This document shows, one piece after another, positions 1-64,000 of a stretch of DNA of 64,000 bases. The stretch's first letter is position 1. Every line of letters begins with the position of its first letter. Under the pieces are notes generated by a model. The model searched no databases. It was not told the origin of the DNA and was given only the letters and a program-made list of their open reading frames with translations. The DNA comes from an uncultured Oleispira sp. (GTDB lineage: Bacteria; Pseudomonadota; Gammaproteobacteria; Pseudomonadales; Oceanobacteraceae): NCBI GenBank assembly GCA_913019965.1, contig CAJVZR010000006.1, forward strand, positions 1-64,000, in the 5' to 3' direction. The position numbers were made by a program, and so were the translations under genes.

Positions 1-1562
1 CAGTTTTCCATAAACTGGCTCGGTAGCTCTACCGCATCCCAAGCGACGCCATTAATACCACTGACGGCGGCGGTTTTGATCTGGGTCAGCATGTGGTGTA
101 AGCCATGACCAAATTCGTGGAAGAGTGTGGTCAGTTCATCGGACGTTAGCAGTGCGGGTTTATCACCTACCGCTGGGCTGAAGTTACAAACTAGGTAAGC
201 GACGGGTAGCTGCAAACCTTGTGTGGTTTCACGACGTACTCGGCATTCATCCATCCATGCGCCGCCACGTTTTTTATCACGGGCATAAAGGTCGAAGTAG
301 AACTTGGCAATGACTTCGCCATCTTTCTGAATATGGAAGAAGCGTACATCATCGTGGTAAGAATCAAACTCAGCTTGTTCTTCAATGTCGATGCCGTATA
401 AACGCTGTACGGTTTCGAACATGCCTTTTAATACGGTATCGATCGGCAGGTAAGGACGAATTAATTCTTGTGAAATGCTGTAGCGATGCTGACGTAGTTG
501 CTCGGCGCAGTAACTCACGTCCCAAGGTTCTAGGTTCTCAAAACCAAAGGTTTCTTTGGCGTAGGCACTGAGTTCGCTGAATTCTTGTTTCGCTTGCGGT
601 ACCGCTTTGTTCGCTAAGTCTTCTAAGAAGTCGATGACTTGTTGTGGCTCTTCTGCCATTTTGCTGGCGACTGAGTATTCTGCGTAATTATTAAAATCTA
701 ATAAGTTGGCGAGCTCATGGCGTAAGGCCAAAATCTCATTCATCACTTCGGCGTTATCAAACTTGTTATCGCCGCCGGATTCCGAGTAGCGATCGGATGC
801 GCGGGTCAGGTAGGCCTTGTACATTTCATGGCGTAATTCACGATTTTCACAGTAGGTGAGTACTGGGAAATAAGAAGGGAAATCTAAGGTGAATAGGTAG
901 CCCTCTTTGTCTTTAAATTGAGAGTCTTTGGCTTGAGCCTGCTGTTGAGCCAGTGCCAAGGCTGAATCGGGTAGACCCGCTAACTCCGCTTTATCGGTAA
1001 TGGTTTTTGACCATGCTTGGGTAGCATCCATCACGTTTTCACCAAACTTACTGGTGAGTTCGGAAAGGCGCTGTTTGATTTCACCATAGCGTGATTTCTT
1101 ATCACCTTCTAAAGCGATACCCGCTAAGCGGAAGTCACGCAGTGCATGTTCGATGGCGGTTTTCTGTTCTGTGGATAAGCTTGCAAACTCATCACTATCG
1201 GCCAGTTTTTTATAGGCCTTGTATAGGTCCTGATTCTGGCCCATTTCAGTGGAATATGCGCTTAATAGCGGCAAGCAGGCGTTATAAGCATCACGCAGTT
1301 CGTCGCTATTCACCACGGAGTTCATGTGACTGACCGGTGACCAGGCTTGGCTTAGTTCATCATCCCACGCTTCCATTGGGGTAACGAGTGCATCCCAGCT
1401 GACGGGAGTTTCGCCCGAGTTAATTGCCGCTAGCAGAGTATTGATACGTTCACGGTTGCTGGCGAGTAGCTGTTCCATGGCAGGTTGTGCATGCTCGGCT
1501 TTAATTTGCGAGAACATGGGTAAGGCATTGGCGCTAACGGGCTGTAATAAGGGATTAGACAT
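1..1562 (-). CDS. prlC: Oligopeptidase A (M3 family zinc metallopeptidase), C-terminus truncated by window edge
   Basis: Reverse-strand open frame from ATG at 1562 (MSNPLLQPVSANALPMFSQIKAEHAQPAMEQLL...) runs off position 1; contains the M3 zinc motif HEFGH (TTLFHEFGHGLHH) near 110-150. Absent from the ORF track because it has no stop inside the window. Confidence 0.93.
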   Translation of the reverse strand, partial: MSNPLLQPVSANALPMFSQIKAEHAQPAMEQLLASNRERINTLLAAINSGETPVSWDALVTPMEAWDDELSQAWSPVSHMNSVVNSDELRDAYNACLPLLSAYSTEMGQNQDLYKAYKKLADSDEFASLSTEQKTAIEHALRDFRLAGIALEGDKKSRYGEIKQRLSELTSKFGENVMDATQAWSKTITDKAELAGLPDSALALAQQQAQAKDSQFKDKEGYLFTLDFPSYFPVLTYCENRELRHEMYKAYLTRASDRYSESGGDNKFDNAEVMNEILALRHELANLLDFNNYAEYSVASKMAEEPQQVIDFLEDLANKAVPQAKQEFSELSAYAKETFGFENLEPWDVSYCAEQLRQHRYSISQELIRPYLPIDTVLKGMFETVQRLYGIDIEEQAEFDSYHDDVRFFHIQKDGEVIAKFYFDLYARDKKRGGAWMDECRVRRETTQGLQLPVAYLVCNFSPAVGDKPALLTSDELTTLFHEFGHGLHHMLTQIKTAAVSGINGVAWDAVELPSQFMEN

Positions 1563-1684
1563 GGATAGGCTCTTGATTGTGAATCGGGCGCTGAATAAAT
1601 TATGATATTGATTATAGATGATGACGAATGCTCACAATTCAAGTGCGTTGAATTTATCTTGAGTGGTGAAATGAATAATAGGAG

Positions 1685-2242
1685 TTGGCCAAGGTGAAAC
1701 AATCAATCCGTGCATATCGGGGGATGACCCCCAAGCTTGGGGATAAGGTCTTTGTTGATCGTAGTGCGGTGGTAATCGGCGATGTTGAAATGGGTGCGAA
1801 TAGCTCGGTTTGGCCATTAACCGTCATTCGCGGTGATATGCATCATGTCCGTATTGGCGAGCGCACCAGTGTGCAAGACGGTTCGGTGCTGCATATTACT
1901 CATGCCAGTGATTTTAACCCTGGCGGTTATCCGCTGATTATTGGTGATGATGTCACCATTGGCCATCAGGCGATGCTGCATGGCTGCACGATTGGTAATC
2001 AGGTTTTGATTGGTATGAAAGCTATGGTGATGGACGGTGTGGTCATCGAAGATAAAGTGATCGTCGCCGCAGGGGCATTAGTACCACCGGGTAAAACATT
2101 AGAGTCGGGTTTTATGTATGTGGGCAGCCCTGCGAAAAAAGCCCGACCATTAACCGAGAAAGAATTACGCTTTTTTCCTTATACAGCCGCTAATTATGTG
2201 AAGTTAAAGGACTTACATATTGCTGAAGGTTATATGGAATAA
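1685..2242 (+). CDS. Gamma-carbonic anhydrase family protein (YrdA-like left-handed beta-helix)
   Basis: 185 aa, hexapeptide-repeat pattern (DKVFVDRSAVVIGDVEMGANSSVWPLTVIRGDMHHVRIGERTSVQDGSVLHITH); TTG start in the track. Confidence 0.92.
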   Translation: MAKVKQSIRAYRGMTPKLGDKVFVDRSAVVIGDVEMGANSSVWPLTVIRGDMHHVRIGERTSVQDGSVLHITHASDFNPGGYPLIIGDDVTIGHQAMLHGCTIGNQVLIGMKAMVMDGVVIEDKVIVAAGALVPPGKTLESGFMYVGSPAKKARPLTEKELRFFPYTAANYVKLKDLHIAEGYME

Positions 2243-2306
2243 GTGACCAAGCATTTAGTTAGGGTACAAATGTACCAAAGGGCCTTTATGGCACATTCTG
2301 ACGTAT

Positions 2307-3344
2307 ATGCTGACGAAATCTTTAACTATGATTCCTGTGCTTAATAAAAATAATAATGCAGGTCAAACCATGAACAAGCCAGTCTCAATACTCGCGGCGA
2401 GCGCCATTTTTGCGTGTTCGTCTTTAACGTCTTTATCAACCCAAGCTATGTCTTCGGCAAAACCGGCACCGTCGGGTTATACCGAAACCGAGCACCCGAT
2501 TATGCTGGTACAAGGCATATTGGCGTTTGATTCAATCGCCGGTGTGAAATACTGGTATAAAATTACCGAGAAGTTAGAAGCCGAAGGGGCGACGGTGTAT
2601 ACCGCCCATATCAATGCATTGAATGATTCCATTGCTCGTGGTGAGCAGCTAATCGCTGAGCTCGATAATATTCGTGCAGTGGATCCTAGCATTGAGAAGT
2701 TTAACTTAGTTGCCCACAGCCAAGGCGGTTTAACATCACGCTATGTGATGAACGTACGCCCTGATTTAGTCGCATCGGTGACGACTATGGGTTCTCCACA
2801 CCAAGGTGCTCCGATTGCTGATGTCGTCAATAATATCTTCCCTGAAGGTTCTGTCTTAGGCGGTGCATTTGAGTTGGTTACGGATGCCGCAGGTTCGCTG
2901 ATTGATAAATTGTCGGGCGATGGCGTGAATAAAGGCGATACCCGTGCACTCACCTATGAATTTACTACCGCAGGTGCCGCCAGTTTTAATGCAACTTACC
3001 CAGCAGGTCTGCCTAGCTCAGATTGTGGCGAAGGTCCGGCATCTGTTTCCCTCAACGGTCACGACATTAGTTTATATTCTTGGGGTGGCGGCAGTACGTT
3101 TACTAACGCATTAGATCCGTTGGATTATTTGTTTGGTACTGCGGGTTTGTTATTTAACGGTGAAAGCAGTGATGGTATTACGGGTAGTTGTTCTAGCCAC
3201 TTTGGTCAGGTGATTCGTGATGATTACAATATGAACCACGGTGATTTAATCAACCATGTTTTGGGTTTGCATACTTGGTTTGATACCGATCCGTTAGCGT
3301 TATACCGCACTCATGCGAATCGTTTGAAGCAAGCGGGTTTATAA
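2307..3344 (+). CDS. Secreted triacylglycerol lipase (family I, foldase-dependent)
   Basis: Signal peptide; nucleophile elbow AHSQGG; two Cys (SSDCGEG, GSCSSHFG); followed directly by a lipase chaperone gene. True start may be ATG 2370 (MNKPVSILAAS). Confidence 0.9.
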   Translation: MLTKSLTMIPVLNKNNNAGQTMNKPVSILAASAIFACSSLTSLSTQAMSSAKPAPSGYTETEHPIMLVQGILAFDSIAGVKYWYKITEKLEAEGATVYTAHINALNDSIARGEQLIAELDNIRAVDPSIEKFNLVAHSQGGLTSRYVMNVRPDLVASVTTMGSPHQGAPIADVVNNIFPEGSVLGGAFELVTDAAGSLIDKLSGDGVNKGDTRALTYEFTTAGAASFNATYPAGLPSSDCGEGPASVSLNGHDISLYSWGGGSTFTNALDPLDYLFGTAGLLFNGESSDGITGSCSSHFGQVIRDDYNMNHGDLINHVLGLHTWFDTDPLALYRTHANRLKQAGL

Positions 3345-3353
3345 ACGTTACTG

Positions 3354-4355
3354 ATGAAATCTTTTAAAGTAGTGACCTTGGTAGGAGCCGTGCTGGTAAC
3401 AGCATGGGCTCTTATCGAGTCTGATCCCTCGACCAATAATCTTGCTAAATCAGAATCGGTTAAGACCCTTTCTGTAAACTCAACGAATACCTCACAAGAT
3501 CCTTCAGCTAGTTTTTCAATAGCGGATAATTCCTTACCCGCTTCGTTAGCCGGCACATCCCATGGGGTGCAATTACGTGCTCATAATGGGGACTTGATTG
3601 TTACCGCCAGTTTAAAAGATTTATTCGACTATTATCTTTCGGCTGCCGGCGAAGAAAACCATCAACAGATTGCCATTAGAGTGACGGCCAACCTTGCTGA
3701 GCAATTGCAAGGTGAGGCGTTTGAACAAGCGAATGCAATTTGGTTGAATTATTTAGCCTATAAAAAAGAGCTGGTTGAATTTGATCGACAATACCCGCAG
3801 AGCACAGCGGGATTGCAAAAGCTACAACAGCTGCAGCTTTTACAGCAACGTCAATTAGCGCTGGTGGGATTACAGGATTCTATCTTCGGGGCTAAGGTGG
3901 CGGGAATTATCTTTGCGTTTGATCGTCAGTTGGATGGTCATACCTTAGCGAAAGCCGAGCTATTGGCCAGTGATTTAACCCCTGAGCAAAAACAACAACG
4001 TTTGATTAATTTGAATGCCCAGTTGCCGATTGAAACGGTGCAAAGTTTAACTCGCAATGAAAAGCAAAAGCAGTTATTGCTGATCGATAATACGGAAGAC
4101 CTAAATGACCATCAGAAATTTCAATTAAGGGCCGAGCAAGTAGGGGCCGATGCCGCGACACGATTGCAGCAGCTGGATGAGCAAAGAGCAATTTGGCGTG
4201 ATCGTATTGCTGTATTCAAACAAAAAAAGAGTGCTTTGTCGCAAGCCGGTTTAGCCGACGAAGAATATCAATTAGGGTTAGAGAAATTGTATAGTCAACA
4301 CTTTGCGCCAGAAGAACGATTAAGAGCGCAGGCGTTGGTCTCGATGGATGAATAA
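3354..4355 (+). CDS. Lipase secretion chaperone (Lif/LipB-type steric foldase)
   Basis: 333 aa with N-terminal TM segment; Lif-like layout (GVQLRAHNGDLIVTASLKDLFDYYLSAAGE) and Q-rich helical C-terminus; adjacent to the lipase. Confidence 0.88.
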   Translation: MKSFKVVTLVGAVLVTAWALIESDPSTNNLAKSESVKTLSVNSTNTSQDPSASFSIADNSLPASLAGTSHGVQLRAHNGDLIVTASLKDLFDYYLSAAGEENHQQIAIRVTANLAEQLQGEAFEQANAIWLNYLAYKKELVEFDRQYPQSTAGLQKLQQLQLLQQRQLALVGLQDSIFGAKVAGIIFAFDRQLDGHTLAKAELLASDLTPEQKQQRLINLNAQLPIETVQSLTRNEKQKQLLLIDNTEDLNDHQKFQLRAEQVGADAATRLQQLDEQRAIWRDRIAVFKQKKSALSQAGLADEEYQLGLEKLYSQHFAPEERLRAQALVSMDE

Positions 4356-4409
4356 TCCTAAACAGTTCTCAAAATTCTGCATCGTTTAATAAATCATATT
4401 GACCCTAGT

Positions 4410-4435
4410 GCTGAGTTGCGATTTAGTAACTCAGC
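4410..4435 (+). terminator. Possible hairpin downstream of the lipase foldase gene
   Basis: Inverted repeat GCTGAGTT-N10-AACTCAGC (8 bp stem) but no U-tract; weak. Confidence 0.3.
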
Positions 4436-4474
4436 CTTTGGCTCACACACCTTCATAAAAATAAGGACATAAAA

Positions 4475-4915
4475 ATGAAACAGTATTTATTGGCCGGTTT
4501 ATTCGCTGCGGTTTCAGCAACTTCTGTACAAGCAATTGAAAACCAAAAAACAGTTTGTTCGCACGGTAACCAAACACGAGTCATCGAAGTGGTTTATACC
4601 AGTGAAGATAACGTGCCTTGTGAAGTGCGTTACAGTAAAGAGGAAGGCACGACGACCCCTTGGAGTGCCAATAACTTAGCGGGATTTTGTGAAGAAAAAG
4701 CCGCCGCTTTTGTAGAGAAGCAGCAAGGTTGGGGTTGGTCTTGTGAGTTGGCTGCAGCGTCGATTAGTACCGATGAGACTGAGGTTTCAGCAACGCCTGA
4801 GACTACAGAAGAAGCGGCTCCAGTAGAAACGGCTCCAGTAGAAACTGTTGAAGCCCCGACTGAGGAAACATCGACTCCTGCTGAAGCTGCAGAGCCTGTT
4901 GCCGCTGCACAATAA
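4475..4915 (+). CDS. Small secreted protein with Glu/Ala/Pro/Thr-rich low-complexity C-terminus
   Basis: Signal peptide (MKQYLLAGLFAAVSATSVQA), conserved-looking Cys region, then acidic tail ATPETTEEAAPVETAPVETVEAPTEETSTPAEAAEPVAAAQ. Confidence 0.7.
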   Translation: MKQYLLAGLFAAVSATSVQAIENQKTVCSHGNQTRVIEVVYTSEDNVPCEVRYSKEEGTTTPWSANNLAGFCEEKAAAFVEKQQGWGWSCELAAASISTDETEVSATPETTEEAAPVETAPVETVEAPTEETSTPAEAAEPVAAAQ

Positions 4916-4956
4916 AGAAAAAAGCACTTATACTTTAACGATAGGTTGGCGCTAGT

Positions 4957-5679
4957 CTAGCGATAGGTTAACGATTTTTTTCCTGCGCGTATTAAGTGCT
5001 CTTGTTCATTACAACTGGCGAGGCTCACCTTGCCTTGCTGGTTGTAAAGCAACTGAGTAATGCCACCGTTGACCAACGACCAGTTCAGCTTAAACGCATG
5101 CTCGTTATCTAGCCCTAAGCAGTATTGGGCAATCGCCGTGATCGGTCCTCCAGAAGTAAATACCACGATATCTTTGCCCTTCGCTTGTTCTATTGCATCG
5201 AACAATCCTTGGCGACAGCGAGCCGTAAATTGATTCCAAGATTCAATATAATCTTCGTCATGCTGACCACTGCTCCAGCGTTCGATGGCACTGGCGAATA
5301 ATACTTGGAAGGCTTTTTTAGGTTCTTTCTGTTTGGCTAAATACGCCCCTAGGGTGATCTTTTGGCCGATGCCGGTTTTTGATAAGCCTTTGATTGAAAA
5401 CTCTGGATGCGCGGCGGCAATTACATCGTCACTATCAAATTCATTAAAGCCCGCGTGTTCAACCACAGGGCCATACGCGTGCCAACCTTTTTGCGCCCCT
5501 TGCATGGTCTCGCGGTGGCGGCGCATGGCACCATGCACAACAAGATTCGCTTCAACAGCGCGTCCATTTAATGAATGCCCTATGAGTTCACCTTGCTGGT
5601 GGCCAAGATCGGATAACTGATCGTAGTCGAGTTTATTAAATCCAGCTTGGCCGTGACGGATGAGATAGATGCTCGCCAT
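4957..5679 (-). CDS. Histidine phosphatase family protein (phosphoglycerate mutase-like)
   Basis: N-terminal YLIRHGQAGFN (RHG motif). Confidence 0.88.
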   Translation of the reverse strand: MASIYLIRHGQAGFNKLDYDQLSDLGHQQGELIGHSLNGRAVEANLVVHGAMRRHRETMQGAQKGWHAYGPVVEHAGFNEFDSDDVIAAAHPEFSIKGLSKTGIGQKITLGAYLAKQKEPKKAFQVLFASAIERWSSGQHDEDYIESWNQFTARCRQGLFDAIEQAKGKDIVVFTSGGPITAIAQYCLGLDNEHAFKLNWSLVNGGITQLLYNQQGKVSLASCNEQEHLIRAGKKSLTYR

Positions 5680-6782
5680 TATTTGATGTGGCTCTGTTTT
5701 ATGATTTTTTTACAGCGCCAGTTGATGTAGTGGACGATGAGCCAAAAGTTTTTAAACGTTGGGTTGTCCGTTTGCTTATGGTGATAGCGGTAATAAATTT
5801 GCTGCACAATTACGGCCAAACGGAATAGCCCGAAGACTTCATAAAAGTCCCAGTTGGATTTATCAAAGCCCATCTTATCGCAGTAATAATCCACCACTTC
5901 GTCGCGTTTTAACATACCTTCTAGATGGGTAGGCTGGCGGCGAATTTGACGTAAAAACCAATCGTCGTCGGCTTGCACCCAGTAGGCGAGACTATTACCT
6001 AGGTCCATTAATGGATCCCCTAGGGTCGCCATTTCCCAATCTAATACGCCGATAATATTCTGTGGATCTTGCGGGTCCAGAACTACGTTATCCATGCGGT
6101 AATCGTTATGAATAATACAGGTGGTTACATCGTCGGGTTGATTGCGGCTAAGCCAATCCATGGTTTTTTTGAAGCTGGGAACGTTCCACGTTTTAGACTT
6201 GGTATAGCGGCCACTCCAGCCATCGACTTGGCGTTTTACATAACCATAGCCCTTGCCTAAGTCGCTTAAGCCCGCGGCTTGATAATCGACCTTGTGCAGA
6301 TCGATTAACTTATCTAAAACACTGATGCTGAAGTTACGATTTTCTTCTGAGCTGAGCTTCATACCACGAGGAAAATTATTACGTGGGATAATGCCGTGCA
6401 ACCTTTCCATCACATAGAAATCACAGTCGATAATCGACTGATCATCACAAAAAGCGATCATGTCAGGGACAAAAGGATAGACCGGTTTTAGCCCTTGCAT
6501 GACGTTGAATTCACGTTTCATATCATGAGCGGATGCTGCTTTATGGCCTGCGGGTGGGCGGCGTAAAATCAGATCGCCGCCTTTAATCGCAGCGGGATAT
6601 TTTAAGTGATAAGTGAGGTTGGAAGCGCCACCGGCGAACTGTTTTACTTCAGGAAGTTCATCACCCAGTTCGATGCCTTGTTGAATCAGCCAGTCATGCA
6701 CGGCTTGAATATCAAAGGCATCACTGCTGCGTAAGGCCTTTGCTTGATCAATAAATTGTTCGCTCGATTTCTCTTGGGACAT
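5679..6782 (-). CDS. Phosphotransferase family protein (APH/ACAD10-like)
   Basis: GGASNLTYHL; CIIHNDYRMDNVVLD (HxDxxxxN) and GVLDWEMATLGDPLMDLG motifs. Confidence 0.9.
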   Translation of the reverse strand: MSQEKSSEQFIDQAKALRSSDAFDIQAVHDWLIQQGIELGDELPEVKQFAGGASNLTYHLKYPAAIKGGDLILRRPPAGHKAASAHDMKREFNVMQGLKPVYPFVPDMIAFCDDQSIIDCDFYVMERLHGIIPRNNFPRGMKLSSEENRNFSISVLDKLIDLHKVDYQAAGLSDLGKGYGYVKRQVDGWSGRYTKSKTWNVPSFKKTMDWLSRNQPDDVTTCIIHNDYRMDNVVLDPQDPQNIIGVLDWEMATLGDPLMDLGNSLAYWVQADDDWFLRQIRRQPTHLEGMLKRDEVVDYYCDKMGFDKSNWDFYEVFGLFRLAVIVQQIYYRYHHKQTDNPTFKNFWLIVHYINWRCKKIIKQSHIK

Positions 6783-6784
6783 GT

Positions 6785-7600
6785 TTATTTCGCCTGCTGA
6801 GGGTCGTATTTTTTCATCTTAGTCGCCGTACTGGTCACTAGGCGCGTATATAACCAAGGTAGGTAACGCTTCACAAAATAAGCACGGCGGCCGACTTTAT
6901 GTGGATTACAGATGAGCTTATTCTTCTTCATATCGCGATAGCAAATATCGGCGACATCGTCGGCGGTTAATTCAGACGACTCAAAGACCTTATCCACCAT
7001 TTTCAATAATTGTGGATCGCTGGTACGCATGCCTTTATCGAGATTCGTGCGGAAGAAACCAGGGCATAATACCGTTGTGCCGATGCCATAGGGTTTTAGC
7101 TCGTGATGCATGGTATCGCTCAGGGCGACCACAGCGGCTTTGGTGACATTATAAGAAGCCATTAAAGGTGCAGCCATTAATCCGGCTAATGATGCGGTAT
7201 TAATGAAGTGACCACTGCCTTGGGCTTTCATCATCGGGACAAAAGTACGGCTGCCTAGGGCAACGCTCTTCAAGTTAATGTCGATCACCCATTCCCAAGT
7301 GGACCAATCCCCTTGCTCAATGCGGTCACCCGTCGCGACCCCAGCATTATTAATCACAACGTCGATGCGCTGCCAGCGTTGTTGAACTTCTTCTAAAAGG
7401 CTCTGCCATTGCTCCGGTTGGGTAACATCGAGTTTATATACCCAGCCTGTGCCACCTGCGCTATTGACCAGCTCTAAGGTTTCCGCAGCGCCTTCCATGT
7501 TGATATCAGCAATGCAAATGTCATCACCTTCACGGGCGAATCGTAGGGCTAGTGCGCGACCTAGGCCACTGGCAGCCCCTGTGATTAATACTTTGCTCAT
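6785..7600 (-). CDS. SDR family oxidoreductase
   Basis: TGAASGLG nucleotide-binding motif, NNAG, YNVTKAAV active site. Confidence 0.92.
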   Translation of the reverse strand: MSKVLITGAASGLGRALALRFAREGDDICIADINMEGAAETLELVNSAGGTGWVYKLDVTQPEQWQSLLEEVQQRWQRIDVVINNAGVATGDRIEQGDWSTWEWVIDINLKSVALGSRTFVPMMKAQGSGHFINTASLAGLMAAPLMASYNVTKAAVVALSDTMHHELKPYGIGTTVLCPGFFRTNLDKGMRTSDPQLLKMVDKVFESSELTADDVADICYRDMKKNKLICNPHKVGRRAYFVKRYLPWLYTRLVTSTATKMKKYDPQQAK

Positions 7601-7724
7601 TGTCTGTTTTCCATCAATAGAATTAATACCACTATACTAAAATGTCGCTGACTATCTATGAACTGAATAGTTTTAATGAGATTATATTCTTATTATTTAT
7701 GATCTAAAGAAGAATTCAGGGTAT

Positions 7725-8663
7725 TTGGTCATGGCCAATGTAGATATATCGCGCGTTGATTTGAACTTGTTTGTCGTTTTTGATGTGATCTACCGTGAAG
7801 GTAATTTAACTCGGGCAAGTGAAGCATTGAACCTATCACAGCCAGCGGTAAGCCACGCATTATCTCGCTTGCGTGAACGTTTTGATGATCCGCTATTTCA
7901 GCGTTCAGGCAAAAAGATGGTGCCGACGCCTTTAGCGAAAGCGATCATTGAGCGCGTGCGCGAAGGATTGGGAAATCTAGAGTCGACCTTAAGTGATGGC
8001 CTGTTCTTTGACCCTGCCAGTGCTGAACGCACCTTTATCATAGCGATGCGCGATGTATTGGAAGCGAGAGCCTTACCGGAAATTGCTGCCCATCTGCAAA
8101 GGGTTGCCCCCAACGTGAGTATTCGCAGTGTCCGTATGGCACGGAGAGATATTGAAAGTGCTTTAGTGCGTGGCACCATTGATTTTGCCGCGGATGTGCT
8201 GATTCCAGTTTCTAAACAGGTTAATCACGAATTATTAGGCAGTGAAGAGTTGTCGGTGATGATGACGAAAGATCATCCGTTAGCGCAAAACTCGGCGGCT
8301 GATTTTGATTTATCGACTTATTTACAGGCTAAGCATATTCAGGTGTCTAGCCGCCCGGATGGCCCGGGAGTAGAAGACATAGCCTTATCTCGCTTGGGTG
8401 AAAGTCGTGAAATTGCCATGCGCTGCCAGCACTATTATGCCGCGGCTAAAGTGGTTGAAAAAACCGATTGGTTGTTAACCTTGCCAACGACTTATGCGAA
8501 AGCCTTATGCGATGAAAATAATGCGAGTAATACCACCTGTATTGTAGATTTGCCGTTTAAAACGGAGCCGCTAGAAGTGCACCTATATTGGCATCATAAA
8601 GCTCAACAAGATCCCGCTATGGTCTGGTGTAAGCAGCAAATTGAGAACTTGTTATTGGGATAG
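7725..8663 (+). CDS. LysR family transcriptional regulator
   Basis: N-terminal HTH LNLFVVFDVIYREGNLTRASEALNLSQPAVSHALSRLRERFDDPLFQRSGKKMVPT; divergent from the SDR gene. Confidence 0.93.
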   Translation: MVMANVDISRVDLNLFVVFDVIYREGNLTRASEALNLSQPAVSHALSRLRERFDDPLFQRSGKKMVPTPLAKAIIERVREGLGNLESTLSDGLFFDPASAERTFIIAMRDVLEARALPEIAAHLQRVAPNVSIRSVRMARRDIESALVRGTIDFAADVLIPVSKQVNHELLGSEELSVMMTKDHPLAQNSAADFDLSTYLQAKHIQVSSRPDGPGVEDIALSRLGESREIAMRCQHYYAAAKVVEKTDWLLTLPTTYAKALCDENNASNTTCIVDLPFKTEPLEVHLYWHHKAQQDPAMVWCKQQIENLLLG

Positions 8664-8666
8664 AAA

Positions 8667-9140
8667 ATGAAAAAAGATGAACTAGAGCAAGAAGTTTTAA
8701 CCTTATTGAACTCCCAATCTCATGGCATGTTATCAACCTTCGCCGATTGCGATAGTGAAGATAAAGCGGCGGGCTTTCCGTTTGGTTCTATGGTGCGCTT
8801 TATTGTAGGTGAAAGCCGTGAGAATAATGCGTTGCCTATCTTATTGCTCAGCCGTATTGCCGAGCACAGTAAACATATAGCTCAGCAGAATAAGGTGTCG
8901 TTATTAGTCTCGGCCGATATTGGCGATGATATGCAGCAAACGGCGCGCTTGACCCTGTTGGGTGAAATGGAAAAAGTGCATGCTGACGATCCGTCGATAC
9001 AGCAAGATGGGGAGAAATACTTTCAACAATTCCCAGAAGCGCGTGAATATTTTCAGTTATTAGACTTTGATTTCTATCGTTTAAAGATAACAAAGAGGCG
9101 CTATGTTGCGGGTTTTGGTCGTGCTCATTGGTTAAAGTGA
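8667..9140 (+). CDS. Pyridoxamine 5'-phosphate oxidase-fold / HugZ-like protein
   Basis: LLNSQSHGMLSTFADCDSEDKAAGFPFGSMVRFIV... RLTLLGEMEKV ... FYRLKITKRRYVAGFGRAHWL pattern. Confidence 0.8.
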   Translation: MKKDELEQEVLTLLNSQSHGMLSTFADCDSEDKAAGFPFGSMVRFIVGESRENNALPILLLSRIAEHSKHIAQQNKVSLLVSADIGDDMQQTARLTLLGEMEKVHADDPSIQQDGEKYFQQFPEAREYFQLLDFDFYRLKITKRRYVAGFGRAHWLK

Positions 9141-9150
9141 AGGGGGTGTT

Positions 9151-11526
9151 CTATGGCTCAGTCACTGTGACATTTAAAGGAATCGTGATTGTGATTTCTA
9201 AGCCTTGAATTCCATCGTCAATACTTTTCACTGAGATATTACCATTCAAAACTTCACCGACTAGGTTATAAACAAAATACATACCTAGACCCAGCTTCTT
9301 TTTCTGCCCTCTAGACTTAGTAAAAAATGGGAGAAACAAATCTTGGCAATCAGCAGCATCTAAGCCACTACCGTTATCTCGATAAATCAATAAAGCGTGT
9401 TTCTCTCGGCGTTGGAAGCGGACATCAATTTCTAATGTGTTTTTTATGGCCAGAGCAGAATTATGTTCGATGCTGTTCTCACATAATTGATTGAGTACTT
9501 CTAATAAAGCAGCGGGATAAGACTCAATTAATAGACTAGCTTGCGGGACGTATTGTATATGGTGTTTAAATTCATGTTCATCTGCCCATTGTGCTAGTAG
9601 CTCATGACTATCGAAGGGAATTACTTGGTAATCACTTTTCTGCACAGCGACACCTTTAAAGGATTTTGTCAGTTCCGATAGGCGTGAAGATGAGGTATTG
9701 ATACTCGCTAGAGCTTCCGCTTGCTGGCTTAAATTATCGATTAGGTTTTGTTTATTAAGGGTATTATTAGCAAGTTGATTGACGCTTTCTTCGACCAGAG
9801 CATTTAAATAAGATTCTGATAATCTAATATTCCCTATGGGTGTATTCATTTCATGGGATACCCCCATAACCATTTGCTTTAGGGAATACATACGTTGCTC
9901 TTGGTCATACTTTTCTCGTTTCTGGCGCTCTATTTTATCGCTAATATCTAATAATGAGCCATGCCATTCAGTGATGCCATCTTCGGTAACCTTATTCATG
10001 GTCAGAGAGATATAAAGGCCATTTTGATCTTTTGTGATCAAGGGCAAGACAAATGCCGTGATAATACTTTCATTGTTAACTTCTATTAAAAATCTATCTT
10101 TAATTGCGCCTTCTTTTAAAACATCAAATAATGGTATATGGCTATTAATTAACTCGACTTCTGATTCGCGAGCGATTATTTTTCTGAACGATGGGTTGGA
10201 TTTAATAATCGTAAAATTCTGATCTAATTTAAATTGACCTGATATGGAGGTCTGATAAAGCCCCTCATAAAGTTGTAAGTTATTGATCGATTGATTTTGT
10301 ACTTTCAGCAGTTCATGTTTGTTTAAAATTTTATCTTCTTGTAATTCTTGTATGCGATAACCAAGGGCTAGAGATAGCAGCACGACTTCAAAAAATGAGC
10401 CAATTTGATAGCCGTATAATGTGAGAAAGTTACTCGGTAATAATGAGAAATTACGGAGTCCCGCCATTAGAATACCGATTAAGAAGATTCCCCAAGCTAG
10501 GGTGAATAAACGTGCAGACTTCTGCCCTTTGAAGCTATAAATTATACCGACCGAAAGTGCTGAGATCGGCATGATAATAGTGAGTACATTGATGTATTTG
10601 ATTATGGTCGCGTAGGGTAACCATAGGCTAAGTATCATTGTCCCAAGAATTAGAAGTCGTAATAAGGTTAGCCAATAATAGCTATAACCCTTACTGGGGG
10701 ATAAACCCAGAAATGAGATAACAAAGGTAAGCGCGATGGCAGGGCTTAAGCTTAATGTGATCGGAAGTAAGTGGCGATTAAGTTCGGGCCAGTTAGGCCA
10801 GAGGTATTGAAATCCTGAGCCTTCATACGACAGCAAAAATACTAAGTAGCTGGTGACATAAATACTATAAATTAAATAACTCTTTGTTCTGGCAGTGACA
10901 TAGATAAAGAGGTTATAAAATATCATGACCGCAAGCATGCCATATAAGCCCCCTCTTAAAAGGGCGTTCAGCGCGAGGTAATCGTCAAGGTTGTGTTCAT
11001 CAATGAGGCTGGCGGGTAGTTGATAGGAACCACCTGTTACCATATGGATGAATAAATAGTTCTCGCCGACTTTGAGGGGTAATTCAAGGATAAAATTGGG
11101 GTTGTTTTTGTCTCTTTGATCAAAGGTTAATAAATCGCCCGTACGGAGGATTTTGCATTGTTCATCAATACGAGTGATGTGTTCATTCTCACACAGGTAA
11201 AGTGTTAGGTAATCAATTGCAGGGTAGACGAGCTTGAAGTACCAGCGGGTTTTTTCCACTGCTTCACCCAAGAGTACTGACGTTTTAAACCAATAGTTTT
11301 TTTGACTATATGCGAAATTAGAATTGCCTTGATCGAAGTACTGCCATTGATCACTGTGTTGAACAGTCTCTAATGTCTCGTCAATATCCGCGGTTAGATA
11401 TTGGGTTGTTAAATTTAACGGGTATTCACCGAGCTGATTCAGATGATTCTGAGCTGTATTGCCAGCATAACTGGGAGCTGAAACAATCAGCAATAAAAGC
11501 GATAAGAGAATCCAGTGTCGCATCAA
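9151..11526 (-). CDS. 7TMR-DISM sensor histidine kinase with PAS-like region
   Basis: 791 aa: signal peptide, periplasmic DISMED2-like region, 7 TM, H-box VSHEMNTPIGNIRLSESYL, N-box NQLCENSIEHNS, G-boxes DNGSGLD / GLGMYFVYNLV. Confidence 0.9.
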   Translation of the reverse strand: MMRHWILLSLLLLIVSAPSYAGNTAQNHLNQLGEYPLNLTTQYLTADIDETLETVQHSDQWQYFDQGNSNFAYSQKNYWFKTSVLLGEAVEKTRWYFKLVYPAIDYLTLYLCENEHITRIDEQCKILRTGDLLTFDQRDKNNPNFILELPLKVGENYLFIHMVTGGSYQLPASLIDEHNLDDYLALNALLRGGLYGMLAVMIFYNLFIYVTARTKSYLIYSIYVTSYLVFLLSYEGSGFQYLWPNWPELNRHLLPITLSLSPAIALTFVISFLGLSPSKGYSYYWLTLLRLLILGTMILSLWLPYATIIKYINVLTIIMPISALSVGIIYSFKGQKSARLFTLAWGIFLIGILMAGLRNFSLLPSNFLTLYGYQIGSFFEVVLLSLALGYRIQELQEDKILNKHELLKVQNQSINNLQLYEGLYQTSISGQFKLDQNFTIIKSNPSFRKIIARESEVELINSHIPLFDVLKEGAIKDRFLIEVNNESIITAFVLPLITKDQNGLYISLTMNKVTEDGITEWHGSLLDISDKIERQKREKYDQEQRMYSLKQMVMGVSHEMNTPIGNIRLSESYLNALVEESVNQLANNTLNKQNLIDNLSQQAEALASINTSSSRLSELTKSFKGVAVQKSDYQVIPFDSHELLAQWADEHEFKHHIQYVPQASLLIESYPAALLEVLNQLCENSIEHNSALAIKNTLEIDVRFQRREKHALLIYRDNGSGLDAADCQDLFLPFFTKSRGQKKKLGLGMYFVYNLVGEVLNGNISVKSIDDGIQGLEITITIPLNVTVTEP

Positions 11527-11596
11527 GAACTCGAAGGTAAACAGGTACTATAAGAATAGCACTCTCTGATCGCTCTGCTAGACGGGTGATGGCTAT

Positions 11597-12187
11597 TTAA
11601 AAAGACTCACTTAGAATCACTTGCTCTGCTTTCTTGCGCTCTTGCCACCGCAGCATTTCTAGTTCTGGTTGATCGTAGAATTTGTCGACCTTGCCAACAC
11701 AAAGATAAGCAACCAGCTCTCTATCTTGGGGAGCGTTTAAAAGAGACTTCACTTTCTCAGGGTCGAGAATGCTCACCCAGCCAATTCCGATATTCAGCGA
11801 GCGGGCTTTTAGCCACATATTCTGCACCGCACAGACGACGCTGTACTTACCCATTTCAGGCATGCTGGTTTGGCCTAATACTGGTCCTTTTTGCGGGTTA
11901 TAAAATACTGCGATATTGAGCGGGGTTTCGATGATGCCTTCTAGTTTTAGCTGCTCATATTGTTCTAGCTTACCCGCTTCAAACTTTCCTTGCTGAAACA
12001 ACTGCTTCGCTTTCTCATTCTCTGCAAAGAAGCTGTGGGCTATTTGCTGGCGTTTTTCTGGGCTGGTGACTGTGATGAATTCCCAAGGTTGAGAAAAACC
12101 AACCGAAGGGGCGGCTAACGCGGCGGCAAAGATCTGATCGAGTTCTTCTTGCAACAGTGGGTCAGGAAGAAAGCGGTTACCACGCAC
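11597..12187 (-). CDS. bluB: 5,6-dimethylbenzimidazole synthase (BluB, nitroreductase family); N-terminus probably extends to about 12256
   Basis: RGNRFLPDPLLQEELDQIFAAALAAPSVGFSQPWEFITV; in-frame upstream translation NRQFTAAESNLLDQILLSRRDV continues the family N-terminus. Confidence 0.85.
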   Translation of the reverse strand: MRGNRFLPDPLLQEELDQIFAAALAAPSVGFSQPWEFITVTSPEKRQQIAHSFFAENEKAKQLFQQGKFEAGKLEQYEQLKLEGIIETPLNIAVFYNPQKGPVLGQTSMPEMGKYSVVCAVQNMWLKARSLNIGIGWVSILDPEKVKSLLNAPQDRELVAYLCVGKVDKFYDQPELEMLRWQERKKAEQVILSESF

Positions 12188-12409
12188 ATCACGGCGAGAT
12201 AGAAGTATTTGATCTAACAGGTTGGATTCTGCTGCAGTAAACTGGCGGTTTGTGATAGCTCTAACCCTGGAGTGAAAAGAATTAATGACCTAGGTCATAA
12301 GCACTAGTTAAATGGCTAATCATTATAATTCTATCTGCGAAATTCTGCACTCTATCCCTTTGCTTGAGCTAGCCTTATTAGATATTCATTTAATAAGTTA
12401 GCGATACCC

Positions 12410-13261
12410 ATGATTAGCATTACCCAAGGCGTCATCGATCATGTGTCTGAAGGTTTTAGCATTCCTTCTATGCCAGACATTCTGATTAAGGTACAGAAAA
12501 TCTGTGCGGATCCCGATGGAGAGATTGCGGATCTAGCGACGCTCATTGCCACGGATATTGGGCTGTCATCGGCCATATTGAAAACCATTAACTCTCCCTT
12601 ATATGGCATGAATCGGGCAATTAGTGATATCGGCCAAGCGGTGATGCTACTGGGAATGGGCTCAGTCTCGACCCTGATTGCTGGAATTCTAATTAAGCAA
12701 AGCTTTAAAGGTGAGGCGGCGATCCGCTTCGAGCGCTTATGGGATAATGCGACCTTAGTGGCGGAGACCATGGTATTTATAGGGCAAAATATTGATAACA
12801 AAATCCCCCCCGGAAAATTTATATACCGCAGGGTTATTCCATGATTGTGGTATTGCGGCAATGAGCATGCGTTATACCGATACCTATTTAGAAACCTTAT
12901 TATTGGCGAATGAGGACCATTCTAAAACTCAAGCAGAGCATGAGAATGAGCTACATAATTGCAATCATGCCATTGTCGGTTATTTCATCGCCTCTGGCTG
13001 GAAGTTACCGCGAGATATTTGCCAAGTGATATTGAATCACCATGAAGAAGACTTTTTAGCCCGCAATAAGAACCATATGGAAAATTTGGTTTTTGCTACG
13101 CTAAAAATTGCTGACAATATGGTGAGCAGCCTTAAACGTCGCAGAACATTCAAGGCTGGGACGACATTAAAGAAGATTGTTTCGTTCAAGTTGGGATGGA
13201 CGAAGATCAGTACCATGATCTGAGTGAAGACTTAGAAGAACTTTGGCAGCAAAAGGAATAG
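12410..13261 (+). pseudogene. HDOD domain protein interrupted by two compensating frameshifts
   Basis: ORF 12410-12844 (frame A) then 12792-13223 (frame B) then frame A again (WDDIKEDCFVQVGMDEDQYHDLSEDLEELWQQKE, stop 13259-13261). Shift 1 at a C7 run (12805-12811), shift 2 near 13150-13165. HDOD features: IPSMPDILIKVQKICADPDG, GLFHDCGIAAM. Confidence 0.8.
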
Positions 13262-13279
13262 TTAAGTGGAGTCGAATCG

Positions 13280-14158
13280 TTAATTCCGCTTAAACCATGC
13301 TTGCACGCTAGACCAGCGGTTGATCAGTAGTGCTGCAAAGATCAGGCTACAGCCGATCAACTGTAAGTTAGACATCCTTTCATTGAACCAGGCCGCTGCG
13401 ATGAGTGCGGTCCAGATCGGTTCTAAAATCATAATCACAGCGGCGTGGCTCGGGGTCGTTAACCCTTGGGCGTAAGTCTGTAGCAAAAAGCGCGCTGCGG
13501 TTCCGATGAGAGCGCTTAAGACCAGCCATTGCAACATAGAGCTTGTAGCTGCTTCAGGCCAAGTTTCTGTGGCCGCTGAAATGATAATTCCCATGATACC
13601 AACAAAGGATAAGGAGATGGCGGTCAATGCCGCCGCTGACATGCGAGCTGCTGCACGACCATTAAGAATGAAGGTGAGGGATAATAGAACCGCAGCACCT
13701 AAGAAAAATAATTGGCTAGCTTCCGGGTGAAAGCCATTTTCTAATCCTAATAAAGCTAAGCCGAAGAAGGATATCGGTAAGGCGATCCAGTTACTCTTTT
13801 CGACTTTCGCTTTAAAGATAAAATAACTGATGGGGGCGACTAGGATGGAAGCAATGCTAGTAATGAAAGCGCCTTCCCCTAAGTTTTTCGCATGAAAAAG
13901 GCCAAAGATCCATAAACACATGGATAGGCCAAATAAGATGCCTACTTGAGCCGAGGCTAGCCATTGCTTGGGATTTAAACCGATTAATGAGCGTTTACTA
14001 AAAAGAGCTAAGAAAAGCCCCGCTAATAAGAACCGGCTGCCAATGAAAAGCAGGGGCGGCATTTCATTAACGGCTTCTTTAGAAAACATCCAGCTGATCG
14101 CTGCGAGTAACGTCACTATGATTAAAATGAAATCAGCTTTAAGAGCATGCTTTGCCAA
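13280..14158 (-). CDS. DMT/EamA family transporter
   Basis: About 10 hydrophobic helices, EamA-like SRFLLAGLFLALF and LEPIWTALIAAAWFNERMS motifs. Confidence 0.9.
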   Translation of the reverse strand: MAKHALKADFILIIVTLLAAISWMFSKEAVNEMPPLLFIGSRFLLAGLFLALFSKRSLIGLNPKQWLASAQVGILFGLSMCLWIFGLFHAKNLGEGAFITSIASILVAPISYFIFKAKVEKSNWIALPISFFGLALLGLENGFHPEASQLFFLGAAVLLSLTFILNGRAAARMSAAALTAISLSFVGIMGIIISAATETWPEAATSSMLQWLVLSALIGTAARFLLQTYAQGLTTPSHAAVIMILEPIWTALIAAAWFNERMSNLQLIGCSLIFAALLINRWSSVQAWFKRN

Positions 14159-14273
14159 GTTAAGGCCCTGCTAGAAAATGAAAAGAAGCACGAGTACTGT
14201 GCGAAGCTGCATCATACTCTTATTTGATCATTTTAATATCAAGAAAAAGCCCTGATTATGAAACAGTGAGTTG

Positions 14274-15299
14274 TCACTTTAGACTGGCTAAATACCATGG
14301 CATTGCTTGTGCTAACCCTGCGGCAATCTGGTGGCTGGGTTGGTAGCCTAGTAGCTCAGTCGCTTTGGATATATCAGCCTGGGAATGGCGTACATCCCCC
14401 GCTCGAAAGTCACGATACTCAACCTTTAGCTCTGGGGTTTTATCATCTAGAGATTTGAGTTGGTGGTAGATAAGGTCTTTAAGCTGATTCAAACTAGTGC
14501 GAGCATTGCAGGCGACATTATAAACTTGGCTTTGGCTATCGCCCTCTGCGAGGGCGGCTAGAATATTGGCTTGGACGGCATTATCCACAAAGCAAAAATC
14601 TCGGCTGGTTTCACCATCGCCGTTTATAAACAGTGTTTCACCGGCGATTAATGCGGCGGTCCAGAGTGGGATTACTGCGGCGTAAGCTCCCTGGGGATCT
14701 TGGCGTTGACCAAAGACATTGAAATACCGTAACCCCGTTGCTTTAAAGCCGTAAGCGCTGGCAAATACCGAAGCGTAGAGCTCATTCACATATTTAGTGA
14801 CAGCATAAGGAGAGAGTGGATTACCGATGACATCTTCCACTTTGGGTAAGTCTGGGTGATCGCCATAAGTTGAACTCGATGCGGCGTAGACAAACCCTTT
14901 AATCTTGGCATCTCTTGCCGCGGTTAACATGTTGAGGTGCCCTGCGATATTCACTTCATTGGTGGTGATGGGGTCGTTTAATGATCTCGGTACAGATCCT
15001 AGCGCGGCTTGATGAAGCACGTAATCAGCCCCGTCGACCGCTTGCTTACACTCTTGAAAATTACGAATATCACCGTTTATAAAGGTGAAGTTTTGCCACT
15101 GTTGAGGGCTGACATTATTCTGAACTTCGTCGAGATTCTTTTGATAGCCGGTGGAAAAATTATCCAGACCAACCACTTTTTGGTTGAGAGATAACAGTGT
15201 TTGTAAAATATTGGAACCAATAAACCCCGCAACGCCGGTCACACACCAGTTGGATTGATGATCTTTTAACGAGTCTTTTATGTCAGAATATTTTGTCAT
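14274..15299 (-). CDS. NAD-dependent epimerase (UDP-GlcNAc 4-epimerase, WbpP/TviC-like)
   Basis: [66 protein letters not shown]. Confidence 0.9.
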
Positions 15300-15335
15300 A
15301 TTAGTCTCTACATCATTTGTGGGATTAAAGAAAAT

Positions 15336-16616
15336 TTATAAGCGCCATAAGTTAATGCCTGCTGCGCGGAAATTGACGGCATTGAGCGAGGATTTTACAT
15401 CCATTAAAACAGCCCCAGGGTTGATCATGGCTTTATAGTTTTCAATCGTGAGCGCTTTATATTCTTGGTGACATACACACAATATAATGGCATCGAGGTC
15501 GACTAGGTCATTCCAATTGCACAAGCTGACCTCATAATATTTCTTAGCTTCTTCGACATCTGCCATTGGATCATGCACCAATATATCGACACCGTAGGAA
15601 CGTAACTCTTTGATCACATTACCCACTTTCGAATTACGCAAGTCAGGGCAGTTTTCTTTGAAAGTTAAGCCAAGGATACCGACTCTGGCTCTTTTGATTG
15701 GGCTACCAGCTTGAATCATTTTCTTGATCGTTCTTTCTACGATATGGGCTGGCATGGAATCGTTAATACGCCGGCCAGCGGAAATAACTTCTGGGTGATA
15801 GCCGAGCTTTTGTGCTTTATGGGTCAGGTAGTAAGGGTCGACACCAATGCAATGACCTCCCACTAAACCGGGACGAAAAGGCAGGAAGTTCCATTTGGTG
15901 CCTGCGGCCTCTAAAACATCGACGGTATCAATTCCCATGCGTTCAAAGATAACGGATAACTCATTCATCAATGAAATATTTAAATCACGTTGAGTATTTT
16001 CAATCACTTTCGCTGCTTCAGCGACTTTAATCGAGGGAGCTTTGTGTACCCCCGCAGTAACAGCGCTGGAGTAAACCTCGGCGACAATATCGAGTATCTC
16101 TGGCGTTTGGCCGGCGACGATTTTTGTAATATTGGTAAATACGTGGTCATCATCGCCAGGATTAATACGTTCCGGTGAATAACCGACAAAGAAATCTATT
16201 CCACATTTTAATTGGCTGCTTTCTTCTAAGATCGGCACACAGTCTTCTTCCGTCGCCCCCGGATAGACAGTCGATTCATAAACAACAATATCTCCGACTT
16301 TTAGCTGCGCACCAATGGTTTTTGATGCGCCAAGTAAGGGGGATAAATCGGGCTGATTAGCATCATTGATGGGGGTCGGAACCGCGATAATGTGGAAGTC
16401 TGCTTTTGAAAGGTCTTTCGGGTCAGAAGTGAATTTAATGTCAGTACTGGATAACTCTTCGGAACTGACTTCAAGAGTTTTATCTTCTAATGATTGAAGT
16501 TCTAAGATTCTTTTCCTGTTTAAATCAAAACCAATTACGGGGCTGATTTTGCCAAAAGCCACAGCAACGGGCAAGCCAACGTAGCCCAAACCGATAACGG
16601 AAATATTTCTGCTCAT
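15336..16616 (-). CDS. Nucleotide sugar dehydrogenase (UDP-HexNAc 6-dehydrogenase, WbpO/TviB-like)
   Basis: GLGYVGLPVAVAFG, ESTVYPGATEEDCVPILE, GGHCIGVDPYYLTHKA, GLTFKENCPDLRNSKV. Confidence 0.93.
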   Translation of the reverse strand: MSRNISVIGLGYVGLPVAVAFGKISPVIGFDLNRKRILELQSLEDKTLEVSSEELSSTDIKFTSDPKDLSKADFHIIAVPTPINDANQPDLSPLLGASKTIGAQLKVGDIVVYESTVYPGATEEDCVPILEESSQLKCGIDFFVGYSPERINPGDDDHVFTNITKIVAGQTPEILDIVAEVYSSAVTAGVHKAPSIKVAEAAKVIENTQRDLNISLMNELSVIFERMGIDTVDVLEAAGTKWNFLPFRPGLVGGHCIGVDPYYLTHKAQKLGYHPEVISAGRRINDSMPAHIVERTIKKMIQAGSPIKRARVGILGLTFKENCPDLRNSKVGNVIKELRSYGVDILVHDPMADVEEAKKYYEVSLCNWNDLVDLDAIILCVCHQEYKALTIENYKAMINPGAVLMDVKSSLNAVNFRAAGINLWRL

Positions 16617-16842
16617 AATCTTCCATTCCTAGATACGCGATAGAAACTCTATTGAGCATAGTCAGGCTTAAGGACTTTTTAATATAACATTTTGGAATTT
16701 TAATAATATTAATGGACAGAAGTAGAATATTAAATATTCATAATTTTTTATCAGGATGAAAATCAAATAAAAGTTGGCGGCGAAAATACACAAACCAATT
16801 TTGACTGCTAATATTTATTACTACTGAACGTGCGATAATTTT
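16617..16842. promoter_or_regulatory. AT-rich divergent intergenic region, presumed bidirectional promoter region for the EPS island
   Basis: 226 bp gap between the divergent dehydrogenase and sugar-transferase genes; very AT-rich (e.g. taatattaatggacagaagtagaatattaaatattcataattttttatc). No specific binding site recognised. Confidence 0.4.
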
Positions 16843-18303
16843 ATGAAGAGTAATTATTGGGAGGTTGTAGTGGCTACGGTAAGAATATTCAATAACTACC
16901 TTAGAATTCCCCTAGCGGCTTTTGAGATTATGATCTTCGCAGCGTCGATATATGCTGCTACCTATATCGCAAGCTGGGTTAGTTTAGAGCAAGTCAAACA
17001 AGAATCTGAAATTCTGATTCCGTCTTTACTCCCAAATCTATCGCTTATATCGTTATGCTATTCAATCATTATGATGTTATCAATGGTTGCATTGGGTCAC
17101 TATAAGAGTCATCAATATTTACCTACTGGCATACTAACCGGCACCCTACTTAGAGTCTTCATTTCTCTTCTTTTAGGATCGTTAGCGTGTATCTTACTTT
17201 CTATTATTTTCCCCCAATTACAGATAGAGCGAAGAATTCACTCTATCGCTATTGCTCTTTCATTTATGGGCATTATGTTCATCAGATTGCTGTTTTTACA
17301 GACGATTGAAACCAAACTGATCAAGAGAAATATTCTGGTGATTGGTGCAGGTAAGCGAGCCAATAAACTGATCCATGAAACGGGTGGACCTCAAGATGGT
17401 ATTAACTATCAAATTGTTGGCTATTTAGACTTTCAAGATGAAGATATCAAAGTCCCTAGAGATAAGGTTTTATTCAATCATGAAGTCGAACTTCCTCAAT
17501 ATGTATTAACCCATAGAATAGATGAAATTATATTAGCGATAGAAGATAGGCGAAAAACTTATCCCGCGGAAGAGTTACTAAAATGTAAGTTTGAAGGGGT
17601 TAGGATCAGTGATCCTGTAAGTTTTTTGGAGCGCGAACAAGGGAAAGTAAATCTTGAAATGATGCATGGCGATTGGATGATTTATTGCAATGGTTTTAAT
17701 CGCAATGATTTAAAAAGTTTACTGGCCCGGGGTTTCGATATTTTAACCAGTTTGATTATTCTTATCGTAATGTTTCCGGTGATGGCATTAGCAGCCTTTA
17801 TTATTTCTGCTGAATCAGGTTTTGGGCAGCCTATATTCTATCGTCAAACCCGAGTCGGCCTTGATGGAGAAGAATTCACCCTGTTTAAATTCAGAAGTAT
17901 GAAAGTGGATGCTGAAAGTGATGGCAAAGCAGTATGGGCAAAAGAGCATGATAATCGTATTACTTTTGCGGGTCATTTTATGCGTAAGACCCGTATTGAT
18001 GAACTACCCCAAATATTGAATATTCTACGGGGTGATATGCGCTTAGTTGGCCCGCGTCCGGAAAGACCAGAATTTGTTAAAGAGTTAGAAGCCAGCATTC
18101 CTCATTACAAGAAAAGACATACGGTAAAACCAGGCTTAGCAGGCTGGGCACAACTAAAGTACCCCTATGGTGCTACGGTAAAAGATGCGTACGAGAAATT
18201 GCAATATGACCTTTATTACGTAAAAAATAATAATATATTTTTGGATTTTTTTATTCTCTTGCAAACCATAGAGGTCGTTATTATGGGAAATGGTGCTAGA
18301 TGA
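16843..18303 (+). CDS. Polyprenyl glycosylphosphotransferase (initiating sugar transferase, XrtA/PEP-CTERM EPS type)
   Basis: N-terminal TM/CoA-binding-like region; C-terminal PREN domain GFDILTSLIILIVMFPVMALAAFIISAESGFGQPIFYRQTRVGLDGEEFTLFKFRSM... KTRIDELPQILNILRGDMRLVGPRPERPEF. Confidence 0.92.
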   Translation: MKSNYWEVVVATVRIFNNYLRIPLAAFEIMIFAASIYAATYIASWVSLEQVKQESEILIPSLLPNLSLISLCYSIIMMLSMVALGHYKSHQYLPTGILTGTLLRVFISLLLGSLACILLSIIFPQLQIERRIHSIAIALSFMGIMFIRLLFLQTIETKLIKRNILVIGAGKRANKLIHETGGPQDGINYQIVGYLDFQDEDIKVPRDKVLFNHEVELPQYVLTHRIDEIILAIEDRRKTYPAEELLKCKFEGVRISDPVSFLEREQGKVNLEMMHGDWMIYCNGFNRNDLKSLLARGFDILTSLIILIVMFPVMALAAFIISAESGFGQPIFYRQTRVGLDGEEFTLFKFRSMKVDAESDGKAVWAKEHDNRITFAGHFMRKTRIDELPQILNILRGDMRLVGPRPERPEFVKELEASIPHYKKRHTVKPGLAGWAQLKYPYGATVKDAYEKLQYDLYYVKNNNIFLDFFILLQTIEVVIMGNGAR

Positions 18304-18926
18304 TGATTAGAAGCGGTTGTTTAGTCTTAGTCATGATTTTATTAACTGCTTGTAGTGGCAATATAATTGATGAGGCTAGAAATAGGACAATTCAGAAAGA
18401 ATTCGCATTTTCTTCAGTTGATACCTATTACATCGGTGTGGACGATATGCTGCAGATTAATGTTTGGAAGAACCCTGATATATCAGTCACTGTGCCTGTT
18501 CGTCCCGACGGTAAAATTTCGGTCCCCCTTGTGGGGGATGTGGTTGCTGGCGGAAAAGAACCGATGGCCGTCGCCAAAGAAATTAGAATTGCACTGGCAA
18601 AATATATTCGTGAACCTCAGGTTGCAGTGATTCTGACGCAATTAAATAGCCATGAATTTATTTCTAGAGTGAGAATTACCGGGGCTGTTAATACACCATC
18701 ATCAATCCCTTTTAGGCAAGGCATGACCGTACTCGATGCCATGCTACAAGCTGGGGGCGTGAATGATTTTGCCGCAGCTAACAGTGCGCGTCTTTATAGG
18801 AAGGAAGGGAGAATTACCGCGGAATATGATGTATATCTGAATGATATTCTGAATACGGGTCAGTTAGAAACTAATTATATGTTGCTTCCCGGAGACATTA
18901 TCACGGTTCCAGAGCGGTTATTCTAA
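18300..18926 (+). CDS. Polysaccharide export lipoprotein (Wza-like, XrtA-type)
   Basis: Lipobox LLTACSG; DDMLQINVWKNPDISVTVPVRPDGKISVPLVGDV; SLBB segment. Confidence 0.92.
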   Translation: MMIRSGCLVLVMILLTACSGNIIDEARNRTIQKEFAFSSVDTYYIGVDDMLQINVWKNPDISVTVPVRPDGKISVPLVGDVVAGGKEPMAVAKEIRIALAKYIREPQVAVILTQLNSHEFISRVRITGAVNTPSSIPFRQGMTVLDAMLQAGGVNDFAAANSARLYRKEGRITAEYDVYLNDILNTGQLETNYMLLPGDIITVPERLF

Positions 18927-18935
18927 AGGTGCTTT

Positions 18936-20453
18936 ATGTCGAATATTCCTAAACAAGTATTAAGCGCTGTATTGAAAGAAACTTGGCGGCATAGAAATTT
19001 ATCCGTATTTATTCTAGTTGCGATTGCCTTGTCTATTCTAATACTCAGTTTGAACTGGCCAAAAGTCTATGTATCGACTTCTGTGATCGAAGTTGATGAA
19101 CAAAATATTTTAACGCCATTATTAGAAGGCAGTGCGGTAGCGACGGCGGTGAAGGACCATGCTCGAAATGCCAAACAACTGCTATTCAGCAAGCGATCTA
19201 AAGAAAATGTGATCAACAAAATGGTTGAGCAAACGAGTCTGATGACGGACAAAGAAAAAGAACAGCTTTGGGAGTCGATACAAGATAATGTATTTGTTTC
19301 GAATATGGGGGGCAATTTAATTGAAATATATTATCGCTCTGTAGATCCTCAGCGAGCGATGTTTTTAGCCGTCACACTGACTGAATTCTTTATAACGGAA
19401 AGCGTTGAAGAGAAACGCAGAGAAAGTGAAGGCGCGTATCAATTTATCGCCGATCAGGCGGACGAATATCATAAAAAACTATTGGCTTCAGAGGAAGCAC
19501 TTAAAACATTCCGTTCAGACAACCTGGGTGCCAGCCCAGCAAGTTCTGCTGTAGTGAATGATCGTATTTTAGAATTGCAGCGTTCAATTGAGCAAAGCAA
19601 TCTGGCTCATAATGAAGCCCAAATAAGAATGGAGAACATTGATGCTCAACTCTCCGGTGAAGCTGAGGTATCGGCTCATTTAACCAGAGAAGGGCAAATA
19701 CAAGAACGCATTAATAGTCTGCAATCTAATCTAGATTCTTTACGTATGACTTATTTAGATTCATATCCTGATGTAATTATTATTAAAGATCAGATCAGTG
19801 CGTTGAAAATTCAAATGGAAAACGTGGGGCAGGAAGAGTCATCAGGCCTGGTCCAAAGTGGAAAGTTAAATCCTTTGTTTCAACAGCTTAGAGGCATGCG
19901 ATCGAAATTCACAACGGAGCTAGCCGCATTAGAAACTCGTATTGCAGAAACGAATCAACTTTTGGTGAAAGAAAAAGCAAGAGCCATGCAGATTAATAAT
20001 GCCATGGCGGTGCATGCTCAATTAACGCGAGATTATGATGGGAATCAAAAGCTATATGAAAAATTATTGAAGCAAAGAGAATCGGCTCGAGTATCAATGA
20101 ATATTGATATTGCCAATCAAGGGATGACTTTAAAGGTAAAAGAAATGGCTGGTTTACCGGTGAACCCTATCGGCATTCAATTCATGCACTTTGCAATACT
20201 TGGCATTTTTGGGTCCTTTTTTGCACCGCTCTTTATTGCGTTTGTGATGAGTCGAATTGAAGTTTCATACCAATCTATAGAAGCATTAAAAGCAGTACAA
20301 GGCCTGCCTGTACTGGGAAGTATCTCTACCTACCATAATCAAAGAGATAAATTTTATATTGGCGTATGGGTGTTTTTAGCGATGTTAATAATTCTTCTGG
20401 TTTATTCATTATATGGATACATCGGTTGGCAAAAACTCACTGGACAGTATTGA
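18936..20453 (+). CDS. Chain-length determinant / Wzz-GumC family protein (XrtA-type)
   Basis: Two TM helices flanking a long coiled coil; Wzz-like N-terminus and PVNPIGIQFMHFAILGIFGS near the C-terminus. Confidence 0.9.
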   Translation: MSNIPKQVLSAVLKETWRHRNLSVFILVAIALSILILSLNWPKVYVSTSVIEVDEQNILTPLLEGSAVATAVKDHARNAKQLLFSKRSKENVINKMVEQTSLMTDKEKEQLWESIQDNVFVSNMGGNLIEIYYRSVDPQRAMFLAVTLTEFFITESVEEKRRESEGAYQFIADQADEYHKKLLASEEALKTFRSDNLGASPASSAVVNDRILELQRSIEQSNLAHNEAQIRMENIDAQLSGEAEVSAHLTREGQIQERINSLQSNLDSLRMTYLDSYPDVIIIKDQISALKIQMENVGQEESSGLVQSGKLNPLFQQLRGMRSKFTTELAALETRIAETNQLLVKEKARAMQINNAMAVHAQLTRDYDGNQKLYEKLLKQRESARVSMNIDIANQGMTLKVKEMAGLPVNPIGIQFMHFAILGIFGSFFAPLFIAFVMSRIEVSYQSIEALKAVQGLPVLGSISTYHNQRDKFYIGVWVFLAMLIILLVYSLYGYIGWQKLTGQY

Positions 20454-21219
20454 TATGAATAAAATTGAACAGGCCATTAGAAAAATATCCGGTGAGAATG
20501 ATATTTTTTCAGAAAATTTTAACTCTTCGTATTCTAGTGTTGAAGAAATCGAGAGAATGGAAAATCATCTTGATTTATCAAATGTCGAATTAAGGAAAAA
20601 GAAAATTATATTTCCTGCGATGAAGGAGAAAAGTTTAGTTAACTCGTTTAGAGACCTTAGAACGCAACTCACGGGAGACCGAGAGAAAAATATAATTATG
20701 GTAACGTCTATTTGTGAAAATTCGGGTAACAGCTTTTTTGCTCGAAATATAGCCGTTGCAACAGCATTTGATGTATCAAAAACGGCGATATTATTTGACT
20801 GCAGTATCGGTTCCAATGACGTCGGCGATCTTTTTGGATTACCTGACGAAAAAGGAATTATTAATTACATTTTTGATAATGAAGCTCGAGTCGAAGATAT
20901 TATTCATGAAAGTGGCATTAAACGTTTAAGAATCATTCCCTTTGGGCGTTCTGAACAGGCCATCGGTGAGCACTTTTCTCATCCTCGATTCCAAAATTTA
21001 CTCTCGCAACTAAAACACAAATACTCTGAAAGGCATTTGTTTATTGATGCTCCCCCGATACTGGAGTCTGCTGATTCACATATTTTACTGAGCTTATGTG
21101 ATCAGGTTGTTTTAGTTGTGCCTTATGGAAGAGCTAATTTGTCAGATATTCAAGCCGCAACAGATATAATAGGTAAGGATAAGTTTAAAGGCGTTGTTTT
21201 TAATGATTATATTAAATGA
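20413..21219 (+). CDS. Tyrosine autokinase-like P-loop protein (XrtA-type CpsD/CapB family), degenerate Walker A
   Basis: VTSICENSGNSFFARNIAVATAFDVSKTAILFDCSIGSNDVGDLFGL ... LFIDAPPILESADSHILLSLCDQVVLVV. Likely true start ATG 20455 (MNKIEQAIRK), just after the upstream stop. Confidence 0.85.
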   Translation: MDTSVGKNSLDSIDMNKIEQAIRKISGENDIFSENFNSSYSSVEEIERMENHLDLSNVELRKKKIIFPAMKEKSLVNSFRDLRTQLTGDREKNIIMVTSICENSGNSFFARNIAVATAFDVSKTAILFDCSIGSNDVGDLFGLPDEKGIINYIFDNEARVEDIIHESGIKRLRIIPFGRSEQAIGEHFSHPRFQNLLSQLKHKYSERHLFIDAPPILESADSHILLSLCDQVVLVVPYGRANLSDIQAATDIIGKDKFKGVVFNDYIK

Positions 21220-22442
21220 GATTTCTTTTCACTATTCTTCTTGTTAGTTGTCCTCTGATGAATACATTTTCTTCTACCGTAGGGTCTGGTGAAGTTGAAT
21301 TGGGTATTGGTCGTAATAATGAGCAAGTTAATGCGGGGATAGGAATGCGATATAACATGAAAAGGTTAGCTAGCAATCATCAAACCTACCTAACCACGAG
21401 GGCTCAATTGGGTGGTGATCAAGGCCGCGCGCTTATTGCTACCGCAGCACACGAGTTTCAATATCAAGCTTCGTTTATTGAGAACGACTTGAACCATGTG
21501 ATGACATTCTATAGCCCTAGGCTTTCATGGTTAAGTGGATTATCTCACCGGTTAAATTTTAATGATGGTTTAGATGATGAAGAAGCTGATAATGAAATTA
21601 TTTCTACAGACTATAGTAATACCAATGAATCTTGGAGTATCACTACGGGCCCTGAATTTCAATATGGATTAGGTGCTTGGTTTAATAGTCTTATGGCTGC
21701 GAAAATTTCAAGAGCCTATGCTCAGGAGTATTTTACCGACGAATCGTTACTTTCTTTAGATATTACGAAATCTGTTGGGCATATTACTCAATTATCATTA
21801 TCTATTAGAAATATATGCTCGACCAATGAAAATCCCTTGGTTGACGACTTTTGTCGAGATGAATTAAGTCTTGGTTTTGAGACTGGTAAAAAGGATTTTG
21901 GCTACGCTTTTGACTATGGGTATTCAAAAGATAATGATGTATTAACGGATATCTATTCGGCGAGTAGCTATTTTAACCTAAACTCGACCAGCATTATGAC
22001 CTTTAGTGCTTATCGTTTAGTCGATAGGATTGGTATCAAAGATGATTTAGAAAATAATAATTATTCTTCTGTTAAGCTTGGCCGTATTGCTAATTTTTTA
22101 TATGAACGTGGTAGAACTCGAATAGAAATCAATGGCCGTAGGGTTAATTCAGATAATCGTATAAATAAAGAAATAAAGGAAGATGCTTCAATATTCTATG
22201 ATTTTAGACTGAGCTCTTGGGCTTGTACAGCTTGTCGTTTAGCGCTGTCTCATGAATATTCAAGGTTCAATTTAGCACTAGAGCAAAATATTTCATCGGT
22301 GGGGTTTAATAAAAGAAATAATAAGAACATAACCAGTGAAATTTCATTCAGGAAAACAGAAAGAACTGATCAAGACACATTATGGAGTATTAATTATCTA
22401 ATTTCATATAGTGGATCAGCCACGGTTTTGTCAGATAGGTAA
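21216..22442 (+). CDS. Outer-membrane beta-barrel protein of XrtA/PEP-CTERM EPS loci (TIGR03016-like)
   Basis: Signal peptide, alternating amphipathic strands, late ELSLGFETGKKDFGYAFDYGYSKD pattern; position between the TyrK-like and ATPase genes as in XrtA EPS loci. Confidence 0.75.
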   Translation: MRFLFTILLVSCPLMNTFSSTVGSGEVELGIGRNNEQVNAGIGMRYNMKRLASNHQTYLTTRAQLGGDQGRALIATAAHEFQYQASFIENDLNHVMTFYSPRLSWLSGLSHRLNFNDGLDDEEADNEIISTDYSNTNESWSITTGPEFQYGLGAWFNSLMAAKISRAYAQEYFTDESLLSLDITKSVGHITQLSLSIRNICSTNENPLVDDFCRDELSLGFETGKKDFGYAFDYGYSKDNDVLTDIYSASSYFNLNSTSIMTFSAYRLVDRIGIKDDLENNNYSSVKLGRIANFLYERGRTRIEINGRRVNSDNRINKEIKEDASIFYDFRLSSWACTACRLALSHEYSRFNLALEQNISSVGFNKRNNKNITSEISFRKTERTDQDTLWSINYLISYSGSATVLSDR

Positions 22443-23381
22443 TTGTGTATGTATTTCGATTTCTTTGGCATGAAGCACGCACCATTCGAATTAACGCCCG
22501 ATATTGATTGTCTGTTTCTTAGTAAACAGCATACCAAGGCGATGGTTTATATGGATTATGCGACTTGGAATGCTGGAGGATTCGTAGTAATTACCGGTGA
22601 AATAGGCTCTGGTAAGACAACGCTAGTAAAATGGTTGTTAAGTAAATCTAAAAACAAGAACCAATGTTTTCATGTTGAATTTACCAACCTAACAGGCAAT
22701 GACTTTTTCATCTATTTATTGAAACAGGTAGGTGTTAGTTATAAAGAGCAAGACAAAATATCACTAGTCTATGCATTGCATGAATACCTAAAAAAGAGCT
22801 CTCGTAATGGGCGACCTTGTTTATTAGTCATCGATGAAGCACAAAATCTAACGGCTGACCAATTAGAAGATATTAGAATGTTAGCGGCATTGGAAGGGAC
22901 TGATGGGCCTCTTTTGCGGATCATCTTGTTAGGGCAGCCTGAGTTGATCAATACCATCCAGTCCACCGAACAATTTAAACAAAGGGTCAAGCTCCACTAC
23001 CATTTGAAAGGCTTGAGTATTGAAGATTTAGAGAAATACATCGAATTTAGAATGGAAAAATCTGGTTATGAAGGCGAAAAATTATTTAACGGTCCGTTAA
23101 TATCTGAAATATTCAGGCACTCTAATGGTATTCCAAGGCTGATCAATAAAATATGTGATGGTTTGCTTATCTGTGCGTATGCAGATGATCGATATATTTT
23201 AGACCCTAAGGATCTAGAATCGATATTGGTAGATCTGATGATCGCAACGGAGAGTAATAAACCGCAACCGCAGAATGTTGTTAAGACCGGGGCTATCAGG
23301 TATGGCGTTTTGTTAGAGCGACTGGCAGTTGCAATAGAAAACCTAAATGAGAATATTGCACTTATTGCAGGTAAAAAATGA
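22443..23381 (+). CDS. AAA ATPase, ExeA-like, XrtA-associated type
   Basis: YFDFFGMKHAPFELTPDIDCLFLSKQHTKAMVYM; Walker A TGEIGSGKTTL; Walker B LLVIDEAQNL. Confidence 0.92.
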   Translation: MCMYFDFFGMKHAPFELTPDIDCLFLSKQHTKAMVYMDYATWNAGGFVVITGEIGSGKTTLVKWLLSKSKNKNQCFHVEFTNLTGNDFFIYLLKQVGVSYKEQDKISLVYALHEYLKKSSRNGRPCLLVIDEAQNLTADQLEDIRMLAALEGTDGPLLRIILLGQPELINTIQSTEQFKQRVKLHYHLKGLSIEDLEKYIEFRMEKSGYEGEKLFNGPLISEIFRHSNGIPRLINKICDGLLICAYADDRYILDPKDLESILVDLMIATESNKPQPQNVVKTGAIRYGVLLERLAVAIENLNENIALIAGKK

Positions 23382-24133
23382 GCAGCATTACTGTCTATAT
23401 GTTTCATGCAATAGGGGAGGTCGTTGGCAATGACTGGGCTGACCCTGAGTATTGCTTAAGCAAAGACCTGTTCAAGTATTTTCTATACAAGTCAGGTCGT
23501 GTGTCTAGTTTAGGCAGTGCTATAAACGGTGAAGCTCAATCTCCTTATGTTCTGACGTTTGATGATGGTCATTTGAGTAACTATTGGGCTGGGAAATATA
23601 TCTATGAACATGGTTATGGCAGTGCAGACTTTTTTATTAATCCCGAACATATAGGCAAAGAGAACTATATGACCTGGCCCCAAGTCTGTGAATTATCTCG
23701 ACTGGGTATGGGTATTCAATCACATGGGCTCGATCATAAATATCTTTCTGATTTAAGTGATGCGGATTTAAAAAATCAATTATCCAAAAGTAAAACTATG
23801 ATAGAGCAGCATATTCATAGTCAGGTTAGGTATTTATCCCCTCCGGGTGGTCGCTATGATAAGCGCTGTTTATTCTTCGCTAAAGAGATGGGATATCAGT
23901 CTATTTTAAACTCTGCACCAGGGGTCGTTATTAACCGCTCTAATGCGATCATGCCTCGAATTGCGATAAAAAAAGATTCGGATATTGATGAGCTTTTAAG
24001 GATGACGCATCGATGTAATAGCTCACTGCTTAAGTTGAGAGCTCGATATCAGTTTCTTAAGTTAATGAAGTTGATTTTGGGAAACCAGCTTTACGAAAAG
24101 ATTCGCTGGTATCTGCTAGGAGTAAAAATATGA
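23378..24133 (+). CDS. Polysaccharide deacetylase (NodB homology)
   Basis: VLTFDDGHLSNYWAGKYIYEHGYGSADFFINPEHIG ... MGIQSHGLDHKYLSDLS ... LSPPGGRYD. Confidence 0.9.
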   Translation: MSSITVYMFHAIGEVVGNDWADPEYCLSKDLFKYFLYKSGRVSSLGSAINGEAQSPYVLTFDDGHLSNYWAGKYIYEHGYGSADFFINPEHIGKENYMTWPQVCELSRLGMGIQSHGLDHKYLSDLSDADLKNQLSKSKTMIEQHIHSQVRYLSPPGGRYDKRCLFFAKEMGYQSILNSAPGVVINRSNAIMPRIAIKKDSDIDELLRMTHRCNSSLLKLRARYQFLKLMKLILGNQLYEKIRWYLLGVKI

Positions 24134-25260
24134 TACTAATATCCTTTATCCTATGTCTCGTATTTATCGTCTATGTCTATTTGGGGTATCCATCAATACT
24201 TTGGTTTCTCACTAGAAATATTCAGAAACGATACCCAGAGACAGAATATGAAGGAGATATTTCTATTGTGATGGTTGTCTGTAATGAAGCAGACAATATT
24301 ATGAATAAGATAGACAACCTAAAAGAGTTGGAATATAGCAAAGGCGGATTAACGTTCATTATTGTGGATGACTGCAGTGATGATAATACCGTGGATTTAA
24401 TACAATCATCTAATTTTGCTTGCCAGCTCATTCGATCAGATCAACGTTTAGGAAAAGCGAACGGTATTAACCTAGCGATGGAGGCCGCTTCAACGGAGCT
24501 CGTGGCCTTTGTTGATTGTCGTCAGCAACTAGGGTTATCTGTTATCGAGCATCTTTCCTCTTGGTTTGCGGAGGATCCGGCCGTTGGTGCGATCAGTGGG
24601 GAGCTTATGTTTAAACCGGCTTCTAATACCGATTTCTCAGGAGCTGTCGATGGCTATTGGCGCTATGAAAAGTATATTAGAAAGGCGGAAGCGCGATATG
24701 CCAGTGTGCCTGGAGTAACTGGGGCGCTGTATATGCTAAGAGCAAGTACGTTTAAACCGATTGCTATCAATACCTTACTTGATGATGTTCAGATCCCTAT
24801 GGTCTCTGCGAGTCAAGGCTATCGTATTGGTTATGATGATAGAGCTATTGCATGGGATGAGCCTGCTACTTCTATTGAAAAAGAACAGAGGCGTAAGATC
24901 AGAACCCTAGGGGGAAATTATCAATTATTGATGCGTTTTCCTTATTGGGTTGTTCCTTTTTTTCATCCTATCGCTTGGCAGTTTTTTAGCCATAAAATAG
25001 CGCGCTTACTCGTTCCTTTTATAATCCTCCTTTCTATTCTATTAGCATTCATGCTAATGACTAATTACCCGCTTATTGCGATAAGCTATCTCTCTTTATT
25101 AGCGACTGGGTTATTTATAATACCTTTAGCTTATATCTACCCAGAAGTTAGAAGCTTTAAGTTATTGAAGCTGATTGAATCCTTTATTTTAATGAATTGG
25201 TTTTGTTTTTTAGCCTTCTTGTATTATTTCTTTTCTCACCGCGAGGGCGCTTGGAAATAG
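24130..25260 (+). CDS. Glycosyltransferase family 2 with C-terminal TM helices
   Basis: ISIVMVVCNEADNIMNKIDNL, IIVDDCSDDNTVD, AFVDCRQ, RRKIRTLGGNYQLL. Confidence 0.92.
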   Translation: MILISFILCLVFIVYVYLGYPSILWFLTRNIQKRYPETEYEGDISIVMVVCNEADNIMNKIDNLKELEYSKGGLTFIIVDDCSDDNTVDLIQSSNFACQLIRSDQRLGKANGINLAMEAASTELVAFVDCRQQLGLSVIEHLSSWFAEDPAVGAISGELMFKPASNTDFSGAVDGYWRYEKYIRKAEARYASVPGVTGALYMLRASTFKPIAINTLLDDVQIPMVSASQGYRIGYDDRAIAWDEPATSIEKEQRRKIRTLGGNYQLLMRFPYWVVPFFHPIAWQFFSHKIARLLVPFIILLSILLAFMLMTNYPLIAISYLSLLATGLFIIPLAYIYPEVRSFKLLKLIESFILMNWFCFLAFLYYFFSHREGAWK

Positions 25261-25417
25261 ATCGTTAAGATAATACAAAGTTCAGCTTGAATGTTTAATT
25301 GAATGAGAATACAGCACCAAATTTAAGGTAGCTGATCTATTATAAAAAGAGTGTGGTGCTTGTTAGTGTCTAGCGATAAACGTTGATTGAAAATTAGCAT
25401 CACTCAAGGATTAACTC

Positions 25418-25792
25418 ATGAAAATTGTTGTTAGTATTTTTCTATTTATAAGCTTTTCTGTTCTTTCGGGCTGCCTTCCAGAAGCCTCAAAAAAATCCAG
25501 TGATCCCGACGTTCTTCCTATCGAACCGCAAGACATTAGTTTGAACTGGAGTCCCAATTTTATATTAGAGGACGGTAGTAGTTTTCAACTGATTGAAATC
25601 GAGTCCTATACCCTTTTTTGGGGTCGCTCTCAGGGAAGCTTATTGGAAGAAATTGAGATTCCTTCGGCTGATATTGAAAGCTATGTATTTACGGTAACTG
25701 AAAGTGGCGATTATTATTTTGCTATTGCCGTTAATACCATTTACGGAACATCGAGTGAGCCTTCTAATATTGTTCATAAACAGGTGAATTAG
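25418..25792 (+). CDS. Small lipoprotein with fibronectin type III-like domain
   Basis: Lipobox VLSGCLP; LNWSPN ... YTLFWGRSQGSLLEEIEI ... YYFAIAVNTIYGTSSEPSN. Confidence 0.75.
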   Translation: MKIVVSIFLFISFSVLSGCLPEASKKSSDPDVLPIEPQDISLNWSPNFILEDGSSFQLIEIESYTLFWGRSQGSLLEEIEIPSADIESYVFTVTESGDYYFAIAVNTIYGTSSEPSNIVHKQVN

Positions 25793-27979
25793 ATGAAAAT
25801 ATTACAGGGATTCCTAATGCGGCTTAATACAATAAATCTTACAGTTATATTTTTACTGACTTGCAGTACTCAGGTTTATTCAGCCGTGCCGAGTATTGAT
25901 ACCATTGCTGACCAAAGGACTGAAGCGGGTGAAACTTACGTCTATCAGCCGAGTCTTGCCGCGGGAGAGAATGTCTATTGGACAAAAGTTTTTGGGCCTG
26001 ATGACGTATCGGTACATCCTATCACAGGAAAAGTGACTTGGATTTTAGCCAATGATGCCATCGGAGAAAGCTATCACTTAGGCGTAAAAGCCAGTAATAA
26101 TGAGGGGGCCATCGAGGAGGCATGGATTGTTACTGTGGGCAGCGGAGACGTTCTGTATATCGGACCTAATGAGTTAATCACAACGCTAAAAGAGGGTATG
26201 TCAGCGATTGAATCTGGGGATACTCTAGTCATGCGCAATGGTACTTGGGGTCATGCAGATCAGGATAATACCATTCCTGGAAATCAGAAAAAAACACAAA
26301 CCTTACCCGCCGGGACTCCCACTGCATTTACCACTTTAATGGCTGAAGATCCTGGGGGCGTTATCATTGATGGTAACGATGAAGAGCAGCTCATTAGTCT
26401 GTGGGGAAGTGAAAAGCACCCTGATTGGCCGTTAAGCAATAATGGTTCTACAACGGATACCGACTATTTAGCGATTAAAGGCTTAGTGCTGATCAATTCG
26501 GATGCGGAAGCGGTTCGAGTTAATAATAGTAAGTACATTAAACTGATTGATCTAGGTATTGGGCCATCATCAAGAGACAGTGGTGCTTACGCCAATGTTT
26601 ACGTCTATCGCTCACAATATGTATTGATTGAAGGTATGTATGTTTGGGGACATGGCCGATATAAAATTCAATTTAAAAATTCTTCGGAGGGCATTGTTCG
26701 AAGAAGCATTGTACGAATTGATGACTATATCGGCGGTGAACCTATTGGTGGTTATATTACTTACTGTTCTCGTAATATTTTGTTCCAAAATAATATTCTA
26801 ATTGATTCTGATCACTCTCATTATTGGGGCAGTCATAATGAGATCATTAATGCGTTTGGTGTGCCAGCGACGAATTGTTATGACTACCCTGAATTCAATG
26901 AATTTAACAAGGGGCTAGCATTGAACGCCCACATGGGATTAATGAATACCGATGCTCGCGACAACTCGAATCCTAGCTTATGGCAAGACATTGTTGGTTG
27001 GGATTTAAAACCTGCACGTCATAGTGGGGGCAATGGTGCTGTTGTTCCTATGCTATCTGGGGTTGGTGCAACTATCACTGATCGTATGACGTTAGGAGAG
27101 GTCAATTCTGAAGGCAGTTATTTTATGTATTCTAGAGAACTCGATTCTACGGTTAAAAACTCACTCTTATTTCGTGTTGGCTGGAATGGCACCGATACGG
27201 TTGATCAGGGGGCTTTGATTCGGCGCGGCAGTGGCGGCAGTTTTTACTTTAGTGATAATAACTTGGTCGACTTTGTTGGAGAGCTGACTGATAGTTCTGG
27301 TTCCGGAGGCCCAATAGAAACCAATACTATGTCTATTCAGCCTGAGCTTCGTTATCTGACTATGCTACCGAGGGATTCCGCTTTACGTAGCAGTGGCGAA
27401 AATGAAGGTCGTATCGGCGCTGAACTATTGACCATGTCAGGGCAGTCGGGTGTTTTCTATGGAGATCCCGGCTACGATAGCGAAACAGATATCCCTATGT
27501 GGCCGTTTCCTAATCAGCAATTAGCCCATGAACATTTTGCCAGTTTTACCCATAGCGGTACCGATAGAGAAGGCGGAACAGAGGGGATTCAAGGCGCTAG
27601 AGGATTTGCGGTAGCGAACCAAACGGTGACTAACTATGTTTGGTCTTATTTAGGCAGCCCGACACCTCCTTTTAATGTGTCAGTGGTGCAGGGGGATAAG
27701 CGATTAAAACTCATGTGGAGTCAATCGGCTCCGATCTATCAAGATGTGATTAGTGGTTATAACGTATATCAGATTGAAGATGGGGAATCTTCATTATTAG
27801 CCAGTATTGCGAGCAATATTCATGAATACACCTTGCCAGATCTGGTTAATGGAGAGGCTGTGCAATTAGCGGTGACTTCAGTCCGTGAAGGGGGGGACGA
27901 AAGTGATTACGCCTATGCGGTGACGGGTAAACCCACAGTACTGTCAGCCCCATTACCACCGACGCTAACGATAGAATAA
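25793..27979 (+). CDS. Secreted right-handed parallel beta-helix protein (possible polysaccharide lyase/epimerase) with FN3-like C-terminus
   Basis: Signal peptide; Ig-like N-terminal segment; LITTLKEGMSAIESGDTLVMRNGTW ... IIDGNDEEQLISL ... repeated short strands (IKGLVLINSDAEAVRVNNSKYIKLIDLGIG); C-terminal FN3 (PPFNVSVVQGDKRLKLMWSQS). Confidence 0.8.
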   Translation: MKILQGFLMRLNTINLTVIFLLTCSTQVYSAVPSIDTIADQRTEAGETYVYQPSLAAGENVYWTKVFGPDDVSVHPITGKVTWILANDAIGESYHLGVKASNNEGAIEEAWIVTVGSGDVLYIGPNELITTLKEGMSAIESGDTLVMRNGTWGHADQDNTIPGNQKKTQTLPAGTPTAFTTLMAEDPGGVIIDGNDEEQLISLWGSEKHPDWPLSNNGSTTDTDYLAIKGLVLINSDAEAVRVNNSKYIKLIDLGIGPSSRDSGAYANVYVYRSQYVLIEGMYVWGHGRYKIQFKNSSEGIVRRSIVRIDDYIGGEPIGGYITYCSRNILFQNNILIDSDHSHYWGSHNEIINAFGVPATNCYDYPEFNEFNKGLALNAHMGLMNTDARDNSNPSLWQDIVGWDLKPARHSGGNGAVVPMLSGVGATITDRMTLGEVNSEGSYFMYSRELDSTVKNSLLFRVGWNGTDTVDQGALIRRGSGGSFYFSDNNLVDFVGELTDSSGSGGPIETNTMSIQPELRYLTMLPRDSALRSSGENEGRIGAELLTMSGQSGVFYGDPGYDSETDIPMWPFPNQQLAHEHFASFTHSGTDREGGTEGIQGARGFAVANQTVTNYVWSYLGSPTPPFNVSVVQGDKRLKLMWSQSAPIYQDVISGYNVYQIEDGESSLLASIASNIHEYTLPDLVNGEAVQLAVTSVREGGDESDYAYAVTGKPTVLSAPLPPTLTIE

Positions 27980-27996
27980 ATAGTGTGGAATGAGTA

Positions 27997-28869
27997 GTGT
28001 GGAATAAACATTGGCAGGTGGCGATCAAGACTAGCCTAATTCTGGTATTGATCGCCAGCTTGTTTATTCCCTCTTCTCCTTGGTTATCAGCCCCACTTAT
28101 CCGCACGCTTTTTGATCTAGCCCATTTTCCTGTTTTCATCGTGCTCGGTTTTTTATTATCAGCTCTCATTAATAGAAAAATGAGCATGATATTGCTATTG
28201 CTGTTAGTGCCTTTTGCAGAGGCATTACAGTTCTACTTAGGGCGCTCTATGGACCCGCTCGATGCCCTATGGGGCTGGGCAGGTATTTTCGTTTGGTATT
28301 CACTGAGTAGCATTCGTTATTGGCTTTGGTTGGCCCTAGTAGTTTTCAGCATTTATCTATTAACCAGTATTCACTCCTTATGGCCTCATGTTAATTCGCT
28401 AATAAGTATTCATACGATAGGGGATTTTACTTCGAATAAGTCCCTATTCGGTTGGCGCAATATCGATGACTCTAAACATCCTGCAGTTGAATTGAAAGCG
28501 CTCGAGAGCATTGATGAAAGTGAAGCGTTAGATCTGGCTTTACAGGGAGGGGCATTACATTACCCATGGACGGGAGTGAGTTATGATTGGTCGTTACCCG
28601 TTAAATTAGAGTCAGCTAGTACCTTAAATTTTGATTTCTTTAGCCCGAGAATTACGCTGGATCTTGATATAAAAATTGTGGCTCTGGATGGGCGCTACAA
28701 TGTGATAACGAGGAGGTTAATGGTATCTGGCTGGAATTCTATAAGTGTGCCATTAAATCAATTTGATGTTGTTTTAGAATCAAACAATATAAAAACTATA
28801 TCGATCTATTATGAGAGTTTTAATAAAGATCGTGGTTATCAAATCCGAGAGCTTATCATCGATAAATAG
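27997..28869 (+). CDS. VanZ-like membrane protein with C-terminal soluble domain
   Basis: LAHFPVFIVLGFLLSALINRKMSMILLLLLVPFAEALQFYLGRSMDPLDALWGWAGI (VanZ-like helices). Confidence 0.75.
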   Translation: MWNKHWQVAIKTSLILVLIASLFIPSSPWLSAPLIRTLFDLAHFPVFIVLGFLLSALINRKMSMILLLLLVPFAEALQFYLGRSMDPLDALWGWAGIFVWYSLSSIRYWLWLALVVFSIYLLTSIHSLWPHVNSLISIHTIGDFTSNKSLFGWRNIDDSKHPAVELKALESIDESEALDLALQGGALHYPWTGVSYDWSLPVKLESASTLNFDFFSPRITLDLDIKIVALDGRYNVITRRLMVSGWNSISVPLNQFDVVLESNNIKTISIYYESFNKDRGYQIRELIIDK

Positions 28870-28938
28870 TGCCTGAGAGACGCCCGAAAATTGATTTGTG
28901 CTATTCTGAAATAGCAACCTTCAATTCTGGAATCGGCA

Positions 28939-30303
28939 ATGTTTGATCCTCTTGAATTCATTAATCGACATATAATATTTCCAATTTATTTCTGGAAAAA
29001 TGGTGATAAGCGCCTTAAGAGATTGCAAGAGTTAGAAGAACAACAGTACTTATCCCCCGAGTTATTGGCCAAACTACAGCTGGAAAAATTACAATACATT
29101 ATCCGTTATGCCTACCTACATACGGCTTACTATCGTCGTATTATGGATGAGCGAGGGTTGAAGCCTGAAGACATCAGGTGTTTGTCGGATATAGAGAAGC
29201 TTCCTATTTTAACGAAAAGTATTATTCAACAACATAGTGAAGAATTGCGATCGGACCAATATGAAGAATCTGAGCTTATTCAAGATGCTTCGGGCGGCTC
29301 GACGGGAGAACCGACCGTATTTTATAAAGACTATGCTCGGCATAATTTGCGTCGGGCTGATCAATTACGACATGATCGTTGGAGTGGTTGGAATATCGGC
29401 AAACGCAGTGCACTGATATGGGGAGCAAATCGAGATCTGAAATCATTTCAATCGTGGCGAGAGTTTATTATTACAAGGTACATTGCGCGTATTTGGGAAT
29501 TGGATGCGTTTGAATTGACCGAGAAAAAAATGTCGGAATTTGTCTCCATACTTGAAAGAGTAAAGCCAGTAATGATTCTTGGCTATGCAAATGCCTTAGG
29601 CCAGTTCTCTCGCTATGTCCTGAAAAATTACCCTGAACATACGATCAAGTTGAAAGGTATTATTTCATCCGCTGAAACCTTAACGCCAGAAAACAGAGCG
29701 AGTATAGAAAAAGCATTTTCATGCTCAGTGTACAACCGCTATGGATCTAGAGAGGTCGGTTTAATTGCCAGTGAATGTAAGCAACACCAAGGACTACATA
29801 TCAATGCGGATAATATATTGTTGGAAATTGTAGAGGGTAATCACAGTATTGAAAGAGGCAAGACAGGCAATATTGTGGTGACAGACTTTAGCAATAAAGG
29901 GATGCCCTTGATTCGTTATCAGTTAGGGGATAGGGGGGCGCTAGCAGTAGAGTCTTGTAGATGCGCTATTAATTTACCTCTATTAGAGCGCATTGAAGGA
30001 AGGAGTAGCGACTTCATACTCAATAAGTCTGGTAAATTAATCCATGGTGAATATTTCACGCATTTATTTTATGGCTTGCAAGAGATAAAGAAATTCCAGC
30101 TCATACAGCATAGTCTTGATACGCTTGAATTGAAATTAGTGGCTATTGAAAATGACAGTATCAATCAAGCTTTAAAAAATATTAAAGATAAAATACGGAA
30201 AATAATGGAAGACGACGTCGATATAGATGTCAGTTTTTTAACGGACATTGCACCAAGCCCATCCGGGAAGTTTCTATTCACGCTTTCCAAAATACATAGT
30301 TAG
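28939..30303 (+). CDS. PaaK/CapK-like adenylate-forming protein (phenylacetate-CoA ligase family)
   Basis: DASGGSTGEPTVFYKD, SSAETLTPENRASIEKAFSCSVYNRYGSREVGLIASEC. Confidence 0.9.
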   Translation: MFDPLEFINRHIIFPIYFWKNGDKRLKRLQELEEQQYLSPELLAKLQLEKLQYIIRYAYLHTAYYRRIMDERGLKPEDIRCLSDIEKLPILTKSIIQQHSEELRSDQYEESELIQDASGGSTGEPTVFYKDYARHNLRRADQLRHDRWSGWNIGKRSALIWGANRDLKSFQSWREFIITRYIARIWELDAFELTEKKMSEFVSILERVKPVMILGYANALGQFSRYVLKNYPEHTIKLKGIISSAETLTPENRASIEKAFSCSVYNRYGSREVGLIASECKQHQGLHINADNILLEIVEGNHSIERGKTGNIVVTDFSNKGMPLIRYQLGDRGALAVESCRCAINLPLLERIEGRSSDFILNKSGKLIHGEYFTHLFYGLQEIKKFQLIQHSLDTLELKLVAIENDSINQALKNIKDKIRKIMEDDVDIDVSFLTDIAPSPSGKFLFTLSKIHS

Positions 30304-30312
30304 GCAGATTCG

Positions 30313-31464
30313 ATGAAAAAACATGTGGTCATCGTGACAAATCTCTACCCTAATCTACATGATAAAAATCGAGGTGTTTTTATACGGCAGCTTGTTGAAA
30401 GGCTTACTGCCGAGTTCGACATTACGGTTATCTGCCCTATTCCTTGGCGGCCAAACTTTCTTGTGGTTGATAAAGATAGAATACCTGCGTCCGACACAAT
30501 CAATGGTATTGATGTTTTTTACCCAAGGCATATCGTGATACCGAAGCTATTAAGAGCGAGTTATGGCTGGTTGATGTACCAGGCTTTATTACCGGCAATT
30601 AAAAAATTACATCATAATAAACAGATTGATCTAGTCTCGGCTCATTGGATATATCCAGATGGTGTTGGTGCTGTTAAGGCCGCAAAAAATATGGGATTAC
30701 CTATTGTTGTTCATGCCTTAGGCTGTGATATCAACGAATACAGTAAATATCTGATGAGAAGAATACAGATATCGAAAGCACTGAAAGATAGTAATTTGGT
30801 TGTTGTAAAAAGCCAAGATTTAGCCAAAAAGACCATGCAGCTAGGCGCGAATGAGAATAACTTAAGAGTGATACATAATGGAGTGGATAGAGAGGTTTTC
30901 TATCAGCAAAATATGCAATCAGTTCGACTTGAACTCGGCTTGGAAGCTGAGAAAAATTACCTCCTTTTTGTTGGTAATCTTCAGCAAGAGAAAGGCTTGC
31001 AGTATCTCATAGATGCTATGAGCATGCTGAATCCTTGTGAATGTGAACTCATCATAATCGGTGGCGGCCCGTTAGAGTCATCGATTAAAAATTTGGTGAA
31101 AGCATCTCTATTAGAGTCAGTGGTCCACTTCTATGGTCGCATACCTCACAACCTGATACCGAAATATATAAATGCAGTCAATGCACTGTGTTTACCCAGC
31201 ATTCGTGAAGGCTGTCCTAATATTGTGCTGGAATCGTTAAGTTGTGGCACGCCAGTATTAGCCTCTCGCGTAGGAGCTGTTCCAGAAATCATAACTGACG
31301 ATGCTCATGGGATTATAGTCTCTCCTCAATCTGCTGATCAACTAGCCCAACAAATTCCTAATATATTGAAAATTAAAACGGAGAAATCAATTGATTTCAA
31401 TTGGTATGGTTGGGATAAGAATGCCGAATCGATAAGTCATGTGTTCAAAGAAATATTAACGTGA
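30313..31464 (+). CDS. Glycosyltransferase family 4
   Basis: VIHNGVDREVFY, LLFVGNLQQEKGLQYLIDAM, SIREGCPNIVLESLSCGTPVLASRVGAVPEII. Confidence 0.93.
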   Translation: MKKHVVIVTNLYPNLHDKNRGVFIRQLVERLTAEFDITVICPIPWRPNFLVVDKDRIPASDTINGIDVFYPRHIVIPKLLRASYGWLMYQALLPAIKKLHHNKQIDLVSAHWIYPDGVGAVKAAKNMGLPIVVHALGCDINEYSKYLMRRIQISKALKDSNLVVVKSQDLAKKTMQLGANENNLRVIHNGVDREVFYQQNMQSVRLELGLEAEKNYLLFVGNLQQEKGLQYLIDAMSMLNPCECELIIIGGGPLESSIKNLVKASLLESVVHFYGRIPHNLIPKYINAVNALCLPSIREGCPNIVLESLSCGTPVLASRVGAVPEIITDDAHGIIVSPQSADQLAQQIPNILKIKTEKSIDFNWYGWDKNAESISHVFKEILT

Positions 31465-32933
31465 ATATTTCAACTCAACTTCTAATTACGACCATCAGTA
31501 AAACAACCCATTCAATTAGCATATTTGCCTTAAGTATTATTCTATCTCGGTATTTTACCAAAGATGACTATGGGACTTATTTGCACGTTCAATTAATTGT
31601 TAATTTTGCGACTTGGGCATTTTTGCTCGGCTTACCTCATAGTGTTTATTATTTTTTGCCGAGAGTAGCAGAGCAAAAGAAGTTTATTTTCATGACTTTA
31701 TCTGTGATCGTCATTATCTCGTTAAGCACCAGCCTACTCGTTTTTTATAATGCTTCGTCATTATCTTCTCTGCTATCTAATCCGGCGTTAATCGATCTAG
31801 CTTATATCATTGGGTTAATGGTGCTATTTCAAATTCCCTTATCATTATTTGAACCCTTAATGATTACCGTTGGTAAAATTAAGGAATTTTCACAGGTTGA
31901 GATATTTTTTAATCTAGGGTTATTTGCGTTGATTTCTGCGGCTGTTCTATTTAATGCTGATGTTAGTGAAATTCTAATGCTGACGGCCGTATTATATAGT
32001 CTGCGTAATGCCGTATTGATCTATTACGCCAGCAAAATAGCGCTCTCATACATCAAAGATCAAGTAGGAGAGGCTTATAGTTTTAAGCAGCAACTCGATT
32101 ACTCTCTACCTATTGGTCTGTCTATGGGAGTTATGGAGCTCTCACGCTATACCGATCGTATTATTGTTAGTAATCAAACAAACCCCGAAGATTTTGCTGT
32201 GTACACCCGTGGTGCGATGGAGATTCCTGTAGTGAGTATTCTCGCGAATACATTAGATAATTTAATGATGCCTAAGTTTGTTGAATCTTATAAGAACAAA
32301 CGAACAGATGAAATACTGCATAGTTGGCATAGCATGATACGGTTAATGGCCGTTTTTATTTATCCTTGTTGCCTGTTTCTAATTACTTCTGCCAGTTTAT
32401 TAATACCGGCATTATTTTCAGATAAATATATTGGCAGCATCATCATATTTCAGATTTATACCTTAGGCCTGTTAACCAGAATTTCAACATTCAATGTCAT
32501 AATGAGAGCGATAGGAAAAACAAAAATTATTCTTTGGATCAGCCTTTTCTCTATCTTGCTGAATATCTATTTAACGATAACGCTTATGGAGTTATGGGGA
32601 CTGCTTGGTGCCCCTATTGCGACAGTGGTCACTACAGCCATGATGAGATATGCCTATTTAATAGGTATTACGTATTATTTGAAGGTCAAAATGTTGCAGG
32701 TGATTCCTTGGCAAGCACTTGCACACAGCTTATTAGCCTCAGTCATTGCATCTTTACCGGTAATATTTTTATTAGATGCTGATATTAATATATGGGTAAA
32801 CTTGTTAGTGATGGCAATTATTTACAGTACTATTTATATTTCTCTTATTAGAAAAAATCAGTCTTTAACCATTCAAGAGAAAGGTCTAATAAAAGACTAC
32901 TTGCCTACTAGATTAAAATGGTTGATCGCTTAA
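31461..32933 (+). CDS. Oligosaccharide flippase (Wzx/MATE-like)
   Basis: 12-14 hydrophobic helices; FTKDDYGTYLHVQLIVN start typical of Wzx. Confidence 0.9.
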   Translation: MNISTQLLITTISKTTHSISIFALSIILSRYFTKDDYGTYLHVQLIVNFATWAFLLGLPHSVYYFLPRVAEQKKFIFMTLSVIVIISLSTSLLVFYNASSLSSLLSNPALIDLAYIIGLMVLFQIPLSLFEPLMITVGKIKEFSQVEIFFNLGLFALISAAVLFNADVSEILMLTAVLYSLRNAVLIYYASKIALSYIKDQVGEAYSFKQQLDYSLPIGLSMGVMELSRYTDRIIVSNQTNPEDFAVYTRGAMEIPVVSILANTLDNLMMPKFVESYKNKRTDEILHSWHSMIRLMAVFIYPCCLFLITSASLLIPALFSDKYIGSIIIFQIYTLGLLTRISTFNVIMRAIGKTKIILWISLFSILLNIYLTITLMELWGLLGAPIATVVTTAMMRYAYLIGITYYLKVKMLQVIPWQALAHSLLASVIASLPVIFLLDADINIWVNLLVMAIIYSTIYISLIRKNQSLTIQEKGLIKDYLPTRLKWLIA

Positions 32934-34789
32934 TCTATATATTCTCGGTGCCATAATTCAAGAACCAGTAGTTGCCATAGAACCTTATGGTGATCCCTAT
33001 GGTTATTACTATGTTCATCAAGTAATTTTCGAATGGTATCCGGATTAAAATAACCACGAGAACGGGCAATCTCTGAATCTAAGGTTTGAGTTAGATATTC
33101 TTTAAGACTTGTTTTAAACATAATGGCCAGTGGAGTAGGAAAACCTTGTTTCTTACGGTAAAGAATCTTGTTATCAAGCCAAGGTTCCAGGGCTTTTTTT
33201 AATAAATACTTACTTTCAAACCCTTTATTACGATACTTAATAGGAAGCTTACCAGCGAACTCTAAAAAACGATGGTCTAAGAAAGGCACTCGTAATTCTA
33301 ACGAGGCCGCCATGCTCATGCGATCTGCTTTTACTAATAAATCGTCAACTAACCAAGTTTTAATATCCAGATATTGCATTTTACCTTGATCATCAACCTG
33401 TGATACTCGTTGGTAGTATTGTTTAAGCTTGCTGAAACTCGAATGGCTTTTTGAAGTATTGAGTTGTGGGGTACTATAAAGTTGTTCTTTTAATGCTTCG
33501 TCATAGAAAGAAACACCTGCATAAGCATGTTCTAAAGGTAATTGACTGAGTTTGATATATTTCTTGAATTTCTTACTAAGTAATATAAGTACTGGAGTTA
33601 ATATCTTTTTGACAGCATTAGGTAGTTTTTTATATTTTGAAACTATCTCCATATATTTGTATATGGGGTAGCCTGAGAAGACTTCATCTGCTCCCTCTCC
33701 CGATAAAACAACCGTGACTTGCTCTTTAGTTTTAAGCGCTAGGTAATATAACGATATGGCAGCTGATTCCGCGACGGGCTCGTCCATATGCCGAATGAAC
33801 TCGGGCATAAAGTTAATGAAGTCCTCAGCGGTCATGAAGTATTCGGTATGGTCGGTACGGTACTGTTTTGAAATTTGGCGTGCATATTGAGTTTCATCAA
33901 AATCCTTACCGTAATCCCAAGCGACAGAAAAGGTTTTGATATCTTGAATACCGAGTTCACTCATCATGGCGACAACAGCAGAGGAATCCACACCACCACT
34001 TAAAAAAACACCTAACGGCACATCACTTCTAAGCTGTAACTTTACTGCATCCTTGAATAGCGACTGAGTTTGTTGAATGTAATAAGACTCTCCTCGATCT
34101 TTTTCACGCTCTATCGTCATATCCCAATATTTTTTAATAACAATCTCATTATCGAGTATCGTGAGATAATGACCAGGAGGTAACTTTTTTATATCTTTAA
34201 ATAGGGTTTCGTCGGTAGGGCAGTATCCTAGGCTCATGTAGCTATCTATCATGGTTTTGTTAACTTCACAAGGGCTAGGATCCACGGCTAAAATTGATTT
34301 TATCTCCGATGCGAAGATAATACCCTCTCTTGTTTCCTTATAGAATAAAGGCTTAATTCCAACCCGATCTCTTGCTAAAAAAATTTGTTGTTTTTTGGAG
34401 TCCCAATAAGAAAATGCAAACATGCCATTGAACTTCTGCAATACTTCAATGCCTTCGTTCATTAACAGTTGGAGAACAACTTCGGTATCTGATTGTGTGA
34501 TTCGTTCAATCCCTTGCTGAGTTAAAGGTTCTGCTAACTCTAAGTAATTATATACTTCCCCGTTGTAGCATAATGTAGAGAATTTATCTGGGCTGCTCAT
34601 AGGCTGGTTGGAACGCTCAGAGGCATCTATGATTGATAGGCGCTTATGGCCAAATCCGATATTTTTCTGAGTATAGATTCCTTCTCCATCAGGCCCTCGA
34701 TAGTTGATAACACGGATCATATCTTCGATTTCAGACTGCTCAACGAATTGGCCAGTTTTGTAGCGATAGATACCTGCTATACCACACAT
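32930..34789 (-). CDS. asnB: Asparagine synthase (glutamine-hydrolysing), EPS-locus amidotransferase
   Basis: MCGIAGIYRY with Cys2 nucleophile, YRGPDGEG, GVFLSGGVDSSAVVAMM, VPFLDHRFLEFA. Confidence 0.93.
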   Translation of the reverse strand: MCGIAGIYRYKTGQFVEQSEIEDMIRVINYRGPDGEGIYTQKNIGFGHKRLSIIDASERSNQPMSSPDKFSTLCYNGEVYNYLELAEPLTQQGIERITQSDTEVVLQLLMNEGIEVLQKFNGMFAFSYWDSKKQQIFLARDRVGIKPLFYKETREGIIFASEIKSILAVDPSPCEVNKTMIDSYMSLGYCPTDETLFKDIKKLPPGHYLTILDNEIVIKKYWDMTIEREKDRGESYYIQQTQSLFKDAVKLQLRSDVPLGVFLSGGVDSSAVVAMMSELGIQDIKTFSVAWDYGKDFDETQYARQISKQYRTDHTEYFMTAEDFINFMPEFIRHMDEPVAESAAISLYYLALKTKEQVTVVLSGEGADEVFSGYPIYKYMEIVSKYKKLPNAVKKILTPVLILLSKKFKKYIKLSQLPLEHAYAGVSFYDEALKEQLYSTPQLNTSKSHSSFSKLKQYYQRVSQVDDQGKMQYLDIKTWLVDDLLVKADRMSMAASLELRVPFLDHRFLEFAGKLPIKYRNKGFESKYLLKKALEPWLDNKILYRKKQGFPTPLAIMFKTSLKEYLTQTLDSEIARSRGYFNPDTIRKLLDEHSNNHRDHHKVLWQLLVLELWHREYID

Positions 34790-35931
34790 TATTTCACCTT
34801 CTCATTTCGTTTCATAGGATGAGGTATGAGGTAGTCTCTGTATAAGTTGGGGTTGCCTGTTTTTCCTGATTCAGCCGCTTTGACAATGTTATATGCTTCA
34901 CGAGTACTGATATAATGTAAGCGATATTGGTTACCATCGTTGTAGGTAGTTTCTAAGTAGCTAAATAAATCATCGGTTATGGAACTGACGACGGACTCAT
35001 GATCTTGCGCCCCATGACAAAAAACTTTTACGAACTGCCATTCGGGCTTACCTTTAACATGAATTCCTTGACGGACCCAGGCATCAATACGCTTAGGGTC
35101 GCTATGTGTTTTTGTATAATTGATATCACCATCTTCGATGGTTGGATGCCACTTATGCCGCCAGTCCTTCCAGTTAATGGTCATTGGGCCTTGGAAGATC
35201 ATGAACTCATCTTCTGCTTCTTTTCGCCCAGACTCACTTAGCCTGCCATTAAAGTAACAAGAATTTTCAGTTAATTGATTACAGTAATGAATAGAATTAA
35301 TTATTGGTGGCTGAGCCTCACTGAATAACGCCGGATAAGTGAAGTCGGCATAACATCCTCTATCTTTTAAAATTTGAATTTCGTTATCTAGCCCACAAAA
35401 TTCAGCGCCTCGGGCATTAGCTAAGGACCAGTTACCATGAATGAATGCAAAGCATGCAGGCTGATTATCTTTATAAGGGCGCATATATCCATAGTGATGA
35501 AATAATGCCATCGCATCATCTAACTTCTTGATAAAGCTCGATTCGGTTTCATGTTGATGGTGCCAATGAAGTTCCATTTCACCAAAGCCCTTTTCGATAA
35601 CGGGCTGCATCGCTTCTAGTTCATGCTCATGCATGAGGTCGAGTGCATAAAAGAAACTATGAACCGGATGTCGGCCATCACTGTCTAGATGTTTGGCCGC
35701 AATTTTGGGATAACCGTGAACCCAGCTTTCTAAGCGATCAGCATGGCCATTGAGCTCAAAATGGTCAACGAATATGAACATGATATCAATCGGTTGATTT
35801 ACCTTACCTAAGGGAGAAATTAAGCCTTTGAAGTAAGACCATAACCAGCGATTAATACGTTTCTTTTTAACATAAATCGATACGCTTAAAGAAACGAACA
35901 GTCCTATTGCAATGAAAAAGAAAAGGGCCAT
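34789..35931 (-). CDS. Uncharacterised polysaccharide deacetylase-like protein with N-terminal TM
   Basis: IMFIFVDHFEL ... GEMELHWHHQHET ... FAFIHGNWSLANARG; NodB-like pattern of Asp/His motifs; inside the EPS operon. Confidence 0.65.
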   Translation of the reverse strand: MALFFFIAIGLFVSLSVSIYVKKKRINRWLWSYFKGLISPLGKVNQPIDIMFIFVDHFELNGHADRLESWVHGYPKIAAKHLDSDGRHPVHSFFYALDLMHEHELEAMQPVIEKGFGEMELHWHHQHETESSFIKKLDDAMALFHHYGYMRPYKDNQPACFAFIHGNWSLANARGAEFCGLDNEIQILKDRGCYADFTYPALFSEAQPPIINSIHYCNQLTENSCYFNGRLSESGRKEAEDEFMIFQGPMTINWKDWRHKWHPTIEDGDINYTKTHSDPKRIDAWVRQGIHVKGKPEWQFVKVFCHGAQDHESVVSSITDDLFSYLETTYNDGNQYRLHYISTREAYNIVKAAESGKTGNPNLYRDYLIPHPMKRNEKVK

Positions 35932-37313
35932 TAACGAACCTCGTCTAAGTTAGACTTGAAATGAATTTCTTCTTTGTTAACTATTTTAGGTGAAAAGTTG
36001 GATAAAGCCGTACAGAGACCAATATAAAAATAGGTCCAGACCGAATACCCTTGATTACCTAAAAATATATAGAATAACCATGCAGAGAATGTCGTGAATA
36101 CTGCTAATGAAACGGCCCTTTTGAGCGAGTTATTAGACTTTATTTTCGGCTCTACGGCAGTACCGGAATCCGTAGCGTGAGAAGCCGTTATAGTATTAAT
36201 AGTGAAAAAATCAGTATTGGGAGAAAATACAAGGGGAGTCTCGACAAGATTATTTTGTCGAGACTTAAATAAAATAGAAAATTGCTGATAACAAAGTTTG
36301 AGGATCCATAAAAAAACAAATATACCAAAGATGCCTAATTCAGCCATGATTTGAACATATGAATTATGAGGCATTAAACCATGGTATTCCATCCATTGGC
36401 CTTTCCCGACCCCAGTGAATGGGTACCAGGAAAGCATATCAAAACCATAACCCCAAGATCGCGTTCGCCCTTGAAATGATTCGTCTTCACTCGCATTTAA
36501 TACTGTTCCCATTCGTTCTTGTAGGGATTCAGGCATGAAGGTGAGCAAGATGAGTAAGAATACTGAAATAGTAGCGCCGATTACGACCTTCTTCATAATG
36601 TTGCCTTGGCCTCGTAACATAAATAGAGTAATCATTATTAATGCTAGCGTGACCATGACAGTACGGGAGGCACACTGAACCATAACGAAGAGCATTAAGC
36701 TCATCATCGCGAGTGCGAGTAGTTTCAAAAGAGAGTTCACCTTAATGACCAATAGGACGAAGAGAAAAGGAATCGTCGAGATCATTAACTGGGCAAACTC
36801 ATTTGAATTTGCATAATATCCTAGCCCTTGCCAACGTCCGCTTCGTGGGTCTAAATATTCACTTTCATCTGCAAATAGCATGACATCTTGAACTGCCTGA
36901 AAACCTAAGAAGGTTATACTGGCGGCCATACAGGTAAACAATATAAGGAATTGATTAGGGGTTTGTAGAATTCGACTAGCAAAGAAGTAAAGAGAAATGG
37001 AACAAATAAAATGATAACTTTCAGCGATCAAACGAGTGGGCGCCAAAACTGATAGACCCAGCACAGAAATGATAAACAACGAGAAGATTAACTTATCTTG
37101 CAGCCATAATCCCTTTGCTAAAGCGGACCTATTTAAATAACATCCGAGGATCATGCCAAAAAATAGAAACGAGAAGGGTTTGTAGGTTGTTAAGGCGGGA
37201 TAGTGATCTTGAAAGCGTAATATTAAGCTGCAAACAAATCCCACTAATCCCCAGAATGGATTAATTAAGCTTATCAGGAAACTGGAGAGGTAATAGACCA
37301 TTGCTATGATCAT
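35931..37313 (-). CDS. O-antigen ligase/polymerase (Wzy) family membrane protein
   Basis: Multi-TM; GQGNIMKK ... GRTRSWGYGFDMLSWYPFTGVGKGQWMEYHGLMPHNSYVQIMAELGIFG (Wzy_C signature). Confidence 0.9.
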   Translation of the reverse strand: MIIAMVYYLSSFLISLINPFWGLVGFVCSLILRFQDHYPALTTYKPFSFLFFGMILGCYLNRSALAKGLWLQDKLIFSLFIISVLGLSVLAPTRLIAESYHFICSISLYFFASRILQTPNQFLILFTCMAASITFLGFQAVQDVMLFADESEYLDPRSGRWQGLGYYANSNEFAQLMISTIPFLFVLLVIKVNSLLKLLALAMMSLMLFVMVQCASRTVMVTLALIMITLFMLRGQGNIMKKVVIGATISVFLLILLTFMPESLQERMGTVLNASEDESFQGRTRSWGYGFDMLSWYPFTGVGKGQWMEYHGLMPHNSYVQIMAELGIFGIFVFLWILKLCYQQFSILFKSRQNNLVETPLVFSPNTDFFTINTITASHATDSGTAVEPKIKSNNSLKRAVSLAVFTTFSAWLFYIFLGNQGYSVWTYFYIGLCTALSNFSPKIVNKEEIHFKSNLDEVR

Positions 37314-38434
37314 TGATAGCTGGCCTTATTGTCAACAAGTTGGTAATACGTTTGCTCATAATTTTTTACCATGGAGCTCAGTGAAAATTGTTTTTCTATG
37401 TGCCGTCTAGCTTGCTGCCCTAATAGTTTTCTTTTATGAGAATCTGCGACTAATTTTAGCAAGACCTCGGCCAGTTCTTCTGAATCGTCTGAAGTGTATA
37501 AATGGCCTGTTTCCCCGTCGTCTATTATTTCAACATTACCACCGACTCGAGATGCGACAACAGGAGTACCACAGGCCATGGACTCTAGAATGGTATTGGA
37601 CAGACCTTCGCAGAAACTGGGTAATACAAAGACATCAAACAGGCTCAAAAGATTGGGTATGTCATCACGACGCCCTAAAAATTTGACCTGGCTATTGATG
37701 CCTGCCTGATCTACTTTTTTCTGTAACGATTCATACTCAGGGCCATCACCGACAAAGAGTAAAATGGCTTCTGGAAACTTAGCGCTTACAGATTTCATTG
37801 CTCGAATTAAGCTGGGATAATTTTTAACTTCTACCAATCGACCAACGCTCCCTATGACCACATTATCTTCAGATAGAACTAAGGAGTGTCTGAGTTTTTC
37901 TTGACGCTTATTGGGATAAAAAAGGTTGCTATCGACCCCATTGAGTATGGTTTTAAATTGCTCTGGTGGGGTTGAATAAATCTGGCATATTTTTGTTTTC
38001 AACGTAGCGCTGACAGTAAGATTCAATTTCACTTTATTGAATAAATACCGTTGTATGAGCCGTTGTTTTAAATTGGAATAGTATAAAGTTCCATGTTCAC
38101 CATTAATAATACAGGGGCATTTAGCCAATCTGCCGCCAAAATAGGCTGCAAGCATGGTAGCAAAGCCATGACTGTGGATTATGTCGTATTCATTTTTTTT
38201 ACATAGGGCATATACTTTTTTTATAGCTGCCAACTTACCCTGGTTAGAATGATCATCATAATATATATGGCTATTCTCATTGCCAATACGCTGTATTAAA
38301 GCCCCTCCGCTACGAAGACATAAGACATCGATAATAAAGTCTTCCTTATTTGAATAGTTGATTAAATTAACGATGCCATTTTCTAAACCTCCGGTATTCA
38401 ACGACTGAACCACATGTAAAATTCTAATCTTCAT
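37310..38434 (-). CDS. Glycosyltransferase family 4
   Basis: HVVQSLNTGGLENGIVNLI, VLPSFCEGLSNTILESMACGTPVVASRVGGNVEII. Confidence 0.93.
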   Translation of the reverse strand: MKIRILHVVQSLNTGGLENGIVNLINYSNKEDFIIDVLCLRSGGALIQRIGNENSHIYYDDHSNQGKLAAIKKVYALCKKNEYDIIHSHGFATMLAAYFGGRLAKCPCIINGEHGTLYYSNLKQRLIQRYLFNKVKLNLTVSATLKTKICQIYSTPPEQFKTILNGVDSNLFYPNKRQEKLRHSLVLSEDNVVIGSVGRLVEVKNYPSLIRAMKSVSAKFPEAILLFVGDGPEYESLQKKVDQAGINSQVKFLGRRDDIPNLLSLFDVFVLPSFCEGLSNTILESMACGTPVVASRVGGNVEIIDDGETGHLYTSDDSEELAEVLLKLVADSHKRKLLGQQARRHIEKQFSLSSMVKNYEQTYYQLVDNKASYQ

Positions 38435-38436
38435 TG

Positions 38437-39666
38437 TTAACCTAGCGTATTCTGATGATGAATTTGACTCGCACAGCTTTGATAAAGCTGCTCTAAATCT
38501 TCAGCATTATTTGCCCACTGATAATGATTATGAATTTTATTTTCAGCTAGAAGAGCTGCACTATTGACTTGCTCTGGTTGTTGATAGAGGGAGAAGAGCT
38601 TTTCAATACAGGTATCAATATCATTAATAGGAAATAGCCAGCCATCCTTATTATCTTCAATGATTTCTGCGATGGGTGGATAGTTAGCTGCGAGTAAAGG
38701 AATGCCTGCGCCCATTAGTTCAAACATTTTCATGGGTGAGCCATACTCATTTGAGCTGGGTAATACAGAGAAATCCATGGCATGAATATAATTAATTATT
38801 TCTTCATGGGGTATGTTACCAGTAATGATAACCTGGTTGCCGAGTTGGTAATTGTCTTGTATCTGTCGAATACTCTTCAATGTTTTACCATCACCCACTA
38901 GTAGCAAAGTTAGATCGGGATAGTGCTTAAGTTGAGGAGCGATAACAGACATAAAGGTATCGATACCATGCCAGGGGGCAAAGCAGCCAATGAAGCCACA
39001 GACGATTTTAGAATCTAATTTTAAACGATTCTTATGTTCCATTTTCAATCTGTGATCTGATGAAAAGATGGATTTATTTGACGCATTATGACTGACGATT
39101 GATAACGTCGTCATGCTGGGATACGCGCTTGTTATGATTGACTGTAGACGTTTTGAAACAAAAACTAAGCCATTGGCATAGCGGAAAATTATACGCTCTA
39201 TTTGGCTCGAAATTTTTTGAAAAAATAAAGGCCTTAAACGTTCAAGTTGGGCTGAATCGTTAATCTCGTAGACAATCGGAATCGAATATAGACGCGCAAG
39301 TAGCAGTGTCGAAAATAAGTAAAGTGAATAACGTTCATAGATGCGATCAGGTTTATAGTGATGAATGACATACCATAAGCGGAAAAATGAATAGAAGTTA
39401 TAGAAAAATTCAAGTAATTCAAAGAAGGGTTCCGGTATGTTTCTTACCATACTTTTCAAGACACTAGGCCTAGTATTTAGGTTGCTCGGATTATCGCTAT
39501 TGTGATTTGAAAAGTGTCTATTAGACGAGCTGTCGTGAATGCTATTTATTGAAACGAGTTTTACTTGATGCCCAAGGTCAACTAAAGCATTGCAAATACT
39601 ATGTATATGAACCCCTTCAACGTTTATCCCTAGAGTTCTATGGTGATAAAGGTACTTCATACTCAA
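38437..39666 (-). CDS. Glycosyltransferase family 4
   Basis: FIGCFAPWHGIDTFMSVI, LLVGDGKTLKSI, EYGSPMKMFELMGAGIPLLAANYPPIAEIIEDN. Confidence 0.9.
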   Translation of the reverse strand: MSMKYLYHHRTLGINVEGVHIHSICNALVDLGHQVKLVSINSIHDSSSNRHFSNHNSDNPSNLNTRPSVLKSMVRNIPEPFFELLEFFYNFYSFFRLWYVIHHYKPDRIYERYSLYLFSTLLLARLYSIPIVYEINDSAQLERLRPLFFQKISSQIERIIFRYANGLVFVSKRLQSIITSAYPSMTTLSIVSHNASNKSIFSSDHRLKMEHKNRLKLDSKIVCGFIGCFAPWHGIDTFMSVIAPQLKHYPDLTLLLVGDGKTLKSIRQIQDNYQLGNQVIITGNIPHEEIINYIHAMDFSVLPSSNEYGSPMKMFELMGAGIPLLAANYPPIAEIIEDNKDGWLFPINDIDTCIEKLFSLYQQPEQVNSAALLAENKIHNHYQWANNAEDLEQLYQSCASQIHHQNTLG

Positions 39667-39848
39667 CCTGCTCGTATCCCATAGGTAATGGGCGTTAAAA
39701 GATATTTATCTACTATTAAGTCAAGCACATAGGCAATGAATTACTAGGGGCTAGGTCTTTAGTTTTTATAACTTGTATACCCTATAATTTAGGTTTTAAT
39801 ATTCATTTATTTCAAGAATATTTTTAGGGTGAATAAAGCACTTTCAAT

Positions 39849-40952
39849 TTATCGTTTTTGGACTTTTCCATTGAAGAGTATTGACATGAATGGGAGTTTA
39901 CAAATCAATCCATTATGTATGACGATTGTGCTAGCAAAAGTCATTATGATGACGAGTATAAACTTGATAAATATAGGTATAGCTAAGGGGATGACTAAGA
40001 TTGAAAAAGCAATAACGAGAACATGATGGAAAAGGTAAATGGTATAGGATGCATCTGATAAATATTGAAAGAGTTTTAAGGGTGAATTGGTTAACTGATG
40101 AAACAGGATGAAGCATAGATAGCAAAGTAACCAGGTTGAGAAAGAGTCGACGACTAACTGTATTCTTGCTAGCCAGTGGTTCTCAGTGATTACCCCTAAT
40201 GGATTAAGACTTACAAGCATTCCAATGACGAAGCAAGAGATCCCGAGTGTAGGAAAGCTAATGTGAGTAAAGTTCGATAACAGCTTAGGATGTCGAGCTG
40301 TCAAGATTCCGAAGTAGAAGTAGATTGAGTACTTAATGCTCTCAGAGATTTGCCAATCAAATTCTAAGTTCATAATGTGTAAACTGAATATATGGCTGGC
40401 TTTGATTAAGACTAAAGAAATTAAAGGTAATAGAATAATAGAAAAGTGCTTGGAAGATAGTAAACACTGTGAACTGAACGTTAGAAGTCTATCTGATACT
40501 TTAGGAAACAGAATTTTAACAACCGTGCTCAATAATAAGAAATAAATTAATGCTATAAGAAACCATAAGTGAGATACCCAGTTTCCCTCAAGCCAGTATT
40601 CTAGACTGAGTATTTCCATCTCTATTGTACGATAATCATTTAGTATAATATTTTGTAGTGTATTGAGTGTGATCGCCGTTATTATGAGTGGCAGTAATAT
40701 TCGGCTAGCTTTCTGCTTTATAAAAACAGAACTACTAACACGGCTTAACATGAGGTGACAGAAAAATCCTGAGATAATGAAAAAAGCCGGCATTCTAAAA
40801 AGATGAATGACGTGAACCAGATGATTGTAGAAAACAGAGCCTTCGTCTGGCTGTAGCCAAGAATTTGTACTATAAACAACCGCCGTATGCAGCACGACTC
40901 CCAACATCATGAGTATACTTCGCATAGCATCTAGGAAGTGGAAACGCTGCAT
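39849..40952 (-). CDS. Acyltransferase family 3 membrane protein (O-acetyltransferase)
   Basis: FLDAMRSILMMLGVVLHTAVVYS ... YLSDASYTIYLFHHVLVI; start set at ATG 40952 (MQRFHFLDAMRS) rather than the longer ORF to 41072. Confidence 0.88.
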   Translation of the reverse strand: MQRFHFLDAMRSILMMLGVVLHTAVVYSTNSWLQPDEGSVFYNHLVHVIHLFRMPAFFIISGFFCHLMLSRVSSSVFIKQKASRILLPLIITAITLNTLQNIILNDYRTIEMEILSLEYWLEGNWVSHLWFLIALIYFLLLSTVVKILFPKVSDRLLTFSSQCLLSSKHFSIILLPLISLVLIKASHIFSLHIMNLEFDWQISESIKYSIYFYFGILTARHPKLLSNFTHISFPTLGISCFVIGMLVSLNPLGVITENHWLARIQLVVDSFSTWLLCYLCFILFHQLTNSPLKLFQYLSDASYTIYLFHHVLVIAFSILVIPLAIPIFIKFILVIIMTFASTIVIHNGLICKLPFMSILFNGKVQKR

Positions 40953-40953
40953 A

Positions 40954-41778
40954 TTATGACTCCTCATTGTGAGGCTTTGCTTTATCGCGTGATTTACTTT
41001 TTGATAATAACCAATGCCATAGTTCAGGATTTTTATAAGTTTCTTGCCACGCGTAATGACCTTCTTTCTCATAGAGAGTGATTTTGTGCTCTCCTCCTTT
41101 TTCTACTAACGCTTGGTGCCAAACTTCGCTACGCCATACCTCTACGACCTCGTCTGCCCTATTGTGAAAAAACCAACTAGGCAACGAAGCCATTGAATGA
41201 TTGGGTTGCCATAATTTGGGGGACCTAATCGCAGGTGCTATCGGCACGATAGCGGCTAGATTATCGGAATGAACTGTTGCATAGCGAATTGTTAAACCAC
41301 CGCCGGCACTGAACCCAGTCATATAAACTCGATCAGGATCATAGTGCCCTCGATAGCGCCTAAATATATAATCAACAAAGGGGCTTACATCTGCAGTTTT
41401 CCAGTCTGTCATCATGGCGGAAATGATAATCGTGCTAAAGTCTTGACCCTGATTTATTAATTGCGGTAAGCCTTGGGTTAATAGCTTTTTTAGCTCTTCT
41501 TGGCCATTGCCAGTGATCGCATTAGAGCCATTCCAATAGAATATCAGCGCTATTTCATCGCTATTTTCGGTGAACTCATTGGGTAAATATTCATAATAGC
41601 CATATACATTACCTTCCGTATCTTGATAAACCGCCGTGTGTTCACCCGCTTGCCCGCTAGGACCAAGAATGATTTGAGAGTTAACTTGTTCAGCATCATG
41701 AGAAGAATCGCTCATGATGCAGGCACTTAAGTTCAAGTAGAGCAATACTGTTAATAAGCAATACTTTAAGTTTTGCAT
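40954..41778 (-). CDS. Alpha/beta hydrolase lipoprotein (PHB depolymerase/esterase-like)
   Basis: Start at MQNLKYCLLTVLLYLNLSACIMSD (lipobox LSAC); nucleophile elbow GFSAGGG; late His (EKEGHYAWQETY). Confidence 0.8.
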   Translation of the reverse strand: MQNLKYCLLTVLLYLNLSACIMSDSSHDAEQVNSQIILGPSGQAGEHTAVYQDTEGNVYGYYEYLPNEFTENSDEIALIFYWNGSNAITGNGQEELKKLLTQGLPQLINQGQDFSTIIISAMMTDWKTADVSPFVDYIFRRYRGHYDPDRVYMTGFSAGGGLTIRYATVHSDNLAAIVPIAPAIRSPKLWQPNHSMASLPSWFFHNRADEVVEVWRSEVWHQALVEKGGEHKITLYEKEGHYAWQETYKNPELWHWLLSKSKSRDKAKPHNEES

Positions 41779-41779
41779 A

Positions 41780-42370
41780 TTATTTCCATGCTTCCATATT
41801 ATGATATTTAGTGCAGATGGCATCGAATTGTATTTGTTGGTCAGCTAGATAACATTTGTAGCGTTCAATATCTTCCTGTCGGCCCTGTAACTCGGGTGAT
41901 ACTAAACACAGTTTAAGACCGGCTTCTTTTAATAAATGATAAGAAGTTGTATTGATTGGAAGTTGATTAAAGCAATCGACCCAAACCCAATCGACTTTAT
42001 CAGCCATTAGTAAAACGGTTTCAATACTTTCTATTTCTGAAAAGCGAACAGCCGACCTTTTTTCTCCTAGCTTACTGAGTAAGTAGATCATAGGTATAGA
42101 GCTATCAAGAAAAAAGTAATCTTCAATTTTATGTTCTTCCAATAGCTCAAGAACTCTATGCTCAATACGCTCGCTTTTAATATTCAAAATCATCGTGCCA
42201 TGTTGGTAGCACTTCAAATACTCTGAAAAAAGCTCACCCTCGGTGAAAGGGTCATGTTGTAAGATCAGCTCATTACCTGAATCTCTTAAATCGAGCTCTA
42301 CTCCATATTCGTGGGGTAACTGCTTTAATTCGTTGAGGGTATTAATTCGATGAGCAATGAAATGAGTCAT
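41780..42370 (-). CDS. GDPD/PI-PLC-like phosphodiesterase domain protein
   Basis: FIAHRINTLNELKQLPHEYGVELDLRDSGNELILQHDPF resembles the GDPD HR...E.D...H layout. Confidence 0.65.
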   Translation of the reverse strand: MTHFIAHRINTLNELKQLPHEYGVELDLRDSGNELILQHDPFTEGELFSEYLKCYQHGTMILNIKSERIEHRVLELLEEHKIEDYFFLDSSIPMIYLLSKLGEKRSAVRFSEIESIETVLLMADKVDWVWVDCFNQLPINTTSYHLLKEAGLKLCLVSPELQGRQEDIERYKCYLADQQIQFDAICTKYHNMEAWK

Positions 42371-43083
42371 TTTATTAGCCCTCTTTTTAGGTTTGTAGAG
42401 AAGAGTATCGTTCTTTTAATGAATTTCCATTTACCGAGTAGGCTAGTATTCCAGCTAGATTGACCATGAATTCGGTCAGGAAAATAAACTTCAAAGCGTA
42501 TGATATTGAGCTTTTCCAAATTTGCTTGATAGAGGACAAATAGGTCCAATGAAAAGTCATCTGGTGCCTTAGATTTCCATTTATCAAAAAAAGAACGATG
42601 GAAAATATTCGGTTGAGCATTGATGTCCCATAAACGAGTCGCCAGATACAGTGTTTCAAATAGGCTCATGCCCATTGTAAAAATTTGATCAAATAACGGT
42701 CTGCCTTTACGATCCCCTTTGATATAACAGCGATTAGTTTCTTTCTGTTCCTGCAATAGATGAAAAGCCTTGATGACGTCGCTAGGGTCAGTCTGTAAAT
42801 CAGCATGTGTCCAGCCCAAACAGTCCGCTTTTGCTTGTCTTAGTCCTGCCATAATTCCATAGCCGTAACCCTGATTTATTTTAATATCGACTACTGTAAT
42901 GAATAGGTATTGCTGCTGGTATTTAGCTAATATTTCTGCACTGAGGTCATTGGAACCATTATTGACGATGACTAGTTCGATCGGTTGATCATCAATAACA
43001 CGAGCAAATCGAGTGATTAACTCTGGAATATTTTCTGCTTCGTTATAGCACGGCACAACAATGGATAAATCAGGCTTATTCAT
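42367..43083 (-). CDS. Glycosyltransferase family 2 (GtrB/DPM-like, no C-terminal TM)
   Basis: LSIVVPCYNEAENIPELITRFARV ... GYGYGIMAGLRQAKADCLGWTHADLQTDPSDV; start set at ATG 43083 (MNKPDLS). Confidence 0.88.
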   Translation of the reverse strand: MNKPDLSIVVPCYNEAENIPELITRFARVIDDQPIELVIVNNGSNDLSAEILAKYQQQYLFITVVDIKINQGYGYGIMAGLRQAKADCLGWTHADLQTDPSDVIKAFHLLQEQKETNRCYIKGDRKGRPLFDQIFTMGMSLFETLYLATRLWDINAQPNIFHRSFFDKWKSKAPDDFSLDLFVLYQANLEKLNIIRFEVYFPDRIHGQSSWNTSLLGKWKFIKRTILFSTNLKRGLIK

Positions 43084-44815
43084 GTGTGGGCACCTCATTA
43101 TTACGGTAGATGTAGGCAGTTGATTTTTCCCCTTGGCTTTCTCCAATTAAGGTAAAATACGTGGGATCAATAAAAGCCTGTGTTCTTATTAAGATTTGAG
43201 CTTGGTACTTATCGAGCAATAGGTTTGATGTCGATTCTGACAAGCTATCGATATGACCTCGCGCGGTATCTCTATGCCCGTAGAGGTCGGTATAGCGCTG
43301 ATACCATTGACGATAGAATAATTCATTAAACGGGAAATCTTTGCTAATAACGATGGCTCGTCGAGCCAATAAGCGAACCTTCTGATTATTGGCTGCGTTC
43401 AGTTCTGTAACGATTATATCTTCAGTATGTGTATTTTGGCTTAGCCATTGGTATATATTAGGACTATTTTCAAAGGTAGGAATATTAATGTTGAAACGAA
43501 AGATGGCGAGAATTACCGCTAATACGGTAATCGGTAACATATAAACTGCGATTGAGCCTGAATGAAATAATTTCTTTAAATTTTTATCAATTAGGCGGAA
43601 AGAAATTTTATTAAAATGCTCCATTAATATGATTGAAGCTACTAATAGTATTAGTGCGATTGGTAATACCAGCTCATGGTGATTAGGTAGTAAATACCAA
43701 GTAAGACCAACATGGTTATAGGGCAGGAATGGAATAAATAATAAAAAGAAAATGCAAAAATTCTCCTTTTTCCAATGGTAATGCGCTAATCGTGCAACGG
43801 CCAATATGATGATAGGAACAATAATCGGAAAACTTCGCATTGGAATAAAAGACACCATAAAGCGGACAGGGACTAACTCAACGAATAGATAATTCATAAC
43901 CATCATCATTATTGAATATAGGATGATCACATAAGTGATTTTTTTTATTATCGTTGACTTACCTCGATCTAAATACTCAGCAATTGCGATGGTGATGATA
44001 AGCATGAGTAAGGTTGATATCCATTTTTCTATCTCCATATGGCTGAAAATGAAATGGTGACCATGACGGAATAGAGCATTAATATCAATAAACTCTTGGT
44101 CAGGTAGTATTTGTTGATAGGAAAGGTAGTTATAGAAAAATGCTACCGAAAATAAAAGCGCAAAAGGATAGATAGATAACGTTTTAAATAACTTTATAAA
44201 TTCTGAAAAAGAATTGCTTGATATAAATAATATGATGCTGATGATAAAGGCATGAATACCGACTACTGGGTGGATAAATACGGAAAGGGCTAAAAACGTT
44301 AATGAAATATGGATGTTATTTTTTAGTACTGTGGCCCATGAAAACATCGCGAACGTGAGCGCAATATTTGAACTGGTCAAGTCATATGTGATTGGCCACC
44401 AAGCTGGTAGGAAAGGTATGGATAAAAAGGAAAGAGCCGATAGGGTAAAGGCAATTATTGCAATGGATCTCCCTGCTAGATTTAAGAAAAATAAGTATAA
44501 GCCTATTCCATAAAGCCAAATTCGAACGATATTGGCAAAAGCAACAATATACGGATAGTCAATATTGAATAGCTTGCTTAGCCCTATAATGATATTAGCC
44601 GAGACCAATCTGGGGGAAAACTCGCTGAAGGTATTTGTGAAGAAATCTTTGGCTAGATAGTTCGGGTCAAGCAATCGTTCAATAAGTGGAAAGCTATCGA
44701 TTACCGGATATTGCCATGCCACTTGATAAAATAATCCCATAAATATTAAGGATAAAATAAATGATAGCAACCCCCAGTTATCGGTGAAATATTTTGCCAA
44801 CATGTTATTTGCCAC
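43076..44815 (-). CDS. Large multi-TM membrane protein, GT-C glycosyltransferase-like
   Basis: 579 aa, about 11-13 hydrophobic helices plus a C-terminal soluble segment (YQWLSQNTHTEDIIVTELNAANNQKVRLLARRAIVISKDFPF). Confidence 0.65.
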   Translation of the reverse strand: MANNMLAKYFTDNWGLLSFILSLIFMGLFYQVAWQYPVIDSFPLIERLLDPNYLAKDFFTNTFSEFSPRLVSANIIIGLSKLFNIDYPYIVAFANIVRIWLYGIGLYLFFLNLAGRSIAIIAFTLSALSFLSIPFLPAWWPITYDLTSSNIALTFAMFSWATVLKNNIHISLTFLALSVFIHPVVGIHAFIISIILFISSNSFSEFIKLFKTLSIYPFALLFSVAFFYNYLSYQQILPDQEFIDINALFRHGHHFIFSHMEIEKWISTLLMLIITIAIAEYLDRGKSTIIKKITYVIILYSIMMMVMNYLFVELVPVRFMVSFIPMRSFPIIVPIIILAVARLAHYHWKKENFCIFFLLFIPFLPYNHVGLTWYLLPNHHELVLPIALILLVASIILMEHFNKISFRLIDKNLKKLFHSGSIAVYMLPITVLAVILAIFRFNINIPTFENSPNIYQWLSQNTHTEDIIVTELNAANNQKVRLLARRAIVISKDFPFNELFYRQWYQRYTDLYGHRDTARGHIDSLSESTSNLLLDKYQAQILIRTQAFIDPTYFTLIGESQGEKSTAYIYRNNEVPTHE

Positions 44816-45209
44816 CCCGCGCAGTTGTAGGGTTAAAAACCCAGAATTTCATGCCGATAAAATTGAGCACCGTACTCGCGGATGTGGCAATGAGGAATGC
44901 AACGGTTTTTAATTCTGATATATAAATAAGAGAAAAGTGATTCAGCGTCACATTTACAATGAGAGTACTGGCATAAAGACTAATAAAAGGAAGGATTGCG
45001 CTGATTGCTTTCTTTTCATACTCGAATGTCCAAAACTTATTGAGTATAAAGGCGACACTCGCTCCCAGTGTAAAACTTATCCCTTTTGCTATATCTATTG
45101 TTATGAAATGACTGAGTAAAAGATAACTGCAATAATCTGTGAATACCGCTAAGATCCCAGTGACTAAGAATTTTGGGATTTCTTTCTTCGTCGAGTTTAG
45201 GTCTGTCAT
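44805..45209 (-). CDS. GtrA family membrane protein
   Basis: 134 aa, 4 TM: FLVTGILAVFTDYCSYLLLSHF ... LGASVAFILNKFWTFEYEKKA ... FIGMKFWVF. Confidence 0.9.
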   Translation of the reverse strand: MTDLNSTKKEIPKFLVTGILAVFTDYCSYLLLSHFITIDIAKGISFTLGASVAFILNKFWTFEYEKKAISAILPFISLYASTLIVNVTLNHFSLIYISELKTVAFLIATSASTVLNFIGMKFWVFNPTTARGGK

Positions 45210-45213
45210 AGGC

Positions 45214-46869
45214 TTACCGATACTCCTGAGAGAAGGCTGAAGTCTGTGCTATCAAATCTTCAATGTTTTTTGTATCAGCCGTGGTGTCTTTTTCAATACG
45301 GTAGGGATGATTAGTATCTTTATGAAAATAACTCTGCCAATAGATAAAGGTTTCGTAATCATCTGGGGTTCCCCAACCGATATAATTATCCACTTCAAAT
45401 ACGGCAATGCGATAATCTAGTTCGACGAGAATGCCAATGAGGCTATCGACATAGAATTCATTATTTATTCGGATATTTCTTTCTTGTAACAAGGCTAATG
45501 CCTGGTTAAATAACGCGGTTCTTCGAAAGTAAAAGGTTCCGACAATGGCATGATCATTATCTGGCTTGTCTGAAATGGCCTTTTTTACACTGACCCCAGT
45601 TGCCATGGTTATACCATTGACGAGCTTGGTATTTATCCAGCCATACATTTGCGGATTATTGCGGGCAGAAGGATGTCCTCTGAAGGTCCAAACGATGGCA
45701 TCGACATTTGGGTTGTTAATAAGTTTCGAGTACTCAACGTGATCCCATAACATGCCATTATCGCAAGCGGCAATGAGCAATGGAGAAGATTCTTCTGCAT
45801 CTTCTAAGCCTCTATGACAGGTGATCGCTTGCCCTTCGCTGACTTTTTCAATTGTGATGATCTTAGCGTCAACTTGTTCAGACTGTATTATTTCGTCGAT
45901 ATGGTAGGTTTTGACATGATTATCTAAGCAGACATAGCGATTTAACTCACTGCAGGGCAGTTGATTATTCGCTTGTAGAATCATGGCTTTACCACTGACG
46001 GGCAATAATGGTTTGGGAAGTTGATAGCCCTTATCACGAAACCGACTACCGTGGCCAGCCAAAGGAATTAAGGTGGTACTGTTTGCTTCAGCTAGCCAAG
46101 GCTTAATGGGCTCAATTAACTTGCGGAAATACTGCGACCAGCTAGTATATTCTTCGACGTCTTGTGGGGTTCCCCACTGCAGCATATGCTGAATATTATA
46201 AATGGATACCGTTAGTTTATCGGCAACCAATAAGTTGTAGATTAAACTGACGTAGAATTCGCCATTCAGATCAATATTTTGTTTTTGAAGTAATGGGAAA
46301 TACTTCTTGATGAGACTGCCTTTACGAAAATAATAAGTGCCATTAGATGCATACTCATTCATTCGATTATTGGTAAAGGGTTCCTTTTCTTTGATTTCTA
46401 ACATCCACTGATCTTGATCACGTAAGAAGGCATAGTTTGTTGTGCCTAACATATGTGGGTGAAAATCTTTATAAGCGACAATTGCGCCATCGGCCTGACG
46501 GTTACGTGTATGTTGAAGAAAATCTTGGTAATTCCAGTAAGTGCCAAAGTCACAATAATTAACGATCACTTCTTCATCATCTTGGATAAGCTCTAATATT
46601 TGTGATACTGCAAATACTGGCCCTTTCTTGTGATTGGGAATACTGACAATATTCCCACTGGGCATTAATTGAGTTAGTAGAGAACGCATCTGGGTATTGG
46701 CTAAATGTGTTTGGTTGCAGATGAACGTAAATTTGGTTTCCCCTGGGAAAAGTTCAATCACGTGCTGAATGATTGTTTTACCATCAATCTCGATTAATGG
46801 TTTTGGATCTTGATAACCGGCATCAATAAAACGTTGGCCGACTCCCGACATGGGAATAATTATATGCAT
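45214..46869 (-). CDS. Tandem double nucleotidyltransferase-domain protein
   Basis: Two NTP-transferase signatures in one ORF: MHIIIPMSGVGQRFIDAGYQDPKPLIEIDGKTIIQHV and TTLIPLAGHGSRFRDKGYQLPKPLLPVSGKAMILQA; start at ATG 46869. Confidence 0.85.
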   Translation of the reverse strand: MHIIIPMSGVGQRFIDAGYQDPKPLIEIDGKTIIQHVIELFPGETKFTFICNQTHLANTQMRSLLTQLMPSGNIVSIPNHKKGPVFAVSQILELIQDDEEVIVNYCDFGTYWNYQDFLQHTRNRQADGAIVAYKDFHPHMLGTTNYAFLRDQDQWMLEIKEKEPFTNNRMNEYASNGTYYFRKGSLIKKYFPLLQKQNIDLNGEFYVSLIYNLLVADKLTVSIYNIQHMLQWGTPQDVEEYTSWSQYFRKLIEPIKPWLAEANSTTLIPLAGHGSRFRDKGYQLPKPLLPVSGKAMILQANNQLPCSELNRYVCLDNHVKTYHIDEIIQSEQVDAKIITIEKVSEGQAITCHRGLEDAEESSPLLIAACDNGMLWDHVEYSKLINNPNVDAIVWTFRGHPSARNNPQMYGWINTKLVNGITMATGVSVKKAISDKPDNDHAIVGTFYFRRTALFNQALALLQERNIRINNEFYVDSLIGILVELDYRIAVFEVDNYIGWGTPDDYETFIYWQSYFHKDTNHPYRIEKDTTADTKNIEDLIAQTSAFSQEYR

Positions 46870-46870
46870 A

Positions 46871-47962
46871 TCAAACCCCTTGACGATATTTTTCAGCATC
46901 CCAATTTGATAAGTAGGCAACTTCATCCATGGTTAGCCTTTGAATATTGTCGTTTGAATGTTGTCTTACCAATAAATGAAACTTGAATAGGTCCTGTGTA
47001 TCTTTGGCTTTTTTTAGACTCGCCGCACAGAAATATACAGTGTGATCAACTACGAGTATTTTGGGCACATCGTGAAAGCGTTTTTGATAGTTTTCTAACG
47101 CTGCTTTATCCTCAATAGATGTCATAAAGACAGGATGCACACCGCAATAGATCAAGGTGTCTGGACAAAAAGGCCAGATGGTAACTGCTTGATCCTCTTT
47201 ACTTAATGCACACGAGATGACTTGGTCATCATTGCATAGACATTTAATATGGCTTTGGCCAAGCTCATTAAACAGTTGCTGTAATTGTGTGGTACGGCGA
47301 TAGCGAGTTAGGTTTATTCCTAGATACTGTTCAAATTTTATTGTTACAGTTTCTGTTAGTTCAATGACTTCTTCGTGAGTTGATGCCGATACAATCAAGC
47401 CATGATTCTGTAAGAAAATAATACTAGGACTTTGTGTATATTTTGCTTGATAGAGGTCGAGCTGTTGCACTAATGCTAACGCTAAATCTATACCCGGTGT
47501 CTGGTAGGGAACACATACCGATTCTGGCCAAAGCTCGTTCAGGATTACTTGCCAGTCTTGGGAGGCGGTTATTATGTTGATCGCAATAGGATGGGTATGA
47601 AGGGTATAGGTATTGAGTAATGCATGTAAGAACGTCTCGATGGAGGGCTTGCCTGATGAAGAGCAGAGACTTTCTTTCATGAGTTGTTCTGCACTTTTCT
47701 CACGCTGTTTTTTATCTAGCTGGCTGTACTCTTCAGAAGCTAGGTTCGAGCGAATAGACGAATAATCAACACTCACATACCCTGACTCACTAGAAACTTC
47801 AGATAAGCTAATACCTGATGCTTTAATCAGCATGTTAGTTTGGTCAAGCTTGACTGAAGAGTTGCCACCACCCGCTTGAACAAGATCAAAGCGATTGCCT
47901 GCATACGCTGATATAAGCTCAAGTCGCTTTTCTGAAGATAATTTTTTCTCCGCTGTTACCAT
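46871..47962 (-). CDS. Class II aldolase/adducin family protein
   Basis: LVQAGGGNSSVKLDQTNMLIKASGISLSEV, HTHPIAINI, FLQNHGLIVSASTHEEVIELTETV. Confidence 0.88.
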   Translation of the reverse strand: MVTAEKKLSSEKRLELISAYAGNRFDLVQAGGGNSSVKLDQTNMLIKASGISLSEVSSESGYVSVDYSSIRSNLASEEYSQLDKKQREKSAEQLMKESLCSSSGKPSIETFLHALLNTYTLHTHPIAINIITASQDWQVILNELWPESVCVPYQTPGIDLALALVQQLDLYQAKYTQSPSIIFLQNHGLIVSASTHEEVIELTETVTIKFEQYLGINLTRYRRTTQLQQLFNELGQSHIKCLCNDDQVISCALSKEDQAVTIWPFCPDTLIYCGVHPVFMTSIEDKAALENYQKRFHDVPKILVVDHTVYFCAASLKKAKDTQDLFKFHLLVRQHSNDNIQRLTMDEVAYLSNWDAEKYRQGV

Positions 47963-48618
47963 TGAATATCTCCTAAGCTATTGATCGTAGTGACCCCGTC
48001 TTCTTGCTCAGCACTTTCCGTTAACCAATAGGCGTGTATGCCTAACTGCCTTGCTCCGATAATATCCTTTTGGTAGTTATCACCAATCATGCAAACCTGA
48101 TCCGACTGAAGATTTAGCTTGCGCAACGCTAGTTCAAAGATGAAGGGGTGGGGTTTTTCACATCCGGCCTCTTCGCTTGTGACGATAAAATTGGCCCAAT
48201 TCATTAGCTCTAAGCAAGCTGCTTTTTTATGTTGTATTTCAGCGGTCAAGTCCGTAACAAGGCATATGGGGAGATGCTTATAACGATTAAGAAAATCTTT
48301 CGAGTCTTGAGGCAGAACTAACGCTTGTAGAAAATGGTCCCAATAGACCTTTTCTAATATGAGGCTATGAGTTAATGCATCCACCGACAGTAATTCACAG
48401 GTGCGTTGGGCATACAATAAGCGACTATGAGAAGCAGCAGTTCCCGATAATGTATTTTTAACGATCAATTTAGCACTGGCGACAGCTTGTTTTATCTCGG
48501 CGGTAGTGCGATCAGATATTTCTGACAAATAGGAAAGTTGTTTATCGGCAGCTAACTCATGCAGTGCTTGATAGGGATATAGCGTATTATCAATATCTAA
48601 TAAGATACCTTTAAACAT
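47956..48618 (-). CDS. HAD family hydrolase
   Basis: GILLDIDNTLYPY (DxD motif), VTDLTAEIQHKKA, MIGDNYQKDIIGARQLGIHAYWL. Confidence 0.92.
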   Translation of the reverse strand: MFKGILLDIDNTLYPYQALHELAADKQLSYLSEISDRTTAEIKQAVASAKLIVKNTLSGTAASHSRLLYAQRTCELLSVDALTHSLILEKVYWDHFLQALVLPQDSKDFLNRYKHLPICLVTDLTAEIQHKKAACLELMNWANFIVTSEEAGCEKPHPFIFELALRKLNLQSDQVCMIGDNYQKDIIGARQLGIHAYWLTESAEQEDGVTTINSLGDIQW

Positions 48619-50677
48619 TCTTGCTGCTCCTATCTTTCATTATCTCGCTGATTGCATAAATAATGAGGAATTGAATAATGCCTGCGTAGCCTGCTTGCCA
48701 ACTGGGTTTGTCAATGAGTTCAGAAGCATTGGTGATGTAGGTGCTGACGAACCAATTCATATCTAGATTTTTAGGTTCTTGGTTAAACCTCAATAGTTGA
48801 TGACTTAGGTCTTCAGAATAATCCCAGCTAAGATCACAGCCATTATTTTGAAAGGCCTGTATTAAACGATCTAAAGGAATACTCGCATTCATTTCGATGG
48901 CTAAACCCAGTCTTCCGTTGTATTGATGGTCCTGGAATAGATCGGGTTCTGCGGGAAAAATTGAAACAATAAGATCACAGAATTTTTTCTGTGGGTGGAT
49001 GTAGCGGGAGGAATCCGATTGTCTTTTATCAAGAGAGGCAATGACCTGCTCAGGTGTATAACCCCTTTCATGACAATCTCTTTTAATTTTCCAGCTCGAT
49101 CTTAAGCGTTCGTCAAGATCTAAGAAAATTTTGAAGTCGATAATCTTCCTCATTTTAGGAAGATAGAAAGGGTGTAATCCAGCCAGTACAACGAAGTTTC
49201 TCGATCTTATGGTATCGAGCTCAGTAAATTTACCGGTACCATGGTTGTAATCCGAGCGCCTAATCGATTTTCGGTTCTTTAGCAGTTGCACCTGATCCGC
49301 TTGCTTGTGTAACGCGTTAGCCTTTGGATCTAGATGGGTGTACTCCTGCCAGTGTTCATTATCTCGTTCCCACTTGTGATCACTGTCTCCTTCAAGCTCT
49401 AATAATTGTTTATTAAATAAAGATTTAAGTTGGTGGATCAAGGTGCTTTTACCTGAGCCACTATCCCCACCGATGCCAATAATAAATGATTGCTGGCGTT
49501 CATAAGTATTATTACTTTGGATGCCGGCTCTATAAAACTGGTAGATGGTCGCTAATAAAATGGCCTGTAATAGCGTAAAGACAATGTTATTGAGGGGAAG
49601 GGATGAGTTAGCCAAACTGAAAGTGATTTCTTCACCCAAGAGAATCAGTTTTGAATAATCGTATTGGAAAAATAGCACATAATAAATGAGATAAAATAAC
49701 ACTAAAATGCTGTATAAAAAGTAGTGTTGATAGCCATCAAAATAACGAATATAAAAAATTGTGATAAAGGGCATCATCCAGATATACCAACCGGGAGATG
49801 CTTCGATCAGTAATAGAAAGGTGGAAAAAAGAACGCCTAAAGTTGCATTTAATAAGTCTTGATTAATCTTTTGATAACTACTAAATCTCAAATAGATGAC
49901 AGCAGAAACCAGTAACGGTAAATAGACTTCGACACTGCCGATCGAAAACGAAGAAGAAAATATCATGCTCTGCTTTTGATTCTGAACGACCTTGTCCCAA
50001 TAGCTTGAGCTTTCTATTAGATAGGGAAGAGACAGTAGGAAAAACATCGAGATAGGAATTAACAGCATCCAGACGGTTTCTTTATATTTTCCTTGATGAA
50101 AAAGATAAATGATTAAGATAGGTAATGCGGCAATCGTATGAAATTTTGTTGAAATAGCACATCCCACAAGGATTGCAGCATAGAAATATTGGTAGCGTGA
50201 TAAGAGAAAGATACTGACAAACAATAATGCGGTTGGAATGATGTCTAATTGGCCATGCATGTAGGTTGAGTACATGATGATGGGGGAGCAGATGTAAAAG
50301 AAAAATATCTCTGTCTTATGCCAAAGATACATGCGGATCAAAACCGCGGTGATTGCTAGATCAGAAAGCAGTAAGGGTAAACCGTACAATAATGATAATA
50401 GCAGCGAGTAGATAGGCGATGTTGGATCGATGAACTGAATGGGAGACAAAGCGATGGACAGTATATAAAGCATCAGAGGTGGATAAGGGAAGGCTTCGTG
50501 TACTGTATGGCGATATTCCCAAGGGTTTCCACCATGCTCTAAATAAGAGGTGACGAATGGGAAGAAGAGTGTTTCTTGATAGCCTGATGAAAACAGCAAT
50601 AACAAAGCGATTTTGGCCACTATTACGAGACCAAAAGCCGTTTTGAATTTACTTGAGAATGTAATCTCTTGCTGCAT
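48611..50677 (-). CDS. Fusion of a multi-TM GT-C-like membrane domain with a uridine kinase/phosphoribulokinase-like P-loop domain
   Basis: N-terminal about 390 aa multi-TM; C-terminal FIIGIGGDSGSGKSTLIHQLKSLFNKQLLELEGDSDHKWERDNEHWQEYTHLDPKANAL ... FVVLAGLHPFYLPKMRKIIDFKIFLDLDERLR. Confidence 0.8.
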   Translation of the reverse strand: MQQEITFSSKFKTAFGLVIVAKIALLLLFSSGYQETLFFPFVTSYLEHGGNPWEYRHTVHEAFPYPPLMLYILSIALSPIQFIDPTSPIYSLLLSLLYGLPLLLSDLAITAVLIRMYLWHKTEIFFFYICSPIIMYSTYMHGQLDIIPTALLFVSIFLLSRYQYFYAAILVGCAISTKFHTIAALPILIIYLFHQGKYKETVWMLLIPISMFFLLSLPYLIESSSYWDKVVQNQKQSMIFSSSFSIGSVEVYLPLLVSAVIYLRFSSYQKINQDLLNATLGVLFSTFLLLIEASPGWYIWMMPFITIFYIRYFDGYQHYFLYSILVLFYLIYYVLFFQYDYSKLILLGEEITFSLANSSLPLNNIVFTLLQAILLATIYQFYRAGIQSNNTYERQQSFIIGIGGDSGSGKSTLIHQLKSLFNKQLLELEGDSDHKWERDNEHWQEYTHLDPKANALHKQADQVQLLKNRKSIRRSDYNHGTGKFTELDTIRSRNFVVLAGLHPFYLPKMRKIIDFKIFLDLDERLRSSWKIKRDCHERGYTPEQVIASLDKRQSDSSRYIHPQKKFCDLIVSIFPAEPDLFQDHQYNGRLGLAIEMNASIPLDRLIQAFQNNGCDLSWDYSEDLSHQLLRFNQEPKNLDMNWFVSTYITNASELIDKPSWQAGYAGIIQFLIIYAISEIMKDRSSKNV

Positions 50678-50960
50678 TTAACTGCCCTGTTGCTTAGCCG
50701 GCGAATTAAATAATTTCTGAGTTTGTCCTTATAACGTGGGCTTAAGCATCCATTTGATGTTCTAGAAACTAGTTATTCGGCTGAAAATCGTACATTTTTT
50801 ACTTAGTAAATTGAGCTTAGCAGTAATCTTTGGCTTCAAAGCCTCAGGGTATATACGAAAATCGCATATTACCGCTGTGTAGAGAATCTAAAGATGCTTA
50901 GTAAAGGCTACATGGAAAAAGGTTGGAAGATCGATTGGTAATAGCGGCTTGAACTGGAAA

Positions 50961-51037
50961 TGGCCCACCCTACAGGATTCGAACCTGTGACTTCGCCCTC
51001 CGGAGGGGCGCACTCTATCCAGCTGAGCTAAGGGTGG
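50961..51037 (-). tRNA. tRNA-Arg (anticodon CCG)
   Basis: Reverse strand CCACCCTTAGCTCAGCTGGATAGAGTGCGCCCCTCCGGAGGGCGAAGTCACAGGTTCGAATCCTGTAGGGTGGGCCA: acceptor CCACCCT/AGGGTGG, anticodon stem CGCCC/GGGCG with loop CTCCGGA, T-arm ACAGGTTCGAATCCTGT, encoded CCA. Confidence 0.97.
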
Positions 51038-51140
51038 TCATAGAGAATTAGGCAATGGTATGCGGTTCTGTTGGCTGAGTCTAGTGTTAGGCCACAAATC
51101 CTTTATAGGTCGTTGTTTTATCTGATAATAGTCAGAAGTA

Positions 51141-51827
51141 TTAATCCTTGCTAGAGAGAATTTCAGACTCTAAATCGGGATAACGGCCTTGGTTAATCTC
51201 AAGTAGGCGAGTATAGAGCTCAGGGTCGTGAACCTTTAATCTTCTTAATTTATCAGTCAGTACGGATTGTTCTTGTGCATTCCGTAGAGCTTGCTGTTCT
51301 TTTTGATATTGTAATTTCTCTTCACGATGAATGCTGCGTTCGATTTGCTGCTTGATCTGGGCTTGTAGCTGTTGATCGAATTCTTTTAAGCGCAATTGGA
51401 ATCGCTCTTTTGCGGTCTTATTGGTTTGCTTAAGCTTGTGGGCTTTCCCTTCGTTGACGGGATCATTCGCTAAAATGAGTGACTCGGATTGCACCTGACC
51501 TTTGGGTAAAACTGTTAGGGATATTAACTGCTGTTGCTGATTGTATGTTTGAATACTGGAAAAAGTATTCGCTAACCATCGTAGCAATTCAGTTTCCGTG
51601 AGTTTCTGCGGAAGCTCATAGGTTTGTTGCGCTAAGCTTGGCGCGAATCGAACTTCTAAGCCAGACGTTAAACCAAAAAACGAAAGCAACTGATGGGCTG
51701 TAATTTTTTCATCGGAGAGATGGTATTTCTGCTCTAAGGCATCAAATCGGATGGCAGAAGCGTTATTGGCTAAGCAAGATTGAAAGCCGAAAATAAAAAG
51801 GGCAAAGGAGAGTATAACTGTTTTCAT
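51141..51827 (-). CDS. Periplasmic protein with secretin/TonB short N-terminal (STN)-like segment and Q-rich coiled coil
   Basis: Signal peptide; IRFDALEQKYHLSDEKITAHQLLSFFGLTSGLEVRFAPSLAQQTYELPQKLTETELLRWLANTF resembles STN layout; C-terminal charged helix. Confidence 0.55.
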   Translation of the reverse strand: MKTVILSFALFIFGFQSCLANNASAIRFDALEQKYHLSDEKITAHQLLSFFGLTSGLEVRFAPSLAQQTYELPQKLTETELLRWLANTFSSIQTYNQQQQLISLTVLPKGQVQSESLILANDPVNEGKAHKLKQTNKTAKERFQLRLKEFDQQLQAQIKQQIERSIHREEKLQYQKEQQALRNAQEQSVLTDKLRRLKVHDPELYTRLLEINQGRYPDLESEILSSKD

Positions 51828-51889
51828 AATATTTCTTTTGAGAAGTTGGGCAGAGATACTCTGCCCAACTGGTCTAATAAAAGCCTTAA

Positions 51890-54154
51890 TTAATAAACAA
51901 GGTTTTCATCTTTATCATTACACGTGCCTTGCTGGCAGTCGGCATTTACCCGAACACCGCCCTCGCGGCCAGGTTCATCCCCCGCTCCAGGTACAACCGA
52001 TAAGCTAGCTGAAAAAGATGCTATAAAATCATCGCTTTGCACTAGAGCAACACCCGCATCACCACCTTGAGTATCAAAAGTAGTAATTTCATCGGGAGTA
52101 GCGTCCCCGCCGTTTAGGCTAATACTACCAGCAACTGAGTTCTCCATAGAAGCAAGGCTATAGAAGCTACCGGCGTGACCCGCACGCTCAATTCCATCAC
52201 CGCCATTTGCGGAAATTGCACCGGAATAGTTCACACTGCCTTCTAGACTAGAAAAGCCGACAGAACCGGCATCTTTACCTTGATTATATAAGTCATCTTC
52301 ATCTTCTTGCTCAGTATCGCTACCGCCGTTGATACTAATGTCACCACTAATCGTTACACCATGGGCCGCTTTCACAAGGACTTTGCTAGTAGAGCCTGGT
52401 ATACCATTGTTAACATCACCAGCATTAGCGCTGATGTTGCCCGCTAGCTGTATTTTAAGAGCACCTGGCTGGAGAAATGGTTGAGCATGGGTGATGATGA
52501 GTTCAACACCTCCACCATTTCCGCCACGAGCAGCACTTTCAGAAGCCGATGGGATAGACGTTCCTGCATTGGCACTTATATCGGTTTCAACCACCATTGG
52601 GCCAGCTAATGGTTTCTCGATTAGGCTGCCGGTATAGTTATTGATACTAACATCACCCGCATTACCCGCTTGAAGGCCATTGCCACCATCAACGATCAAG
52701 TTTTTATAGCCTGCTAGGTAAGTAGGTAAAGCATGGGCCGAATGAGATTGATGAGTTATGTATATATTACCCGCATCACCCGCATCACTACCTTGAGTAA
52801 TGCTTTGATCTTGTTCGTCTTCTACGTAGTTTTGGCTTGAATCACCACCGTTGGCAGACAAGTTACCAGATATGATAACTAAAGATTCACTAGCGACATT
52901 CGAGTCATCATTACCGGTTGCATAAATAATAATATCACCACCTTGGCCTGCTTCTTGGGAAGTTTCGGTGGTCGCGGTATTACCGCCATTAGCAGTAAGG
53001 TTACCGGTATTGATTAAGCGACGATTATTACTCTTAGTTGCACTACCTGAAATTAGGGATAAGTGAATATTACCTGCATCCGTTGCATATCCATCTTCAA
53101 GGGCATCTGCGCCATTTACACTGAGATTAGCAATATTGATCAAGACTTCTTCTGCAATAATCTCGATTTTTTGAGTTGAATCTTGGTCGCTATTATTATC
53201 GCCTTCATTCGCGATGGCAGTGATTAGGCCTGAATTATAAACTTCATCCGCTCGTAGGCTTACTGATCCCGCAAGACCTGCTAAACCGCTAAGTGCTTCA
53301 CCACCTGAGGTATTAATATTGCCTGTATTTTCTAGGAAGGTACTGGTAAATAAGGAAATAGAACCACCTTGGCCTCCATTTACATCACCACTATCTTCTC
53401 CATCAGCACCAATAGCGGATAACTTGCCAGAATTATTTAGAGTGTATGCGGAAATACTAATGTCCCCAGCGCCCTGACCTGCATGCTCGCCGTCTGTGAT
53501 GATATCGCCACTGCCAGAATAAGCCGCTGGATAAAGGCTAATAGAGGTACGCTTATTACGTGCGTTCCATTCAGTATTAGAGACGTAAGTTGAAATGGTG
53601 CCGTTATTTACTAAGTCATTAGCAAATAATAACTCAATGTTATAATCACTTTCAGCTTCAAGAGTTAGAGTTATACCAGCTTCGATAACCAAACCTGTAA
53701 TTTCATTATTCCGAGCTTCAAAATCACTTTCACCGTCATATTGGTAAAGACGGTTTTTACCTTCAGCCATGTAGATCGTACCGGAAGGGGTATTGCTAGT
53801 AATGCGATCAACAGTCTCTACCTCAGTATCTTCAGTGATAGTAACCGCTAACGAACCTAGGTTTACATTAGTCTCGGGCAATTGATAACTTGTATCTGCA
53901 ATGCCAGCTGTCTGAATATTCAGCGCAGCAGGGCTATTGCTTTGTGTGATTTCAATATCACCGCCATTACCGCCTTCTCGAGAGGCAGAGTTGCCACCTA
54001 TCGCAGAAATCGTAGCATTGCCTTCTGTTTGACTAGAAAAACCAACCTGGCTGATGACTTCGTTATTTGAGCTCTTAGAATCACCGCCGCAAGCGGTTAA
54101 TAAAATTGCAGTGGCTAGAATACTGGCTTGGAATGGTGCCTTAGTAATTATCAT
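51890..54154 (-). CDS. Large surface lipoprotein with glycine-rich beta-solenoid-type repeats
   Basis: Start at MIITKAPFQASILATAILLTACGGDSKSS (lipobox LTAC); many degenerate repeats of type NTGNLTANGGN...GQGGDI.I / NAGDVSI / SGDISINGGSD. Confidence 0.7.
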   Translation of the reverse strand: MIITKAPFQASILATAILLTACGGDSKSSNNEVISQVGFSSQTEGNATISAIGGNSASREGGNGGDIEITQSNSPAALNIQTAGIADTSYQLPETNVNLGSLAVTITEDTEVETVDRITSNTPSGTIYMAEGKNRLYQYDGESDFEARNNEITGLVIEAGITLTLEAESDYNIELLFANDLVNNGTISTYVSNTEWNARNKRTSISLYPAAYSGSGDIITDGEHAGQGAGDISISAYTLNNSGKLSAIGADGEDSGDVNGGQGGSISLFTSTFLENTGNINTSGGEALSGLAGLAGSVSLRADEVYNSGLITAIANEGDNNSDQDSTQKIEIIAEEVLINIANLSVNGADALEDGYATDAGNIHLSLISGSATKSNNRRLINTGNLTANGGNTATTETSQEAGQGGDIIIYATGNDDSNVASESLVIISGNLSANGGDSSQNYVEDEQDQSITQGSDAGDAGNIYITHQSHSAHALPTYLAGYKNLIVDGGNGLQAGNAGDVSINNYTGSLIEKPLAGPMVVETDISANAGTSIPSASESAARGGNGGGVELIITHAQPFLQPGALKIQLAGNISANAGDVNNGIPGSTSKVLVKAAHGVTISGDISINGGSDTEQEDEDDLYNQGKDAGSVGFSSLEGSVNYSGAISANGGDGIERAGHAGSFYSLASMENSVAGSISLNGGDATPDEITTFDTQGGDAGVALVQSDDFIASFSASLSVVPGAGDEPGREGGVRVNADCQQGTCNDKDENLVY

Positions 54155-54432
54155 GACGTTCCTTGTTTGATAATGGGGATTAATACCGGCGGCTAGATTA
54201 GAGCGAAGCATTAGGGAAGTAAATTGGTTAAGCCTGAATCTCATGATTAGGAATGACGTGTTTACTCAATTATTAATCTAAACTCAGCTTTTATTATCGG
54301 TAAAATCAATTTTTCGCCATATTCTGATACAGAATGTGTGGAAAAATTTTAATCCCTTACAAAATGCCGCTATAATCCGCGCCAGAAATTTAAAATACAC
54401 GGATTAACCGTGATAGCTGAGAGGACTTTTCT

Positions 54433-54837
54433 GTGAAAATGTTACAAGCAATGATGTTATTGGTAGCCACTTTAGTAATGGCTCAAGCTAATGCAAGCAC
54501 TGATGCACAAGCGGAAAAGATCCGTGAGCGTATTAAGCCTGTGGCTGAAGTTTGTGTTCAGGGTGATGATTGCGGTGGCCCAGTGGTTGCAGCTTCAACT
54601 GGCCCACGTACGGGCGACGCGGTTTATGCAGCTGCTTGTGCGGGTTGTCACGCAATTGGTGTTGCTGGCGCACCTAAGAAAGGTGATGTGGCGGCATGGG
54701 ATAAGCGTCTGGCAAAAGGCTTCGACAAGACTTTGGCTAACGCTATCAGCGGCTTGAATGCTATGCCTGCTAAGGGTTTGTGCATGGATTGTTCTGATGA
54801 CGAGCTAAGTGCAGCTATCAAGTTCATGTCTAAGTAA
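54433..54837 (+). CDS. Cytochrome c5 family c-type cytochrome
   Basis: Signal peptide; GDAVYAAACAGCHAIGVAGAPKKGDVAAWDKRLAKGFDKTLANAISGLNAMPAKGLCMDCSDDELSAAIKFM; heme site CAGCH. Confidence 0.93.
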   Translation: MKMLQAMMLLVATLVMAQANASTDAQAEKIRERIKPVAEVCVQGDDCGGPVVAASTGPRTGDAVYAAACAGCHAIGVAGAPKKGDVAAWDKRLAKGFDKTLANAISGLNAMPAKGLCMDCSDDELSAAIKFMSK

Positions 54838-54860
54838 TAAGCAACTCGCTTATTCTTACT

Positions 54861-54899
54861 AAAAAAGAGCCTCAAGCTTACGCTTCAGGCTCTTTTTTT
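54861..54899 (+). terminator. Rho-independent terminator after cytochrome c5
   Basis: aaaaaaGAGCCTcAAGCttacGCTTcAGGCTCttttttt; strong stem with A- and T-tracts on either side. Confidence 0.92.
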
Positions 54900-54953
54900 A
54901 TGCCTTAAATCTAATCAACATTTTAAGGTTAGAGGTTTAGTTCGCTGTGCTGG

Positions 54954-57254
54954 ATGCAAATGATAATAGGGAGGTTGATTGTGTTTAATTTAATTGATAG
55001 GTTTAGGCTATCGAAGGTAAGCCTATTAGTTTTGATGGCAGCCGCATTATTCATAATTAATATTTCGGGTGACCATGTCTTTAACAAGGTTAATAACCTT
55101 AAGTTAGTATTGGTCCTTGGCTGCCTCATCCCTATCAGTCTTTTTGTCCTATCCTCTATAAAAATTATTAATGTCCGAGTCTTAAGCTTACTGACCTTGC
55201 CCATTCTGGCGGTGCTGCCTGGTGCATTGCTGTCTAACCTCCAATTTAGTTATGGGATGGGCTTTGAAATAGCGAGCCAGAGCTTGTGTGTGCTTTGGGC
55301 TTTTATGCTTTTTTTAATTTTGAATGAAAGGAGTAATACTGATTATTGGCAGGTTATTTGGATTTTTATTCCGACAATCTATTTTGTTTGTATTGTCTCA
55401 TTTTTAGAGAAATTAGGATTATCCCCATTAATTAATATACCTCTTAATCCTTTTGAGGCTTGGTCTCTCCATTCTCCTTGGCAGTATGATGGCATTAAGG
55501 GGCGTGTTGAGTCGACCTTTGGCAATATTAATTATTTTGCCAGTTTCTTAATTCAATTATTGCCCGTTAGCTCAGCGCTATTTCTAATCACTCAGTATCA
55601 GCAAGTGACTAAAGATAATAACCGTCTACTAATTCAAACATATGCAGGTATATCGGTTCTATTTATAATAACTGCTCTATTTTTAACTCAAACACGATCA
55701 GCTATTTTTGCTGCGCTGATAAGTATGGGCTTATTTTTAATATTACTCAGAAAAATCGGAATTATACCTAGAAGGATACTGTTAAAGCTTGGAGCTCTCT
55801 CGGTCGTTTTATTGATATGGCTGGGATTATTATTACTGCCTTCAGAGTCCGAGCGATTTAGTTTGTTAATAAAGAAAGAAACTTGGTGGCCAAGAACGAT
55901 CCCTTGGCAAGCGGCATGGAGTTCATTTTTAGCAGCTCCTTTCTTTGGACATGGCATCGGGGCGAGCTACGAATTATTCTTTGAATATGTTGATCCTGAT
56001 AGCCGCTTATTTGCGGGTAATCGAAGCTATAATCACGTACATAATGAGTTACTGCAAATTTTGCAAGAAGGTGGCTTATTTGGTATCGCGACATACCTTA
56101 TCTTTTGGGGAATCCCTTTGGGGTTGGGTATTAAATATATTACCAATAGCCAGCAAAAAGATGCTGCTAAAATTTTAATGGCTGGATTAGTTTGTGGCTT
56201 ACTTGCTTACCATATTCATGGACTATTTTCAGTAGCCCCCAGGATGATTTCCACTCGTATAATCGCTTACAGTTTATTGGTGATCATGATTTGCATATTA
56301 TTAAAGCAATACGCTCAGGCCTGTGTACTGAAACAGGCAGCCAATAACTTTTTCACTAGGGCGACTTATATCGCTGTGTCTCTGACGATAGTACTAATAG
56401 TCAGCTACCTCGCCCCTTTTCTGTATGGTCAGCATCAATATGCGCATGCCTTGACGAATCAAGACCGATATATTGAGCTAATCCAGCTGGCCGATGAATA
56501 CGATGATGTTTATATATTAGATGCGGCGGCAAAAGAGGCTTTCGATCGAAGGGATGCAAATCAGCTGTTAGATATTACGAGGAAAGCCGATCGAGTTTTT
56601 GCTAACTATCGGCAGATGCCGGTTTATCAAGCGTATGCTTTATTTTGGCTTGGAGATATCGATGAGGCCTATCGAGTGATATCTACTTACCAACAAAAGG
56701 ATCGTTATAACTCGTTAGCCACTTCATTATCATTGGCCATTGCTGTCGAAAAAAAATCACAGAAAGGGCTGGTCGAGGGGCTGCAGCGGTCAATAGAGTA
56801 TCAAGCATGTATCAATAAGCTCATAGGTTGTGAGGTATTGAATATTAACCCTGTCCTTGGCAACTTTGCTTTACCCTTTCAAATAATTGATAAAGGGGGC
56901 AAGTGGAATGTATTAATCGACAAATCATTATTGGCTATGTTTTTGGAGTTAAAAACTCAGTTAGCATTAGGTCAGCTCAGTGATGAAGGTGCTTTTACTT
57001 CAATATTAGGTTTACTTGTTGGAGGAGAATTCTTTAAGCCTGAATCAAAGACAGGCTTACCTCTAGGGAGCTTAGATTATGAGAGGTTGTCGGAATATCT
57101 AACTCATCGCAATAAAGACTTATTATCAGTTGAACAGAAACTAGTGCTTTCTAACCAGTTAGAGGAAACAGTAAATTTGGAGGTTTTTTTGAGAACAAGA
57201 TCATTACTTTTAGGAGTGGCAAAGACGATACTTCAGGGCCTAGAAACTAACTGA
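54954..57254 (+). CDS. O-antigen ligase/Wzy_C family membrane protein with long C-terminal soluble (TPR-like) domain
   Basis: Multi-TM; GRVESTFGNINYFASFLIQLLPV, QTRSAIFAALISMG, NRSYNHVHNELLQILQEGGLFGIATYL (Wzy_C), then about 250 aa helical tail. Confidence 0.85.
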   Translation: MQMIIGRLIVFNLIDRFRLSKVSLLVLMAAALFIINISGDHVFNKVNNLKLVLVLGCLIPISLFVLSSIKIINVRVLSLLTLPILAVLPGALLSNLQFSYGMGFEIASQSLCVLWAFMLFLILNERSNTDYWQVIWIFIPTIYFVCIVSFLEKLGLSPLINIPLNPFEAWSLHSPWQYDGIKGRVESTFGNINYFASFLIQLLPVSSALFLITQYQQVTKDNNRLLIQTYAGISVLFIITALFLTQTRSAIFAALISMGLFLILLRKIGIIPRRILLKLGALSVVLLIWLGLLLLPSESERFSLLIKKETWWPRTIPWQAAWSSFLAAPFFGHGIGASYELFFEYVDPDSRLFAGNRSYNHVHNELLQILQEGGLFGIATYLIFWGIPLGLGIKYITNSQQKDAAKILMAGLVCGLLAYHIHGLFSVAPRMISTRIIAYSLLVIMICILLKQYAQACVLKQAANNFFTRATYIAVSLTIVLIVSYLAPFLYGQHQYAHALTNQDRYIELIQLADEYDDVYILDAAAKEAFDRRDANQLLDITRKADRVFANYRQMPVYQAYALFWLGDIDEAYRVISTYQQKDRYNSLATSLSLAIAVEKKSQKGLVEGLQRSIEYQACINKLIGCEVLNINPVLGNFALPFQIIDKGGKWNVLIDKSLLAMFLELKTQLALGQLSDEGAFTSILGLLVGGEFFKPESKTGLPLGSLDYERLSEYLTHRNKDLLSVEQKLVLSNQLEETVNLEVFLRTRSLLLGVAKTILQGLETN

Positions 57255-57311
57255 CATATAAGTAATTAGTCCGTACAATGTGCTAAAAATATTGAACATG
57301 GAACCTCAGGA

Positions 57312-59711
57312 ATGGAATTCTTAAAAAAGACCTTATCGCTTACCTTATTTGCCGGTTTATTGGCAGGTTGTCAGATAACCGAAGAAGAGAAAGAAAAACT
57401 AGAGCAAGCGGGTGAAAATCTAGAGAAAATCGCAAGTGCCCCTTTTATCGCTTACCCTGCCGAAAATGATACTGTTAATAACTCAGGTGCAATCAGACTC
57501 ATAATTGATGACTCTGTTGATTATAAGTCGATGGCATTAATCGTTGATGGTATAGAGGTTTCGGTAGATGAGGAAGCTCCTTACGAATTCCAGTGGGATC
57601 CTTATTATTGGTCAAATAATGCGAAAGCGACGTTTATAATTCGTGCTATTACTGCTGGCGGTAACTTGCTACGTTCTGAAGTACGGACTGTAGAAATAGG
57701 TGATAATGTTCACAACCTCGTTAAAGTGACCAGTCCTTATGATGGCCAAATTTTACAAAATGTAAACTCTACGGACATCTCATGGACTGCTCGAGCAGGT
57801 GCCGAAAGCTATGATGTTCAAATTAATGGCGTGACTTTTAATACTGAGCAAACGACGGCGAGTATTGATTTACCAACGATTGGACATTATTCAATGTCGG
57901 TGCGCGCGATTGATAGCCAAGGCTATAAAGGCAAGTGGAGTGATGAAAGCCGCATATCTTTAGCGATCCTATCGGCACCTGAAGTGACTAGCCCTTCTGA
58001 TGGCCAAGTCTTACAAAATGTGAATTCAACGGATATCTCATGGAATGCTCGTGATGGTGCCGCAAGCTATGATGTTCAAATTAATGGTGAGATATTTAAT
58101 ACTGATCAAACGACGGCGAGTATTGATTTACCAGCCATTGGTAATTATTCAATATCAGTGCGCGCGATTGATGGCCAAGGACATGAAGGTCAATGGAGCG
58201 ATGAGCGCCGCATATCTCTAACGATCCCATCAGCACCGAGTATTTATAACTCCGACCCTGTTGATGGTGAGAATGATTGGCAAGTTTCATTTAATTGGAC
58301 TGGGGTGCTTGCTGCTAGTTATAAGCTGCAAATTGCAACGGATATAAATTTCACTTCGATATTAGAAGATAAAGATCTTGCTACGACTTCATATTCAGCC
58401 TCATTAGTTGCGGGTATTTATTATGCTCGTGTGCGAACTACCAATGAATTTGGCTATATTAGTCAGTGGAGTGAAGTGAGTACTGTTGAAGTGGGGATGT
58501 TTTCTACGAAAATCGATATGCATACTTATGGTGGCTGGAGTAACGAAGACGCGCCTGTTGATTTTGTAATTGAGGATGAGAGTTTAGTTATTGCTGCAAG
58601 GCAGTCGAATGAGAGTGATGGTAGTGGTGATGATTTTTATGTTTCTAAAGTAAACCTACAAGGAGAAGTCTCCTGGGGAAAAACCTATAAGCCGCAGATG
58701 AACAATCCTAAATCGATCGCAAAAACGTCTAATGGCTACGTATTGCCTGGCAGCGGTACGAGTTGGAAAGATGGCAAAGTAATCGAGTTAGATGATTTAG
58801 GTAATCAATCATGGTTAGCCAGTTATAATAGTTCAGAAGATTTAACGGCCGGCGATCATGGTATTTATACTCAGCAGCGACTTGAAAATATAATTGAAGT
58901 TTCTCCAAGTAAATTTGTAGCGCTTCAGCGTACGTTAAATTGTATCTACACAGGCCCTATTAATGACTGGGGCTATCGCCCTTCTACTTGCCCTAATGAA
59001 AATATAGAAAACAAGGTGAAATTAATTGATCGAACAGGAGGTGCTCCTGTAATAACTGATCACCTGATAGCTCAGCCAGTATCAGGTAGATATGAGTTGT
59101 TTTCACAATTATTACTAACGGAGTCAGGTTTATATGCTGCGGGACGATATACAGCCGCCAATGATTCTTCTCAAGATTCATCGGCTGACGACTTCACTCC
59201 ATCTACCAGTGCCAGCGGTGCCGTGTTATTAAAGCTGAGTAAAACGGATGGCAGTATTATGTCTACCCAAACTGCTGGTGGTATCAAAGATTCATCTTTA
59301 ACCAGCATAGCTGAAACAAAAGCAGGAGATATTGTTGTTGGTTATAATAATTATTACGCAGCGGTTACTTCTACCTTTAAAGCTGATGGTAGTGCAGATA
59401 GCAAAATAGATGGTTCTCAGAAATATGTTCAGGTTGTGGCAGATCCTAATGGTGATGGTTATATTACGCTTGCTCAGCATAGGAATGTAGATGACTACTA
59501 TTTAACTCGTTATAACGATTCTAATATCAAAGTAGGGGAATCGGTTCGATTGTCTCAGTGCTTTAGGGAGCTAAGAGCTAAGAAAATTAAGAGCCACCCT
59601 AAGCATGGTCTAGTCATATTAGGTACGGATAAGTGGGGCTCGAGCTATAGTGATACTCATACCGTTTACTTCAATGTTACAGAAGATTTTAAATATCTTT
59701 GTCCTGAATAA
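57312..59711 (+). CDS. Lipoprotein with FN3-like tandem repeats and C-terminal beta-propeller-like domain
   Basis: Lipobox LLAGCQ; two near-identical 86-aa repeats, a further FN3-like domain, then a repeat-rich region (DFVIEDESLVIAARQ ... VSWGKTYKPQMNNPKSIAKTSNGYVLPGSG). Confidence 0.75.
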   Translation: MEFLKKTLSLTLFAGLLAGCQITEEEKEKLEQAGENLEKIASAPFIAYPAENDTVNNSGAIRLIIDDSVDYKSMALIVDGIEVSVDEEAPYEFQWDPYYWSNNAKATFIIRAITAGGNLLRSEVRTVEIGDNVHNLVKVTSPYDGQILQNVNSTDISWTARAGAESYDVQINGVTFNTEQTTASIDLPTIGHYSMSVRAIDSQGYKGKWSDESRISLAILSAPEVTSPSDGQVLQNVNSTDISWNARDGAASYDVQINGEIFNTDQTTASIDLPAIGNYSISVRAIDGQGHEGQWSDERRISLTIPSAPSIYNSDPVDGENDWQVSFNWTGVLAASYKLQIATDINFTSILEDKDLATTSYSASLVAGIYYARVRTTNEFGYISQWSEVSTVEVGMFSTKIDMHTYGGWSNEDAPVDFVIEDESLVIAARQSNESDGSGDDFYVSKVNLQGEVSWGKTYKPQMNNPKSIAKTSNGYVLPGSGTSWKDGKVIELDDLGNQSWLASYNSSEDLTAGDHGIYTQQRLENIIEVSPSKFVALQRTLNCIYTGPINDWGYRPSTCPNENIENKVKLIDRTGGAPVITDHLIAQPVSGRYELFSQLLLTESGLYAAGRYTAANDSSQDSSADDFTPSTSASGAVLLKLSKTDGSIMSTQTAGGIKDSSLTSIAETKAGDIVVGYNNYYAAVTSTFKADGSADSKIDGSQKYVQVVADPNGDGYITLAQHRNVDDYYLTRYNDSNIKVGESVRLSQCFRELRAKKIKSHPKHGLVILGTDKWGSSYSDTHTVYFNVTEDFKYLCPE
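57726..58241 (+). repeat. Two tandem 258-bp (86-aa) FN3-like repeats inside the 57312-59711 gene
   Basis: VTSPYDGQILQNVNSTDISWTARAGAESYDVQINGVTFNTEQTTASIDLPTIGHYSMSVRAID vs VTSPSDGQVLQNVNSTDISWNARDGAASYDVQINGEIFNTDQTTASIDLPAIGNYSISVRAID; starts 57726 and 57984. Confidence 0.9.
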
Positions 59712-59735
59712 ATACGGTACATAGTGTGACAATTA

Positions 59736-59767
59736 GAGCCTCAAGCTTTCGCTTCAGGCTCTTTTTT
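59736..59767. terminator. Rho-independent terminator between the FN3 lipoprotein and rep
   Basis: GAGCCTcAAGCtttcGCTTcAGGCTCtttttt; nearly identical to the 54861-54899 terminator. Confidence 0.9.
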
Positions 59768-59809
59768 ATATCTACGATTTGACTCGATTGAAGAGAAGTC
59801 GATAGCGGA

Positions 59810-61837
59810 TCAGAAATCCGCCATCAGATTCTTCAAGCTTTTCATTGTCTCCTGCCCGCGGGCTTTCTGCTCTTCAGCCGAAACTTCGGTTTTACCTTCC
59901 CACTCAATATCATCTTGCGGTAATTCATCCAAGAAGCGGCTATGGGTCGTATCCAGAATCTCGCCAAACTGCTTACGCTTGCCTGCGTAGGTGATGGTGA
60001 GTGTACGCTGAGCACGGGTAATGCCCACATACATCAAGCGGCGTTCTTCATCGATGGTATCAGCTTCAATACTGTTTCTGTGCGGCATCAACTCTTCTTC
60101 GAGGCCCACCATATACACGTGAGGAAACTCTAGACCTTTCGAAGCGTGCAGCGTCATCAATTGCACCTGATCTTCTTCATCCTCATCGGCTTGGCGTTCT
60201 AGCATGTCACGAAGAATTAGCTTACTCACCGCATCTTCAATGGTCACTTCATCACCCACTTCGTCGGCTTTTTCGATCATCTTTGCGATTGAGTCGACTA
60301 AGTACCATACGTTGCTCATGCGTCGCTCTGCCTGATGTGGCGTGCCACTGGTCAGGTTAAGGTGCGCTTCATAATCGAGATCCTCAATCATCTCTTTCAC
60401 GGCAGCAACGGCATCGTCTGCATAGGCCATGCGAGTGATGTTATTGAGCCAGTGACCAAAGCGTTTTAACTTATCTAATGCTTTCGGCGTTAATAGTTGC
60501 TCTAAGCCGAGTTCCGTCGTCGCCGCCATCATGGAAATACCACGGCGAATACTGTATTCACTGAGCTTTTCAATGGTGCTTGGACCAATTTCACGACGAG
60601 GGGTATTAATAATTCGCAAGAAGGCCGAATCATCAGTCGGGTTAATCAATAAGCGTAAATAACCCATGATGTCTTTAATTTCACTGCGACCAAAGAAGGA
60701 TTGACCACCGCTCAATTTATAAGGCACCTGATGTGCTTGCAGCTTCATTTCTAAAATACGTGATTGATGGTTGCCACGATATAGCACAGCGAAGTCTGAA
60801 AACTTACCACCATAGCGCATGCGACGTTCAACAATACCGGTAACCACGCGTTCCGCTTCGATTTCATCATTCTTACACTTCATGATTTTAATCGGGTCGC
60901 CGTAGCCTTTATCCGACCACAGTTTTTTGATCAATTCGTGAGGGTTGTTATCAATTACCTTGTTGGCAGCATTTAGAATTAGACCCGTCGAGCGATAGTT
61001 TTGCTCCAACTTAACCAGTTTCAAATGCGGATAATCGATTTTCAATAAATTCAGGTTTTCAGGTCTTGCACCACGCCAAGAATAAATCGATTGGTCATCG
61101 TCTCCTACCACGGTTAAACCGCTGCGGTTACCCAGTAACATCTTAACCAGTTCGTACTGACTGGTATTGGTATCTTGATACTCATCCACCAGTAGGTAGC
61201 GGATTTTACTCTGCCAGCGCTGTAATACTTCGGGATGATTTTTGAACAACATGGTCGGAATCCAAATCAAATCATCGAAATCCACCGCGTTATAGGCTTT
61301 AAGTGTGCGCTGATAGACCGAGTAGCACTGAGCAATCATCATCTCTTGGGCATTTTCAGCTTTGGCGATGGTTTGATCAGGATCGAGCATGTCGTTTTTA
61401 TGATTGGATATCGCGCTTTGCACCATATCCAGCGCGTCATCATCTTGGTCATGATCACGCATCATGATGTCTTTTAGGATGTTCTTGGCATCATCTTGGT
61501 CGAGAATAGAAAAGCCGGTTCGATACCCTGCGGTTTTATATTCTGAGCGAATAATGTTTAAGCCCAAGTTGTGGAAGGTCGAAACCGTTAGACCGCGCCC
61601 TGCACCACCTTGTAACAGCTGGCCGACACGCTCTTTCATCTCACGGGAGGCTTTATTGGTAAAGGTTACCGCCGCGATGTGATGGGCCTTGATACCACAG
61701 CTTTCGATCAGATAGGCGATTTTACGGGTGATCACACTGGTTTTACCCGAGCCAGCACCGGCGAGTACCAATAACGGCCCATCGATGTATTTGGCGGCTT
61801 CTTTTTGCCTTGGGTTTAGATGACTTAAGTCGACCAC
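59810..61837 (-). CDS. rep: ATP-dependent DNA helicase Rep (UvrD/Rep superfamily 1)
   Basis: LNPRQKEAAKYIDGPLLVLAGAGSGKTSVITRKIAYLI, VDEYQDTNTSQYELVKMLLG, VGDDDQSIYSWRGARPENL, LMTLHASKGLEFPHVY. Confidence 0.95.
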   Translation of the reverse strand: MVDLSHLNPRQKEAAKYIDGPLLVLAGAGSGKTSVITRKIAYLIESCGIKAHHIAAVTFTNKASREMKERVGQLLQGGAGRGLTVSTFHNLGLNIIRSEYKTAGYRTGFSILDQDDAKNILKDIMMRDHDQDDDALDMVQSAISNHKNDMLDPDQTIAKAENAQEMMIAQCYSVYQRTLKAYNAVDFDDLIWIPTMLFKNHPEVLQRWQSKIRYLLVDEYQDTNTSQYELVKMLLGNRSGLTVVGDDDQSIYSWRGARPENLNLLKIDYPHLKLVKLEQNYRSTGLILNAANKVIDNNPHELIKKLWSDKGYGDPIKIMKCKNDEIEAERVVTGIVERRMRYGGKFSDFAVLYRGNHQSRILEMKLQAHQVPYKLSGGQSFFGRSEIKDIMGYLRLLINPTDDSAFLRIINTPRREIGPSTIEKLSEYSIRRGISMMAATTELGLEQLLTPKALDKLKRFGHWLNNITRMAYADDAVAAVKEMIEDLDYEAHLNLTSGTPHQAERRMSNVWYLVDSIAKMIEKADEVGDEVTIEDAVSKLILRDMLERQADEDEEDQVQLMTLHASKGLEFPHVYMVGLEEELMPHRNSIEADTIDEERRLMYVGITRAQRTLTITYAGKRKQFGEILDTTHSRFLDELPQDDIEWEGKTEVSAEEQKARGQETMKSLKNLMADF

Positions 61838-62019
61838 GAACGTTCCTCTCTAATTCAGCCCGCTATTCTAACAACGATGAGAAAATTTGATAGAGATCAG
61901 TCTCATCAGGCAGACAGAATCTGAATCGTAACCTATAAATAAGGTAGCTGTTTGGAATGCAGCACGTTTTATGTACATGGGTTTAATGTACTTATGTTGT
62001 CTATTGTAGGAAGTGATCT

Positions 62020-63759
62020 TTGTTTAAACCTAAATTGGTATTAAAGGCTGCACAAGAATTGAGCAGGAATAAAAAAGTCGTGCTGAATAATACCAAGCGC
62101 CTGTTATTCATGACCACGGGCAGCACACGTCATTCTGCTAGTTTGAAGCTCTTGCAGCATGCTCAGGCGGGTGCTGATATCTGCGCTTGGAAAGCGGGAG
62201 AAAGTTTACAAACGAATGCCAATTGGTTTTGTGTGGTTATTCACCTCTCTCAATTAGCGCCAGAATTAATTAGCCAATACCTCGCCATCGCGAGTCAGTG
62301 GCCAGTCGTGATTATTGCTAATAAGACTCAAATTGAAGCGTTTCAGCAACTTGAAAATACGGCGATTGATTTCGAATGGCTTAGCGAACAAACCCTAGAT
62401 GTCGACTTCCTCAACCGTGCCATTGATATCGCGGTATTAAAGTATCGTATTAGTCATGCCGCCTGTGACCTAGGAGATGAACGAGAAGTATCCAGAGGAG
62501 AAGCTGTGTTAGACCGTCAGCAGTTTTTCCAGCAAGCCAACTCTTTATTATCGGCAAGTGAATCGAGCCAGCGAGTGCAATACTTTCAGCTGGTTCAGTG
62601 CCGCTGGTTAAAAACCAAGAGTGCTGATTTAAGTTGGCAAGATAGTGAATTATTACGCATTCGTTTCGAACGATTTTTAGCACAATATGTGAGTCAAGGT
62701 ACCTTGTTAGGGCGGTTAATGGATGAGCAAACAGGATTGTTATCGATTAACGATCAGCCTATGGATAATAAAGATTTAGATAACTTCTATCAGCTTTGCC
62801 AGCAGGAATTTAGTGACATTAAGTTGATGGTTTATGTCAGTACGGCGACTCAAGTTTCTAATGCTGAAAATTTAGCATTGGCCATGCAGCAAGCGGTTCA
62901 AGAGATTGCGCGCGATAAACTCGTGCAAGAAGCGAAATTTGAATGGCAATCATATCAGCAAGCTAATATTGGTTTGATGAGTAGTATGCATCTGGCATTA
63001 CAGCGCAATGAATTCATCTTGCACTATCAACCTCAGCTCCATGTTGAAAGTGGTGAGTGGATAGGGGCAGAGGCATTAATTCGCTGGCAGCACCCGAGCT
63101 TTGGTTTATTACCGCCAAGTGCCTTCATTAAAGAAGCGGAATCAACCGGTTTAATTCAGGTATTGGGCCGCTGGGCGCTGCACGAAGCGATGCGCGCTTG
63201 GAAAACCATTAAGATCGATACAGGCCGAACGATTTGCATGGCGGTGAATGTTTCTTTCCCACAAGTCGCAGATGCGAATTTTGCCGATGAGGTATTACAG
63301 GCTTTAGCTGATAATGACATGCCTCATGAGTATTTAGAATTAGAGCTAACTGAAACAACGGTGATAAAAGATGAACAGATCACCATGAACAATTTAACTC
63401 AGCTACTTAACGCGGGCATTAAAATCTCGCTGGATGATTTTGGTACGGGCTTCTCTTCCTTATCCCATTTAAGTGATTTACCGATCACAGGTATTAAGCT
63501 CGATCGTGCTTTCGTATCGCCATTAGCCGATGAAGGTGCGCAAGCGCATATTGCGGCGGCGATGATATCTCTGGCGAAGCAGTTGAAGCTAGAAACGACG
63601 GCGGAAGGTGTTGAAGACTCTCGTTGTATGGATAAAATTAAACAGCTTGGCTGTGATCGTGTGCAGGGATATTATTTCTCGCGACCTCTCGCATTAGAAG
63701 ATGTGTTAATGCGAGCTGACGAAGGTTTCTTCCCTAAAAGTACAGGAACTTATGAGTAA
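62020..63759 (+). CDS. EAL-domain cyclic-di-GMP phosphodiesterase with degenerate GGDEF region
   Basis: FILHYQPQLHVESGEWIGAEALIRWQHP, LELELTETTVIKD, SLDDFGTGFSSLSHLSDLPITGIKLDRAFV; no GGDEF/GGEEF motif in the middle domain. TTG start in the track. Confidence 0.9.
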   Translation: MFKPKLVLKAAQELSRNKKVVLNNTKRLLFMTTGSTRHSASLKLLQHAQAGADICAWKAGESLQTNANWFCVVIHLSQLAPELISQYLAIASQWPVVIIANKTQIEAFQQLENTAIDFEWLSEQTLDVDFLNRAIDIAVLKYRISHAACDLGDEREVSRGEAVLDRQQFFQQANSLLSASESSQRVQYFQLVQCRWLKTKSADLSWQDSELLRIRFERFLAQYVSQGTLLGRLMDEQTGLLSINDQPMDNKDLDNFYQLCQQEFSDIKLMVYVSTATQVSNAENLALAMQQAVQEIARDKLVQEAKFEWQSYQQANIGLMSSMHLALQRNEFILHYQPQLHVESGEWIGAEALIRWQHPSFGLLPPSAFIKEAESTGLIQVLGRWALHEAMRAWKTIKIDTGRTICMAVNVSFPQVADANFADEVLQALADNDMPHEYLELELTETTVIKDEQITMNNLTQLLNAGIKISLDDFGTGFSSLSHLSDLPITGIKLDRAFVSPLADEGAQAHIAAAMISLAKQLKLETTAEGVEDSRCMDKIKQLGCDRVQGYYFSRPLALEDVLMRADEGFFPKSTGTYE

Positions 63760-63769
63760 TACGTGGCGA

Positions 63770-64000
63770 TTAACTTTGCCGATAGCGCTCTAGTTTCCGA
63801 TAACTTAATGCTTCCATAATATGCCCCGTATTAATTTTTAAACTTTCATCGAGATCGGCTATGGTGCGGGATATTTTTAATACTCGATGATAAGCCCGCG
63901 CACTCAAATCTAGTTTTTCGATCGCCAGTCTGAGTAAATTTTCATCTTCTTCCGTTAGCTGGCAATAGGCTTCTACTTGGGCATTTGATAGTTGGCTATT
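63770..64000 (-). CDS. YifB/ComM family Mg-chelatase-like AAA ATPase, C-terminal fragment truncated by window edge
   Basis: Reverse-strand translation ...NSQLSNAQVEAYCQLTEEDENLLRLAIEKLDLSARAYHRVLKISRTIADLDESLKINTGHIMEALSYRKLERYRQS*. Confidence 0.9.
   Translation of the reverse strand, partial: NSQLSNAQVEAYCQLTEEDENLLRLAIEKLDLSARAYHRVLKISRTIADLDESLKINTGHIMEALSYRKLERYRQS

Follow-up and report, generated by a model that had tools for sequence, protein, structure and literature searches.

A horizontally mobile gene cassette for the probable synthesis of an unusual activated sugar from a pentose phosphate and its probable transfer to a surface glycan

The window analysed here is a 64,000-nucleotide stretch of a contig from an uncultured Oleispira sp. 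Eight ORFs on the minus strand were present at the positions given by the first-pass annotation. The first (48611-50677) encodes a 688-aa fusion of a GT-C-type membrane glycosyltransferase and a phosphoribulokinase (PRK)-like kinase (PRK Pfam, E = 3.3e-36), and homologous fusions are found in GT-C-type loci. It is followed by genes for a HAD phosphatase (47956-48618), a class II (FucA/RhaD-type) aldolase with a C-terminal extension (46871-47962; PF00596, 5.7e-17) and a tandem nucleotidyltransferase (NT; 45214-46926). Further along lie genes for a GtrA family protein, a putative polyprenyl-P-sugar flippase (44805-45209; PF04138, 6.2e-17), a second polytopic membrane protein of about 12 predicted TM helices with a DUF6798 domain, which is a putative GT-C transferase (43076-44815; PF20604, 2.8e-8), a GT2 glycosyltransferase (42367-43146; PF00535, 6.2e-24) and a distant GDPD-superfamily phosphodiesterase (41780-42370). 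The Pfam scores were 125 bits for the PRK kinase, 65 for the HAD enzyme, 63 for the aldolase, 62 for GtrA and 85 for the GT2; the two NTP_transferase stretches of the NT and the DUF6798 protein were also backed by Pfam.

The same operon continues past these eight genes, on the same strand, with an esterase/depolymerase-like alpha/beta hydrolase that is a probable lipoprotein (LSAC; 40954-41823) and an MdoC-like Acyl_transf_3 membrane acyltransferase (39849-41072). The esterase-like gene lies within the operon and outside the conserved core. A Poseidonibacter cassette contains another Acyl_transf_3 gene within it. The listed starts of the NT, GT2, esterase and acyltransferase genes are probably too early, because the ORF overlaps they create amount to 44 to 119 bases. 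When internal Met codons are used, neighbouring genes abut; the likely starts are Met20 at 46869 for the NT, Met22 at 43083 for the GT2 and Met16 at 41778 for the esterase.

Phosphoribulokinase is otherwise a hallmark of CO2 fixation. The kinase domain of the fusion (residues 397-577; 48947-49489) matched PRKs of the PDB with an E-value of 3e-39. In an alignment with 6gve and 6hzk, the Ru5P-binding residues D, H, R, Y, H, K and R, as named for PRK (PMC5241800), were invariant across 17 kinase domains, and the Walker A motif was also kept. The Walker-B Glu of PRK is replaced by Ala in the kinase of the window. Most GT-C-fused kinases bear Ala, Ser or Asn at this position, while the Campylobacteria kinases and that of locus L019 retain Glu. 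Moreover, the kinase missed the curated PRK cut-off (NF005655, 198.6 bits vs 236), and no RuBisCO (PF00016) match was found in the genome of the window, which is about 94% complete. Compared with Calvin-cycle and archaeal phosphoribulokinases, the cassette kinase shares the P-loop kinase type and the full Ru5P-binding set, but it is fused to a GT-C or HAD protein, falls under the family cut-off, has mostly lost the Walker-B Glu and occurs without RuBisCO. The cassette would place a PRK-type enzyme in surface-glycan biosynthesis, and joins it directly to a membrane glycosyltransferase.

The membrane half of the fusion (residues 1-390, about 9 TM helices; 49508-50677) had been called GT-C-like by the first-pass annotation, and structure prediction and fold matching bore this out. 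Its GT87 Pfam match was under the cut-off (20.2 vs 25). The top Foldseek matches of the AF2 model (pTM 0.69, pLDDT 63) were PimE, GPI mannosyltransferase I, ArnT and ALG6 (best E 1.4e-3, probability 1.00), so that the predicted fold is GT-C, near PimE and other polyprenyl-P-sugar enzymes. The mycobacterial polyprenyl-P-mannose GT87 enzymes such as PimE share this fold, whereas the cassette protein is fused to a kinase, has another gene context and reaches a TM-score of only 0.56.

Among the soluble enzymes, the HAD phosphatase had as its best curated family the haloarchaeal RuBP phosphatase (NF053830), with 129 bits, under the cut-off of 330. In the aldolase, the GN-S, SG and PS phosphate-site motifs, the catalytic Glu and the three metal-binding His were all invariant among 15 homologues. 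The N domains of the tandem NT form one clade and the C domains another, each spanning all cassette types, and the two have diverged together. The GDPD-like protein of the window missed the PF03009 cut-off and had no Pfam match. In HHalign, however, its family matched true GDPDs over the full length (91%, E 1.2e-6), against <1% for unrelated controls. The catalytic HR, E-x-D and HD motifs lined up, and H7, R8, E25, D27, H39 and K65 were invariant; a single-sequence structure model was poor (pLDDT 56). The GT2, described earlier as GtrB-like, does belong to GT2, but it is short (237-259 aa in the family), has no predicted membrane helices and is more similar to DPM synthases. For the DUF6798 protein, a role as GT-C transferase was also argued from the PMT_2-type proteins of three other cassettes (L020, L027 and L056).

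Seven of these families co-occur repeatedly in Campylobacterota, Bacteroidota, Bacillota and Alpha- and Gammaproteobacteria, the co-conservation whose lack was to count against a dedicated system. Gene order is rearranged among distant genomes while the same set is kept. In a sample of 399 genomes, the tandem NT and the GDPD-like gene co-occurred in 6/6 against 7 of 399 genomes (p ~1e-12; 7e-11 without the genome of the window). Two E. coli plasmids carry the complete set with no polysaccharide backbone genes beside it. With all eight genes adjacent, as in NZ_CP145712.1, the chemistry lends itself to direct study in a laboratory strain. The operon is a horizontally mobile cassette, exchanged between very different bacteria. 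In the window it sits in a polysaccharide island, adjoining an XrtA/PEP-CTERM polysaccharide locus. Insertion at tRNA-Arg was considered and rejected; a second copy of the tRNA-Arg 3' end was not found in the window.

Partial forms of the cassette were also observed. In seven Campylobacteria capsule loci, the genes for kinase, HAD enzyme, aldolase, tandem NT and GDPD-like protein are grouped, and those for GtrA, GT2 and GT-C are absent; since only the former are kept, the soluble enzymes form a separable donor-making module. HAD and kinase are fused in six of these loci and split in one, and the C. coli 76339 capsule locus also lists a HAD/PRK protein (PMC3928612). Cyanophages S-SM2 and Bellamy carry the tandem NT, the aldolase and a short GDPD-like gene and have no kinase; their hosts make RuBP. 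A tblastn search for the GDPD-like protein in phages gave no match, and the phage form was found by reading the loci. The core shared with capsule loci and cyanophages ties the cassette to capsule diversity and phage biology. One locus (L022) retains only the fusion, HAD and NT genes, and another (L053) has a divergent tandem NT and no adjacent kinase, with no RuBisCO in its genome. The idea that RuBisCO stands in for an absent kinase fits genome G341 and the cyanophage hosts, but not G419, and is suggestive only. Three kinase-less HAD/NT/NT/GDPD cassettes (L028, L029 and L031) were rejected as orthologues and are cousins, because both their NTs form a clade of their own outside the N and C clades; searches of E. 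coli with cousin cassettes gave no match.

Taken together, these features suggest that the likely role of the cassette is to turn a pentose phosphate into an uncommon activated sugar, which is then added to a glycan of the cell surface. For its substrates, products and acceptor, we infer the following route. The PRK-like kinase would convert a 5-phosphopentulose, most likely ribulose-5-P, to the 1,5-bisphosphate, the HAD enzyme would take off the 5-phosphate to leave pentulose-1-phosphate, and the aldolase would rearrange or epimerise this product. The tandem NT, aided by the GDPD-like phosphodiesterase, would then make an NDP-sugar. The GT2 would load the sugar onto undecaprenyl phosphate, GtrA would flip the undecaprenyl-P-sugar, and the two GT-C proteins would transfer the sugar to an envelope glycan outside the cytoplasmic membrane, in this case probably the glycan of the XrtA/PEP-CTERM locus next to it. 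We regard such a self-contained glycan-decoration cassette, with its own donor synthesis from a 5-phosphopentulose followed by lipid-linked transfer, as reasonably likely. The co-conservation in distant phyla, the separable soluble module, the GT-C fold of the fusion, the kinship of the HAD enzyme to RuBP phosphatase, the kept Ru5P-binding residues, the genome of the window lacking RuBisCO, the kinase-less phage form in RuBP-making hosts and the stand-alone E. coli unit were counted for it; the HAD and kinase scores under curated cut-offs, the frequent loss of the Walker-B Glu and the exceptions L022 and L053 were counted against it. The first-pass proposal of a dedicated system that synthesises an unusual small moiety, activates it in NDP form and transfers it by a Gtr-like undecaprenyl route is supported by co-conservation across phyla, the separable soluble module and the stand-alone plasmid unit. 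A true sugar is more probable than the alditol it named, since a GT2 of the DPM-synthase kind and GT-C enzymes would be expected to need an anomeric donor. As it had stated, no named pathway matched, none being found in open-access papers.

The donor itself could be formed in several ways. With heptose-type logic applied to an aldose, the kinase would act on a pentose-5-phosphate at its anomeric position, the HAD enzyme would remove the 5-phosphate and the NT would give an NDP-pentofuranose. This follows the order of HddA, GmhB and HddC for GDP-heptose (bisphosphate, dephosphorylation, nucleotidyl transfer), agrees with the HAD-kinase fusion in Campylobacteria and the retained phosphate-binding residues of the kinase, and would yield the anomerically activated product that GT2 and GT-C require. 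It is nonetheless rather unlikely: PRK and uridine kinases target primary hydroxyls, ribose-5-P is not a substrate of M. hungatei PRK (PMC5241800), and no job is left for the aldolase, the second NT domain or the GDPD-like enzyme. The second NT domain and the GDPD-like enzyme would find a use if the cassette made an anomerically activated ketofuranose, e.g. a pentulofuranose. One NT domain would form an NDP-1-pentulose, from which the GDPD-like enzyme, via the neighbouring 2-OH, would free NMP and give a 1,2-cyclic phosphate, itself opened to the 2-phosphate, and the second NT domain would produce an NDP-2-ketose for the GT2. The joint travel of two NT domains and the GDPD-like enzyme would therefore be explained, and a dedicated route to ketose donors would result, but we hold this particular chemistry to be unlikely. 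Bacterial polysaccharides do contain xylulose and fructose (PMC8707391, PMC7901785), and no description of their donor pathways was found. Attempts to tie the cassette to a known sugar by genotype led to rejection: no nucleotidyltransferase, phosphoribulokinase, aldolase or hydrolase is named in the paper on Y. enterocolitica O:10 (L-xylulose; PMC11380512), the L-arabinofuranose of C. jejuni HS:41 derives from UDP-L-arabinose through other genes (PMC12369002), and HS:1 fructose is assigned to HS1.08, outside the cassette families (PMC7901785).

An aldolase acting after RuBP could equally mean cleavage. Ru5P would pass through RuBP and Ru1P to DHAP and glycolaldehyde, and a C2 or C3 unit would be activated as an NDP-alcohol and transferred. 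Such a cleavage matches the way in which the haloarchaeal non-carboxylating pentose bisphosphate pathway ends (PMC9700705), and the aldolase retains the catalytic Glu and a DHAP-type phosphate site. Yet DHAP is abundant already, glycolaldehyde offers no phosphate to the NT, the DPM-like GT2 would be left without the anomeric donor that it needs, and the Ru1P aldolase family model gave the aldolase only 11 bits, all of which makes cleavage distinctly unlikely. In a polysaccharide island, where gene exchange is common, genes might also come to lie together by accident or through their history alone and share no function. This reading is highly improbable, being contradicted by the cross-phylum co-conservation, the same set in rearranged orders, the lone plasmid units and the joint divergence of the NT domains.

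Among known systems, the proposed sugar-decorating cassette appears to work like a Gtr system that supplies its own donor pathway. In O-antigen glucosylation, a GtrA flippase, a GT2 (GtrB) and a GT-C-type transferase (Gtr) form a mobile stand-alone unit acting on the host surface glycan, an arrangement that the cassette seems to share. Unlike Gtr units, it includes putative enzymes for donor synthesis (the kinase, the HAD enzyme, the aldolase, the tandem NT and the GDPD-like protein), has two GT-C proteins, one of them kinase-fused, and is carried by plasmids and genomic islands, not by prophages. GtrB, also a GT2, measures about 300 aa and has two TM helices at its C-terminus, whereas the cassette GT2 is shorter and has no predicted TM helix. 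The logic of kinase, HAD phosphatase and nucleotidyltransferase is common to the heptose enzymes HddA, GmhB and HddC, but the cassette kinase is of the PRK/uridine kinase type, not GHMP, and the aldolase, second NT and GDPD-like enzyme are extra. The haloarchaeal pathway likewise combines a RuBP phosphatase-like HAD enzyme with a class II aldolase; it is catabolic, whereas the cassette adds nucleotidyltransferases and lipid-carrier enzymes and misses the family cut-offs.

The cassette occupies positions 50677 down to 41780 on the minus strand, as delimited by ORF calls and Pfam matches. In this direction it encodes a GT-C/phosphoribulokinase (PRK) fusion, a HAD phosphatase, a class II aldolase, a tandem nucleotidyltransferase (NT), GtrA, a DUF6798 membrane protein, a GT2 glycosyltransferase and a GDPD-like protein, and the genes abut if internal start codons are taken. 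The operon continues past the GDPD-like gene with an esterase-like lipoprotein and then an MdoC-like acyltransferase. The cassette adjoins an XrtA/PEP-CTERM exopolysaccharide locus (16843-37313) that bears genes for EpsB_2, a chain-length determinant, an ATPase, an amidotransferase and an O-ligase-like protein. An AMP-dependent CoA-ligase-like protein of the DVU_1553/PaaK type (28939-30303) is also encoded within this locus. Upstream of the cassette, a minus-strand gene (51890-54244) encodes a glycine-rich, repetitive secreted protein of 784 aa, which is a possible surface partner of the cassette.

In PRK, the residues binding ribulose-5-phosphate (Ru5P) or its phosphate are His, Arg, Tyr, His, Lys and Arg (PMC5241800). 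These six residues were invariant in all 17 aligned kinase domains; in the same alignment, the Walker-B Glu was missing from most of the GT-C-fused kinases. The nearest family of the HAD protein is the haloarchaeal ribulose bisphosphate (RuBP) phosphatase, with a score of 129 bits, which is under the family cut-off, and the aligned aldolase has kept its metal- and phosphate-binding residues. Taken together, these sequence features point to a series running from Ru5P through RuBP to ribulose-1-phosphate (Ru1P), a series known from haloarchaea (PMC9700705). In the cassette, the kinase would convert Ru5P to RuBP and the HAD phosphatase RuBP to Ru1P; unlike in the haloarchaeal pathway, this series would then feed the NTs.

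Judged by comparison with sugar NTs, both domains of the tandem NT have kept the nucleotide-binding and metal residues. In the NT tree, the N domains and the C domains formed separate clades, each spanning all cassette types, which argues that the fusion is old and that the two domains probably have distinct jobs. The GDPD-like family had no match in a Pfam search, and it could be aligned with true GDPDs over 189 columns with the catalytic motifs in register. A role for both the second NT domain and the GDPD-like enzyme could be provided by a cyclic-phosphate route, in which the GDPD-like enzyme would turn an NDP-1-pentulose into a 1,2-cyclic phosphate, and the 2-phosphate derived from it would be converted to an NDP-2-ketose by the second NT domain. 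In the phylum sample, seven genomes had the GDPD-like protein, and they included all six that had the tandem NT. Two cases are misfits to the simplest scheme, namely locus L022, where only the fusion, the HAD and the NT are kept, and genome G419, whose divergent tandem NT has no adjoining kinase.

The presence of GtrA, a GT2 resembling DPM synthase and GT-C enzymes implies that the sugar is linked to undecaprenyl phosphate. A model of the membrane half of the fusion, built from four sequences, reached pLDDT 63 and pTM 0.69. The closest structures to this half were PimE, a GPI mannosyltransferase, PIG-U and ArnT, followed closely by ALG6 (best E 1.4e-3), and its structural matches are mostly enzymes using polyprenyl- or dolichyl-phosphate sugars.

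The soluble enzymes are also found without the membrane genes. Seven Campylobacteria loci group the GDPD-like protein, HAD, kinase, aldolase and tandem NT without GtrA, GT2 or GT-C, the HAD and kinase being fused in six of them and separate in one. In one such locus, L060, the genes following this core are, by our own reading of the sequences, KpsC- and KpsS-like. The tandem NT, the class II aldolase and a short GDPD-like gene also occur in the cyanophages S-SM2 (L086, 8001-12060) and Bellamy (L087, 8004-12093), whose sugar clusters carry GT61 as well and lack the kinase. This distribution indicates a separable module: the soluble enzymes are a donor-making unit able to feed different transfer routes. 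The capsule-locus genes of C. coli 76339 include a HAD/phosphoribulokinase protein (PMC3928612).

The tandem NT is rare. Without counting the window's own genome, the class sample (369 genomes) yielded 4 carriers and the phylum sample (399 genomes) 5; in the Campylobacteria sample it was found in 10 of 298. In every case found, the kinase fusion was accompanied by the HAD and the tandem NT, and nearly always by the aldolase, GtrA, GT2 and GDPD-like genes too, in varying order. Such sets are present in Poseidonibacter, a Bacteroidia MAG, Cohnella, several Gammaproteobacteria, and plasmids of Azospirillum and Hirschia. In genome G454 the set is divided between two contigs. Several reading frames are broken in the Cohnella ginsengisoli set (L023, 6267-13323); this Bacillota copy is probably in decay. 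As for the window, its NT clusters with Campylobacterota and Bacteroidia copies, apart from the other gammaproteobacterial ones, and the tandem NT was not found in the genus relatives searched. Both features argue for acquisition by horizontal transfer.

Complete cassettes are also borne by two E. coli plasmids, the IncR plasmid NZ_CP145712.1 (human stool, Bern) and NZ_JCAPUP010000005.1 (frog farm, China). Of 5426 E. coli genomes, these two alone carry it. The 8,963-base cassette is practically identical on both (L082, 6022-14984; L089, 3774-12736) and encodes the NT, GtrA, GT2, GDPD-like protein, GT-C/kinase, HAD, aldolase and a 587-aa membrane protein. On NZ_JCAPUP010000005.1 it is bracketed by a pair of IS26 elements that point the same way, and an AIDA-repeat pseudogene adjoins it. 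Since no polysaccharide backbone genes lie beside the cassette on either plasmid, it presumably acts on something made by the host.

Cousin cassettes at six further loci (L028, L029, L031, L032, L080 and L085) combine a beta-PGM-like HAD with a single NT or a pair of them (in L085 as a fusion); they lack the kinase and the aldolase and often include a GDPD-like gene. In genome G341 (L024, 10070-13139), a close tandem NT is accompanied by a beta-PGM-like HAD and another NT, and no kinase is nearby. Among the 16 cassette genomes tested for RuBisCO, G341 was the only one to possess it.
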